A stretch of DNA of 48,309 nt from Flavobacteriales bacterium (GTDB lineage Bacteria > Bacteroidota > Bacteroidia > Flavobacteriales_D > Crocinitomicaceae). Position 1 is the first letter of the stretch. Every line of letters starts with the position of its first letter. The notes under the pieces were generated by a model. It had not been told where the DNA came from. It searched no databases and saw only the letters and a list, made by a program, of their open reading frames with translations. The stretch lies in contig CANLIL010000016.1 in the NCBI GenBank assembly GCA_947491305.1, positions 1-48,309 on the forward strand, given 5' to 3'. A program made the translations under genes and the position numbers. Shown here piece after piece: positions 1-48,309 of the stretch.

Positions 1-1442
1 TTTTCTATATGTTCCACCAATGAAGCTGGAAAAGCTACTTCGATATGCGATTGTTTTTTTTGAATCCCATCAACTGGATCAATTGAACCAATCAAGGAAG
101 ATTCAATCATGGATGGAATAGTAATAAATTGAATGGGCAAATAATTTTGGTCTAAAAATCGAAGTGTTAAATCACTTTTAAATGGAAAAGCATTTGAAAT
201 ATCCAAGACTAACTTCCCAGAAGAAATATGTGATTTTTTAGGATCGTTGGACAAATTCAAATTAAAAGTATCTGAAAATGTCAACCCATCCAACCCAACA
301 GCCAAGGGCATTTGCGCTTTAAACAACACTTTTAATCTACTAGAAGGAAAAATTTCATTCCACCCGCCACTTACATTTCCCCAAGGATTTAACTGCATCG
401 AGTAAGAAACCGTATGTTTATTTCCTAAGTTCTCGATGTAATTTTCTAAATTACTATTACTTGAATTAAACGTGATCGTCTCAAGAGAAGGTGTAAATGA
501 TTGATAATTTCCAACAGCACCATCAATAAAAAAAGATGACCCAATTTGGGGATGACTCAAGGCAACAGTTTGCAAATTATTGTTGGTGTTTTCAATTTTT
601 GAAATCAATACTTTCGCACCGATTTTCATACCGTTTTCTATTTCAAGTTTTACAACTGGACTCGGAATATCAACTGAACCGGAAGTATTTTTTATAAAAT
701 CTAAATTTATAACAGAAGTATCCGTAAATAGTTTCGTTCCAAAATATCCTTTTGCATAATCAAATACCAATGACTTGAATGCAGCTTTAAATTTAAACTC
801 TTGCGTATTGTGAATCACTACTGCTGGTCCATTCGGATCTGACTTTATGACCAATTGTGATAACAATTTATTGAATGAATTCCCAGATTGCCCTGTTAAA
901 TCTATATCATAATCATTGATCGATAAAGAAATTTTATTGGTGGAAGGTGTTGAAATTGATCCAGCTTCTGCAATAAAGTTTTGCTGAAAAGGAATGCCAT
1001 TTTTAGTCAATCCAGGAAGATAAATAGTGTATAAAGTTTTTGTTTCTAATGGATTAAAAACTGTTAAATCAATTTTACCGGCCGTTAAATGTGCTTTTTT
1101 TAATTGAATATCATTCAAATTCAAGGTGTGTTCTTCCACTTCATTAACAAACGAAAAGCCTGGCGGTACATTGAAATTAGCAAAAATCGTTGAAAACTTT
1201 TGTTCGATAAATGTATCAGGAATTGCAACGATTTCATTGATGCCAATATTTAATAAAGTACGCGTTAAATCAACTTCGTAGAAAGAATTACCATTGACAA
1301 AAAACGTTGAATCATTTTGTAAATTTTTCAAAGAAAGTGTATCATTTACAATCGGTACAACCCAATCAGTATCCCAGGATGTCGCTTCTTTTTTACAAGA
1401 AACAAGCATCAACATAAAAAGGAATACAGTGAATAACTTCAT
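1..1442 (-). CDS. Exported lipoprotein of unknown function, 3' end outside the window
   Basis: An open frame of about 480 codons runs from an ATG at 1442 off the left edge of the window with no stop, so the gene is incomplete here. The N-terminus has a short hydrophobic signal peptide ending in a lipobox (LVSC, Cys at residue 16) followed by two lysines, so it should be a lipid-anchored envelope protein made through Lgt, whose gene lies at 40981-41835. The rest is rich in Ser, Asn, Thr and beta-prone stretches with no motif I recognise. It lies 34 bp downstream of the thiolase on the same strand and has no TAnnTTTG box of its own, so the two may be co-transcribed. Function unknown. Confidence 0.8.
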   Translation of the reverse strand, partial: MKLFTVFLFMLMLVSCKKEATSWDTDWVVPIVNDTLSLKNLQNDSTFFVNGNSFYEVDLTRTLLNIGINEIVAIPDTFIEQKFSTIFANFNVPPGFSFVNEVEEHTLNLNDIQLKKAHLTAGKIDLTVFNPLETKTLYTIYLPGLTKNGIPFQQNFIAEAGSISTPSTNKISLSINDYDIDLTGQSGNSFNKLLSQLVIKSDPNGPAVVIHNTQEFKFKAAFKSLVFDYAKGYFGTKLFTDTSVINLDFIKNTSGSVDIPSPVVKLEIENGMKIGAKVLISKIENTNNNLQTVALSHPQIGSSFFIDGAVGNYQSFTPSLETITFNSSNSNLENYIENLGNKHTVSYSMQLNPWGNVSGGWNEIFPSSRLKVLFKAQMPLAVGLDGLTFSDTFNLNLSNDPKKSHISSGKLVLDISNAFPFKSDLTLRFLDQNYLPIQFITIPSMIESSLIGSIDPVDGIQKKQSHIEVAFPASLVEHIE

Positions 1443-1476
1443 TTTTTGAAAACGTATTTATTGATGAATTAGTTGG

Positions 1477-2685
1477 TTACACACGTTCAATAATTGTTGC
1501 ATAACCTTGTCCTACCCCAATACACATTGTAACTAACGCATATTGTTTGTTGGTGCGTTGCAATTCTAATGCTGCACTTAATAAAATTCGACCGCCTGTC
1601 ATTCCAAGTGGATGACCCAATGCAATTGCACCACCATTTGGATTAATTCTTGGATCGTTATCCGCTAAGCCCATTTTACGAGTACAAGCCAAAACTTGTG
1701 CTGCAAAAGCTTCATTTAACTCTAAAACATCCATTTGATCAAGTGTTAAACCTGTTCGTTTTAATACTTTTTCACTTGCATAAACTGGTCCAATGCCCAT
1801 GATTTTTGGTTCAACACCCGCAACTGCAGCGCCTACAATACGAGCAATTGGCTTTAAATTATTGGAAATAATCGCTTGTTCAGAAGCCATCAATAAAGCA
1901 ACTGCTCCATCGTTTAATCCAGATGCATTACCTGCTGTAACACTACCCTCTTTTTTGAAAGCAGCTCTTAATCCAGCCAAGCTTTCAATTGTTGTTGAAG
2001 GTCGAGCAAACTCATCTTCTGAAAAAATAATTGGATCTTTCTTCTTTTGTGGAATTTCAATTGGAATAATTTCTTGCGTTAAAATTCCATTTTTCATAGC
2101 CGCTGCAGCTTTTTGTTGCGACCAATATGCAAATTGATCTTGTGATGCACGATCGATGCCATATAATTCAACTAAGTTCTCTGCTGTATTTCCCATTCCA
2201 TCAACACCATACAATGCTTCCATTCGTGGGTTGATAAAACGCCATCCGAAAGAGGAGTCAAATAATTGAGCATCTCGACCGAAAGCTGTGCTTGTTTTTG
2301 ACATAACCCATGGTCCTCTTGTCATATTTTCAACGCCACCAGCTATGTAAATTTCGCCAGCTCCATCTTTTATTGCTCTTGAAGCATTGATCGTTGCAGC
2401 CATTCCTGATGCACACAATCGATTCACCGTCTCACCACCAGATTGAAATGGCAAACCTGCTAACAAACCTGCCATTCGCGCTACATTTCTATTGTCTTCA
2501 CCAGCTTGATTGGCGCAACCAAGAATCACATCTTCTATTAATAAAGGATCTAAATTTGGATGACGATCCATTAAACCTTTAATAACTGTTGCTGCTAAAT
2601 CATCTGGGCGAATGGTTGACAAAGTTCCACCAAAACTACCAATTGGCGAACGCAAACCATCTACAATAAAAACATCTTTTGACAT
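1477..2685 (-). CDS. Acetyl-CoA C-acyltransferase, PaaJ/PcaF-like thiolase
   Basis: Thiolase II family enzyme of about 402 residues that cleaves 3-oxoacyl-CoA with CoA to acetyl-CoA, or the reverse. The nucleophilic Cys is residue 91 in NRLCASGM; NEAFAAQ, the GHPLGMTGG histidine loop and the C-terminal Cys in MCIGVGQG are all present. The segment GCANQAGEDNRNVARM and the MCIGVGQG ending resemble the 3-oxoadipyl-CoA thiolases PaaJ/PcaF, but no other phenylacetate or ketoadipate genes sit nearby, so fatty-acid or amino-acid breakdown is equally possible. I chose the ATG at 2685: an upstream in-frame TTG at 2706 lies inside the promoter -7 box (2704-2711). It is followed by the lipoprotein gene on the same strand. 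Confidence 0.93.
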   Translation of the reverse strand: MSKDVFIVDGLRSPIGSFGGTLSTIRPDDLAATVIKGLMDRHPNLDPLLIEDVILGCANQAGEDNRNVARMAGLLAGLPFQSGGETVNRLCASGMAATINASRAIKDGAGEIYIAGGVENMTRGPWVMSKTSTAFGRDAQLFDSSFGWRFINPRMEALYGVDGMGNTAENLVELYGIDRASQDQFAYWSQQKAAAAMKNGILTQEIIPIEIPQKKKDPIIFSEDEFARPSTTIESLAGLRAAFKKEGSVTAGNASGLNDGAVALLMASEQAIISNNLKPIARIVGAAVAGVEPKIMGIGPVYASEKVLKRTGLTLDQMDVLELNEAFAAQVLACTRKMGLADNDPRINPNGGAIALGHPLGMTGGRILLSAALELQRTNKQYALVTMCIGVGQGYATIIERV

Positions 2686-2703
2686 ATTTTCTTTTAGTTT
2701 TAC

Positions 2704-2711
2704 CAAAGATA
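2704..2711 (-). promoter_or_regulatory. Bacteroidota -7 box for the thiolase gene
   Basis: The minus strand reads TATCTTTG, a perfect match to TAnnTTTG. Transcription would begin near 2698, giving a leader of about 12 nt before the ATG at 2685. Confidence 0.6.
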
Positions 2712-2787
2712 GTATTTTTTCAAAGTGTGTTTAAATATGTTGATTAAAAATTAAAAACTCTGCGGTTTCAAGCGGTATTTAATAGGA

Positions 2788-2795
2788 TAAATTTG
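2788..2795 (+). promoter_or_regulatory. Bacteroidota -7 box for the FAD-linked oxidase gene
   Basis: TAAATTTG matches TAnnTTTG and lies 36 bp before the ATG at 2832. A GGTTTC about 19 nt upstream is a poor -33 element. Confidence 0.55.
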
Positions 2796-2831
2796 TAATT
2801 TCAAACCGTAGAAATTAAATCAATTAAAACA

Positions 2832-4232
2832 ATGGAATATTCAAAAATTCAAGATAAGGATATCAGCTATTTCAAATCGATACTTCATGAAAATGTTTTT
2901 ACAGACGAAGAAAACAAAGAGAAATATGGACATGATGAAACAGAAGATTTAGTTTTTATTCCTGGAGTTGTTTTAAAACCATCTACAGTTGAAGAAGTTT
3001 CAAAAATAATGGCGTATTGCCACGAAAACAACCTTACAATTACTCCTTCTGGAGCAAGAACCGGTTTAAGTGGTGGCGCACTTCCTTTATACAATGGCAT
3101 TGCTTTATCCATGGAGAAATTCAATCGAATTTTGACAATTGATGAGAAAAACCACCAAGTAATTACCGAACCAGCTGTTATTACTCAGTTGCTACAAGAT
3201 GCTGTAAAAGAAAAAGGCTTATTTTATCCACCAGATCCAGCCAGCAAAGGAAGTTGTTTTATTGGTGGAAATGTGTCTGAAAATTCTGGCGGACCTAAAG
3301 CTGTAAAATATGGCGTTACAAAAGATTATGTTTTAAACTTAGAAGTTGTATTGCCAACAGGTGAAATCATTTGGACAGGTGCGAATGTTTTGAAAAATGC
3401 AACTGGATATAACTTAACACAATTGATCGTCGGTTCAGAAGGCACGTTGGCAATTATCACCAAAATTGTATTGAAATTAATTCCGCACCCTACGCAAACA
3501 TTGTTAATGCTCGTTCCTTTTTACAATGCTGAAAAAGCGTGTGAAGCAGTTGCAGCAATTTTTCAAGCTGGAATTACGCCAAGTGGATTAGAATTTATGG
3601 AGCGTGACGCCTTAACTTGGACACAAAGCTTTACCAAAGATTTCTCCATTGAAGTGAAAGAAAACCATGCCGCTCATTTGTTGATTGAAGTTGATGGATT
3701 TGATTCGGAAGTTTTAATGAAAGAATGCGAGCAAATAATGACTGTTTTAGAACAATTTGAAACGGATGAAATTTTGTTTGCTGAGAGTGAAGCTCAAAAA
3801 GACAGCCTATGGTCGTTGAGAAGAAAAGTTGGTGAAGCTGTGAAATCACAGTCTATTTACAAAGAGGAAGATACCGTTGTACCACGTTTTGAATTACCTA
3901 AACTATTAGAACGAACAAAAGCTATTTGCAAAAAGTATGGCTTACATTCTGTTTGTTACGGACATGCTGGTGATGGAAACTTACATATCAATATTATCAA
4001 AGGTGAACTAAGTGATGAAAAATGGAACAACGAATTGCCAATTGCCATACGTGAATTATTCACAGAAGTAGTAAAATTAGGCGGAACCTTATCGGGCGAA
4101 CATGGAATTGGATTAGTACAACAATCCTACATGGACATTGCATTCCCTGAAGTCTCTTTGAATTTAATGCGAGAAATTAAACGTGTATTTGACCCAAAAA
4201 ACATCTTAAATCCTGGAAAGATTTTTAATTAA
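2832..4232 (+). CDS. FAD-binding oxidase, GlcD / D-lactate dehydrogenase type
   Basis: A 466-residue flavoprotein of the FAD-linked oxidase (PCMH) superfamily that oxidises a 2-hydroxy acid such as glycolate or D-lactate. The N-terminal FAD-binding domain shows PSGARTGLSGGALPL (about residue 75) and NVSENSGGPKAVKYG (about 150). The C-terminal cap domain has GHAGDGNLH and SGEHGIG, typical of GlcD/Dld enzymes. Length matches the family (450-490). No glcE/glcF partner is next to it, so it may act as a single-subunit dehydrogenase; the substrate cannot be read from the sequence. It is transcribed divergently from the thiolase and has its own promoter box at 2788-2795. Confidence 0.9.
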   Translation: MEYSKIQDKDISYFKSILHENVFTDEENKEKYGHDETEDLVFIPGVVLKPSTVEEVSKIMAYCHENNLTITPSGARTGLSGGALPLYNGIALSMEKFNRILTIDEKNHQVITEPAVITQLLQDAVKEKGLFYPPDPASKGSCFIGGNVSENSGGPKAVKYGVTKDYVLNLEVVLPTGEIIWTGANVLKNATGYNLTQLIVGSEGTLAIITKIVLKLIPHPTQTLLMLVPFYNAEKACEAVAAIFQAGITPSGLEFMERDALTWTQSFTKDFSIEVKENHAAHLLIEVDGFDSEVLMKECEQIMTVLEQFETDEILFAESEAQKDSLWSLRRKVGEAVKSQSIYKEEDTVVPRFELPKLLERTKAICKKYGLHSVCYGHAGDGNLHINIIKGELSDEKWNNELPIAIRELFTEVVKLGGTLSGEHGIGLVQQSYMDIAFPEVSLNLMREIKRVFDPKNILNPGKIFN

Positions 4233-4279
4233 TTATTTTGGTTTTATTGCTTAACTTTTTTTAATATATTAGTTTAATT

Positions 4280-4693
4280 ATGGCTCAACAAGACTACATT
4301 TTAAGACAAATTGATGTTTTAGGTAAAATTATTGGGAAAGTTTTTTCTGAATTGTTAGGAATTAAAAATAAAGGAGAAATTATAGAAATTGAAATATTAA
4401 ATCAAATTCTTAAAAGTGAATTAGATATGGATATTTATAGAATATTTATGCTGTCTGATGAAGAATTAATAAAGTTTCTAATAGAAGATAAAAATTTTAA
4501 TTTTTCAAATATTGAGCAAACAGCTGAAATTTTATATATTACAGGATTGAATTTGCAAGAAATTGATCACATTAATAGTTACAAATGCTTGAATTCAGCT
4601 CTCAATTTATTAGAATTTCTAAGCATTACAGATAAAAACCTATCATTTAATAGAATTAACAAAATTGAAAATATTAAGAAAATAATTAATTAG
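4280..4693 (+). CDS. Small hypothetical protein, strongly AT-rich
   Basis: A 137-residue protein of predicted helical character, rich in Ile, Leu, Asn and Lys, beginning MAQQDYILRQIDVLGKIIGK. The N-terminus recalls the start of DUF6483-type proteins of Firmicutes, but I cannot confirm a relationship. The gene is visibly more AT-rich than its neighbours, has no clear TAnnTTTG box, and its end overlaps the convergent DUF4924 gene by 8 bp. The second half shows helical pairs that could be TPR-like. No signal peptide or membrane segment. The start is the first ATG, 47 bp after the upstream gene. Function unknown; recent acquisition or relaxed selection would both fit. Confidence 0.65.
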   Translation: MAQQDYILRQIDVLGKIIGKVFSELLGIKNKGEIIEIEILNQILKSELDMDIYRIFMLSDEELIKFLIEDKNFNFSNIEQTAEILYITGLNLQEIDHINSYKCLNSALNLLEFLSITDKNLSFNRINKIENIKKIIN

Positions 4694-5237
4694 ATAAAAA
4701 ATTTAATTCTCCCGACTTCATTTGTTTGTACGTTCTAGCAATGTACGCCAATAGAACACGCATCGCATCAAACGCTTCTTCCGTTTCCGCACTGATTTCT
4801 TGCTTTTTTAAACGTAACAATAATTTCATGTACATTGCATGAAACAACAATTCAATGTGGTTTTTGTCTTTTAAATTTGATTTTTCTTTGAATTCATCAA
4901 TGTAAGGCGTCGCTGTTTCAAATAAGACCTTGTATTTTTCATCCTTCGACATGTTTAATAACATATTGTGCAAATACGATAATTCTACTAACACATCTTT
5001 TACATCGTGTAAATGTCCTAATTTTTCAATTCGTTGCGATTGCATTTGTGAAATCAAACCTTTGTACCATTGGCGGTATTGGTCAACAAAAGAATGATCT
5101 GGCAATTGTGGTTGCACATATTCTGTAATAATTCGCTCTAAATCAAAATTATATGCACGAATCAAATCTTCTATTTGAAACATGTATAAAATATATTCAG
5201 CGATATTTTCTTGTTGTTTTTGTTGCGCAACGAACAT
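4686..5237 (-). CDS. DUF4924 family protein
   Basis: A 183-residue soluble, helical protein starting MFVAQQKQQENIAEYILYMFQIEDLIRAY, which I recognise as DUF4924, a Bacteroidota-specific family without assigned function. There is no signal peptide. It is the last gene of a three-gene minus-strand operon: its ATG lies 2 bp after the stop of the OmpH-like lipoprotein, so the two are probably translated from one mRNA. The 3' end overlaps the convergent AT-rich orphan by 8 bp. Confidence 0.85.
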   Translation of the reverse strand: MFVAQQKQQENIAEYILYMFQIEDLIRAYNFDLERIITEYVQPQLPDHSFVDQYRQWYKGLISQMQSQRIEKLGHLHDVKDVLVELSYLHNMLLNMSKDEKYKVLFETATPYIDEFKEKSNLKDKNHIELLFHAMYMKLLLRLKKQEISAETEEAFDAMRVLLAYIARTYKQMKSGELNFLSN

Positions 5238-5239
5238 AG

Positions 5240-5833
5240 TTATTTTTTAAGGTCTTTATCGATTTCAGCTTGATTTTGATTCAAATACGCTGCAAATTCT
5301 TTTGTAACATCCATTGAACCGTTAATGTAATTGATTTGTCCTCCAGGTCCATTAATCAACATAATATCAATGTTGTTTAGTTCACAAAACTTTTTACCTA
5401 AAGATTCAATTTTCTTGCTAATAGCTTCTAACTTCTTCATTGTCTCATTTTCCAAGCGCGCTCCTTCATTCTGTTGATACTGCATCAACTCCCCTTCCAT
5501 GCGTTGCGCATTTTGTTGGATTTGCACTTGTTCATTTTCAGACAACAAACCATTTTGTAATTTTTCATTATTACGAACGATGTAATTTTGGTACTCTTTG
5601 GTTCTGCGTTGAACTTCACCTTGAAATGCTTTTTGTTTTTTTGTCACAACTGCCTCTTCTCTCTTCAAGAAATCAAAATAAACTTTAAGACTATCGCTGT
5701 TATAATAGGTGATTTTCAGACCTTTCATATCTCTCGCTTCAACCTTTGGTGTTACAGATGCTTCTTTCTTATCCGACTTTCCACAAGAGATGAAAACTCC
5801 TGTCAATAATGTTACAATAATAATTTTTTTCAT
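5240..5833 (-). CDS. OmpH/Skp-like periplasmic chaperone lipoprotein
   Basis: A 197-residue protein with a lipoprotein signal peptide (Cys at residue 17 in VFISC) and a central coiled-coil region rich in Lys, Glu and Gln (about residues 60-150), the layout of OmpH/Skp proteins that hold unfolded outer-membrane proteins in the periplasm. The tail has the family's typical end: a segment about a nascent NxIDIMLINGPG-type strand, then a helix. Most Skp proteins are soluble; the lipobox implies anchoring here. It sits 10 bp after a small conserved gene and 2 bp before the DUF4924 gene. The call rests on overall layout, not on a catalytic motif. Confidence 0.8.
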   Translation of the reverse strand: MKKIIIVTLLTGVFISCGKSDKKEASVTPKVEARDMKGLKITYYNSDSLKVYFDFLKREEAVVTKKQKAFQGEVQRRTKEYQNYIVRNNEKLQNGLLSENEQVQIQQNAQRMEGELMQYQQNEGARLENETMKKLEAISKKIESLGKKFCELNNIDIMLINGPGGQINYINGSMDVTKEFAAYLNQNQAEIDKDLKK

Positions 5834-5843
5834 AATTTTTTAA

Positions 5844-6083
5844 TTAGCTATTTTGAAATGCAAGTTGCCAATCCGATCTCATTTCTATAAATCGATGCAA
5901 GCAATTTGATAATAATTCAGGCGTTAACATTTTCTCAATGGTTTCTATGGAATCAACATCCAATTCACCTATTTTAAATAGTTGTTCAAATTGGCCCAAT
6001 TCAATTTTCACAATGTACTTTGAATTGTAATTCAGCAATTGAATTTTAAATCGTTCGTGGGGAATGTCTTTAATTAGGCGCAT
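5844..6083 (-). CDS. Small conserved hypothetical protein (79 aa)
   Basis: A 79-residue soluble protein with beta strands followed by helices, no signal peptide and no recognised motif. It is the first gene of the minus-strand operon with the OmpH-like lipoprotein and the DUF4924 protein, with only 10 bp to the next gene, and has a good -7 box at 6097-6104. Position and spacing argue that it is a real gene. Function unknown. Confidence 0.7.
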   Translation of the reverse strand: MRLIKDIPHERFKIQLLNYNSKYIVKIELGQFEQLFKIGELDVDSIETIEKMLTPELLSNCLHRFIEMRSDWQLAFQNS

Positions 6084-6096
6084 TTTTTCTTTTTTA

Positions 6097-6104
6097 CAAA
6101 AATA
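6097..6104 (-). promoter_or_regulatory. Bacteroidota -7 box for the small protein / OmpH-like / DUF4924 operon
   Basis: The minus strand reads TATTTTTG (TAnnTTTG), 13 bp upstream of the ATG at 6083, so the mRNA would have a leader of only a few nucleotides. Confidence 0.5.
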
Positions 6105-6171
6105 ATAGAAAAATAGTATTTAACATTGTTACTTACTTCATTTCGTGATTAAATTTAATGGTGGTATAAAA

Positions 6172-7098
6172 ATGTTAGAAGGAATTGAAATTATAAAAGT
6201 ACTTGGGAATCAAAAAAAACGAAAATTTGGAACTGTTTATTTGGCAAAACAGATTGCTACAAATGAACAAGTTTGCGTGAAACAGGTTCAGAAAACAGTA
6301 AATAATAGTCGTTCAATTGAACAATTAAAGAATGAATGTCTGTTTAATTTTACTTTAAATGGATTGCCTCAAATAATTGATTTTAAAGAAGATGTAGGTT
6401 CTTATTATTTAATAAAAGAATACAGTGAAGGGATTTCATTAAAAGAATATTGGTCACAATTAAAAAAACGAAATCGCCTTACTTTTCTCCAAAATTTCAT
6501 GAATGAAATCACACCTATATTCAACTATTTATTGGAACACAACATTGTTCACAACGACATCAAACCTAGCAATTTTATCATAAATGAAGTAAATGGAAAA
6601 CTTAGTGTTTCTTTAATTGATTTTGGCTTAGCAATTCATAAAGATGACAATATAACAAGAAAAACCTTATTTCCATTAGGATTTGCATCGCCTGAACTTC
6701 TTTTAAATCAATTGAATTTAGTTGACCAACGTTCTGATATTTTTGCGTTAGGGATTTCAATTTGGAATTTATATACCAATCGTTTGCCTTTTTATCATTC
6801 CAATCCAAGTGTTTACACCAATTTACAAGTGACCTATCCGCTTCCAAAAGCGAGTGAAATTCAACAAGATTTGTTTGAAATTATTGAGAAATGTTGCGTT
6901 AAATACAATTTTAAAACAGCGCCAAATTTGTTACCTTTAGCAGTTGTTCAACAACATTTAATCGAAGCAATCAACCTGCGGTTTGATTCTGTTTTAGAAA
7001 TTAAAGAAGCAATTGAGCAACTTTCAGAACGAAAAACTGTTTTACAGAGATTAGTACAAGTTTTTTCTAAAACCAATATTAAAAGTAAAAAACAATGA
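6172..7098 (+). CDS. Serine/threonine protein kinase, minimal catalytic domain
   Basis: A eukaryotic-like (Hanks-type) kinase of about 308 residues. Counting from the ATG at 6172, the ATP-binding Lys is K37 (VCVK), the catalytic loop is HNDIKPSNF (H127, D129, K131), the metal-binding motif is DFG (150-152), ASPE stands for APE, and SDIFALGI is the F-helix Asp region. The glycine loop is degenerate (LGNQKKRKFGTVY) and HND replaces HRD, so it is a non-RD kinase; catalysis is still plausible. No transmembrane or sensor domain follows. A GTG at 6145 could add nine residues, but the ATG follows a GGTGG and gives a normal N-terminus. The last 48 bp overlap the convergent beta-barrel gene. Confidence 0.87.
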   Translation: MLEGIEIIKVLGNQKKRKFGTVYLAKQIATNEQVCVKQVQKTVNNSRSIEQLKNECLFNFTLNGLPQIIDFKEDVGSYYLIKEYSEGISLKEYWSQLKKRNRLTFLQNFMNEITPIFNYLLEHNIVHNDIKPSNFIINEVNGKLSVSLIDFGLAIHKDDNITRKTLFPLGFASPELLLNQLNLVDQRSDIFALGISIWNLYTNRLPFYHSNPSVYTNLQVTYPLPKASEIQQDLFEIIEKCCVKYNFKTAPNLLPLAVVQQHLIEAINLRFDSVLEIKEAIEQLSERKTVLQRLVQVFSKTNIKSKKQ

Positions 7099-7728
7099 TT
7101 TAAAAAATGCTGCTCCTCCATTAGCTGTAGCATTTGAAATCATCGGTTGCAATAACAAATAATTCAAGCCTAAATCTGCATAAAATGCACCATTTAAATT
7201 GGGAACAGTATACTTTCCTCCAAAATTCAAACCTAAACCAAGTGAAAAAATGCTTCCTCTTTCTGGTGAAACAGTTGCAATGTTATAATCTGAAGCATTC
7301 AACTCTTTGTAATCAAAATTCTTTTTTACTGTATTTAAAATCAAAATAACATTCGTGCTTCCGTATCCTGCCAATCCAGATTCGTAACCATCTCCAATAT
7401 AAAAACGCTTTCCACCTTCTAGCAATAAATAATCCATCGAAAAATTATAATCAAAACTTTGACCTGATAACAAAGAATTATTATTGTTTAAGTATTCACT
7501 GTAAGTCACATCATCTTGACGCGGAAAAAGATAGGTTACTTTTCCAAAATAAGTCATTTCATCATCTTGTGGCAACTCTAGAACAACATTCAATCCTCCA
7601 AATGATTTTGGTGAACCAAAACCATACAATCCACTGAGTCCGCCACCAATTCCAAACTGTGCAGTTAGCAATCCTGTTGAACAAATGATTGAAACTACAA
7701 ATAAAACTACTTTTATAAACTTAACCAT
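7051..7728 (-). CDS. Exported outer-membrane beta-barrel protein
   Basis: A 225-residue protein with a Sec signal peptide (hydrophobic residues 4-22, cleavage likely after TAQ), then Gly-rich alternating strands and an aromatic C-terminal residue, as expected for a small outer-membrane barrel. Its start overlaps the end of tag by 16 bp, so translation is likely coupled. Its last 16 codons overlap the kinase gene in antisense. No family name can be given from sequence alone. The reading frame is intact throughout. Confidence 0.75.
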   Translation of the reverse strand: MVKFIKVVLFVVSIICSTGLLTAQFGIGGGLSGLYGFGSPKSFGGLNVVLELPQDDEMTYFGKVTYLFPRQDDVTYSEYLNNNNSLLSGQSFDYNFSMDYLLLEGGKRFYIGDGYESGLAGYGSTNVILILNTVKKNFDYKELNASDYNIATVSPERGSIFSLGLGLNFGGKYTVPNLNGAFYADLGLNYLLLQPMISNATANGGAAFFKSLFFTFNIGFRKNLY

Positions 7729-8255
7729 ACTGGATTATTTTCTTGTTGTTTACTATAAATTGGGCAATCAATTGAATGAGCACCTGGCAAAAAGCCAATA
7801 CTCATAAAAAATTCATTGACGATTTCTCCGCCTACAAATTTAAAGTTCTTTTTAAATAAACGCACCCATTCTTCTTTGTTTTTTGGATGATTTTTTTTTA
7901 ACCAGTTCCCAAATGACCCATGTTCTTTTTGAATTTCAAGAACTTGATTTGCATTGTAAATAACAGCATTTATTTTAAGTTTATTTCGAATAATCCCAAC
8001 ATCTTGTAATAACTCATCTACTTTACCTTGATTATACGCTGCAATTTTAACAATTGAAAACTGATCGAATGCCGTTCTAAAATTTAATTCTTTTTTTAAT
8101 ATTGTTGCCCACGACAAACCTGCTTGATTTATTTCTAAAATTAATCGACCAAACAACTCATCATCGCTTTGGATATAAAAACCATAATGCTCATCATGAT
8201 AAATTCGATTTAAATCCGTTGGTGGTAATTCGTGACAATAATTACAATATGACAT
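7713..8255 (-). CDS. tag: DNA-3-methyladenine glycosylase I
   Basis: A 180-residue base-excision enzyme that removes 3-methyladenine from alkylated DNA. It matches the Tag fold: C4 near the start, YHDEHYG (H20), the catalytic region LEINQAGLSWATILKK with its Glu, RGFKFVG-like FKFVGGEIVNEFFM, and a C-terminal H...C pair in GAHSIDC. These give the Cys-His-His-Cys zinc site known from E. coli Tag. Length fits the family (180-190). Its 3' end overlaps the start of a beta-barrel gene by 16 bp, a pairing with no obvious functional link. Confidence 0.93.
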   Translation of the reverse strand: MSYCNYCHELPPTDLNRIYHDEHYGFYIQSDDELFGRLILEINQAGLSWATILKKELNFRTAFDQFSIVKIAAYNQGKVDELLQDVGIIRNKLKINAVIYNANQVLEIQKEHGSFGNWLKKNHPKNKEEWVRLFKKNFKFVGGEIVNEFFMSIGFLPGAHSIDCPIYSKQQENNPVWLSL

Positions 8256-8316
8256 TTGAAAAATTTAATCATTAAAAGTACGATTGATTTTTAGGCTATG
8301 CAATTGAATTAAGTAC

Positions 8317-8324
8317 TAATTTTG
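8317..8324 (+). promoter_or_regulatory. Bacteroidota -7 box for the DsbA-family gene
   Basis: TAATTTTG matches TAnnTTTG and ends 16 bp before the ATG at 8341, giving a leader of roughly 10 nt. Confidence 0.5.
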
Positions 8325-8340
8325 TTAAAAATACTAAAAT

Positions 8341-8982
8341 ATGAAGATTGAAATTTGGTCGGATGTGCAATGTCCGTTTTGTTATATTGGAAAAAGACAT
8401 TTAGAACTGGCTATACTACAAGTTCAACCTATTGAATCAATAGAAATTGAATGGAAAAGTTTTCAATTAGACCCTACGATTCCTGAAGATTTGGAGTCTC
8501 AAAACAGTTACACGTATTTAGCAGCTAAAAAAGGAATGACACTTGAGCAATCTATAACTATGCATGAGAATGTGACTGCAATGGCTTTAGCAGCTGGTTT
8601 AAATTACAAATTAGAAAACACCATTATTTCAAATTCCTATAATGCACACCAACTTATTCAATTAGCAAAAACAATTAAAAAAGGTGACGAAATGGAAGAA
8701 CTATTGTTTGAAGCCTATTTTTGTGAAGGAAAAAATATTGCTCATTTTCCTACTTTGATAGAATTAGGTCAACAAATTGGATTATCAGAACCAGAAATTG
8801 TGGCAGCAATTACCACCAAGCAGTTTGATGATGTTATCAACCGAGATATTCAAGAAAGTCAACAAATTGGTGTAAAAGGCGTTCCGTTTTTTGTTTTTGA
8901 TCGAAAATATGCGTTATCTGGCGCACAACCAATTGAACAATTTGTGAAGTGTATACAACAAGTAATTTCTGAAAAAATCTGA
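8341..8982 (+). CDS. DsbA family oxidoreductase, FrnE-like
   Basis: A 213-residue thioredoxin-fold protein with the active site CPFC at residues 11-14 (SDVQCPFCYIGKRHLE), a helical insertion, and the cis-Pro loop GVKGVPFFVF near residue 180. No signal peptide is present, so it is cytosolic, as usual for the FrnE (2-hydroxychromene-2-carboxylate isomerase-like) branch of DsbA proteins. It should handle thiol-disulfide exchange; the substrate is unknown. It is followed by an exported protein and a PaaY-like gene on the same strand. Confidence 0.9.
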   Translation: MKIEIWSDVQCPFCYIGKRHLELAILQVQPIESIEIEWKSFQLDPTIPEDLESQNSYTYLAAKKGMTLEQSITMHENVTAMALAAGLNYKLENTIISNSYNAHQLIQLAKTIKKGDEMEELLFEAYFCEGKNIAHFPTLIELGQQIGLSEPEIVAAITTKQFDDVINRDIQESQQIGVKGVPFFVFDRKYALSGAQPIEQFVKCIQQVISEKI

Positions 8983-9034
8983 TTTTTATCATTTTCTATT
9001 CTTCAAAATAGAATTACTTTAGCAAAAAAAAACA

Positions 9035-9883
9035 ATGAAAATACTTTTAACTTTTTTAGTTAGCTTTTTTATATTTCAATCTTATAGTCAAAACACAACC
9101 TTTTTTAATTTTTTTTCGAAAAAGAATTTAACACATAAAAAAGGAGATTTGTCGATTTATTGGGGTTGGAATGGCTCCAATTACACCAATTCTGATATTC
9201 GTTTTCAAGGTGCTAATTATGATTTTACGTTGAATGATGTAGTTGCGTTAGATCGTCAATCCGCATTTGACCCAAATATCTATTTCAATCCTGCAAACAT
9301 GACAATTCCTCAATATAACTTAAGAATTGGCTATTTTATTCACGATAAATACCAACTTTCAATTGGAGCTGACCACATGAAATACGTAATGCGTAATTAC
9401 CAAGATGTAACAATCAATGGTGAAATCAACGTTGGCTCAGGTTATGACGGAACCTATTCTGGTGAAACAATCAATATAAAACCTAACTTTCTTCAATTTG
9501 AACACACAGATGGTTTAAATTATGAAAATATTGAATTACGAAGATTTGACGAAATTATTCAACGTAAAAACTTTACTCTTTCGATGAATGAAGGAATCAG
9601 TGCAGGTGTTTTAATCCCTAAAACAAATACTACATTATTGAACAATGATCGCTACGACCAATTTCATTTAGCAGGTTATGGCTTAGGTTTAGTTGGTGCA
9701 TTGAATTTTACTTTTTTCAACCATTTCTTCATTCAATCTGAATTAAAAGGAGGATTTATTCACATGCCTGATATTCGTACAACCCAGTATTCGTCTGATA
9801 AAGCATCTCAACATTTCTTTTTCGCACAATACAATGTTGTATTCGGTTTTCGAATGAATTTATTTAAAGAATCAAAAAAATAA
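9035..9883 (+). CDS. Exported hypothetical protein, probable outer-membrane barrel
   Basis: A 282-residue protein with a Sec signal peptide (residues 2-18, cleavage likely after SYS). The mature part has repeated aromatic, alternating strands and a C-terminal segment ending FGFRMNLFKESKK, compatible with a beta-barrel. An imperfect -7 box (TACTTTAG) precedes it. The next gene, PaaY-like, starts 3 bp after its stop, so they share an mRNA. I do not recognise the family. Confidence 0.7.
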   Translation: MKILLTFLVSFFIFQSYSQNTTFFNFFSKKNLTHKKGDLSIYWGWNGSNYTNSDIRFQGANYDFTLNDVVALDRQSAFDPNIYFNPANMTIPQYNLRIGYFIHDKYQLSIGADHMKYVMRNYQDVTINGEINVGSGYDGTYSGETINIKPNFLQFEHTDGLNYENIELRRFDEIIQRKNFTLSMNEGISAGVLIPKTNTTLLNNDRYDQFHLAGYGLGLVGALNFTFFNHFFIQSELKGGFIHMPDIRTTQYSSDKASQHFFFAQYNVVFGFRMNLFKESKK

Positions 9884-9886
9884 AAA

Positions 9887-10498
9887 ATGGCAATTTATTC
9901 GTTCAATGGTTTTGTACCAGTTGTAAAGGAATCCAGTTTCATTCATCCACAAGCGAGTGTGATTGGAAATGTACTTATCGGAGAGAATGTTTATGTAGGT
10001 CCGAGCGCTGTGATTCGAGGCGACTGGGGACAAATCATCATCGAAGATGGCTGCAATGTTCAAGAGAACTGTACGATTCATATGTTTCCAGGTACAACTG
10101 TCACATTAAAAAAAGGTGCTCATATAGGTCATGGTGCAATCATCCACGGCGGAACAATTGGAGAAAATTGCTTAATTGGAATGAATAGTGTCGTAATGGA
10201 TGGCGTTAATATGGAAGCCGAATGCATCATCGGTGCGTTGTCATTTGTTCCCGCGAAAATGCATTTACCAAAACGCAGTTTAGCAGTTGGGAATCCTGCT
10301 AAGATTGTAAAAGAAGTTTCCGACGAAATGATTGCTTGGAAAACGCAAGGAACAGCTTTGTATCAAGCTTTGCCTGCTGATTGTCACGCTACAATGAAAG
10401 CATGCGAACCGCTCAGAGAAATCGAAGTAAACCGACCTTCACAAGAAAAAATGTACGAAACGTGGAATGCCTTGAATGGTAAAAAGAATGAAGAATAA
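9887..10498 (+). CDS. Gamma-carbonic-anhydrase / PaaY-like hexapeptide protein
   Basis: A 203-residue left-handed beta-helix protein with hexapeptide repeats from about residue 20 to 130, and the metal-ligand histidines expected in CTIHMFPG and HIGHGAIIHG. The alignment with E. coli PaaY is close along the whole length, including VYVGPSAVIRGDWG, LIGMNSVVMDG, AWKTQGTALYQ and a C-terminal EPLREIE tail. PaaY is a thioesterase that rescues CoA from dead-end phenylacetate intermediates; other members are gamma-class carbonic anhydrases. With no paa genes around, the substrate here is open. It follows an exported protein by 3 bp. Confidence 0.88.
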   Translation: MAIYSFNGFVPVVKESSFIHPQASVIGNVLIGENVYVGPSAVIRGDWGQIIIEDGCNVQENCTIHMFPGTTVTLKKGAHIGHGAIIHGGTIGENCLIGMNSVVMDGVNMEAECIIGALSFVPAKMHLPKRSLAVGNPAKIVKEVSDEMIAWKTQGTALYQALPADCHATMKACEPLREIEVNRPSQEKMYETWNALNGKKNEE

Positions 10499-10540
10499 TT
10501 AGAAACTGGTGAAGAATTGAAAAGATATTTAGATTTTTCT

Positions 10541-10796
10541 TCCACGAATACATGAATTTTCATTAGCATACCTCTTGTTTTTCTGCCACGAATACACGAA
10601 TTCCCACTATTTCATTCGTGCATATTCGTTCATTTGTGGCCACTTTTGTTAATTGAAACCACTAATTTATAAATGCTTATTTGTACAATAGCGGCTGCTT
10701 TTTATTCTAACACTAATACATTCGTGCATATTCGTGTATTTGTGGCTTTTTAAATTCTAACACTAATACATTCGTGCATATTCGTGTATTTGTGGC
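10541..10796 (+). repeat. Intergenic repeat cluster in a 381-bp gene-free stretch
   Basis: The gap 10499-10879 has no convincing gene. It holds five copies of a roughly 17-nt unit, CCACGAATACACGAAT or its complement ATTCGTGTATTTGTGG: two in one orientation (10542-10557 and 10586-10601) and three in the other (about 10614-10640, 10721-10746, 10771-10796). The second and third copies face each other and could fold into a hairpin. Similar ATTCGTG...GTGGC repeats are, to my memory, common between genes in Flavobacteriales. Origin and role unknown. Confidence 0.75.
10704..10796 (+). repeat. 43-bp perfect direct repeat, two copies
   Basis: Positions 10704-10746 and 10754-10796 are identical over 43 bp, with a 50-bp period. 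Each copy carries the ATTCGTG...TGTGGC unit of the surrounding repeat cluster. Two copies only, so this is a tandem duplication and not an array. Confidence 0.85.
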
Positions 10797-10831
10797 ATTT
10801 TTAATTCTTCTGAAAATTTTTAACTCAAAAA

Positions 10832-10859
10832 AAAATCCCAATCTTTCAACCGGGATTTT
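10832..10859 (-). terminator. Rho-independent terminator after pyruvate dehydrogenase E2
   Basis: AAAATCCC (10832-10839) pairs with GGGATTTT (10852-10859) around a 12-nt loop. On the minus strand the stem is followed by a run of T, and it lies about 20 bp after the E2 stop codon. Confidence 0.85.
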
Positions 10860-10879
10860 GTACTACTAATTTATTTCAA

Positions 10880-12133
10880 TCACAATAACATATTTACAGG
10901 ATTTTCCATGTAATTTTTGAACGTTTGCAAAAATGCTGATCCTGAAGCGCCATCCACAACTCGGTGATCACAAGACAACGTTACTTTCATAACATTACCA
11001 GGAACAACTTGTCCATTTTTAACAACAGGAACTTCTTTAATTCCACCAACAGCCAAAATACAACTATCAGGTGGATTTACAATTGCAGTAAATGCTTCAA
11101 TTCCAAACATTCCTAAATTAGAAATAGTAAATGTATTTCCTTCCCAATCTGCTGGTTGTAATTTTTTATCTTTCGCTTTTTGAGCAAAATCTTTTACTTC
11201 AGCTCCAATTTGAGTTAAGCCTTTAGTGTCTGCAAAACGAACAACGGGAACTAACAATCCATCTTCAACAGCAACAGCAACACCAATATGAACGTGGTGA
11301 TTTTGACGAATTACATCGCCCAGCCAAGAACTGTTAACTGTTGGATGTTGTTTCAAAGCCATTGCTACAGCTTTCACAACCATATCGTTAAACGAAACTT
11401 TCACCCCTTCAATAGCATTTAAGGATTTACGCGATTTAATCGCATTATCCATATCAATATCCATTGTAAGGTAGAAATGTGGCGCAGTAAATTTACTTTC
11501 AGCCAAACGACGCGCAATTGTTTTACGCATTTGCGAAATCGTCACATCTGTAAACGATTCTTGTCCTGCAGGCGCTGCTGAAAAAGATCTTTGAGCTGGT
11601 GTGTAAGGAACGTAATGGTCAACATCGCGTTTTACAATTCTACCTGCTTCACCTGTTCCTGCAACTGTCGAAATATCAACTCCTTTTTCCTCCGCTAATT
11701 TTTTCGCTAATGGTGAAGCAATCACTCTTCCATTCGAATTTGCTGATGGCGCAACTGCTGCTGGTGTTGCGACTGGCGCAGGAGCTGTTTTTACTTCAGC
11801 AACAGGCGCTGGTGTTGATTTCAGTTCTTCTTTTGCGGCTTCAACAACTGGTGCAGCTGATCCTGCATTTGCAATTAACGCACTTATATCTTCACCTGCT
11901 TCACCAATAATTGCTAAAATTGCATTAACTGGTGCTGTTTTACCTTTTTCAACACCGATATGTAACAACACACCATCGTAAAAAGATTCAAACTCCATTG
12001 TTGCTTTGTCAGTTTCAATTTCAGCTAACAGTTCACCTGAAGCAACTTTATCACCCACTTTTTTTGTCCATTCAGCTACGACTCCTTCTGTCATCGTATC
12101 GCTCAATTTAGGCATGTAAATAATTTCGGCCAT
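10880..12133 (-). CDS. pdhC: Pyruvate dehydrogenase complex E2, dihydrolipoamide acetyltransferase
   Basis: A 417-residue E2 subunit that moves the acetyl group from lipoamide to CoA. Domains in order: one lipoyl domain (residues 1-78, lipoylated K43 in ETDKATME), an Ala/Pro-rich linker (about 90-130), the peripheral E1/E3-binding domain (about 135-172, ASPLAKKLAEEKGVD), and the catalytic domain (about 190-417) with the active-site motif DHRVVDGASG near the end. It lies 36 bp downstream of the E1-alpha gene and ends in a clear terminator, so the two form one transcript. The E1-beta and E3 subunits are not in this window. Confidence 0.95.
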   Translation of the reverse strand: MAEIIYMPKLSDTMTEGVVAEWTKKVGDKVASGELLAEIETDKATMEFESFYDGVLLHIGVEKGKTAPVNAILAIIGEAGEDISALIANAGSAAPVVEAAKEELKSTPAPVAEVKTAPAPVATPAAVAPSANSNGRVIASPLAKKLAEEKGVDISTVAGTGEAGRIVKRDVDHYVPYTPAQRSFSAAPAGQESFTDVTISQMRKTIARRLAESKFTAPHFYLTMDIDMDNAIKSRKSLNAIEGVKVSFNDMVVKAVAMALKQHPTVNSSWLGDVIRQNHHVHIGVAVAVEDGLLVPVVRFADTKGLTQIGAEVKDFAQKAKDKKLQPADWEGNTFTISNLGMFGIEAFTAIVNPPDSCILAVGGIKEVPVVKNGQVVPGNVMKVTLSCDHRVVDGASGSAFLQTFKNYMENPVNMLL

Positions 12134-12169
12134 TTTTTATTTTTTTATTTCTTAAAACAGGTACTTAAA

Positions 12170-13222
12170 TTAATATTCTTTAATGTAAGGATAATCTGTT
12201 TGCATGTAAACATCTTCGTATAATTCATGAGCTTCAGGATAAGGTGAATTCTCAGCAAATTCAACTGATTCTTCTACTTCTTTTTTCACCCAAGCATCAA
12301 TTTCTTTCAATTCAGCTTCAGTCAACCATTTATTTTCTTGAATAACGCGTAAACAATGTTCAATTGGGTCTTGTGTCATCCATTCAGCAACTTCATCTTT
12401 CGATCTGTATTTTTGTGGATCAGACATCGAGTGTCCTTTGTAACGGTAAGTACGAATATCCAACAACGTTGGACCTTCGCCTCTTCTTGCGCGATCAGCA
12501 GCTTCTTCAATCGCTTCATGAACAGCTTCTGGACGCATACCATCTACAATTTTAGAGGGCATTTCGTAAGACAAACCAATTTTAGACAAATCAGTAACGT
12601 TTGTTGTACGTTCAACAGAAGTACCCATTGCGTAATTGTTGTTTTCTATAATGTAAACAACTGGAAGCTTCCAATTCATAGCCATGTTAAACGTTTCATG
12701 CAATGCGCCTTGACGCACAGCACCATCTCCCATTGAAACGAATGCAACATTGTCTGTACCGTTATATTTTTCCGAAAAAGCAACGCCTGTTCCCATAACA
12801 ATTTGAGCACCAACGATTCCGTGACCTCCCATAAAGTTTTTCTCTTTGTCAAAAAAGTGCATTGAACCACCTTTACCTTTCGAACAACCTGTAACACGAC
12901 CATATAATTCAGCCATCAAAATACGTGGATCTGTTCCCAAAGCAATTGGATGAGCATGGTCACGGTATGCTGTCATGTGTTTATCTCCTGGGCGACAAGC
13001 ACTAGCTGTTCCAGCAACGATTGCTTCTTGACCAATGTATAAGTGACAAAAACCACCGAATTTTTGTTGAATGTACAACATACCTGTTTTATCTTCGAAT
13101 TTACGAATCAATAACATGTCTTTATACCATTTCACATACGTTTCTTTTGAAAACTTAGACTTACTAGCAACAGAGCCTTTTTTAGTCGTTTTCGATGGAG
13201 AACTTGCAGTTTTTACAGCCAT
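12170..13222 (-). CDS. pdhA: Pyruvate dehydrogenase E1 component, alpha subunit
   Basis: A 350-residue thiamine-diphosphate enzyme subunit for oxidative decarboxylation of pyruvate. It has the ThDP-binding signature GDGAVRQGALHETFNMA followed by NNNYAMGT, the GHGIVGAQI loop, and the TYRYKGHSMSDP phosphorylation-loop region. The first 25 residues form a Lys/Ser/Thr/Ala-rich tail not seen in most homologues. It starts the pdhA-pdhC transcript, with a -7 box at 13251-13258 and a palindrome at 13285-13301 upstream. The alpha2beta2 E1 needs a beta subunit encoded elsewhere. Confidence 0.95.
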   Translation of the reverse strand: MAVKTASSPSKTTKKGSVASKSKFSKETYVKWYKDMLLIRKFEDKTGMLYIQQKFGGFCHLYIGQEAIVAGTASACRPGDKHMTAYRDHAHPIALGTDPRILMAELYGRVTGCSKGKGGSMHFFDKEKNFMGGHGIVGAQIVMGTGVAFSEKYNGTDNVAFVSMGDGAVRQGALHETFNMAMNWKLPVVYIIENNNYAMGTSVERTTNVTDLSKIGLSYEMPSKIVDGMRPEAVHEAIEEAADRARRGEGPTLLDIRTYRYKGHSMSDPQKYRSKDEVAEWMTQDPIEHCLRVIQENKWLTEAELKEIDAWVKKEVEESVEFAENSPYPEAHELYEDVYMQTDYPYIKEY

Positions 13223-13250
13223 TTTTAATTACACTTTAAAATTTAATTCA

Positions 13251-13258
13251 CAAATATA
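13251..13258 (-). promoter_or_regulatory. Bacteroidota -7 box for the pdhA-pdhC operon
   Basis: The minus strand reads TATATTTG, a perfect TAnnTTTG, 28 bp upstream of the pdhA ATG. Predicted transcription start is near 13245. Confidence 0.65.
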
Positions 13259-13284
13259 GAAAAAACTAATTTACTAAAATACTA

Positions 13285-13301
13285 AGTGTAAATTTTACAC
13301 T
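13285..13301. promoter_or_regulatory. Palindromic operator candidate upstream of pdhA
   Basis: AGTGTAAA (13285-13292) and TTTACACT (13294-13301) are perfect 8-bp inverted arms around one base. The centre is about 48 bp upstream of the predicted pdhA transcription start and 28 bp past the cdd stop. No T-run follows on either strand, so it is not a normal terminator. The binding protein is unknown. Confidence 0.45.
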
Positions 13302-13328
13302 AAGAAATATTTAAACAATTAACTGTTA

Positions 13329-13802
13329 TTAATCTGAACCAAAAGAAAATGGCAATAGGTCCTTCGCCGTATTAAAAATTAATGTTTTTCTATTTTGAGA
13401 AACCAAAACGACACGGTATGGTTGATTTTGCCTAGTTTCAGACTCCGCCATCACTTGTCTGCAGCCACCACATGGTGCTAATGTTTTATCAAAAGGCAGT
13501 AAATCACCTTTTGCAACAATGTATAACGTAGCTATTGGTTCATTTGGGTAATTCGCACCAACTGCAAATAACGCAACACGTTCAGCACACAAACCCGAAG
13601 GATAAGCCAAATTTTCTTGGTTACTTCCAATTACGACCTGTCCATTATTCATTAATACGCTCGCTCCTACTTTGAATTTACTATAGGGAGCATACGCATT
13701 CTCACAAGCAGAATAAGCTTGATTAATCATTTCTTGATCAGTTGAATTTAATTCAGCCCAATCATCAACTAATTGATAGGTAATTGTATGAGATTTTTCC
13801 AT
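13329..13802 (-). CDS. cdd: Cytidine deaminase
   Basis: A 157-residue zinc enzyme that deaminates cytidine and deoxycytidine to uridine and deoxyuridine in pyrimidine salvage. The catalytic zinc site is CAERVALF (Cys-Ala-Glu) plus PCGGCRQVM, and the substrate loop SKFKVGASV and NQENLAYPSGLC are present. Homotetrameric size class (130-160 aa). It has its own -7 box at 13818-13825 and precedes pdhA-pdhC on the same strand. As I recall, cdd next to pdhA is a recurring arrangement in Flavobacteriia. Confidence 0.94.
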   Translation of the reverse strand: MEKSHTITYQLVDDWAELNSTDQEMINQAYSACENAYAPYSKFKVGASVLMNNGQVVIGSNQENLAYPSGLCAERVALFAVGANYPNEPIATLYIVAKGDLLPFDKTLAPCGGCRQVMAESETRQNQPYRVVLVSQNRKTLIFNTAKDLLPFSFGSD

Positions 13803-13817
13803 AAACTATTAATTATT

Positions 13818-13825
13818 CAAAGATA
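13818..13825 (-). promoter_or_regulatory. Bacteroidota -7 box for cdd
   Basis: The minus strand reads TATCTTTG (TAnnTTTG), 15 bp upstream of the cdd ATG. Confidence 0.6.
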
Positions 13826-13905
13826 TGTAAAATTGCCTTTATCAATCTCTAATTCAATAAAAATCAATTAGAATAAATTTCTTTATTAATTATTACAACT
13901 TTTAT

Positions 13906-13913
13906 TAAATTTG
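13906..13913 (+). promoter_or_regulatory. Bacteroidota -7 box for mtaB, nearly leaderless
   Basis: TAAATTTG (TAnnTTTG) ends only 7 nt before the mtaB ATG at 13921. If transcription starts 5-7 nt after the box, the mRNA has almost no leader. Confidence 0.55.
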
Positions 13914-13920
13914 CAAAACA

Positions 13921-15231
13921 ATGATTCAATACAAAAAAGTAGCATTTTACACCTTAGGATGTAAATTAAATTTTTCTGAAACATCTACAATTTCTAGGTT
14001 GTTTGATGATGCTGGCTATGCCAAAGTGGAATTTGAAGATACACCAGATATTTATGTCATCAACACGTGTTCAGTTACAGAAAATGCGGACAAAAAATGC
14101 AAGCAATTAGTAAAGAAAGCCTTAAAAATAAATCCGAATGCTTTTGTTGCAATTATTGGTTGTTTTGCACAATTAAAACCTACTGAAATTGCTGAAATAC
14201 CAGGTGTAGATTTGGTACTCGGTGCCAACGAAAAATTCAACTTAATTGAACACATTGAAAAGCTAAATGAGAAATCAGATACACCAATCGTTGAATTTGA
14301 ATCCATTAAAAACACCAATGAATTTGTTCCCGCCTATTCTATTGGCGACCGAACGCGTTCCTTTTTAAAGATTCAAGATGGTTGTGACTATTTCTGTACG
14401 TTTTGTACCATTCCATTAGCACGTGGAAAAAGCAGAAACGCTTCAATCGCAGACACCGTTTTAGAAGCTAATAAAATTGCTCAAACCGACATCAAAGAAG
14501 TGGTTTTAACAGGCGTAAATATTGGCGACTTTGGTCAAGGAGGAGATGAAAATTTCTTTTCACTTATTAAAGAACTGGATACAGTTGAAGGGATTGATCG
14601 TTACCGAATTTCTTCCATCGAACCAAATTTATTAAACAATGAAATCATTCATTTTTGCTTGAATGAATCAGCACATTTTGTACCTCATTTCCACATTCCT
14701 TTACAAGTTGGCAACGACCGTTTGTTAATAGCAATGCGAAGAAAATACGAACGAGAATTATATGCTGAACGTGTTCAATATATAAAACAGTTGAGACCAG
14801 ATGCTTGTATTGGTGTTGACGTAATCGTTGGTTTTCCAGGTGAAACAGATGAAGAATTTTTAGATACCGTTCATTTTTTAAAAGAATTACCGATTTCTTA
14901 TTTACATGTTTTCACTTATTCAGAACGTGCAAATACAACAGCTGTAAAATTGGGTGAACCTGTTCCAATGAATATTCGAAGAGAACGCAGCAAACAACTA
15001 CACATTCTATCAGATAAAAAGAAACGTGCTTTTTACGAAGAAAATATTGGAACCATTCGAACGGTATTATTTGAACATGAGGAAGATCATGGCATCATGT
15101 ATGGTTTCACTGAAAATTATGTAAAAGTAAAAATGCCTTATGATTCAACTTTGGTCAATACGTTTAACAAAGTACAGCTGACAGAAATAGATCGAGACGG
15201 AATCATGAAAGCAACATTAATCAACGAATAA
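13921..15231 (+). CDS. mtaB: tRNA (t6A37) methylthiotransferase MtaB
   Basis: A 436-residue radical-SAM methylthiotransferase that turns N6-threonylcarbamoyladenosine at tRNA position 37 into its 2-methylthio form. The N-terminal domain binds one 4Fe-4S cluster through C14, C50 and C81; the radical-SAM cluster is held by C155, C159 and C162 in CDYFCTFC. The C-terminal TRAM-like domain is present. TLGCKLNFSE and the short C-terminus fit MtaB better than MiaB or RimO. It overlaps the FkbM methyltransferase gene by one base (TAATG), so the pair is translationally coupled. Confidence 0.93.
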   Translation: MIQYKKVAFYTLGCKLNFSETSTISRLFDDAGYAKVEFEDTPDIYVINTCSVTENADKKCKQLVKKALKINPNAFVAIIGCFAQLKPTEIAEIPGVDLVLGANEKFNLIEHIEKLNEKSDTPIVEFESIKNTNEFVPAYSIGDRTRSFLKIQDGCDYFCTFCTIPLARGKSRNASIADTVLEANKIAQTDIKEVVLTGVNIGDFGQGGDENFFSLIKELDTVEGIDRYRISSIEPNLLNNEIIHFCLNESAHFVPHFHIPLQVGNDRLLIAMRRKYERELYAERVQYIKQLRPDACIGVDVIVGFPGETDEEFLDTVHFLKELPISYLHVFTYSERANTTAVKLGEPVPMNIRRERSKQLHILSDKKKRAFYEENIGTIRTVLFEHEEDHGIMYGFTENYVKVKMPYDSTLVNTFNKVQLTEIDRDGIMKATLINE

Positions 15232-15995
15232 TGGGAATAATAAAAAAATTACTCTATAAATTACTGAATGAAACGACGTATTTAAAAACGTTGCACCGAA
15301 GCTTTTACTTCCTATATTCTTTGGGAATCTTGAAAAAAGATGAACGCTTCAAGTACCATTACATGGTGAAAAAAGTAATTGAGCCTAACTTTAACATCAT
15401 TGACATTGGAGCTAATTTAGGTTATTTTTCAAAAACATTCGCTCGATTAATCCCAAATGGCAAATTAATTTCGATTGAACCTGTTCCTCAATTTTACAAG
15501 GTACTTTCTTATTTTTTAAAACCCTATAAAAATGCTACTGTTTTCAATGTCGCATTGGGAGATACTGAAGGTTCCATCACAATGGTGCTTCCTAAATCAA
15601 ATGGAATGATTCGTACTGGATTACCGCATATTGCTGAAAGTGAAGAAGAAAAAAGTCAACATGCAACGCAAGAAGTAGCGATTGTGAAAGGTACAGAATT
15701 ATTCAAAGATTTGACGGCACTTGATTACATAAAATGTGACATTGAAGGATATGAATTAACTGTTTTTGAAGAAATTAAACCCATTCTTGCAAAATTCGAA
15801 CCATTTGTACAGCTTGAAATTTCTCCAAAAAACACGGACGCAATACTTGCTATATTTTCAGCGTTGGATTACACACAATTTGGAATTGCAAACTTTAAAT
15901 TTGTTCAAGAAACTGGAGTTCAACAAGAAGAGGGTGATTATTTCTTTGTTCCAAAAAACCGTTTAGCTGGCTTCAAAGAAAAATTTGCTTGTTAA
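15231..15995 (+). CDS. FkbM family methyltransferase
   Basis: A 254-residue SAM-dependent methyltransferase. Motif I is IDIGANLGYFSK (about residues 59-70), followed by ISIEPVPQFY, and the FkbM hallmark DYIKCDIEGYEL lies near residue 168. FkbM enzymes usually methylate sugar or polyketide hydroxyls; the acceptor here is unknown. The start overlaps the mtaB stop by one base and the 3' end overlaps the convergent FAD protein by 4 bp. Confidence 0.88.
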   Translation: MGIIKKLLYKLLNETTYLKTLHRSFYFLYSLGILKKDERFKYHYMVKKVIEPNFNIIDIGANLGYFSKTFARLIPNGKLISIEPVPQFYKVLSYFLKPYKNATVFNVALGDTEGSITMVLPKSNGMIRTGLPHIAESEEEKSQHATQEVAIVKGTELFKDLTALDYIKCDIEGYELTVFEEIKPILAKFEPFVQLEISPKNTDAILAIFSALDYTQFGIANFKFVQETGVQQEEGDYFFVPKNRLAGFKEKFAC

Positions 15996-17548
15996 GCTTC
16001 TTTTTGGAGTGATGTCACGATTGCATCTACACAATTCATTCCATCAATTGCTGCTGAAACAATTCCACCTGCATATCCAGCGCCTTCTGCACATGGAAAT
16101 AAGCCTTTGGTAGTTACGTGCTCCATCGTTTCTGGATTTCTTGGAATTAAAATTGGTGAAGATGTTCTTGACTCAGGGGCATGTAAAACAGCGTCATTGG
16201 TTAAAAAACCATTCATTTTCTTATCAAATTCAACAAAGGCTGTTCGTAAACGATTGGCAATAAACGAAGGAAAAATTGAATCCATTTCGACGCTTACAAT
16301 ACCTGGTTGGTAAGAAGAACGAGGAAAATCGACTGATTTTTTCTTTTGAACAAAATCGAGTAAACGTTGCGCTGGGACTTTTTGTGTTTTCCCTGCCATT
16401 TCCCAAGCTTTCTTCTCAATTGATTTTTGGAAATCAAGGCAAACAAAAGGATCGTTTTCTTTTCCAGGGAAATCTGTTGGGTCAACACTTACAACAATTC
16501 CTGAATTGGAATAAATATTGTTACGTTTTGATGGCGACCAACCGTTTGTAACAACTTCTTCTTGAGCTGTTGCGCAGGGTGCTACAATTCCACCCGGACA
16601 CATACAAAAAGAATACACTCCTCTTCCATCAACTTGTGCAACCAACGAATAAGAAGCTGGTGGAATAAAAGCATCGTTTAATCTTCCATGGTATTGAATG
16701 GTATCAATGAGTTCTTGTGTGTGCTCAACACGAACACCAAGTGCAAATGGTTTTGCCTCCACTTTAATTCCTGTGGCATGTAACAATTCAAAAATATCTC
16801 TTGCAGAATGTCCAGTTGCAAGAATAAGTTGGTCAAAATCATACCAGTCTAAATTATTGATTTCAATTGCTGAAATAGCATTTTCCTGTAATTTTATATC
16901 CGTTAATTTCGATTCAAAATGTACTTCTCCTCCATTTTCAATGATGAATTCGCGCATCCCAACAATGATTTGAGGTAATTTATTCGTACCAATGTGAGGA
17001 TGAGCATCAACTAAAATATCTTTATCTGCTCCAAATTCCACAAATAATTTCAACGTTTTTTCTACATCGCCTCGTTTTTTTGATCGCGTGTATAATTTTC
17101 CGTCAGAATACGTTCCTGCTCCACCTTCTCCATAACAATAATTCGATTCTGGATTTACAATGGAATGTTTATTTAACTCAGCTAAATCTCTTCTGCGCGA
17201 ACGAACATCTTTACCACGTTCAAAAACAATAGGACACAATCCGACTTCTAAACACCTTAAAGCAGCAAAAAGTCCTGCTGGACCAGCACCAATAATTGCA
17301 ATTCTCTTATTATCAGAAACATTTTGAGGTGAAAAAAAAGTTGTTACATCACTTTTTTCATTGTTTAAATAGACATTAAACGAACAATTCAATTTTATGA
17401 TTCGTTTACGAGCATCGATACTTCTTTTACGCCATTCAAACGAAAAATCGTCGTGTTTTAAGTCTAATTCTTCCTTTATTTTAAAATGAATCAATGACAA
17501 ATCTTCGACTTGCTCCGGTAATAGTTGAAATTGGACAACCTGCGCCAT
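15992..17548 (-). CDS. FAD-dependent dehydrogenase of unknown substrate (COG2509 type)
   Basis: A 518-residue flavoprotein. After an N-terminal alpha/beta domain of about 85 residues comes a classical Rossmann dinucleotide site, IGAGPAGLFAALRCLE, then FERGKDVRSRRRD and NYCYGEGGAGTYSDGKLYTR, which mark the uncharacterised FAD-dependent dehydrogenase family widespread in bacteria. The C-terminal part has a second FAD contact, GLFPCAEGAGYAGGI. Length is normal (510-550). It is the last gene of the minus-strand operon and overlaps porT by one base. Reaction unknown. Confidence 0.88.
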   Translation of the reverse strand: MAQVVQFQLLPEQVEDLSLIHFKIKEELDLKHDDFSFEWRKRSIDARKRIIKLNCSFNVYLNNEKSDVTTFFSPQNVSDNKRIAIIGAGPAGLFAALRCLEVGLCPIVFERGKDVRSRRRDLAELNKHSIVNPESNYCYGEGGAGTYSDGKLYTRSKKRGDVEKTLKLFVEFGADKDILVDAHPHIGTNKLPQIIVGMREFIIENGGEVHFESKLTDIKLQENAISAIEINNLDWYDFDQLILATGHSARDIFELLHATGIKVEAKPFALGVRVEHTQELIDTIQYHGRLNDAFIPPASYSLVAQVDGRGVYSFCMCPGGIVAPCATAQEEVVTNGWSPSKRNNIYSNSGIVVSVDPTDFPGKENDPFVCLDFQKSIEKKAWEMAGKTQKVPAQRLLDFVQKKKSVDFPRSSYQPGIVSVEMDSIFPSFIANRLRTAFVEFDKKMNGFLTNDAVLHAPESRTSSPILIPRNPETMEHVTTKGLFPCAEGAGYAGGIVSAAIDGMNCVDAIVTSLQKEA

Positions 17549-18264
17549 TAACCTTCAAAAATAAATGAAATCCACCAACCTCTGTTGTATAAAGACTGAA
17601 TTGGTCTAGAAACAGGGGAATTGTCTTGAATCAATGAATTGTAAATACTGTGTGAATATTTCAATTCTATTCCAAATTTAAAATAAGGGGCAAAAAATTC
17701 TAATCCACCACCCACTTGGCCACTAATATCATTTCGTTTGATTTTGACAAAGGGATCAGTTAAACTTTGAGACGCATCTTCTTGTGATTGTAAATCGTAG
17801 GAATATTGACCACCAACTAAAACATAAGCCGCAAAATTATTAATCCGTAAGGTTCGAAATTGAAACATTAATGGAAAATCAAGATTGGTTGAATTAACAC
17901 GTTCTTGGCTGATTTCTTTTTCTGGACCGTTACCATTATCAACTAAAAAAGTATAATCCAATACCCTTTCTTGAAACGATAAAGTTGGTAAAAATCGCAG
18001 TCGAACAACTGGTGTTCCAATTTTTAAAGTAGTAACAATTCCTAATTGTCCACCAACAGTTGCACTTGGAATTACTGATAATAATTGATAATCTTGGTAA
18101 GCAGTAAGCTTTTGATACGTGTTAAAATTAGTTGTGTTAAACCCAAGCATAAAACCAAAATTCAATACTTTTTTATCAAATTTTCGATAATTCAATACGA
18201 CTTCCTTTTGTGAATAAGTCACAAAAGAAACAGACGATAAAAGTATAAAAAAGAAATTTTTCAT
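17548..18264 (-). CDS. porT: PorT-family outer-membrane protein, type IX secretion
   Basis: A 238-residue exported beta-barrel protein. The signal peptide is residues 2-18 (cleavage after TYS); mature strands such as LNFGFMLGFNTTNF and GQVGGGLEFF, and a C-terminal WWISFIFEG, fit the PorT family. PorT is needed for T9SS secretion in Porphyromonas and Flavobacterium, and I recall porT directly after ubiE as a conserved arrangement in this phylum, exactly as here. The ATG at 18264 is preferred; a TTG at 18291 would put nine charged residues before the signal peptide. Likely partner genes of the T9SS are outside the window. Confidence 0.82.
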   Translation of the reverse strand: MKNFFFILLSSVSFVTYSQKEVVLNYRKFDKKVLNFGFMLGFNTTNFNTYQKLTAYQDYQLLSVIPSATVGGQLGIVTTLKIGTPVVRLRFLPTLSFQERVLDYTFLVDNGNGPEKEISQERVNSTNLDFPLMFQFRTLRINNFAAYVLVGGQYSYDLQSQEDASQSLTDPFVKIKRNDISGQVGGGLEFFAPYFKFGIELKYSHSIYNSLIQDNSPVSRPIQSLYNRGWWISFIFEG

Positions 18265-18301
18265 TTGATTGATAACGCTGATTTTCTGCAAATCGTATAA
18301 C

Positions 18302-19036
18302 TTATTTTCTTCCGATGTAAATTGTAGCTATTCCACCTGAAACCAATTTTGAAGCAACATTTTTATAACCAACCTTCGTTAAGATTGCTTTAAAATTTTC
18401 TCCTTCAGGAAATGCTGCTACTGATTCAGGTAAATAAGCATATGCTTTTTCATCTTTAGAAATGTTTTTTCCAAAAAATGGAATGAAATATTTTGAGTAA
18501 AAGCCAAAAACTTGTTTAATAGGAAATTTTTTAGGTTTTGAAAATTCTAAAATAATTGCTTTTCCACCTGGACGAATCACGCGCAACATTTCAGCCAAGC
18601 CTTTTTCCAAGTTTTCAAAATTTCGAACTCCAAAACCAACAGTTAATCCGTCAAAATAATTGTCTTCAAACGGTAAATTTTCAGAATCAGCTAATTGCAT
18701 TGAAATGATATTATCTACTTTTTTCGCAATCATTTTATCTTTTCCAACTGCTAACATCCCTTCTGAAATATCAATTCCTACAACTTCTTGTGGATTTATT
18801 TTCAATGCTGCTAGAGCAAAATCACCTGTCCCAGTTGCAATATCTAATATTTTCTTTGGATTCAATTCCTTCAATTCAGCAATAGCTTTTTTACGCCAAA
18901 TTTTGTCAATACCTAATGAAAGAAAATGGTTTAAAAAATCATATCGTTTAGAAATATTGTTAAACATTTCAGCGACTTCTTCTTTTTTAGATTTTGATAC
19001 ATCGTTATAAGGTTTTACTACTTTTTGCTCTGACAT
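18302..19036 (-). CDS. ubiE: Demethylmenaquinone methyltransferase
   Basis: A 244-residue SAM methyltransferase (UbiE/MenG) that adds the last methyl group of menaquinone. Motif I is [15 protein letters not shown], followed by [12 protein letters not shown], then the UbiE signatures [17 protein letters not shown] near the N-terminus and [20 protein letters not shown]. In Bacteroidota menaquinone is the main respiratory quinone, so menG would be an equally good name. It lies 2 bp after the heptose kinase gene and 37 bp before porT. Confidence 0.94.
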
Positions 19037-19038
19037 GA

Positions 19039-20031
19039 TTATATTTCTCCGATTAAACTTGTTATTTCACTTTTCAATTGTTCTGAATCAATGGAGACAA
19101 CACCACTCGTTTCGCAAACCAAACCTCCTGCAATATTCGCGATTTGAGCAATTCGTTGAATTGGTAGACCAGCAACCAAACACAAAGTAGCAACAGAAAT
19201 TACCGTGTCACCTGCTCCACTCACATCTGCAATTGTTCTTAAATGAGCAGTCTCGTGAAATTGTTCTGCTTCTTGTTGAATAAAAACACCATGCTCAGAT
19301 AACGTAACAAATGAAATTTGATTATTCAAATGCCCTTTCAATGTTGCGATTGCATTTAAAAAAGCTGGATATTCTTTTTCATAATCAAACTCCAACGATA
19401 AACCTTCTTTCAATTCTTTTAAATTAGGTTTGAACAACGTGACGTTTTTATACGCTAAAAAATTGTCTTTTTTTGGATCTACAGTAGTAACAACATTGTA
19501 TTGTTGAGCAAGCTTAATCACCTCAGAAATGACTTTTTCTGTCAATACGCCTTTGTTGTAATCTTCAAAAATTATTGCATCTAAACCAATTTCAAGTAAT
19601 TCATTAACTCGTTGAATAATAGCATTTTCCTCATTTTGATGTAATGCATGCGTTTGTTCTGAATCAATGCGTAACAATTGTTGGTTATTTCCAATAACTC
19701 GTGTTTTTACGGTTGTAATACGATTAGATGAAACAACAATTCCTTTTGTATCAATAGTGGCATCTTTCACCAAATTCAAAAAACGTTGTCCTTCTTTGTC
19801 ATCACCTACGATTGAACACAATATTGGAGCAGCTCCTAGTGCAACAAGATTAATTGCGACATTTGCAGCACCACCTAAGCGATCCTCTTCTTTTTCCAAA
19901 CTTACAATTGGAACAGGCGCCTCAGGACTAATGCGATTAACTTTACCTCTAAGGTAAGCGTCTAGCATTACATCTCCAAGTACAAGGATTCGTTTTCCTT
20001 TAAAACGTTCAAAAAGTTCAGTGCTTTTCAT
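19039..20031 (-). CDS. D-glycero-beta-D-manno-heptose-7-phosphate kinase (RfaE1/HldE kinase domain)
   Basis: A 330-residue PfkB-family sugar kinase. The N-terminal [21 protein letters not shown] and [15 protein letters not shown] are typical of RfaE domain I, and the catalytic Asp is in DVSGAGDTV near residue 270. It carries only the kinase domain; the adenylyltransferase half found in E. coli HldE is absent, as in organisms with separate genes. Its role would be heptose supply for lipopolysaccharide core. It overlaps the aminotransferase gene by one base. Confidence 0.88.
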
Positions 20032-21224
20032 TATGCTAGTTTTGCCAATGCTTGTTTGATGCGATCCATTGCTTTTGTTAACGTTTCTTCAGAAGCTGCG
20101 TAAGAAATACGAATACAATTCGGATCACCAAAAGCATCTCCTGTTACTAATGCAACCAATGCTTCTGACAATAAATACAAACACATATCATCCGCATTGT
20201 GAACGGTGAAACCATTGTAAGATTTGCCAAAAAAGGATGCTATTTCTGGAAAAACATAAAATGCACCAACTGGAACATTAGCTTTTACACCTGGCATATC
20301 ATTCAAAGCCGCTAACACTAATTTTCTTCGATTATTGAAAGCAGTTATCATATCTTTCAATACAATTGGGTCAGCTTTCATTGCTGCAATGGTTGCTTTT
20401 TGCGTGATTGAGCACGTTCCAGAAGTAAATTGTCCTTGTACTTTATTACACGCATCTGCAATAACTTTTGGAGCTCCGATGTATCCCAAACGCCAACCTG
20501 TCATTGCCCAAGCTTTAGAAACGCCATTTATTGTAACAACTTGATTATAAACTTCAGGAAATTGGGCTAAACTTTCATGCTTTCCGATAAAATTGATGTG
20601 CTCATAAATCTCATCAGAAATCACAACAATGTGCGGGTATTTTTTTAACACACACGCCAAATCGTATAATTCTTCTTTTGTATAAACCGAACCAGTTGGA
20701 TTACAAGGTGTTGAAAAGATTAACATTTTTGTTTTAGGAGTGATAGCAGCTTCTAACTCTTTACCCGTAATTTTAAAATCATTGTCGATTCCAGCGGTAA
20801 TAACAACTGGAGTACCTTCAGCAACTTTTACAATTTCCACATAAGAAACCCAATAAGGAGCTGGAACAATTACTTCATCACCAGGTCCAACAATACTCAA
20901 AACAACATTTGCAATCGACTGCTTAGCGCCAGTTGAAACCACAATTTGATCTTTGGTATAATCTAAACCATTATCGCGTTTGAATTTCAATGAAATACTT
21001 TCACGCAAATCATCGTATCCAGGAACAGGTGTGTACAAGGTAAAATTATTATCCATTGCTTCAACAGCTGCATCTTTTATAAATTGGGGTGTAAAAAAAT
21101 CAGGCTCACCCAAGCTTAATGAAATAATATCTTTTCCTTCCGCTTTTAACTCCCTACTTTTTCTCGACATAGCAATAGTTGCCGATTCTTCCATAGCCAT
21201 TAAGCGATCTGATAATTTAATCAT
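20031..21224 (-). CDS. Pyridoxal-phosphate aminotransferase, aspartate aminotransferase type (class I)
   Basis: A 397-residue fold-type I aminotransferase. Cofactor motifs are STGAKQSIANV, STPCNPTGSVY, VISDEIYEHI and the Schiff-base Lys in NGVSKAWAMTGWRLGY; the substrate carboxylate Arg is in CIRISYAAS. This is the Ib subgroup that includes Thermus-type aspartate aminotransferase, which may also accept prephenate. It heads a five-gene minus-strand operon (aminotransferase, heptose kinase, ubiE, porT, FAD protein), with a -7 box at 21242-21249. Confidence 0.92.
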   Translation of the reverse strand: MIKLSDRLMAMEESATIAMSRKSRELKAEGKDIISLSLGEPDFFTPQFIKDAAVEAMDNNFTLYTPVPGYDDLRESISLKFKRDNGLDYTKDQIVVSTGAKQSIANVVLSIVGPGDEVIVPAPYWVSYVEIVKVAEGTPVVITAGIDNDFKITGKELEAAITPKTKMLIFSTPCNPTGSVYTKEELYDLACVLKKYPHIVVISDEIYEHINFIGKHESLAQFPEVYNQVVTINGVSKAWAMTGWRLGYIGAPKVIADACNKVQGQFTSGTCSITQKATIAAMKADPIVLKDMITAFNNRRKLVLAALNDMPGVKANVPVGAFYVFPEIASFFGKSYNGFTVHNADDMCLYLLSEALVALVTGDAFGDPNCIRISYAASEETLTKAMDRIKQALAKLA

Positions 21225-21241
21225 AATTCAAATTATTTTTA

Positions 21242-21249
21242 CAAAATTA
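21242..21249 (-). promoter_or_regulatory. Bacteroidota -7 box for the aminotransferase-ubiE-porT operon
   Basis: The minus strand reads TAATTTTG (TAnnTTTG), 17 bp upstream of the aminotransferase ATG. It would drive all five genes down to 15992. Confidence 0.55.
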
Positions 21250-21376
21250 ATCAATAAAAAAGTAATTATAGAATTCGACGAGTGAAATATATAATAAGAA
21301 GTCAAAAGTGAATTGTGGATAAACAAATTAATTTCATTCAAATTGAAATAATGAAATGCTTATTTTTGAAAATAGT

Positions 21377-22195
21377 ATGGAAAAGAAGAAATTTATAGAC
21401 TTAAAAAAATTGATCCAAAGTAAAAATCCTAAAGCTGCAAAATGGCTTCCAGGTTTTGTGTTTAGTTATTTGAGAAAAACCATACACGAAAATGAAATCA
21501 ATGCATTTTTAGACAACCACCATACCAAATATAACCATGATTTTTGTACTGCAATTGTTGACTATTTAGCCATTGATATTCAAGTTACAGGAATTGAAAA
21601 TATTCCAAAAAAAGGTCCTGTAATTATTGCAATGAACCATCCACTTGGTGGAATGGATGCGATAGCTTTTATACATGCTTTGAGAAATCATCGAGTTGAT
21701 ATAAAATTTATTGTAAATGACATTTTAATGAACCTTGAAAACTTAAAAGGTTTATTTGTAGGTATCAATAAACATGGTAAAAACGAACAATCTACGCGTC
21801 AAAATATTATTCAAGCATTTGAAAGCGACGAGGCCATCTGTATTTTCCCTGCTGGTTTAGTAAGTAGAAAACAGAACGGAAAAATTGAAGATTTAGAATG
21901 GAAGAAAACCTTTGTTTCCTATGCGAACAAATTAAATCAACCAATTGTTCCTGCATACATCGATGGTAAACTTTCCAATTTCTTTTATCGCTTGGCGAAT
22001 TTCAGAAAAGCAATTGGTATAAAAGCAAATATTGAAATGCTCTATTTAGCAGATGAATTATTCAATCAGCGAAATAAAACAATCAAATTCACCATCGGAA
22101 AACCAATTTTACCATCCGATTATCAACACCTACCTTCAGAAAGAAAACAAACTGCATTTATCAAACAACAGGTTTACGAATTAGCAAATAACTAA
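21377..22195 (+). CDS. Lysophospholipid/aminolipid acyltransferase, GlsA-like O-acyltransferase
   Basis: A PlsC-superfamily acyltransferase of about 272 residues (279 if translation starts at the in-frame ATG 21356). The catalytic block is MNHPLGGMD (a His-x5-Asp form used by the OlsF/hemolysin-type branch), with the downstream IFPAGLVSR and IVPAYIDGK motifs. No obvious long membrane helix. The next gene, 7 bp downstream, encodes the matching N-acyltransferase; together they resemble the Bacteroides glsA/glsB pair, where GlsA adds the second acyl chain to N-acyl glycine. The pairing, not the sequence alone, supports this role. Confidence 0.8.
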   Translation: MEKKKFIDLKKLIQSKNPKAAKWLPGFVFSYLRKTIHENEINAFLDNHHTKYNHDFCTAIVDYLAIDIQVTGIENIPKKGPVIIAMNHPLGGMDAIAFIHALRNHRVDIKFIVNDILMNLENLKGLFVGINKHGKNEQSTRQNIIQAFESDEAICIFPAGLVSRKQNGKIEDLEWKKTFVSYANKLNQPIVPAYIDGKLSNFFYRLANFRKAIGIKANIEMLYLADELFNQRNKTIKFTIGKPILPSDYQHLPSERKQTAFIKQQVYELANN

Positions 22196-22202
22196 GATTA
22201 TT

Positions 22203-23120
22203 ATGGAAAAAATCATTGAGCCAATTGATAAAGTATTATTAAAATCAGAATTGACACAAGAGCGTTTTATGCGAATAACACGCAAAGGCGGAAATGAAAT
22301 TTACTGCGTCAATGCACATAATTCGCCCAATCTTTTGCAAGAAATTGGACGCTTACGGGAAGTAACTTTTCGAGCTTCTGGCGGAGGAACAGGTTTGTCA
22401 ATAGATTTAGATGAATTTGATACCAACGAAATCTGCTACGAACAACTCATCGTTTGGTCGCCTGAAGACGAAGAAATTATTGGTGGATATCGCTTTATTA
22501 AATGTGCAGATGCAATTGATAAAGTAACCAATGAGATCAAGCTTTCAACTTCGCATTATTTTGATTTTTCTAAAAAGTTTATTTCTGAATATCTTCCGTC
22601 TACAATTGAATTAGGAAGAAGTTGGGTTCAACCAAACTTTCAACCAGCTGTAAATCCAAGAAAAGGCTTATTTGCATTAGATAACATTTGGGACGGATTG
22701 GGTGCGATTACCATCTTCAATCCAGCTATTAAATACTTTTTTGGGAAAGTAACCATGTATCCGAATTACAACACCTACAGTCGTGATTTTTTATTGCATT
22801 TCTTAAAAACCTATTTTCCAGACGATGAAAATTTGATGCATCCTTTTCACCCACTTAATACAACAACAGAAAGTTCAATTTTTGACATACAATTAGTTGG
22901 TTTAGAATATAAAGAAGCATTCAAAGTGATGAATACAGCGATTAGAGAAAAAGGCGAATTCATTCCACCATTAATGAATATTTACATGAGCTTATCATCA
23001 ACTATGAAATCTTTTGGCACGGCAGTTAACTCAGATTTTGGAAACGTAGAAGAAACTGGAATTCTAGTAACAATTGCAGATGTTTACCCCGAAAAAAAGG
23101 AACGTCATATGACATTATAA
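22203..23120 (+). CDS. GNAT-fold N-acyltransferase, GlsB/OlsB-like
   Basis: A 305-residue acyl-ACP-dependent N-acyltransferase-like protein of the OlsB/hemolysin branch. It contains REVTFRASGGGTGLSIDLDEFD, EEIIGGYRF and IELGRSWVQP, features of that family. In Bacteroides GlsB makes mono-acylated glycine, the first step of glycine-lipid (and flavolipin-type) synthesis; in other flavobacteria OlsF-type enzymes make ornithine lipids. It lies 7 bp after the O-acyltransferase gene. Amino-acid specificity cannot be read from the sequence. Confidence 0.8.
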   Translation: MEKIIEPIDKVLLKSELTQERFMRITRKGGNEIYCVNAHNSPNLLQEIGRLREVTFRASGGGTGLSIDLDEFDTNEICYEQLIVWSPEDEEIIGGYRFIKCADAIDKVTNEIKLSTSHYFDFSKKFISEYLPSTIELGRSWVQPNFQPAVNPRKGLFALDNIWDGLGAITIFNPAIKYFFGKVTMYPNYNTYSRDFLLHFLKTYFPDDENLMHPFHPLNTTTESSIFDIQLVGLEYKEAFKVMNTAIREKGEFIPPLMNIYMSLSSTMKSFGTAVNSDFGNVEETGILVTIADVYPEKKERHMTL

Positions 23121-23126
23121 CACATA

Positions 23127-23158
23127 AAAAAATGGATTACCAATTGATAACCCATTTT
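23127..23158 (-). terminator. Terminator between glsB-like and T9SS protein genes
   Basis: An AAAATGG...CCATTTT stem with further pairing inside (one G-T pair) around CAATT. On the minus strand it is followed by seven T, so it mainly ends the T9SS protein transcript, and may also serve the plus-strand acyltransferase genes. Confidence 0.75.
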
Positions 23159-23174
23159 CAAAACAACAAATTAA

Positions 23175-25037
23175 TTAAAGATTAATCAACTTATATAATT
23201 TTCCTTCGATTAAAATCAGATAAACTCCACTCTTTTCAATCGAATTAATTTTATTACCTACACTATCAAACATCTCGTAATCAACTTCTTTTGATAATGT
23301 AAATTTACCATCAGATGTTGGATTTGGAAAGATTCGAATCGTTTCATCTTCTATACAAATCGCAGATTCTGGATTGTATAATATACTTTTGCCATCATTA
23401 TCTACTTGATTCAAGCGGTAATAAATCGTGTTTTCATCTTTAAAATTGTCAATCATTGAATACTGAAGAATTGAGGTTGAATTTCCGGCGGCTTGTACTT
23501 TATTAATTTCATTCCAATTAATTCCATCACTTGATTTTTCAATTGAAAAGTAAGCTGAATTTCGTTCACTAGCTGTTGACCAACTGATTTCTTTTAAATT
23601 TTCTCCCACACAATTCACGTCAAATGAAAGCAATTCAACCGGTAAATATTCATAAACACTTAACGTCACTTGATCAGTAAATGTGCATCCGTTTGCCAGA
23701 GACGTTAACGTATAAGTTGTTGTATTTGCTGGTGTAACAGTTACAGGAACAGTAGCAGCAATTGAACTTGAAGGAGAGGATGTCCAAGTATTTGATGTCA
23801 ACAAAGCTGCATTTGTTGAATTGACTACTGTACCAATTGATTTTGGAGAATTTCCAATTGCTGTTGCATCAACACCAGCATCAACTGGCCAAGCAATTTC
23901 TTGAATGGAAAGCGTTAATTTTGCTTCAGCTGTTCGTTCAATTAAGCGAACTGTTATTTCTGAAGTTGAACACAGAGCACCATTAAAAACCACACCTTGA
24001 TTTGTACAACAATTACTAAAACTAGCAACTTCAGTTCCATTTACAAAAATTTTAACTCCTTCATCATATTGAGAAGGTAAGGTAATAGAATAATAGCCTG
24101 ATGGAAACCCTTTACGTTTAAATTCAGTTATGAAATAATCATTTTTCATAGAACAACCTGTCCACCCTGATACTAAAGAAGGATTAGCCGCTGCAGACCA
24201 TTTTGCCCAAGTATTAATTGAAAGCGAAGCATCAGAATAAAAGCCATAAAAATCTCCAGCAGTTGTTGCAGAAAAATTGGTCATTGAATTAAAATCTGTA
24301 GAATAATTATTCTCATTATATGCATAAGCCATGACGTTCCAAGAATTGATGCCAAATCCAGGATTTATGGGTTGCGTACATGTTGCTTTAATCCATAAAT
24401 TTAACGATTGAGCAGCTGTAATATTTCCTAAACTATACCGTTCTCTTACAAAACCACTTGTTGGCATCCAATGAAAGCCTGCACTATTTGAACAAGAATG
24501 GTGAATTTGTTCAGACAACTTGAGCGAATCATCTATTGAACCACAAACTCCAGAATCAAAGGCCGTTGTTAAAGTACCCCCATTATTTTGCCAATCACTG
24601 TTATAATAATAATCTTCCCAACCTCTTGATAAGGGTTTAAAATTTCTAATTCTGTTGACGGTCATTTGATTTTGTGAGGTATAATTAATATTTGGCCCAG
24701 TTAGTTTTACACCATTAAAAAAATCTAAATTTTTTAAAATTGTTCTGTTTAATATACCCCTTGTTAATCCAGTTAACGATGAAGTGGATGGTAAAATTCC
24801 TGATCCATTCCCAAAATCTATCGCAACCAAAACATATCCAGAAGCATCAACTTGAGTTGAAAAAGCGTTACCACCAATTGAGAAATAATAAGTGCCTGCA
24901 GATGTTACCGTACTTGCATGTTGCATACTAGTAAATGGGTCAACAGAAGAACCAACAGGAACCTGTGAAAAGGAACTAAAAAAACTAAAAAAAATAAATG
25001 ATAGCGTTGTAAAATAAAGTTGTGGTTTCTGAGTCAT
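23175..25037 (-). CDS. Secreted protein with T9SS C-terminal sorting domain, paralogue 1
   Basis: A 620-residue exported protein. Signal peptide at residues 8-25; an N-terminal region of unknown fold with FSTQVDASG and IDFGNGSG; a PA14-like beta segment around GFPSGYYSITLP and DEGVKIFVNGTEV; an Ig/PKD-like module (VDAGVDATAIGN...TTTYTLTSLANGCTFTDQV); an FN3-like module (LPVELLSF...YYRLNQVDNDGKS); and a type A T9SS sorting domain of about 55 residues starting IRIFPNPTSDGKF. It should be secreted through the T9SS and anchored or released at the surface. The neighbouring gene at 25229-27085 is a full-length paralogue. Molecular function unknown. Confidence 0.88.
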   Translation of the reverse strand: MTQKPQLYFTTLSFIFFSFFSSFSQVPVGSSVDPFTSMQHASTVTSAGTYYFSIGGNAFSTQVDASGYVLVAIDFGNGSGILPSTSSLTGLTRGILNRTILKNLDFFNGVKLTGPNINYTSQNQMTVNRIRNFKPLSRGWEDYYYNSDWQNNGGTLTTAFDSGVCGSIDDSLKLSEQIHHSCSNSAGFHWMPTSGFVRERYSLGNITAAQSLNLWIKATCTQPINPGFGINSWNVMAYAYNENNYSTDFNSMTNFSATTAGDFYGFYSDASLSINTWAKWSAAANPSLVSGWTGCSMKNDYFITEFKRKGFPSGYYSITLPSQYDEGVKIFVNGTEVASFSNCCTNQGVVFNGALCSTSEITVRLIERTAEAKLTLSIQEIAWPVDAGVDATAIGNSPKSIGTVVNSTNAALLTSNTWTSSPSSSIAATVPVTVTPANTTTYTLTSLANGCTFTDQVTLSVYEYLPVELLSFDVNCVGENLKEISWSTASERNSAYFSIEKSSDGINWNEINKVQAAGNSTSILQYSMIDNFKDENTIYYRLNQVDNDGKSILYNPESAICIEDETIRIFPNPTSDGKFTLSKEVDYEMFDSVGNKINSIEKSGVYLILIEGKLYKLINL

Positions 25038-25063
25038 AAAAAATAATTATTAAAAGTAAGGTG

Positions 25064-25071
25064 CAAATTTA
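25064..25071 (-). promoter_or_regulatory. Bacteroidota -7 box for T9SS paralogue 1
   Basis: The minus strand reads TAAATTTG (TAnnTTTG) followed by CACC, 26 bp upstream of the ATG at 25037. Confidence 0.55.
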
Positions 25072-25182
25072 ATAATTAAAATTCATAAAATCCAAATATT
25101 GAATTGAATTCAATCATTCAAACAAGTTACCATAATGAAACAATTCGAGTGAAAATATTATAATGAAAAACTAATTGACAAA

Positions 25183-25212
25183 AAAAGAGGCTACCAAATG
25201 ATAACCTCTTTT
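25183..25212 (-). terminator. Terminator after T9SS paralogue 2
   Basis: AAAAGAGG(c)TA (25183-25193) pairs with TA(a)CCTCTTTT (25202-25212). On the minus strand a T-run follows. Its position relative to the stop codon matches that of the terminator behind paralogue 1, so it was part of the duplicated unit. Confidence 0.8.
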
Positions 25213-25228
25213 CTAAACAACAAATTAA

Positions 25229-27085
25229 TTAAATATTAATTAACTTATACAACTTCCCTTCGACTAAAATGAAGTAAATCCCACTCTTTTCAATCGTATT
25301 AATTTTATTTCCTATATTATCAAATATCTCGTATTCAACATCTTTAGATAATGAAAATTTACCATCAGTTGTTGGATTAGGAAAAACTCGAATCGTTTCA
25401 CCTTCTTTACAAATCGCTGATACGGCATCGTATAATTTACTTTTGCCATCATTATCAACTTGATTCAAACGATAATATACGGTATTTTCATCTGAAGCGC
25501 TATCAATCAGAGAATACTGAAGAATTGAAGTTGAATTACCCGCTGCTTCTACTCTATTGATTTCTATCCAATCAATTCCATCGCTTGATTTTTCAATTGA
25601 AAAATAGTCGGAATTTCGTTCACTTGCTGTTGACCAACTAATTTCTTTTGAATTTTCTTCCACACAATTTACATCAAAAGAAAGCAATTCAACTGGTAAA
25701 ACTCCAAAAACCTCTAGCAAAACCTGGTCAGTGAAAGTACAACCATTGGCAACAGATGTTAAAGTGTAAGTTGTCGTTTCTAAAGGTGTAACTGATACTG
25801 GAACAGAAGAACTAATTGAGCTTGAAGGTGAAGAAGTCCAAGTATTAGATGTTAACGCTGCATTTGGAGTATTTACAATTGTTCCTATAGAATTTGTTGT
25901 GTTACCAATTACAGTTGCGTTAGCTCCTGCATCTACTGGCCATGGAATAGATTCTATATTTAACACCAACCTACTTGCATCAATTCTTTCAATCATTCTA
26001 ATTTCCAATTCTGATGTTGAACAAAGCGCACCTTGAAAAATCACACCTTTGTCCGTGCAACATCCATTAAATGAATAAATTTCACTCCCATTTAAGTAAA
26101 TTTTTATACCATCATCATTATGTGGAAGAGAAATCTTATAAAATCCTGAAGGAAAACCTTTTCTTCTAAATCTAGTTACAAAGTAATCGTTTTTCAATGA
26201 ACACCCATTCCATGTTGAACTAATTGATGGGTTGTTTGCAGAATTCCAATTTGCAACCGTATTAATTGAAAGGTTGTTATCCGTATAATAACCATAATCC
26301 ACAAATTTTGTACTTGAATTCAATGTGGATAAACTGTTAAAATCCTCTACAAAATTATTCGCAATTGTATTAATTTTATCATATGAATAAGCATTCACGT
26401 TCCATTTATTAAGTCCGAATCCTGGATCTGCAGGTGGTGTACAGGTTGTTTTTATCCATAAACGAACAGATGCAGTTGGCGCAATGTTACCTACATGCCA
26501 TTCTTGTCTAACTATTCCAGATGAAGGAAGCCAATTAAATGAATAAAAATTACCACATGCATGAAAGACAATTTGGGCTAAAGTGGCATTATAACTCGGT
26601 GTTGATGTACAATAACCTGGAAATGATGTTCCAGTTGTACTTCCATTATCCACCCAATCAGTTGGATAGAAATAATCAACGTACCCAATTGAAATCGGTT
26701 TAAAATTTTTAATTCTATTCGCAATCATATGATTCGAAGAAATAAAATTTATTGATGGACCTGTTAATTTTGTTTGATTAAAGAACCCAATATTTCCAAG
26801 AATGGAAGCACTTAAAATACCTCTAGTAGTTGAAGTTAAAGCAGCCCCTTGAGGAAGTGTTCCAGATCCATTTCCAAAATCTATAGCTACCATTGCAAAT
26901 CCTGCGGCATCAACTTGAGTAGAAAAAGAATTTCCTCCAATATTGAAGTAATAAATACCAGGAACGGTTACTGCAGAAGATTGTTGTAAACTTGTAAATG
27001 GCTCAGTTGAAGTTCCTGTTTGAGAAAAGGAACAAAATTTTACCAATAAGATTGATAAAACAATTAAGTTAAGATGTGGTTTCAT
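25229..27085 (-). CDS. Secreted protein with T9SS C-terminal sorting domain, paralogue 2
   Basis: A 618-residue exported protein with the same order of parts as its downstream neighbour: signal peptide (residues 5-21), FSTQVDAAG/IDFGNGSG region, PA14-like DDGIKIYLNGSEI segment, a CCTDKG cysteine pair, Ig/PKD-like and FN3-like modules, and a type A sorting domain beginning IRVFPNPTTDGKF. By eye the last 150-160 residues are far more similar between the two copies than the first 300. It has its own promoter box (27118-27125) and terminator (25183-25212). Function unknown; adhesion or binding is a guess from the modules. Confidence 0.88.
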   Translation of the reverse strand: MKPHLNLIVLSILLVKFCSFSQTGTSTEPFTSLQQSSAVTVPGIYYFNIGGNSFSTQVDAAGFAMVAIDFGNGSGTLPQGAALTSTTRGILSASILGNIGFFNQTKLTGPSINFISSNHMIANRIKNFKPISIGYVDYFYPTDWVDNGSTTGTSFPGYCTSTPSYNATLAQIVFHACGNFYSFNWLPSSGIVRQEWHVGNIAPTASVRLWIKTTCTPPADPGFGLNKWNVNAYSYDKINTIANNFVEDFNSLSTLNSSTKFVDYGYYTDNNLSINTVANWNSANNPSISSTWNGCSLKNDYFVTRFRRKGFPSGFYKISLPHNDDGIKIYLNGSEIYSFNGCCTDKGVIFQGALCSTSELEIRMIERIDASRLVLNIESIPWPVDAGANATVIGNTTNSIGTIVNTPNAALTSNTWTSSPSSSISSSVPVSVTPLETTTYTLTSVANGCTFTDQVLLEVFGVLPVELLSFDVNCVEENSKEISWSTASERNSDYFSIEKSSDGIDWIEINRVEAAGNSTSILQYSLIDSASDENTVYYRLNQVDNDGKSKLYDAVSAICKEGETIRVFPNPTTDGKFSLSKDVEYEIFDNIGNKINTIEKSGIYFILVEGKLYKLINI

Positions 27086-27117
27086 TCTAAAAAATTAAAA
27101 ATTAGTTATTTAAAGTA

Positions 27118-27125
27118 CAAAATTA
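27118..27125 (-). promoter_or_regulatory. Bacteroidota -7 box for T9SS paralogue 2
   Basis: The minus strand reads TAATTTTG (TAnnTTTG), 32 bp upstream of the ATG at 27085. Confidence 0.5.
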
Positions 27126-27145
27126 ATAAAAAAATTAATACAAAA

Positions 27146-28534
27146 TCAATGTTTCGTATCTAATAAATCTAAAATTGATTTAACAGGACTAAATGATTCA
27201 CTTGATATTTCAACAAAAATTGTATTCCAAAAAGCCATTCCGCCGTTCCAAAGACCAGGCAATTCTATAAAACGAATCGGAATACCATGGTGTTTTTTGT
27301 GCACAATAAAATAATTATTATCGTCTTTGTAGTGTGTTAAATCAATTTTAGTTCCATTCAAATCTTTGGTCGATAATGCAATCATAACTGGGTTGAAATG
27401 AGAACTTTGTGCCATCAAATGGTATTGTTCACCTTTCAGTGATATTTGTGATTTTTCAACAATTTGCTTTGAGATCACACCATTCGTTTGAACCCAAAAT
27501 GGCCCACCGCCTGGTTGCCCATCGTTTTTCACCATTCCACAAATTCGAATCGGTCGATTCAAAACCTCTATAATCTGTTCTTTATTTAATGTTCTTTCCA
27601 ATTCTGTTGCATCTAATAAATTATATTGCTTACAAAATTGCTTAAATGCATTAATCGTTGGGTTTTGAACTATTTCTCGAGCTTCTTCTTTAAAACTATG
27701 AAGAATTCCACCTAATATTTTTAACGAATCAGTTGATGGTTCTGCAAACTCTTGGTGCTGAATGTTATCAATGTTTTTGACAAATATCACCTCTTCTTCA
27801 ATTGCATTTAATTGATTAAGTAAAGTACCATGTCCGGCAGGACGAGTAACGTAATCACCATTTTCATCCAACAGAATAGTTCCATCATTTGTAAATGCAA
27901 AAGAATTAGTCGTTTTTTCTTGCTCAGAAAACGCAACTTTTTTTATCGATGTATCAATGTATTGTTGAATAGATTCTTTAATTTGATGTTCATACTCTGC
28001 TTGAATGGTAAAATAAAAATCAGACGACACATTCAATGATTTCGATTGGATTACCAATTCTTGAAAAGGATTCAAGCAAATCGAATCGTATGCATGAAAG
28101 GGAATTAATCCTTTTGGTAAATCCGCATAATTCAAACCATTTTCCGTAAGTAAAAATGAAATGAACTGATGAATATCTTGCGTTTTATTTTTTAAATTAG
28201 TTTGAATCTCAATCGGTAAATAGTTGAAAAAAGCAAATTTTTCAATATTATTAAAAAACTTCTCAACTAAACTTCGGTTTTCATCCGTGGGTTCAACTAA
28301 AAAATCTTGCAAGAATTGAAACATTCTAGATCCTGAACCAGATGCTGGTATAAAAAACCCAAGTTTCTTAATCGATTTTTCAAAAATATCTTTGTAATAA
28401 GTTGCTGCATCATTTGTTACTTCAACAATTCCATTCCCTAAAACACAAGGAGCAACCAATTGAACTTCAGGGTTTTCTGAAAAAACCTTTTGTTTTTGTT
28501 CGTTGATTCGTTGATTAATTGAAGTGCTTTGCAT
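27146..28534 (-). CDS. DUF4301 family protein, nucleotidyltransferase-like
   Basis: A 462-residue cytosolic protein that I recognise as DUF4301, a family found in Bacteroidota. Near residue 65 the segment FIPASGSGSRMF looks like the G-x-G-[ST]-R phosphate-binding start of sugar nucleotidyltransferases, and RPAGHGTLL and GMVKNDGQPGGGPFW are strongly conserved-looking loops further on. This suggests nucleotide-sugar chemistry, but no substrate is known. It is transcribed divergently from a methyltransferase gene, with only 33 bp between the start codons. Confidence 0.85.
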   Translation of the reverse strand: MQSTSINQRINEQKQKVFSENPEVQLVAPCVLGNGIVEVTNDAATYYKDIFEKSIKKLGFFIPASGSGSRMFQFLQDFLVEPTDENRSLVEKFFNNIEKFAFFNYLPIEIQTNLKNKTQDIHQFISFLLTENGLNYADLPKGLIPFHAYDSICLNPFQELVIQSKSLNVSSDFYFTIQAEYEHQIKESIQQYIDTSIKKVAFSEQEKTTNSFAFTNDGTILLDENGDYVTRPAGHGTLLNQLNAIEEEVIFVKNIDNIQHQEFAEPSTDSLKILGGILHSFKEEAREIVQNPTINAFKQFCKQYNLLDATELERTLNKEQIIEVLNRPIRICGMVKNDGQPGGGPFWVQTNGVISKQIVEKSQISLKGEQYHLMAQSSHFNPVMIALSTKDLNGTKIDLTHYKDDNNYFIVHKKHHGIPIRFIELPGLWNGGMAFWNTIFVEISSESFSPVKSILDLLDTKH

Positions 28535-28567
28535 TTGTTATATAAAAGATTTTGTTTCTTTGCATTC

Positions 28568-29335
28568 ATGAATTCAGCGCTCGAATATATAAAATATATG
28601 TGGAATGCCAAAGGTCGACACGGTATTCATTCACCATACGTATATGATTTTTTAGACAATTGCCGTTCAATTAAACTGAATGATTCGTTTCGAATTTCAT
28701 TAAAAAATTTATACAAAACTATTCGCAATAGCACTAAAATCATTACAATCGAAGATTTTGGAGTTGGTTCTAAAAAAATGAACAAGCAACGAAAAGTCTC
28801 AAATTTATTAAAAACTAGTTCTTCTAAAGGAAAATTTGGGACGTTGTTGTATCAATTAGCCAAACATTATAAATTTCAAAATAGCTTAGAGTTAGGTACT
28901 TCCATTGGAATTGGATCGATTCATTTAGCAAAAGGAAATCCTTTGGGAAAAGTTAGTACAGTTGAAGCTTGTTCTGCTACACGCACTGTTGCTTTGACCA
29001 ATTTTGATGAAATGAATTGCACCAATATTGATAGCATTAATAGCACTTTTGTTGATTTTTTCAAAACATATTCAGGTGATAAATTTGATTTGGTTTACAT
29101 TGATGGTCACCACGATGGCGCTGCGCTTTTAAACTATTTACAAGCTGTTGAACCTTTTTCTCACGATGAAACGATCTATTTATTAGATGATATTCGCTGG
29201 AGTGATTCAATGTTCAACGCCTGGAATCAATTAAAAGCTGACGATCGTTTTCACGTTTCAATCGATTTTTTTCGAATGGGAATGTTGGTCAAACGTACAC
29301 ATCAACGAAAAGAAAATTTTATAGTAAAACTTTAA
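28568..29335 (+). CDS. Class I SAM-dependent methyltransferase
   Basis: An approximately 255-residue methyltransferase related to O-methyltransferase/tRNA-type class I enzymes: motif I SLELGTSIGIGSIHLA, then VSTVEAC, and the acidic loop DLVYIDGHHDG followed by LLDDIRWSDSM. The N-terminal GRHGIHSPYVYDFL is, to my memory, characteristic of a Bacteroidota group. An in-frame ATG at 28529 would add 13 residues, but lies inside the divergent DUF4301 start region; the ATG at 28568 gives the usual N-terminus. The 3' end overlaps the anti-sigma-like gene by 4 bp. Substrate unknown. Confidence 0.83.
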   Translation: MNSALEYIKYMWNAKGRHGIHSPYVYDFLDNCRSIKLNDSFRISLKNLYKTIRNSTKIITIEDFGVGSKKMNKQRKVSNLLKTSSSKGKFGTLLYQLAKHYKFQNSLELGTSIGIGSIHLAKGNPLGKVSTVEACSATRTVALTNFDEMNCTNIDSINSTFVDFFKTYSGDKFDLVYIDGHHDGAALLNYLQAVEPFSHDETIYLLDDIRWSDSMFNAWNQLKADDRFHVSIDFFRMGMLVKRTHQRKENFIVKL

Positions 29336-30066
29336 TAAGTAGCACTTATTAAGCTGATAATTAATTGATTATTATCTATTAAAATCTGATCTTTGTTTGC
29401 TGCATTTTCTTTCTTCATTGTTTTGCCCATAGACTGACTTACAACTGACTCTTCTTGAATAAAAGCGTCACTAACCATCGGCTCATCGTTACTTGCAGAA
29501 TAATCACTTACTTGCACAACTTCCATTTTCGCTAACTCAATGGATTGAATTGTTTCATTTACGGGAAGAGCTTTTGCTATTTTTAGAGGTGTTGCATTTT
29601 TTACGTCAGAGTTCGATTTGTTATTATTTACGGACTTTTCTTTGCTAGAATTAGTGTTATCTGTTTTTACGGAAGCTATTTTAGTTAGATTACTTGTGAT
29701 TTTCTCTGGAGCATTCAAAAACGGAACAACCAATAAAACAATCACAACTAGCGCGGCAAGTTGAACCAATGGTCGTTTATAAAATTCTTTGTCAATTGGG
29801 TAGATAGTTCTTAGGATCGAATTGGACAAAGACGCAGACTTTCCCATGGAATGCTTTTTCATAAATAAAGCATCCAAGGATTCTTTGGTTTGTTTTTTAG
29901 GCGCTAACGCCTCTTTTTGTTGAATTGTTGACAACGTTTCAAATAAGTGTTTCAATTGATTGAATTCATCTCTTGTTGTACACCAATCTTTCAATTCTAG
30001 TAACCTTTGTTCCGACAACTGGTCAAACGTATTGTTTTCTATGATATCCTGAATTTTCTTTTCCAT
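29332..30066 (-). CDS. Single-pass membrane protein, possible anti-sigma factor
   Basis: About 244 residues: a cytosolic N-terminal helical part (1-85), one transmembrane helix (about 97-115, QLAALVVIVLLVVPFL), and a Ser/Asn/Lys-rich outer part. Its ATG at 30066 lies 1 bp after the sigma-factor stop codon, which is the classic place for an anti-sigma factor, and the topology fits. I see no clear zinc-binding anti-sigma motif (HxxxCxxC), so the role is inferred from context only. A TTG at 30078 could extend it by four residues. Confidence 0.72.
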   Translation of the reverse strand: MEKKIQDIIENNTFDQLSEQRLLELKDWCTTRDEFNQLKHLFETLSTIQQKEALAPKKQTKESLDALFMKKHSMGKSASLSNSILRTIYPIDKEFYKRPLVQLAALVVIVLLVVPFLNAPEKITSNLTKIASVKTDNTNSSKEKSVNNNKSNSDVKNATPLKIAKALPVNETIQSIELAKMEVVQVSDYSASNDEPMVSDAFIQEESVVSQSMGKTMKKENAANKDQILIDNNQLIISLISATY

Positions 30067-30067
30067 C

Positions 30068-30655
30068 TTATAATTCAATTGGATTAAATTCTTTTAAATT
30101 TTCTGCCATTTTTTTTGTTGCGTTAAACAACCTTGACTTAACTGTGCCTTCATTAATTTCAATGATTTCAGCAATTTCTTTAATCGATAAACCTTCTAAG
30201 TGCCTCATTTTAAATACAAGTGCATGTTTTTCATCCAATTCATTCAAACTCAAATCAAATGCTTGTAAAAAAAACTGGTCATGCACTTCGTTGAATACAT
30301 TACTTGATTTATCGGAAAGCGTAAAGTGTTGATCCAAGCCATTTGATGTTCCTTTTCGAACTTCCATTTTCTTGTATTCATTTTTACACATGTTATTCGC
30401 CACCGAGTAAAACCAGGTTTTAAAATTTTTAGTCGCATCAAAAGAACTAGGATCTTTGATTATTTTCGCAAACAAATCGTGCATGAAATCTTCCGCTTTT
30501 TCCCGGTCTCGCCACAACATTCGATTAAAATAACTCAACATCAACGAAGCATACCGTTTGTACAACTCATCAAACGCTCCTTTTTGTCCACCTGAAAACT
30601 GGAGCATCAATTGCTCATCCGTTAATTCAGAATATTTTGGACGAAAAAGACGCAT
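30068..30655 (-). CDS. RNA polymerase sigma factor, ECF (sigma-70 family)
   Basis: A 195-residue ECF sigma factor. Region 2 covers about residues 25-95 (FDELYKRYASLMLSYF, AEDFMHDLFAKI, FKTWFYSVANNMCKNEYKK); region 4 covers about 140-185 with the helix-turn-helix HLEGLSIKEIAEII and EGTVKSRLFNA. Regions 1 and 3 are missing, as expected for ECF. It begins directly at the stop codon of the exported protein upstream (no gap) and is followed 1 bp later by a membrane protein, so the three form an operon. Inducing signal and target promoters are unknown. Confidence 0.94.
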   Translation of the reverse strand: MRLFRPKYSELTDEQLMLQFSGGQKGAFDELYKRYASLMLSYFNRMLWRDREKAEDFMHDLFAKIIKDPSSFDATKNFKTWFYSVANNMCKNEYKKMEVRKGTSNGLDQHFTLSDKSSNVFNEVHDQFFLQAFDLSLNELDEKHALVFKMRHLEGLSIKEIAEIIEINEGTVKSRLFNATKKMAENLKEFNPIEL

Positions 30656-31759
30656 TTATTTCAACACTTGTTTTTTATTTGTGAGTAATGCAATTTGTTT
30701 CAATTCCTTGGATAAATCCTCTCTATTTGGGTATTGTTTGGTCAACGAAAGTATAAGCGGTAAATAATTTGCTCCTAAGTTTTTATCGTAATTGTAATCT
30801 TTTGACTGAAGAACTTTTTTAGAAAAAACATGATCCCACAGATTTAAGTTAAAGGTTGAACAAACCGATTCATCTTTATACGTTCTAGCATTCGTGAAGG
30901 TCAACCCAACAGTTTTTAATTCTGTTAAGTTGATCGTGCTTAAATATTCTTTCGGTAACGTAAATGACAAGAAAAATGAGTATTTAGCGTTGATTTCAAT
31001 CAGTTGTTTGAAATAATTTGTATTGATCAAAGTTAAATTTGGTAAAAACAATCCTTTTTCTGTTACTTGCTTTCTAAATGTTGCGCTTCTTAAGTATTCA
31101 AGCGGAAGTACAAAAACATCTTGGCGCAGATTCAATTTATGTTGTACATAATAACAAGCAAAAGCATCTTCAAAACTATGAACGATCAATACTCCATTTT
31201 GAGCGACACTTTCCAATAAATCCGATGAATAATCAATTTGAACCATTGACAACATTCCACCTTTCATCAATTTATCAATTGCAGCAAGTGCCTCTTTCTT
31301 TTTTGAAAGCAAACTATACACAACAGCTAATTGTTGTTGAACATCTAAATTAGTTGCTTGGATTTTCGCTGCTTTTTCAATGTATTTTAATTGTGAAACA
31401 TCATACGAACTTGCGTAAAATTTCCAATAATTATATTCGAAAGAATTCGGATTCTCACGGTACAAAACCCCAACGTATTGATTGATTTTAGCCTGATCTT
31501 CAACAGAAAAACTTCGCGTAGTTCTGTTCCATTTCAACGTTGACTTCACGTGATTCAATCCTAGCAAAGCTTGGGCTTTTTGATTGGTTGAAGTTGTTTT
31601 GGTTACTTCTTTCAATTCCAATTTTTCATCTTCAACAAGTGGAATCGATTCAATTGAATTTGTTGCAGGAGCATTCAAAGTATTGCTATTGGTAATTTGA
31701 GTTTGTCCATACAAACTTGAAAAAACAAGAACAATAAGAAATAAAAGATACGTTTTCAT
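30656..31759 (-). CDS. Exported protein at the head of the ECF sigma operon
   Basis: A 367-residue protein with a Sec signal peptide (residues 3-18, cleavage after YGQ), a low-complexity Thr/Ser/Asn stretch, and a helical TPR-like part (about 95-175). Residues around 185-215 (NGVLIVHSFEDAFACYYVQH...LRQDVFVLPLEYL) recall the C-terminal NDTFPLWYLQ...RPDVRV segment of DUF2723-type membrane glycosyltransferase-like proteins, a faint resemblance only. Its stop codon touches the sigma-factor start, so it is very likely co-transcribed and may be part of the signal path. No function assigned. Confidence 0.75.
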   Translation of the reverse strand: MKTYLLFLIVLVFSSLYGQTQITNSNTLNAPATNSIESIPLVEDEKLELKEVTKTTSTNQKAQALLGLNHVKSTLKWNRTTRSFSVEDQAKINQYVGVLYRENPNSFEYNYWKFYASSYDVSQLKYIEKAAKIQATNLDVQQQLAVVYSLLSKKKEALAAIDKLMKGGMLSMVQIDYSSDLLESVAQNGVLIVHSFEDAFACYYVQHKLNLRQDVFVLPLEYLRSATFRKQVTEKGLFLPNLTLINTNYFKQLIEINAKYSFFLSFTLPKEYLSTINLTELKTVGLTFTNARTYKDESVCSTFNLNLWDHVFSKKVLQSKDYNYDKNLGANYLPLILSLTKQYPNREDLSKELKQIALLTNKKQVLK

Positions 31760-31810
31760 TTTTATTTTTTTAGGCGGTACAACCTACTTTACAAAAGGTT
31801 CAGAAAGGTA

Positions 31811-32485
31811 TTAAACTTCTGCTGCAAATAAAAATTTATTCGGAGATATTAAATCTGATTTCACGGCATACATAACAATTCCAGCGGTGTTTTTCACGCC
31901 TAGTTTTGCCATTATATTTTTTCGATGGGTGTTAATTGTATGATTGCTTAAAAATAATTGTTCAGCAATTTGTCCGTTGGTTAGACCTTCAGCAATTAAA
32001 ATGATGATTTCATTTTCACGATCAGATAAAATAACTGGTTCGCAGGTAAACGATTCAAAATCGATATCATTCACATCAATAGAAGCACGTTGAATCGTTT
32101 CTAGAATTTTTCCACAAAAAAACTTGTGCCCCTTCCCTGTTTCTTCAACTGCATTGATAATTTCACCCAGATCACAATCTTTCTTCACATAACTAATTAC
32201 GCCACTTCTCAAAGCATCAACTAAAGTTTGCGCCGATTGTTCAGGTGTAATTGCTAAAATCTTAACATTTTTATCAATAGCTGTAATTTTTGGAATCACA
32301 TCAATGTCAAAACCTGAAGAAGTGTAATCAATCACCACAACAGCAACTGGAAAATTTTTGACTTGTTCTAATAATTCTTTTTTATCTCGGGCTTCACCAA
32401 CAACTGTAAATCCACCGTGAGAGCTTAGAATTGAACGAATTCCTACACGAACTAAATCATTACTATCAGCTAAAATGACATGCAT
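31811..32485 (-). CDS. LuxR/NarL-type response regulator
   Basis: About 224 residues: a receiver domain (1-120) with the acidic pocket ADSND, phospho-acceptor D53 in VVIDYTSS and the Lys in YVKKD; and a C-terminal LuxR helix-turn-helix (about 150-210, LSDRENEIIILIAEGLTNGQIAEQL). The usual DxxMP after the Asp is replaced by DYTSSG. No sensor kinase is next to it. The ATG at 32485 is chosen because the -7 box at 32512-32519 lies downstream of an alternative upstream start at 32524, leaving a leader of about 20 nt. Confidence 0.9.
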   Translation of the reverse strand: MHVILADSNDLVRVGIRSILSSHGGFTVVGEARDKKELLEQVKNFPVAVVVIDYTSSGFDIDVIPKITAIDKNVKILAITPEQSAQTLVDALRSGVISYVKKDCDLGEIINAVEETGKGHKFFCGKILETIQRASIDVNDIDFESFTCEPVILSDRENEIIILIAEGLTNGQIAEQLFLSNHTINTHRKNIMAKLGVKNTAGIVMYAVKSDLISPNKFLFAAEV

Positions 32486-32511
32486 CTTATTTAGAATTAT
32501 TTTAAACAAGG

Positions 32512-32519
32512 CAAAGATA
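32512..32519 (-). promoter_or_regulatory. Bacteroidota -7 box for the response regulator gene
   Basis: The minus strand reads TATCTTTG (TAnnTTTG). It also decides the start codon, since the open frame further upstream would not be transcribed from it. Confidence 0.6.
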
Positions 32520-32568
32520 AACAAAGAAATAGAAACATAGCGTGGTAATTATTGAAATTTTTAAACAA

Positions 32569-32599
32569 AAAAAAGCGTAAGTTAAACCCACGCTTTTTT
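32569..32599 (-). terminator. Terminator after glutamine synthetase III
   Basis: AAAAAAGCGT pairs with ACGCTTTTTT (32590-32599) around a loop of about 11 nt, with a T-run on the minus strand, 20 bp after the glutamine synthetase stop. Confidence 0.85.
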
Positions 32600-32618
32600 A
32601 ATACTATAAACTGATTAT

Positions 32619-34805
32619 TTAACGCGTAAATAACATTTCTCTAAATTTTGGCAATGGCCACATTTCGTCCTCCACTAACAATTCTAATTTATCAGCGTGG
32701 TAACGAATTTCATCGAAATGAATTTTTACCGTATCGCAATAGGCAATTGCTTTATCTTCAGCATGCTCGATATTGTTCGCTACTTTACGTGCTTTCAGCA
32801 TTTGATCTGAACTCGCTTTCATTTTAGATAAATGATTGCTAATTTTCTCTAATAATTCCAACTGAACAGCTGCTGCAATTTTACCAGTTTTATCTCCTAA
32901 AACAGCTATGTGACCTTGAATATTTTGGATGATTTTATTTTGGTAATCAATTACAACTGGAACAATCATAGATTGAATAACATCTTCCATAATTCTCGCT
33001 TCGATTTGAATTTTCAAAATGTAGTTTTCAAAATCAATTTCTTGACGAGCTTCTAATTCTCTTGGTGTTAATACATTCAAGTCGTTGAATAATTTAGCTA
33101 CGTTTTTATCGCTCCAAACTTTCAATGCACGAGGTGTATCTTTCAAGTTTTTCAAGCCTCTTTTTTCAGCATCTTTCACCCATTCATCACCGTATCCATT
33201 TCCTTCAAAACGAATTTTCTTAGATTCTTTGATAATTACCTGTAATTCTTTCAAGATTGCTTCGTCTTTCGCTTCTCCTTTATCGATGCGCTTGTCAACA
33301 GCGATTTTGAAAATTTTCAATTGTGTTGCCATGATTGAATTCAAAACGATCATTGCAGAAGCACAGTTTGCAGAAGAACCAACAGCTCTAAACTCGAATT
33401 TATTTCCAGTAAAGGCAAATGGAGAAGTTCTGTTACGATCTGTATTATCCAACATAATTTGTGGAATTTTACCGATGTTTAATTTCAACTCTGTTTTATC
33501 TTCAGGTGTCATTTTACCAGCTTTCACATTTTTCTCGATATCATCTAATAATGTAGACAATTGAGAACCAATGAATGCAGAAATGATTGCTGGTGGCGCT
33601 TCGTTTGCTCCCAAACGGTGATCATTTCCTGCTGAAGCGATACACGCTCTTAATATATCTGCATGATCGTGAATCGCCTTGATTGTATTCACGAAGAATG
33701 TTAAGAATTGTAAGTTTGTTTTTGGATTTTTACCTGGCGCTAATAAATTTACTCCTGTATTTGTAGATAACGACCAGTTGTTGTGTTTACCTGAACCGTT
33801 TACTCCTGCAAATGGTTTTTCGTGCAACAATACTCTAAAATCATGTTTACGCGCAATTTTCTCCATTAAGTCCATTAACAATAAGTTATGGTCGTTGGCT
33901 AAATTACACTCTTCAAACATTGGCGCACATTCAAACTGATTTGGTGCAACTTCATTGTGACGCGTTGTAACTGGAATTCCTAATAAAATAGCTTCGGTTT
34001 CAAATTCACGCATAAATGCTGTAACACGATCAGGAATTGAACCAAAATAATGATCTTCTAATTGTTGCCCTTTTGCAGCAGCGTGACCAAATAATGCTCT
34101 ACCCGTCATCATTAAATCTGGACGTGCATTGAATAATGCTTGATCAATTAAGAAATATTCTTGTTCCCAACCTAATGTTGCGTTCACTTTTGTTACGTTT
34201 TTATCAAAATACTGACACACTTCAACAGCCGCTTGATCAACTGCATGCAATGCTTTTAATAACGGCATTTTGAAATCCAACGATTCACCTGTATAAGAAA
34301 TGAAAATTGTTGGAATGCATAAGGTTTTTCCAATTACAAATGCTGGAGAAGAAGGGTCCCATGCTGTATAACCTCTTGCTTCAAATGTATTTCTAATTCC
34401 ACCATTTGGGAAAGAAGAAGCATCTGGTTCTTGTTGTACTAATAAATCTCCGTCAAAACGCTCGATTGCTTTTCCTGGACCGATTGGTTTGAAAAAAGCA
34501 TCGTGTTTTTCAGCAGTTGCTCCAGTTAATGGCTGAAACCAATGCGTATAATGTGTTGCACCTTTTGTCAATGCCCAATCTTTCATTGCCGAAGCAACTT
34601 GATCTGCCATTTTTCGATCCAAACGTGTTCCGTTTTGAATTGATTCAACCATTGATTTAAATGCTTCCGATGGTAAATACTCACGCATTACCTCCATATG
34701 GAAAACATTTTTACCAAATAATTCTGAAACACGACCATCAAACTCTATGTGTTTTGGAGTTCGATTGAGTACATCTTGATACGCTTGTTGTCTTTTTGAT
34801 GCCAT
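32619..34805 (-). CDS. glnN: Glutamine synthetase type III
   Basis: A 728-residue GSIII enzyme, the large hexamer-forming type common in Bacteroidota, which makes glutamine from glutamate, ammonia and ATP. Recognisable blocks are LGWEQEYFLID, TRHNEVAPNQFECAPMFEE, GVNGSGKHNNWSLST and FRAVGSSANCASAM. Length matches the family (about 700-730) and is far longer than GSI or GSII. It stands alone, with a -7 box at 34832-34839 and a strong terminator; the adjacent response regulator has its own promoter. Confidence 0.95.
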   Translation of the reverse strand: MASKRQQAYQDVLNRTPKHIEFDGRVSELFGKNVFHMEVMREYLPSEAFKSMVESIQNGTRLDRKMADQVASAMKDWALTKGATHYTHWFQPLTGATAEKHDAFFKPIGPGKAIERFDGDLLVQQEPDASSFPNGGIRNTFEARGYTAWDPSSPAFVIGKTLCIPTIFISYTGESLDFKMPLLKALHAVDQAAVEVCQYFDKNVTKVNATLGWEQEYFLIDQALFNARPDLMMTGRALFGHAAAKGQQLEDHYFGSIPDRVTAFMREFETEAILLGIPVTTRHNEVAPNQFECAPMFEECNLANDHNLLLMDLMEKIARKHDFRVLLHEKPFAGVNGSGKHNNWSLSTNTGVNLLAPGKNPKTNLQFLTFFVNTIKAIHDHADILRACIASAGNDHRLGANEAPPAIISAFIGSQLSTLLDDIEKNVKAGKMTPEDKTELKLNIGKIPQIMLDNTDRNRTSPFAFTGNKFEFRAVGSSANCASAMIVLNSIMATQLKIFKIAVDKRIDKGEAKDEAILKELQVIIKESKKIRFEGNGYGDEWVKDAEKRGLKNLKDTPRALKVWSDKNVAKLFNDLNVLTPRELEARQEIDFENYILKIQIEARIMEDVIQSMIVPVVIDYQNKIIQNIQGHIAVLGDKTGKIAAAVQLELLEKISNHLSKMKASSDQMLKARKVANNIEHAEDKAIAYCDTVKIHFDEIRYHADKLELLVEDEMWPLPKFREMLFTR

Positions 34806-34831
34806 AACTAAAGAAAAATATAATTTTTTTA

Positions 34832-34839
34832 CAAATTTA
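34832..34839 (-). promoter_or_regulatory. Bacteroidota -7 box for glutamine synthetase III
   Basis: The minus strand reads TAAATTTG (TAnnTTTG), 26 bp upstream of the ATG. The 221-bp gap to dnaX is otherwise AT-rich and shows nothing else I can name. Confidence 0.55.
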
Positions 34840-35012
34840 TGTATTTTTTTGAGTCGTTTTGATAAAAAAATTGATTTTTTTCAAACCTACCCCCTATTTT
34901 TTAATGTAAAATTCAAAAAAACTTAATTTTATCTTTAAAAATGGACGATTTTCATAAAAAAATAAGTTTTGAACAATTTATATTTTATAATTGGAAATTG
35001 AAATCAAACCAT

Positions 35013-35020
35013 TAACTTTG
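35013..35020 (+). promoter_or_regulatory. Bacteroidota -7 box for dnaX, nearly leaderless
   Basis: TAACTTTG (TAnnTTTG) ends 6 nt before the ATG at 35027. Transcription would start at or just before the ATG, which excludes the in-frame TTG at 34991. Confidence 0.55.
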
Positions 35021-35026
35021 TTTTCA

Positions 35027-36142
35027 ATGAGTGATTTTATTGTATCCGCTAGAAAATATAGACCGCAAACCTTCGACACAGTTGTTGGTCAACACGCTAT
35101 TACTTCTACATTAAAGAATGCAATAAAGACCGATCACTTAGCTCAAGCGTTTTTATTTTGTGGTTCTCGAGGAGTTGGAAAAACAACTTCTGCACGAATT
35201 TTAGCGAAAACAATTAACTGCTTTAACCGTTCTGAAAATATTGAAGCTTGCGACCAATGTGATTCTTGTCAATCGTTCAACACTGGAAATTCGTTGAATG
35301 TTTATGAATTAGATGCGGCTTCTAACAATTCAGTTGACGATATTAGAGCATTAATTGATCAAGTGCGCGTTGCACCACAATTAGGCAATCACAAAATATA
35401 CATCATCGATGAGGTTCACATGTTATCCAATCAAGCATTTAATGCTTTTTTGAAAACATTGGAAGAACCACCTAAGCATGCGATTTTCATCTTAGCAACG
35501 ACTGAAAAACACAAAATCATTCCTACAATTCTTTCGCGTTGTCAAATTTTTGATTTCAACAGAATCAAAGTAAAAGACATTGCAGATCATTTAGGAAGTA
35601 TTGCAATCAAAGAAGAAATTACAGCAGAACCTGAAGCGTTGCATTTAATTGCTCAAAAAGCAGACGGCGCATTACGTGATGCTTTATCTATATTTGATCA
35701 AATTGTAACATTTGTTGGAACGAATTTATCGTATAAAAGTGTCATAGAAAATTTAAATATTCTTGACTACGATTATTACTTCCGTATTATTGAATGCACT
35801 CAAAAAGAAGATATTCCTTCGGCTCTTTTATTGTTAAATGATATTTACGAAAAAGGATTTGATGGTCACAACTTTATTGTTGGATTGGCTGATCATTACC
35901 GTAACTTGTTAATTTGCAAAGACACACGCACGGCTAAATTATTAGAAGTTGGTGAATCTTTGGAACAGCGTTACATCGAACAATCAAAAGAGCTGGATGG
36001 TCACTTGATTTTACGTGCATTGGCTGTTTTGAGTAAAACAGATGTGGATTACAAAGCCTCTAAAAACCAACGTCTCTTGGTCGAAATGGCCTTGATGCAA
36101 TTGTGTTCTTTACTACAGGAGCAAGAAAAAAAAAAGGACTGA
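35027..36142 (+). CDS. dnaX: DNA polymerase III gamma/tau, zero-frame (gamma-like) product
   Basis: The 371-residue zero-frame product holds the AAA+ clamp-loader ATPase: Walker A GSRGVGKT (46-53), the four-Cys zinc module (INC...ACDQCDSC), Walker B IIDEVHML, sensor 1 TTEKH, the SRC arginine finger, and the lid and collar domains. It loads the sliding clamp with delta (holA, also in this window). The frame stops at TGA 36140-36142, right after ten A (36126-36135), while the next 205 codons of typical DnaX C-terminal sequence continue in the -1 frame. A shifted product would be 575 residues. Either programmed frameshifting or slippage, or a homopolymer error, explains this. Confidence 0.9.
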   Translation: MSDFIVSARKYRPQTFDTVVGQHAITSTLKNAIKTDHLAQAFLFCGSRGVGKTTSARILAKTINCFNRSENIEACDQCDSCQSFNTGNSLNVYELDAASNNSVDDIRALIDQVRVAPQLGNHKIYIIDEVHMLSNQAFNAFLKTLEEPPKHAIFILATTEKHKIIPTILSRCQIFDFNRIKVKDIADHLGSIAIKEEITAEPEALHLIAQKADGALRDALSIFDQIVTFVGTNLSYKSVIENLNILDYDYYFRIIECTQKEDIPSALLLLNDIYEKGFDGHNFIVGLADHYRNLLICKDTRTAKLLEVGESLEQRYIEQSKELDGHLILRALAVLSKTDVDYKASKNQRLLVEMALMQLCSLLQEQEKKKD

Positions 36143-36152
36143 CGGATCCCGT
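36117..36152 (+). other. Putative programmed frameshift / slippage signal in dnaX
   Basis: Parts in order: AGGAG, Shine-Dalgarno-like (36117-36121); an A10 run (36126-36135) that contains the slippery heptamer A-AAA-AAG in the zero frame (36130-36136), 8 nt after the AGGAG; a 5-nt spacer; a small hairpin ACGG (36142-36145) / CCGT (36149-36152) with a 3-nt loop; and the zero-frame stop at 36140. The same heptamer and similar spacings drive -1 frameshifting in E. coli dnaX. The hairpin here is weak (four pairs plus two wobbles). The A10 run could also cause RNA polymerase slippage. Confidence 0.6.
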
Positions 36153-36753
36153 TGAATTAATTCCGTTTAAAAATCAAAACCTTCGCGGCAAAGCAAGTCC
36201 TTCTGAAAAAGTAATAGCCCCACCCATTCGTCAGGAAGCTCCCACTCCAATCGTTGAACAAAAAATGGCAACGGTACCTACTGGACAATTGAATACTTCA
36301 ACACTTTCTATTAAGAACCTCATACAAAAGAAAGAAGAAATTGCTGAGATGCATTCTAAATCTCCTGAAAATTTACCAATGAATGATTATTCATTTGACC
36401 AAGTAAAAATGCTATGGAGACGATTTGCATTTGAAGTAAAAGAACGTGGAATGGAAACATTTTACAACGCAATGATCAAGCGCGAACCGAATCGAAAAGA
36501 ACAGGATTCTTATATAATGGATGTTGACAATCAAATTCAAGTGGATTACATCACTCCTCATCTACAAGAAATCAATCAATTTTTTAGAAAGGAATTGAAA
36601 AATTACGCATTCACCATTTCAATTGAACAAACTGGAAATCCTGAGGAAGAAATCAAATTCTTAACGGGCAAAGATAAATTTGCTGCTATGGCTCGTAAGA
36701 ATCCGAATATTCATACGTTGAAGACGTTGTTTAATTTGGATATAGAGTATTAA
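36136..36753 (+). CDS. dnaX: DnaX (tau) C-terminal domain, -1 frame continuation
   Basis: Read in the -1 frame from GGA at 36136, about 205 codons follow: a Pro-rich linker (roughly 1-70), then a folded domain (SFDQVKMLWRRFAFEVKERG..., LKNYAFTISIEQ) ending KFAAMARKNPNIHTLKTLFNLD, the ending I associate with full-length Bacteroidota DnaX. In tau this part should contact the polymerase and helicase. It has no good start codon of its own near the beginning; an ATG upstream at 36103 lies inside the zero-frame coding region and would give an unrelated N-terminus. So it is best read as one gene with the ATPase part. Confidence 0.8.
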   Translation, partial: GLTDPVELIPFKNQNLRGKASPSEKVIAPPIRQEAPTPIVEQKMATVPTGQLNTSTLSIKNLIQKKEEIAEMHSKSPENLPMNDYSFDQVKMLWRRFAFEVKERGMETFYNAMIKREPNRKEQDSYIMDVDNQIQVDYITPHLQEINQFFRKELKNYAFTISIEQTGNPEEEIKFLTGKDKFAAMARKNPNIHTLKTLFNLDIEY

Positions 36754-36835
36754 ATTAGGCATTAGTTTTTAATTTCAATAGAATCACGATCGCGTCTTAA
36801 AGCCCTAAAATCTTTACATCCTAACATCTTAAATA

Positions 36836-36933
36836 GTTTTGAGTTGATAGTTTTGAGTTTTGAGTTAGTTCTTAGTAGAATAACGATTCTTTTTTCATTC
36901 CTTAATTATTTCATTCCTTAATTGTTTAATTGT
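36836..36933 (+). repeat. Low-complexity repeats between dnaX and the HhH protein gene
   Basis: The 180-bp gap contains GAGTTxxxAGTTTT-type tandem units (about 36841-36869) and two 15-nt copies of TTCATTCCTTAATT (36894-36908, 36910-36924; period 16), then TTTAATTG repeats. No gene or clear terminator seen. Confidence 0.6.
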
Positions 36934-39003
36934 TTAATTAATCTTAAAGCGCAATTGAATAGTAATATCAGATTTTACAGAACCCTTAATTTCTTCTGCG
37001 TCAGAACCGATAGTTTTTCGATTATCATAAATAAAAGCGCCGTATTTCACCCACAAATCAAAGTGTCGAGCAAAAGAATAACGCACTAATAAATACGCGC
37101 GACTGCCTTGGTAATAATAAGCTGGAATAGAAAACACATTCAAGGCATTGTTTTCGTAACTGTAAATGCGACTATCATAACTATCAGAATCGAACAACGC
37201 AAATCTAAGTGTAACATCCATTGGAAAAGATTTTGGTTTAAATAAAATATCCTGCGTAAGAATCATTCCTTGTTCAGGTGTGTTGCTCGGTCGGTTGATG
37301 AACACATATTCAATTCTACTTTTAATAATCAATTGATCGCTAACAGCATACGATAAATTGAGTCGAATGTTTTGTTGATCAATGTTCTCAATTTCTGTAA
37401 TTGTTCCATCTGTGTCTCTGCTATTTTTTTGCCGTTGCTGAAAACGATACCTCCCATAAATCTCAAGTATTTTATTGGGTTTATAGGTTAATTGCGTCAA
37501 GAGTTCATACCCTTTGGAAAGCGCGTTTGTTTGATACTTTAACCAATCACTTTGAAAAAAATCAACATACGATTGCATGATCCAAGGACCGTTCAATTTC
37601 GTTTTGAGTCCCAAATAAATTCCTCTTTCATTTTGAGTTGAACTGCCTTCTGAAAAACCTGTATTATAAAATGTTTGATATCCTCTTTTGTAATCACGGT
37701 AAACGATACTTAAAGTGACTTTCGGATCCAATGCAATCAACATACCATGAACAGTTGCCCAATTATTAGAAAATGAAACATGTGCGATTTCACCAAAGAA
37801 AATGGCATTTTTCCAATTAAAACTATAATCAACGCTCGACGAAAACATTCCTTTTCCTCGGAAATCGTAGAGATTGTAAGGCGTTGTTGCTTTTACATAA
37901 TTCGTTGAATAACCTTGATACACCAATGCTGCTCCAATAGTGAATGTTTTATAATGGTAACGCAAATTTCCACCACCAATTTGTTCAGTTAAAGCTTGCC
38001 TGTTGTTTATTTCAATTGTGGTGCGATGCAAACCAGCCAGTTGAATACTTGAAACAAAAAAACCATCGTCGGATAATGAATCTTGTTGAATGTTGGCGTC
38101 GATTCTTTTCTGCGAATAAAATCCAATAAACGAAACGTTTTTGTAAGCTAATTCAACAGCTGCTCCGCGTAAAAACCGCACTTCATCAACTGAAGAATAA
38201 GGTCGAATGGAAGACGCTGTTTTTTTAACATTCGTAACATCTGCTGTTTTTCCAAACGCATAACCTGTCCAAAGGTTCAAGCCCTGCCCTATTTGTACTT
38301 GATAATCTCCCAATGCAATACTTTTCAAGTACTTACCACCTTTATAAAATGCATGGAACGAATAAAAATCAAAGCCGTTTTTTTGTTGATTGAATACAAC
38401 TTGTTCACCTGGATCTTTTTCCATTGTTAATCCAACACTCAAATTGGTGCGGTAAGAAAACTTAATGCGGTTGTACAAATGATCAGCACTGCCATAATAA
38501 TAATTATTACTTTGATTTTTTATAGAATCTGGCGTGGAAGCGTATCCTTTCTTCGATTCAATTGTTCGTTGATACCTTGATAAAATTTCAAACGTACCAA
38601 AACGTATAATTTCCTTTAAAGAAACATGTAAATTATCTAATTTATCATCCACTTTCACAAAAGGTAAAATAAGTTGAATCGTAGCTAAATCAAAGTATTC
38701 TAAACTTTGTAATTCATAAATTGATATAAATTCACCAAACAATTGCCGGTGTAAAAAAAGGTTACTTATTTGTAAATCAGTTAATAAAAATAAACTTTTT
38801 AATGTTTCTTCATCTGTATTATTCAAATTTATTGGATGTTCAGAAAAATCATTTAATCGTTCAACGATTGCCGACAAATCAAGGTCTTCCGAAGCAAATT
38901 GCTCCGCAATAAATTCAATCCGTTGTTGAATAATATCGTTTTTATCTTGTGCCTGCAATTTAAAACACAACAGAAATACCAAAAGAAAACCTACTTTTTT
39001 CAT
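36934..39003 (-). CDS. Exported helix-hairpin-helix plus beta-barrel protein
   Basis: A 689-residue exported protein. Signal peptide residues 1-18 (cleavage after LQA), a ComEA-type helix-hairpin-helix segment at about 55-115 (INLNNTDEETLKSLFLLTDLQI and GEFISIYELQSL), then about 550 residues of long alternating strands typical of a large outer-membrane barrel, ending IQLRFKIN. I recall this HhH-plus-barrel layout in other Bacteroidota genomes, without known function. Its ATG overlaps the upstream PorV-like gene stop by 4 bp (ATGA), so the two are translationally coupled and may form a complex. Confidence 0.82.
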   Translation of the reverse strand: MKKVGFLLVFLLCFKLQAQDKNDIIQQRIEFIAEQFASEDLDLSAIVERLNDFSEHPINLNNTDEETLKSLFLLTDLQISNLFLHRQLFGEFISIYELQSLEYFDLATIQLILPFVKVDDKLDNLHVSLKEIIRFGTFEILSRYQRTIESKKGYASTPDSIKNQSNNYYYGSADHLYNRIKFSYRTNLSVGLTMEKDPGEQVVFNQQKNGFDFYSFHAFYKGGKYLKSIALGDYQVQIGQGLNLWTGYAFGKTADVTNVKKTASSIRPYSSVDEVRFLRGAAVELAYKNVSFIGFYSQKRIDANIQQDSLSDDGFFVSSIQLAGLHRTTIEINNRQALTEQIGGGNLRYHYKTFTIGAALVYQGYSTNYVKATTPYNLYDFRGKGMFSSSVDYSFNWKNAIFFGEIAHVSFSNNWATVHGMLIALDPKVTLSIVYRDYKRGYQTFYNTGFSEGSSTQNERGIYLGLKTKLNGPWIMQSYVDFFQSDWLKYQTNALSKGYELLTQLTYKPNKILEIYGRYRFQQRQKNSRDTDGTITEIENIDQQNIRLNLSYAVSDQLIIKSRIEYVFINRPSNTPEQGMILTQDILFKPKSFPMDVTLRFALFDSDSYDSRIYSYENNALNVFSIPAYYYQGSRAYLLVRYSFARHFDLWVKYGAFIYDNRKTIGSDAEEIKGSVKSDITIQLRFKIN

Positions 39004-39806
39004 TTAGCTTGATACGTTACTGAAAAATGTGGCGACCAACCGAGCCATTGACTGTAAGCACTTCCAAAATCAAGCTGGATGCGTTTACTTTTAAATCCGA
39101 AACCAAAGGACAATTGCATGGGGCTCGTAGCTAGCCCACCACGCATAAAAAACCGTTTTTTCAGGGTGTATTCTAGTCCAATTTTTAAATTGGCTGCATC
39201 CTCAATTGTTTTTTCAACTTCCAATGCACTTGTAACATGTTCAGAAAATTGATAGTTGGTTCCTAAACGAAAAACTGTTGAAAAACGTTCGTCTTGACTA
39301 GCTAAAACACGGGTTCTTCCCACATTAAAAACACTGCAACCCATTTGCCATTTTGGAGATAAAATTGCCAAAAAACCCGCCTCAGCTGTCACAAAATTGG
39401 TTGCTCCGTAAAAATTCCCCAATGAAATCCGGTGGTAATTGACTTGTAAACCAGTATAAAATTTTTCCGCCAGTTTCAATCCATAACCAATGCCAACCTT
39501 TGTTGTAGTTAACGCTTCGTTGCCTTTGTAAGTTGCTCCAAGAGAAAACACGCCTTTTTTAGTTGGAAGCACAACCGTCAAGCCTTGCACTTGAAATTCT
39601 TTTAATAAAAACCTGTTTTCGTAGCCGATACCAACTGAGAACTGTTCCATTTTAGCCAACGCACCTGGATTGTGATAAAATGCCCAAACATCTGAAAAAC
39701 AAACAGAGGCATTTGCTAAACTTTTTGAACGTGCGCCAAAAGGCTCATAAGCTTGGGAAAACAAATAAAATGGAAATGCGATAAGAAGCAATAACAGTGG
39801 TTTCAT
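39000..39806 (-). CDS. PorV/PorQ-like outer-membrane beta-barrel protein
   Basis: A 268-residue exported barrel. The signal peptide is residues 2-18 (cleavage after FSQ); the mature start FGARSKSLANASVCFSDVWAFYHNPGALA has the GARS...A..NPA(G)LA signature of the FadL/PorV/PorQ superfamily, used in the T9SS and in hydrophobic transport. C-terminal FSVTYQAK ends the last strand. It is coupled by a 4-bp overlap to the HhH-barrel gene. An imperfect -7 box, TATCTTTA, lies at 39811-39818. Whether it serves the T9SS is not shown. Confidence 0.78.
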   Translation of the reverse strand: MKPLLLLLIAFPFYLFSQAYEPFGARSKSLANASVCFSDVWAFYHNPGALAKMEQFSVGIGYENRFLLKEFQVQGLTVVLPTKKGVFSLGATYKGNEALTTTKVGIGYGLKLAEKFYTGLQVNYHRISLGNFYGATNFVTAEAGFLAILSPKWQMGCSVFNVGRTRVLASQDERFSTVFRLGTNYQFSEHVTSALEVEKTIEDAANLKIGLEYTLKKRFFMRGGLATSPMQLSFGFGFKSKRIQLDFGSAYSQWLGWSPHFSVTYQAK

Positions 39807-39857
39807 CTACTAAAGATACAATAACTTTTTTAAACCTAAAAAAGTCAACTGTTCTTT

Positions 39858-40103
39858 TTACGTTCTTTTTTCATACAATTGTTGAAATTCGGCTAGTGTA
39901 GTCGGTTCGTAGGGTTGAATCGTTGCCAACAAATCATTAATTTTAAGCATCTCAGGATATTGCACAGCATGAACTTCAAAATAAAATACTTTTGTACCCA
40001 TTATTTGACATTCTTCAAAATGCGTCAAAGAATTGATTTTATAAAAAGACTTTCCATTAGAAAGCTTTCTGTATTGCGGAAAGTCCGTATTTTTATCTTT
40101 CAT
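39858..40103 (-). CDS. Small conserved hypothetical protein (81 aa)
   Basis: An 81-residue soluble protein starting MKDKNTDFPQYRKLSNGKSF, alternating strands then helices, without signal peptide. It is divergently transcribed from nth with 23 bp between the start codons. Family unknown to me; the regular codon use and location suggest a real gene. Confidence 0.65.
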   Translation of the reverse strand: MKDKNTDFPQYRKLSNGKSFYKINSLTHFEECQIMGTKVFYFEVHAVQYPEMLKINDLLATIQPYEPTTLAEFQQLYEKRT

Positions 40104-40126
40104 CTTACGAAGATAAACACAAAGTC

Positions 40127-40771
40127 ATGACAAAAAAAGAAAAAGCTAGCTATATTGTTTCAGAATTAGAGCGCCTTTACCCTACAACTCCAATTCCTTT
40201 GGATCATACTGATTCATACACGTTATTGATTTCTGTTTTGCTTTCTGCACAATGTACCGACGAACGCGTCAATAAAATTACGCCTCTTTTATTTGCCAAA
40301 GCCGATAATCCGTTTGACATGGTGAAATTAAGCGTCGAAGAAATTCGTTTGATAATTCGACCGTGCGGATTATCTCCGAAAAAATCTGCCGCAATTCATG
40401 CACTTTCCGGTATATTGATCGAAAAATACAAGGGCGAAGTTCCTGCAGACATGGCTTTATTGGAAGAATTGCCTGGTGTTGGACACAAAACTGCATCCGT
40501 TGTGATGGCGCAATCGTTTGGTGTTCCTGCGTTTCCAGTTGACACGCACATCCATCGGTTATTAACCCGTTGGGGCATAACAAGTGGTAAAAATGTAGTT
40601 GAAACTGAAAACGATGCAAAAAAATTATTTCCCAAAAACTTGTGGAACAAACTACACTTACAAATTATATTTTACGGCAGAGAATACTCGCCTGCTAGAA
40701 GCCCGAAAAGAGAAAAAGATTTTATTACTGTAACGATTGGTACTAACAAAGCTGTTGGAGAGTTGGTGTGA
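40127..40771 (+). CDS. nth: Endonuclease III, lacking the Fe-S cysteine loop
   Basis: A 214-residue base-excision repair DNA glycosylase/AP lyase. The helix-hairpin-helix LPGVGHKTA with catalytic K121, and D139 in VDTHIHRL, match E. coli K120 and D138. The C-terminal FYGREYSPARSPKREKDFI replaces the usual C-x6-C-x2-C-x5-C: none of the four cysteines is there, so no 4Fe-4S cluster can form. Neither other frame restores them, which argues against a simple frameshift. Activity is still likely, since some family members work without the cluster. Confidence 0.9.
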   Translation: MTKKEKASYIVSELERLYPTTPIPLDHTDSYTLLISVLLSAQCTDERVNKITPLLFAKADNPFDMVKLSVEEIRLIIRPCGLSPKKSAAIHALSGILIEKYKGEVPADMALLEELPGVGHKTASVVMAQSFGVPAFPVDTHIHRLLTRWGITSGKNVVETENDAKKLFPKNLWNKLHLQIIFYGREYSPARSPKREKDFITVTIGTNKAVGELV

Positions 40772-40799
40772 TTTTTTATAGAAATTAACGCACAAAAAA

Positions 40800-40823
40800 A
40801 AAGGGTTGACGAATCAACCCTTT
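40800..40823 (-). terminator. Strong terminator, minus strand, downstream of lgt
   Basis: AAAGGGTTGA (40800-40809) pairs perfectly with TCAACCCTTT (40814-40823) around CGAA, and the minus strand continues into a long T-run. It is about 157 nt after the lgt stop; on the plus strand (after nth) no good T-run follows. Confidence 0.88.
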
Positions 40824-40940
40824 ATACCTAATATACCTAACCTGATTATCATGAAACCACTCTACGTTAATCAAATAAATCTTTTCACAAAACATGCCAA
40901 AAAGTTAAATCTTTATAAATCAGTGGTTTGTTAGTTTTAA
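40800..40940 (-). ncRNA. Candidate lgt 3'UTR element or small RNA
   Basis: Between the lgt stop and the terminator the minus strand carries an 8-bp long-range stem (AAACCACT at 40922-40929 with AGTGGTTT at 40854-40861) and a tail reading TTCATGATAATCAGGTTAGG before the terminator. A similar tail, TTCATAGTAGTAG...TTAGTTTAG, precedes the terminator at 43674-43707. No TAnnTTTG box is visible here, so it may be processed from the mRNA. Confidence 0.35.
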
Positions 40941-40980
40941 TTTATTCAATTTATCCTATTTTGGGAAAATAATTCCAAAT

Positions 40981-41835
40981 TTAAGAGTTGATTGATTCTT
41001 TTTTCAAACCTTTGTACAATAAAATACAGCCTGCTATCACCAATGGAATACTTAACAATTGTCCGGTATTTAAAACCATATAGGCATCGCGGGTAGTTTG
41101 TCCTAATTTTACAAATTCAACAAGGAAACGTGCGCCAAAAATCAGGATTAAAAATGTTCCAAAAACAACTCCTGGCTTTCTCCACGCTTCTTTTTTCCAA
41201 TAAATAAAGAGTAAAATTCCAAAAGTTAGTAGGTAACAAATGGCTTCGTACAATTGTGCTGGATGACGCGGAGTTGGATCGTAAGCGCCTAAATTCTCAT
41301 TGTAAAATTGCTGAAAACGAAAGGCCCAAGGCAGATTTGTTGGATCGCCCACCATCTCGTGGTTCACCAAATTTCCCAAACGAATAAACGTTCCCGCAAT
41401 TGCAATGGGTGCAGCAATGCGATCTAGCATCCATAAATACGGTTTGTGAATTACTTTTTTCGAGAAATAATACAAGGCAATTAATATGACCACCGCAGCA
41501 CCGTGACTCGCTAAACCACCTTCCCAGACTTTTAAAATGTCTTCCGGATGCGAAAAATAACCACGTTCATATACGACACCGTCCTCACCTATTACATCCC
41601 AATAAGGTCCGTAAAAAAATACGTGTCCCAAACGCGCACCAACAATTGTTGCAAACACCATGTAAAAGACTAATTTATCGAGAATTTTCTCACTTATGCC
41701 TTCTTTCACAAACATGCGCTTGATGACGAAAAAACCAATGATTAATCCCGTTATAAAAAGTAAGCCATACAAATTTGGCGTTTTATACCCTTCAAATAGT
41801 GTAGAACTGACGTTCCAATTAATTGCGTTTATCAA
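40981..41835 (-). CDS. lgt: Prolipoprotein diacylglyceryl transferase
   Basis: A 284-residue polytopic inner-membrane enzyme with about seven transmembrane helices that attaches diacylglycerol to the lipobox Cys of lipoproteins, including the lipoproteins at 1-1442 and 5240-5833. Key motifs: EGGLASHGAAVV (catalytic His region), FIRLGNLVNHEMVGDP (R-x-GN-x-N-x-E signature), HPAQLYEA, and FGARFLVEFVK. No ATG fits the frame; the start must be TTG at 41835, 5 bp after the trhO stop, or the neighbouring ATT. The transcript probably comes from the trhO promoter. Confidence 0.93.
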   Translation of the reverse strand: MINAINWNVSSTLFEGYKTPNLYGLLFITGLIIGFFVIKRMFVKEGISEKILDKLVFYMVFATIVGARLGHVFFYGPYWDVIGEDGVVYERGYFSHPEDILKVWEGGLASHGAAVVILIALYYFSKKVIHKPYLWMLDRIAAPIAIAGTFIRLGNLVNHEMVGDPTNLPWAFRFQQFYNENLGAYDPTPRHPAQLYEAICYLLTFGILLFIYWKKEAWRKPGVVFGTFLILIFGARFLVEFVKLGQTTRDAYMVLNTGQLLSIPLVIAGCILLYKGLKKESINS

Positions 41836-41840
41836 AATAC

Positions 41841-42914
41841 TTATTTTTTATCGATTAAAGATACAGGTTTTTCTGGATTGTGCTGAAAAGGTAATTTTTC
41901 TGAACGGCCTTTTTTGAAAATTAGGTTGCTCATTTCTTTTCCTTTGCGCAACGCTTTTTGTTCTTCCGCTGACAAATTAATGGTTGATTGGCAATCATCT
42001 GAACAACAATTTTCTCGTTTTGCTTTGCACGCATCACATTGAATAAACAATAAGTGACACGCATCATTAGCACAATTGGTATGCGTATCAGCTGGGCTTC
42101 CGCATTGGTGACAAACAGCAATCACATCGTCTGAGATGCGTTCGCCTCTTCGTTCATCAAACACAAAGTTTTTTCCGATGAATTTATTTTCCAAGCCTTT
42201 ATCGCGGCAATCATTGGCGTATTTAATAATTCCACCTTCTAATTGATGCACATTTTTAAATCCACGGTGCTTGAACCAAGCAGATGCTTTTTCACAACGG
42301 ATTCCACCGGTACAATACATTACTAAATTTTTATCTTCATTGCCCTTTAAATATTCTTCTTCAATGTAAGGTAAGGAATCTCTAAAGGTATCCACATCTG
42401 GTAAGATGGCATTTTTAAAATGTCCAACTTCCGATTCGTAATGATTTCTGAAATCAATTAATATGGTATTTGGGTCACTGGTTAAGGCATTGAATTCTTC
42501 AGCATCCAAGTGTTTTCCTTTGTTCGTAACGTCAAACGATTGATCCTCCAAGCCATCCGCTAAGATTTTATTGCGCACTTTGATTTTCAATTTCAAGAAA
42601 GGAAATTCAGCTTCCGCATCGTCTACCGCTATGTTCAATCGAATGTTGTTTAAGAAATCAATTTCGTACAATTCTTTTCTAAACTGGTCCAAGTGATTAA
42701 TCGGAACGGCAATTTGCGCGTTGATTCCTTCTGTTGCGACGTACGTTCTTCCTACGACATCAATTTTTGACCACTGTTGAAATAAATGATCTCTAAATAA
42801 TTGGGGATTGGGAATTTTCGCATAGTGGTAAAATGAAATCGTTACGAATTTGTACCCAATTTCACGCCATTTTGTCTCTAATTCCTCTTTATTTAATGTG
42901 TTCCACAGTTGCAT
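41841..42914 (-). CDS. trhO: tRNA uridine-34 hydroxylase TrhO (YceA)
   Basis: A 357-residue rhodanese-domain enzyme that hydroxylates uridine at the wobble position 34 of tRNA. The N-terminal acylphosphatase-like domain is followed by the rhodanese domain with active-site loop YCTGGIRCEKASAWF, and a Cys-rich C-terminal tail (CHQCGSPADTHTNCANDACH..., CDAC, CCSDDC) that could bind zinc. Length matches the family (320-360). It heads the trhO-lgt operon, with a -7 box at 42943-42950. Confidence 0.93.
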   Translation of the reverse strand: MQLWNTLNKEELETKWREIGYKFVTISFYHYAKIPNPQLFRDHLFQQWSKIDVVGRTYVATEGINAQIAVPINHLDQFRKELYEIDFLNNIRLNIAVDDAEAEFPFLKLKIKVRNKILADGLEDQSFDVTNKGKHLDAEEFNALTSDPNTILIDFRNHYESEVGHFKNAILPDVDTFRDSLPYIEEEYLKGNEDKNLVMYCTGGIRCEKASAWFKHRGFKNVHQLEGGIIKYANDCRDKGLENKFIGKNFVFDERRGERISDDVIAVCHQCGSPADTHTNCANDACHLLFIQCDACKAKRENCCSDDCQSTINLSAEEQKALRKGKEMSNLIFKKGRSEKLPFQHNPEKPVSLIDKK

Positions 42915-42942
42915 GCTATGTTGTTTTAAATTAAAAGTTGTA

Positions 42943-42950
42943 CAAATTTA
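42943..42950 (-). promoter_or_regulatory. Bacteroidota -7 box for trhO-lgt
   Basis: The minus strand reads TAAATTTG (TAnnTTTG), 28 bp upstream of the trhO ATG. Confidence 0.6.
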
Positions 42951-43005
42951 AGTATTTCAAACAAAAACAAGCCATTTTTCATCCGATAGCTTTTTTAAAT
43001 TCTAG

Positions 43006-43013
43006 TATCTTTG
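43006..43013 (+). promoter_or_regulatory. Bacteroidota -7 box for the CoA pyrophosphatase gene
   Basis: TATCTTTG (TAnnTTTG). Transcription would start near 43019, downstream of the in-frame TTG 43011 and ATG 43014, so the ATG at 43035 must be the start. Confidence 0.6.
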
Positions 43014-43034
43014 ATGGTAGCATTCAAAATAAAT

Positions 43035-43694
43035 ATGGAAATCAACGATTTTATAGACACGTTAAAAGAACTTGTTGCAACAGCATTACCAGGGGAACTA
43101 GCGCATGAAAAAATGTATCCCATCAATCGAAAGGAAGAAAATTTCGTATTAAAAACGAGCCAACAATTCAGGGAATCAGCAGTTGCAATTCTTTTGTACC
43201 ATGAAAACAATGTGTTGAATTGCGTATTAACACAGCGACAAGTTTACGATGGCAAACACAGTGGACAAATCAGCTTTCCAGGTGGAAAAAAAGAAGACTT
43301 CGATGCCGAAATTTTACATACAGCACTGCGTGAATGTGAAGAAGAAATAGGCTTTCGTCCAAACGAAGCTGCTATTATTGGACGTTTAACCGAAGTATAC
43401 ATACCCGTTAGCGGATTCGTAGTTCACCCTTTTCTTTTTTATCATTTTGAAAAACCAACATTTATCCTAAACCAACGTGAAGTTGCTGAATTGATTGATT
43501 TTCCATTGTTACAGTTAATTGATGAGCAACGTATTGGAACAACGACGATTCCATTTGAGGGCAATCGATCGTTGAAAGACGTTCCTTATTTCTCTATTGA
43601 AGGCAAAGTAGTATGGGGCGCTACAGCTCTTATTTTAAGTGAATTGAAAGAATTAGTGAAAGGTGTTAAATCAAAAAGAGGAGAAACAAAATGA
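43035..43694 (+). CDS. CoA pyrophosphatase, Nudix hydrolase (NudL-type)
   Basis: A Nudix hydrolase of about 219 residues. The CoA-pyrophosphatase hallmark LTQRQVYDGKHSGQISFPGGKK precedes the Nudix box with REC-EEEIGF (REUxEExGU). It would split CoA and its derivatives to 4'-phosphopantetheine and 3',5'-ADP. The start is set by the promoter at 43006-43013. Its stop codon lies in the loop of the hairpin at 43674-43707. Confidence 0.9.
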   Translation: MEINDFIDTLKELVATALPGELAHEKMYPINRKEENFVLKTSQQFRESAVAILLYHENNVLNCVLTQRQVYDGKHSGQISFPGGKKEDFDAEILHTALRECEEEIGFRPNEAAIIGRLTEVYIPVSGFVVHPFLFYHFEKPTFILNQREVAELIDFPLLQLIDEQRIGTTTIPFEGNRSLKDVPYFSIEGKVVWGATALILSELKELVKGVKSKRGETK

Positions 43695-43748
43695 TTCCTC
43701 CTCTTTTCGAAAAACTAAACTAAAAACTACTACTATGAACTATAAATT
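43673..43748 (-). ncRNA. Candidate minus-strand small RNA, about 75 nt
   Basis: A perfect -7 box on the minus strand (43754-43761) is followed, about 45 nt later, by the terminator hairpin, with no open frame between beyond 13 codons. The tail TTCATAGTAGTAG...TTTAGTTTAG resembles the one behind lgt. It would be antisense to the last bases of the Nudix gene. It could equally be the 3'UTR of the ZIP gene. Confidence 0.4.
43674..43707. terminator. Hairpin terminator at the pyrophosphatase stop codon
   Basis: AAAAGAGGAG (43674-43683) pairs perfectly with CTCCTCTTTT (43698-43707) around a 14-nt loop that includes the TGA of the Nudix gene. The minus strand continues into five T, the plus strand has only CTTTTCG, so it mainly ends minus-strand RNA from the ZIP gene or from the promoter at 43754-43761. 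Confidence 0.7.
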
Positions 43749-43753
43749 CGGTG

Positions 43754-43761
43754 CAAAGATA
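43754..43761 (-). promoter_or_regulatory. Bacteroidota -7 box without a gene downstream
   Basis: The minus strand reads TATCTTTG then CACC, as at the ndk promoter (44710-44717). It points at the terminator at 43674-43707 and not at any reading frame. Confidence 0.45.
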
Positions 43762-43805
43762 CGTACTTTTTATTGATTTGTTTGTTAAATAATATTAAAT
43801 AATTG

Positions 43806-44630
43806 TTAACCCAGCGCAACATCCAAAATCATCATCACTAAAAAACCACCAATAAATCCGAGTACAGCTATGTCGGTAAATTTATCGCGTTGCGTTTCAG
43901 GAATTACTTCTTCCACCACCACAAAGATCATTGCTCCTGCAGCAAAGGCCAAGGCAAAAGGAAGAATTGGTTGCATGTAAATAACTGCTACGGCTCCAAT
44001 AACTCCAGCTATCGGTTCAACAATCGCAGATAACTGTCCGTACCAAAAGCTTTTAAAGCGCGAAGCACCTGCCCTTCTCAATGGCATAGAAACTGCGAAA
44101 CCTTCCGGGAAATTTTGAATACCAATTCCGATCGCTAAAATAATTGCACTGGCAATTGTGGCATCATCCATACCAATTGCTGCTGCTCCAAAAAGCACAC
44201 CAACAGCTAAACCTTCTGGTATGTTATGAAGCGTAATTGCAAGAACTAAAAGCGTTGTTTTGTGTAATTGTGTTTTTACCCCTTCCTTCTCTTCTTCTTT
44301 GAAATTCAAATGCAAGTGCGGTAATTTTTTATCTAAAAAATACAAAAACAAGGCGCCGCATAAGAATCCGACAGCAGCAGGCATCCACGGCATTGAAGGA
44401 TACATTTTTTCTGACATTTCAATACTTGGATTCAGCAAGGACCAAAAACTTGCTGCCACCATTACACCACCTGTGAAACCTAACATAGCATCCAACCAAG
44501 CTCGGTGCATTGTTTTGAAAAAGAAAACCAATGAAGCGCCAGCAGCAGTAACCAACCATGTAAAAGTTGTGGCAATTAAAGCGGCTAAAACAGGATTAAT
44601 ACTTGAAAAAAATGTGATTAATGTTTTCAT
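43806..44630 (-). CDS. ZIP family divalent metal transporter
   Basis: A 274-residue inner-membrane protein with about eight transmembrane helices. Helix 4 carries HNIPEGLAVGV and helix 5 NFPEGFAVSMPL, the metal-binding motifs of ZIP proteins, which import zinc or iron (GufA-like branch). The loop after helix 3 is rich in Lys, Glu and His (HLHLNFKEEEKEG). A -7 box lies at 44641-44648. Metal specificity is not visible. Confidence 0.92.
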   Translation of the reverse strand: MKTLITFFSSINPVLAALIATTFTWLVTAAGASLVFFFKTMHRAWLDAMLGFTGGVMVAASFWSLLNPSIEMSEKMYPSMPWMPAAVGFLCGALFLYFLDKKLPHLHLNFKEEEKEGVKTQLHKTTLLVLAITLHNIPEGLAVGVLFGAAAIGMDDATIASAIILAIGIGIQNFPEGFAVSMPLRRAGASRFKSFWYGQLSAIVEPIAGVIGAVAVIYMQPILPFALAFAAGAMIFVVVEEVIPETQRDKFTDIAVLGFIGGFLVMMILDVALG

Positions 44631-44640
44631 TTTTTTCTTT

Positions 44641-44648
44641 CAAAAATA
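44641..44648 (-). promoter_or_regulatory. Bacteroidota -7 box for the ZIP transporter gene
   Basis: The minus strand reads TATTTTTG (TAnnTTTG), 10 bp before the ATG at 44630, so the leader would be very short. Confidence 0.5.
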
Positions 44649-44709
44649 AACATTTTAGGTCATTTAATTCTAAACTTTGTTAAAATTTCTTCATTCAAAA
44701 TTAATGAAC

Positions 44710-44717
44710 TATCTTTG
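44710..44717 (+). promoter_or_regulatory. Bacteroidota -7 box for ndk
   Basis: TATCTTTG followed by CACC, 29 bp before the ndk ATG. Confidence 0.65.
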
Positions 44718-44746
44718 CACCCAATTTTTAAGTAAAATATCAAAAG

Positions 44747-45169
44747 ATGGCAACAAATAGAACGTTCACAATGTTAAAGCCTGACGCATTAGAAAATGGT
44801 CACACAGGTAAAATAATTGATATGATTATCCAAGCAGGATTTCAAATCAAAGCAATGAAATTAACTCAGTTAACAACTGAACAAGCACAAAAATTCTACG
44901 AAGTTCATGCTGAAAGACCATTTTATGGTGAATTAGTTGAATACATGACTTCTGGCCCTATCGTTGCAGCTATCTTAGAAAAAGATAATGCAGTTGCAGA
45001 CTTTAGAACTTTAATTGGTGCTACTGATCCTGCTGATGCAGCTGAAGGAACAATTCGTAGATATTATGCTGAATCAAAAGGACGCAATGCAGTTCACGGT
45101 TCAGATTCAGACGAAAACGCAGCAATCGAAGGTGAATTTCACTTTTCTGCTTCAGAAATCGTTGGATAA
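44747..45169 (+). CDS. ndk: Nucleoside-diphosphate kinase
   Basis: A 140-residue NDP kinase that equalises nucleoside di- and triphosphate pools with ATP. The N-terminal [16 protein letters not shown] and the catalytic His in [13 protein letters not shown] are diagnostic. Length is normal. It has its own promoter (44710-44717) and terminator (45187-45219), so it is a single-gene transcript. Confidence 0.96.
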
Positions 45170-45186
45170 TACAACCCACATTTAGC

Positions 45187-45219
45187 AAAAGGCTGGTTCA
45201 ATGGAATCAGCCTTTTTTT
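45187..45219 (+). terminator. Rho-independent terminator after ndk
   Basis: AAAAGGCTG-G-TTC pairs with GAA-T-CAGCCTTTT around AATG, followed by a T-run up to 45219; 17 bp after the ndk stop. Confidence 0.9.
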
Positions 45220-45276
45220 ATGCCAAAATTTTCTAATTTCTATGTATTCATTGATATACTGCTGAAAACATTTTCG

Positions 45277-45284
45277 TATATTTG
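45277..45284 (+). promoter_or_regulatory. Bacteroidota -7 box for the pepT-holA-rsmE operon
   Basis: TATATTTG (TAnnTTTG) ends 16 bp before the pepT ATG. Confidence 0.6.
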
Positions 45285-45300
45285 AATCCAAACAAAAACC

Positions 45301-46548
45301 ATGGAAAATTACAAACATACTGTTGAAGAACGTTTTATTCGTTACGTTCAAATTGACACAACAGCAGATCCTAATTCAAGCTCCTTTCCTTCATCGATGA
45401 AACAAAAAGATTTAGGTCTCGTTTTGTTCAATGAATTAACAGCAATGGGATTAAAAGCAATTGAAATGGATGAATGGGGTTATGTTTTCGCAACCATTCC
45501 ATCGAATAGTTCAACTGAAAATTTACCAACTATTTGTTTTTGTTCACACATGGATACCGCGCCAGATTGCAGCGGAACAAATGTAAAACCAATTGTTCAC
45601 CGCAATTACACGGGCCAACCGATTGTGCTTCCAGACGATAACAACCAAGTAATTACAACAGATCGTCACCCCTATTTAAAAGAAAAAATTGGAGATGACC
45701 TTATCACCGCAAGTGGTTTAACCTTGCTTGGTGCAGACGATAAAGCGGGTGTTGCTATCATCATGGATTTTGTTCACTTTATTCAACAAAACCCAACAAT
45801 TCCGCATGGACCAATTCGTGTTTTATTCACTCCTGACGAAGAAGTTGGTCGCGGTGTTGAAAAATTGGACATGAAGAAATTAAACGCAGATTATGGTTAT
45901 ACTTTAGACGGCGGAAAATTAGGAGATATCGAAGATGAAACTTTTTCTGCTGATGCTGTTAAAGTTACCATTCATGGAATAAGCGCACATCCTGGTTATG
46001 CCAAAAATAAAATGGTGAACGCGATGAAAGTTGCTTCAGAATTTATTACCGCTTTACCAAAAGATAAATGGTCGCCCGAAACAACCCAAGACCGTGAAGG
46101 ATTTGTTCATCCTGTTTCGATCGAAGGAGGTTTGGAAACAGCTACGATTCAATTTATTATTCGCGATCACATTACAGAAAATTTACGTGAATTTGAAAAC
46201 CGATTGGAATCCATCTTGAAAATGGTGATTGAACAATACAATGGAGTTCACTATACGTTTGAAATTTCGGAGCAATATAGAAACATGAAAGAAGTGTTGC
46301 AAACCGTTCCATTTGTAACTGATTACGCCGTTCAAGCCATGCAAAATGTCGGGATCAATCCAAATCCTACCATCATTAGAGGCGGAACAGATGGATCGCG
46401 CTTATCGTTTATGGGATTACCGTGTCCAAATATATTTACAGGAGAAATGGCCATTCATTCAAAACATGAATATGTGAGTGTACAAGATATGGAAAAAGCT
46501 GTAAAAACGCTTGTTGAATTAGTTCAAATCTGGGAAAAACACCATTAA
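45301..46548 (+). CDS. pepT: Peptidase T (tripeptide aminopeptidase)
   Basis: A 415-residue M20-family zinc aminopeptidase that cleaves N-terminal residues from tripeptides in the cytosol. Metal and catalytic motifs: SHMDTAPD, GADDKAGVA, TPDEEVGRG, DGG in the dimerisation region and HSKHEYVS near the end. Length matches PepT (about 410). Its stop overlaps the holA ATG by one base, so it opens the pepT-holA-rsmE operon. Confidence 0.94.
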   Translation: MENYKHTVEERFIRYVQIDTTADPNSSSFPSSMKQKDLGLVLFNELTAMGLKAIEMDEWGYVFATIPSNSSTENLPTICFCSHMDTAPDCSGTNVKPIVHRNYTGQPIVLPDDNNQVITTDRHPYLKEKIGDDLITASGLTLLGADDKAGVAIIMDFVHFIQQNPTIPHGPIRVLFTPDEEVGRGVEKLDMKKLNADYGYTLDGGKLGDIEDETFSADAVKVTIHGISAHPGYAKNKMVNAMKVASEFITALPKDKWSPETTQDREGFVHPVSIEGGLETATIQFIIRDHITENLREFENRLESILKMVIEQYNGVHYTFEISEQYRNMKEVLQTVPFVTDYAVQAMQNVGINPNPTIIRGGTDGSRLSFMGLPCPNIFTGEMAIHSKHEYVSVQDMEKAVKTLVELVQIWEKHH

Positions 46549-47549
46549 TGGATGCAAAACTGATTATAAAAGAAATTCAAGCAGGGAAATTAGAGAAAAT
46601 CTATTTTCTTCACGGCGAGGAACCTTATTTCATCGATGAAATTACGAATGTAATTGAGGCAACAGCTTTGGAACCGCATGAAAAGGATTTCAATCAAATG
46701 GTCATTTATGGGAAAGACGCTGAAGCTTTAAGTTTGCTTTCAGAATTGAAAAATTACCCAATGATGGGAAACCGTAAATTAGTTATTTTAAAAGAAGCCC
46801 AAGAATTCAAAGGGATTGATTTGATAGAATCCTATTTTGAAAACCCAGCCGACACAACCATTTTTGTCATCAATTACAAATACAAAACGTTTGACGCACG
46901 AAAAAAATCTCTTAAATCTGCCGCTCAAAATGGCTTGGTTTTCAAGTCTGAAAAAGTCAAGGATTATAAATTAAACGAATGGATTGAAGGTTATGTGAAA
47001 AGTCAAGGTTTTGGTGTGACTTCCAAAGCTTGTATGCTATTAGCAGAATTTTTGGGCAACGATTTAGGTCGAATCGTGAATGAAATTGACAAGTTGGCTA
47101 TTTTATTAGAAAAAGGTACGACCATCAACGATATTCACATTGAAGAAAACATAGGGATTTCAAAAGATTACAATATTTTTGAATTGGTCAAAGCCATTGG
47201 CGTGAGAGATGTTCCAAAAGCATTTAACATTGTTCAGTATTTCAACTACAACCCAAAAGCAGGTGAAATAATTGCAATTATCCCGACTCTTTTCAACTTC
47301 TTTTCACAATTAATGCGCATTCACTTTTTACCCAATAAATCAAAAGAAGCAGTAGCAGCAGCATTGAGAGTTCATCCGTTTATTGCAGGTGAATTGATGA
47401 ATGCAGCTAAAGTGTACAATCCAAAAAAAGCAGCAGCGAACATTGCGATTTTACATGAATTTGATTTGAAAGCCAAAGGCGTTGGAAACACAGTCGCTTT
47501 TACCCAAGGAGATTTATTAAAAGAAATGATTTACAGAATTTTACACTGA
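46548..47549 (+). CDS. holA: DNA polymerase III subunit delta
   Basis: A 333-residue clamp-loader subunit: N-terminal FLHGEEPYFIDEI and YPMMGNRKLVILKEAQEF, central AEFLGNDLGRIVNEIDKL, and C-terminal helical collar domain, as in HolA proteins. It opens the sliding clamp together with the DnaX product encoded at 35027. One-base overlaps with pepT upstream and rsmE downstream indicate coupled translation. Confidence 0.92.
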   Translation: MDAKLIIKEIQAGKLEKIYFLHGEEPYFIDEITNVIEATALEPHEKDFNQMVIYGKDAEALSLLSELKNYPMMGNRKLVILKEAQEFKGIDLIESYFENPADTTIFVINYKYKTFDARKKSLKSAAQNGLVFKSEKVKDYKLNEWIEGYVKSQGFGVTSKACMLLAEFLGNDLGRIVNEIDKLAILLEKGTTINDIHIEENIGISKDYNIFELVKAIGVRDVPKAFNIVQYFNYNPKAGEIIAIIPTLFNFFSQLMRIHFLPNKSKEAVAAALRVHPFIAGELMNAAKVYNPKKAAANIAILHEFDLKAKGVGNTVAFTQGDLLKEMIYRILH

Positions 47550-48250
47550 TGCACCTATTTTACGATCCAACACTATCACGCACCGATAAACAGTTTTGTC
47601 TTTCTGAAGACGAATCCAAGCACGCTTGTAAAGTAATGCGTTTAAAAGAAGGTGATTCTATTCTCTTAATCAATGGTTTAGGAGATGAATTTACAGCAAA
47701 AATAACGGATGCGCACCCAAAAAAGTGTGCATTAGAAATTGTAGCCGTTCGTTCAGAAATAAAACCTTCTTATGCCATTCACATTGCCATTGCTCCAACA
47801 AAAAACAGTGATCGTTTAGAATGGTTCATTGAAAAAGCGACTGAAATTGGCGTTACAGAAATCACCTTATTGGCCTGTGATAAAAGTGAGCGAAAAGTTC
47901 AAAAAAGAGAACGATTGGAAAAAATATTAATCAGCGCATTAAAGCAATCTAAACGCTTGTTTTTACCTAAATTAAATGATTTAGTTACAACAGCTACATT
48001 TATAGAAGTACATCCAAATGGGTTGATTGCGCATTGTTACGATGAAACAAAAGTATCTATTCAAGCTGCATTCCAAACAAGCAATTGTCCGATTTTAATT
48101 GGTCCAGAAGGCGATTTTTCGTTAAAAGAAGTAGAAGCTGCTCAAAAACACGGATACAAAACAATACATTTGGGTGAAAATCGTTTGAGAACAGAGACAG
48201 CAGGTTTGTACGCTTGTATGCAAGCTAAATTAATATGTGACGCAATTTAA
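47549..48250 (+). CDS. rsmE: 16S rRNA (uracil-1498-N3)-methyltransferase
   Basis: A 233-residue SPOUT-class methyltransferase for 16S rRNA position 1498. The N-terminal PUA-like domain (ESKHACKVMRLKEGD) is followed by the knot domain with AIAPTKNSDRLEWFIEKATEIGV, LIGPEGDFSLKEVE and LGENRLRTETAGLYA. Length matches the family. It overlaps holA by one base and is followed 6 bp later by a start of an exported protein gene. Confidence 0.95.
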   Translation: MHLFYDPTLSRTDKQFCLSEDESKHACKVMRLKEGDSILLINGLGDEFTAKITDAHPKKCALEIVAVRSEIKPSYAIHIAIAPTKNSDRLEWFIEKATEIGVTEITLLACDKSERKVQKRERLEKILISALKQSKRLFLPKLNDLVTTATFIEVHPNGLIAHCYDETKVSIQAAFQTSNCPILIGPEGDFSLKEVEAAQKHGYKTIHLGENRLRTETAGLYACMQAKLICDAI

Positions 48251-48256
48251 TAACAG

Positions 48257-48309
48257 ATGAAACAAATCCTATTTTTTTGGTGTTTAGTTCAATTCAGCAT
48301 TACTTTCTC
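48257..48309 (+). CDS. Start of an exported protein gene, cut by the window end
   Basis: An ATG at 48257, 6 bp after the rsmE stop, opens a frame to the window end. The 17 visible codons give a Lys then a hydrophobic run (ILFFWCLVQFSITF), like a signal peptide. Nothing more can be said of the product. Confidence 0.6.
   Translation, partial: MKQILFFWCLVQFSITF

Follow-up and report, generated by a model that had tools for sequence, protein, structure and literature searches.

A poly-A run at the gamma/tau boundary of a Flavobacteriales dnaX gene, a likely transcriptional slippage site with relatives across class Bacteroidia

Described dnaX systems and layout of the locus

Slippage on a run of nine A in Thermus dnaX is in print (PMC3711429, PMC1088944, PMC5009743), and slippage is expected from eight or nine A upward (PMC1088944, PMC3711429, PMC5009743). 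In Thermus thermophilus, the long A run lies late in the gene, close stops follow in the non-tau frames and tau is the unslipped product (PMC1088944, PMC5009743). Escherichia coli dnaX carries an in-frame A_AAA_AAG with a purine-rich element upstream, and gamma is the shifted product. For this type of site, conservation of the heptamer, of a Shine-Dalgarno (SD)-like stimulator and of a hairpin was reported in nine genera (PMC3711429). A further arrangement was described in 2013 in the GeneTack survey of Antonov (PMC3711429). There, in 17 genes of 12 genera, dnaX is made of two adjacent ORFs with a -1 step in the DNA and tau needs recoding. The step has exactly 10 A in nine of these genes. Transcriptional slippage was proposed, and slipping of A10 two-ORF dnaX genes in transcription is accordingly a published view (PMC3711429). 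Some of these A10 genera may be relatives of the organism considered here. The reversed case was repeated in PMC5009743, with the remark that, near 50% efficiency, one nucleotide can swap the roles of the two products.

The window analysed here is a stretch of 48,309 nucleotides of a Flavobacteriales bacterium (assembly GCA_947491305.1, contig CANLIL010000016.1), with dnaX on the + strand (Table 1). The zero frame of this gene matched the NCBIfam profiles TIGR02397 (437 bits) and PRK14971 (689 bits), as well as DNA_pol3_delta2 and DNA_pol3_gamma3 in Pfam. The tau tail matched the C-terminal part of PRK14971 (profile positions 438-613 of 614, 65.9 bits) and, in a 33-row alignment with the tails of relatives (A1), was open and conserved. 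The gene thus has two ORFs, a -1 step, poly-A at the step and a tau that needs recoding, as in the survey of 2013. At the gamma/tau boundary, the run of at least nine A is followed by near stops, TGA 36140 and TGA 36153, and a gain of one A gives a product of 575 aa. As compared to T. thermophilus, where tau is unslipped and the run is A9, gamma is the unslipped product in the window and the run is A10. Gamma is also the unshifted product here, whereas it is the shifted one in E. coli. Since an arrangement with recoding for tau was published in 2013, the reversed organisation of the window is not new.

Table 1. Features of the dnaX locus, in window positions
Feature	Position	Strand	Remarks
Gamma-like product, dnaX zero frame	35027..36142	+	ATG 35027 to TGA; 371 aa; AAA+ domains I-III
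AGGAG	36117..36121	+	8 nt between AGGAG and heptamer; GAG codon 36119-36121 alone conserved
A10 run, proposed RNA polymerase slippage site	36126..36135	+	Read from sequence; kept in relatives
In-frame heptamer A_AAA_AAG, possible ribosomal slip site	36130..36136	+	Last G not conserved
Tau-specific C-terminal part	36136..36753	+	205 codons and TAA (36751-36753), -1 frame
Gamma stop TGA, closes zero frame	36140..36142	+	Read from sequence
Weak predicted hairpin	36141..36167	+	6 bp, 15-nt loop; conservation not above chance
Third-frame stop TGA (run shortened by one A)	36153..36155	+	Third-frame tail 9 codons

Re-reading of the sequence confirmed where the initial annotation had placed the run, the zero-frame TGA and the in-frame heptamer. 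The AGGAG upstream of the heptamer, the open DnaX C-terminal domain in the -1 frame and the product sizes of 371 and 575 aa were also right. The stop had been placed six nucleotides after the run; in fact, the TGA starts 4 nt after A10. The downstream hairpin is present, but as a weak prediction (energy about -5.6 to -5.9 kcal/mol).

Conservation of the run and registers of the tau tail

Within the genus, 26 genomes were searched. A true dnaX match was found in 23, and 22 loci reach the site; the matches of G005, G010 and G012, all weak, were taken as other AAA+ proteins. The run is A10 in 20 of the 22 loci and A11 in the two others. In 21 of the 22, the zero frame encodes gamma, and tau needs one more A (the +1A register). 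In L007 (A11) tau occupies a single frame; L005, a near twin, is split and has A10, showing that one extra A flips the register within the genus. Because 21 loci have the same split and all 22 have A10 or A11, a sequencing slip does not explain the split.

Of 120 family genomes, 118 were matched, and all but three of these had an open frame of 358-448 codons. These exceptions are G013 (595 codons), with A11 and one open frame, and the partial matches G428 (277 codons) and G513 (226 codons). Judged from its open frame of 587 codons, G686 may likewise have one open frame with A11. The 66 distinct family loci outside a split branch described below carry A10 (59 loci) or A11 (7 loci). The +1A register is needed in 65 of them and not needed in one. 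The reversed roles put forward in the initial annotation, with the short form unshifted and tau requiring recoding, therefore hold for 21/22 genus loci and 65/66 family loci. The split at A10 is real and conserved.

Two irregular copies were noted in the family. In L266 (G419), whose dnaX is normal in other respects, a stop interrupts the gamma part at codon 261; the row was masked there in the small tree, and the larger trees took the sequence before its stop only. G513:C11:15824-16513 is a dnaX piece with two stops. Both may reflect error or decay.

A total of 246 distinct dnaX copies were taken as class Bacteroidia: 66 from the family, 77 named and 103 from a class set made of same-class and same-order genomes, the window's own family being counted apart. 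The named copies came from the best 80 listed genome records, with class assigned from titles. Exact duplicates over 500 nt were left out, together with L021, whose contig ends before the run, and L067, whose contig ends just after A9. In 227 of the 246 copies, a run of at least nine A lies no more than 210 nt from the gamma/tau boundary. This count includes L090 (A13, tail cut by the contig end), which is outside the set of 226 copies used below. In the remaining 19, the longest run has 7 or fewer A, and exactly 8 A occurs in none. Contig ends truncate two of these 19, L078 and L083, and another, L051, has an A10 displaced to residue 453 with both other frames stopping within 7 codons. In 30 chosen genomes from 11 other families of the order, the run is A10 in 29 and A9 in one. 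In the other classes of the phylum, such a run was seen in 3 of 25 copies, the best-matching among those listed.

As a background, the coding strand of other ORFs (at least 150 codons) from 80 named Bacteroidota loci, 221,235 nt in all, contained five A9, one A10 and one T10. Upstream of the linker, dnaX itself (81,993 nt) contained three A8 and nothing longer. Long runs being so rare elsewhere, their occurrence inside one 210-nt stretch in 227/246 copies is more than chance.

Some copies of the wider set depart from this layout. L259-L261 have an A run (A8-A10 range) at residues 450-453, deep in the tau linker, with the other frames stopping after 38-45 codons. Two Bacteroidales copies without an A run, L092 (stop at codon 366, no long frame beyond) and L096 (stop at codon 383, +1 frame open for 250 codons), both counted among the 19, may represent an error or another split. 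In L060, L069, L072, L085 and L089 (titles Bacteroidales, Bacteroides, Bacteroidaceae), tau lies in one frame and there is no run of eight or more A past nt 900. These five may make tau alone, or gamma by another route.

The register of tau was determined for the 256 copies having both a run and a complete tail: zero frame for 114, +1A for 133 and -1A for 9. The codon phase of the run also varies among relatives. In a FastTree tree of 317 rows, the 259 run carriers (the 256 copies and 3 from other classes) require at least 25 register changes, at least five of which involve -1A. Label shuffles on the same tree (20 trials) needed 81 to 96 changes, as compared to the 25 observed, and the register is therefore strongly inherited. 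The occurrence of two directions in one family has been used as a sign of transcriptional slippage (PMC3711429).

In 226 copies, the two non-tau frames meet their first stop on average 2.9 and 4.0 codons beyond the run. Shuffling of the codons that follow gave means of 11.8 and 17.8 codons, the lowest of 300 shuffle means being 9.96 and 14.46. Two copies have a long non-tau frame, of 89 and 64 codons. What the sequences show directly is a conserved run, a tau tail in three registers and early stops in the two frames that do not encode tau. Class-wide spread, three registers and quantified stops extend the work of 2013. As far as the accessible parts of its text go, the survey does not mention class-wide spread, a third register or a run-less split branch (PMC3711429). 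No earlier report of class-wide spread, registers, quantified stops or split cistrons was found in the openly licensed literature.

Proposed transcriptional slippage and its alternatives

Taken together, the observations make it likely that the window's dnaX contains a programmed poly-A site at the gamma/tau boundary, working by transcriptional slippage of the Thermus type. RNA polymerase would stutter on the ten A and release mRNAs with differing numbers of A. An mRNA with 10 A would lead to the near stop and to a gamma-like clamp-loader subunit of 371 aa. An mRNA with 11 A would be read in the -1 frame to give tau, 575 aa long, and 8 or 14 A would likewise lead to tau. Where the run has 9 or 12 A, translation would stop a few codons beyond it, giving another gamma-like product. 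To judge from the compared sequences, the slip probably occurs in transcription instead of on the ribosome, and both proteins are probably made. Certain observations limit how far this goes: the register is not freely exchangeable, 65/66 family loci sharing one, +1A is far above -1A, and the counts are taken over related rows that are not independent.

The main rival, which we hold to be unlikely, is -1 programmed ribosomal frameshifting of the E. coli type on A_AAA_AAG, in which the two products swap roles. The TGA would stop the majority of ribosomes, yielding gamma, and the rest would slip back one base and yield tau. In the window itself, a -1 slip on A_AAA_AAA or A_AAA_AAG is possible; the in-frame heptamer, an AGGAG at 8 nt and a weak hairpin are all present, and reversed cases have been treated as ribosomal frameshifting candidates (PMC5009743). 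The two mechanisms differ in what they demand of the sequence. Slippage fills all three frames, so that every non-tau frame should end fast, whereas a ribosomal -1 shift requires this of one frame only. Both non-tau frames are constrained and stop early, which supports slippage. Moreover, although the window fits a -1 shift, nine relatives need the opposite direction (-1A), and a -1 ribosomal slip cannot serve those nine.

The elements of an E. coli-like signal were then compared among relatives. AGGAG is found in 11 of the 22 genus loci. Directly after the run, the 22 loci have T (11), C (7) or G (4), and class-wide this base is G in 91, C in 78 and T in 57 of 226 copies; the in-frame A_AAA_AAG of the window is therefore not kept in relatives. 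The 60 nt that follow the run show near-chance folding, with a mean z of -0.34 against mononucleotide shuffles (226 copies). An Rfam search of 35900-36400 returned three chance-level matches up to E 10 and no dnaX element; Rfam presumably includes one of such kind. The lack of conservation of AGGAG, of the heptamer's final G and of the hairpin favours transcriptional slippage, and sets the locus apart from the E. coli type with its three conserved elements.

The region upstream of the run is less uniform in what it suggests. SD-like cores 3-22 nt upstream of the run occur in 41% of family loci as compared to 12% of background windows, and in 24% as compared to 11% outside the family. Two codons before the run, a Glu codon is GAG in 90 cases and GAA in 10, while elsewhere in these genes GAG occurs 1468 times and GAA 3216 times. 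In the family alone, the same codon (window 36119-36121) is GAG in 60 loci versus GAA in 3. The enriched cores and the GAG preference speak for ribosomal frameshifting, and slippage alone accounts for neither; the GAG preference may represent a ribosomal or a polymerase-pausing element. On the other hand, pairing of the upstream region with the 16S tail (anti-SD) is only slightly better than that of random CDS (-4.3 versus -3.6 kcal/mol), and SD sequences reportedly go unrecognised by the ribosomes of Bacteroidia (PMC9976891). Thus, the idea that AGGAG is a functional site gains from the enriched cores and GAG, and loses from its presence in half of the genus loci and its near-random pairing. 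As a conserved E. coli-type signal, AGGAG with the hairpin was rejected on the grounds of conservation, folding, Rfam and anti-SD pairing, and this part of the initial annotation is not supported. A scan of 30 loci from the 31 tRNA matches listed contained no tRNA-Lys, with 150 of 272 candidates scored, so that it says nothing about one or two tRNA-Lys in the genome; a typed pattern was also without match.

Separate translation of the tail from its own start codon, leaving gamma and a free tau tail in the window, is highly improbable. A GTG at 36103 does open the frame of the tail, and a comparable arrangement seems to occur in one branch of the family. However, 12 codons separate this GTG from the stop downstream of it, and further genus loci, L010 and L011 for example, lack it. 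No ATG, GTG or TTG occurs within six codons of the stop in 63/65 family loci, nor in the tau frame of 120/123 +1A copies, and the A run is retained instead. An internal start codon in the window was therefore rejected.

An assembly error (a true A11 with one frame) or a real frame-breaking mutation with tau lost is the least probable reading: the draft genome has 88 contigs, homopolymers are error-prone and G013, perhaps with G686, does have A11 and one frame, but the split is shared across genus and family and the tau tail remains open and conserved, and we rejected both sequencing error and pseudogene.

A run-less branch of the family and the tau tail

Sixteen family genomes lack a slippery run, the longest A stretch in their linker being 5-7. 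They belong to five genus codes (g183, 4; g187, 1; g190, 9; g198, 1; g199, 1), and the loci are L267, L271, L273, L280, L281, L283, L304-L311, L336 and L337. In a 62-row tree, these loci group with L282, which keeps A10 (SH-aLRT 99), and the fork is not resolved further; a larger tree gives two changes for the split state. We infer that the direction of change was loss of the run. Gamma ends at about residue 355-373 in this branch, the junction lying at about residue 355-375, and the tau tail is still open in the -1 frame. The tails are orthologous to the others: four that were scanned scored 62 to 81 bits with PRK14971, and the branch is represented in alignment A1. They are under purifying selection where dS could be estimated, for instance between L309 and L311 (dN 0.016, dS 0.47); dS was saturated in 5/8 pairs, and since the N-terminal parts of L309 and L311 are identical, rows are not independent.

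At the junction, stop and start overlap as ATGA in L308, GTGA in L337 and TAATG in L281. The other 13 of the 16 have an ATC codon beside the stop, ATC accounting for 33/205 Ile codons in the rest of the tails. In L267, L305 and L271, a very strong SD (-13 to -13.9 kcal/mol) lies 4 nt before this ATC. The SD of rpsU is reported to have an energy below -13 (PMC9976891), and the three loci are near that range, though another energy routine was used. No slippery site was seen by eye in the short overlap of L273, L283, L309 and L311. We give an even chance to the idea that slippage was replaced in this branch by two translationally coupled cistrons, partly AUC-started, encoding gamma and a free tau tail without a covalently joined tau. 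Against it, 13/16 loci are without a canonical start codon at the stop, and an in-frame A_AAA_AAG in L267, L271 and L305 could permit a -1 shift. In addition, Ile at the junction column is also found in L282, so that the codon may have been retained for the sake of the protein sequence.

Replication research has long asked if gamma is required or if tau alone suffices. Controversy over the need for gamma as compared to tau is mentioned in PMC5009743. Much of one bacterial class appears to hard-wire both forms. Repeated shifts of the tau tail between the three registers, with retention of the run and of both early stops, constitute natural evidence that both forms are wanted. Run-less genomes and the apparent two-cistron branch would offer natural tests of whether gamma, and a joined tau, are required. 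For annotation, a plain ORF call cuts off the tau tail in the window's family.

The tail itself gave no family in a Pfam scan, and a profile search against the PDB gave a weak match at best (E 0.038). A structure model of the tail had a mean pLDDT of 75.9. Compared with the PDB, it had no match at E 0.001 or below, the best being chain B of 4tps (entry: SirA with DnaA domain I) at E 0.041. A literature search found no published connection between DciA and DnaX. Over window 36337-36750 (residues about 68-205), the predicted fold weakly resembles DnaA domain I and DciA entries, a kind of resemblance that replisome adaptor domains show.
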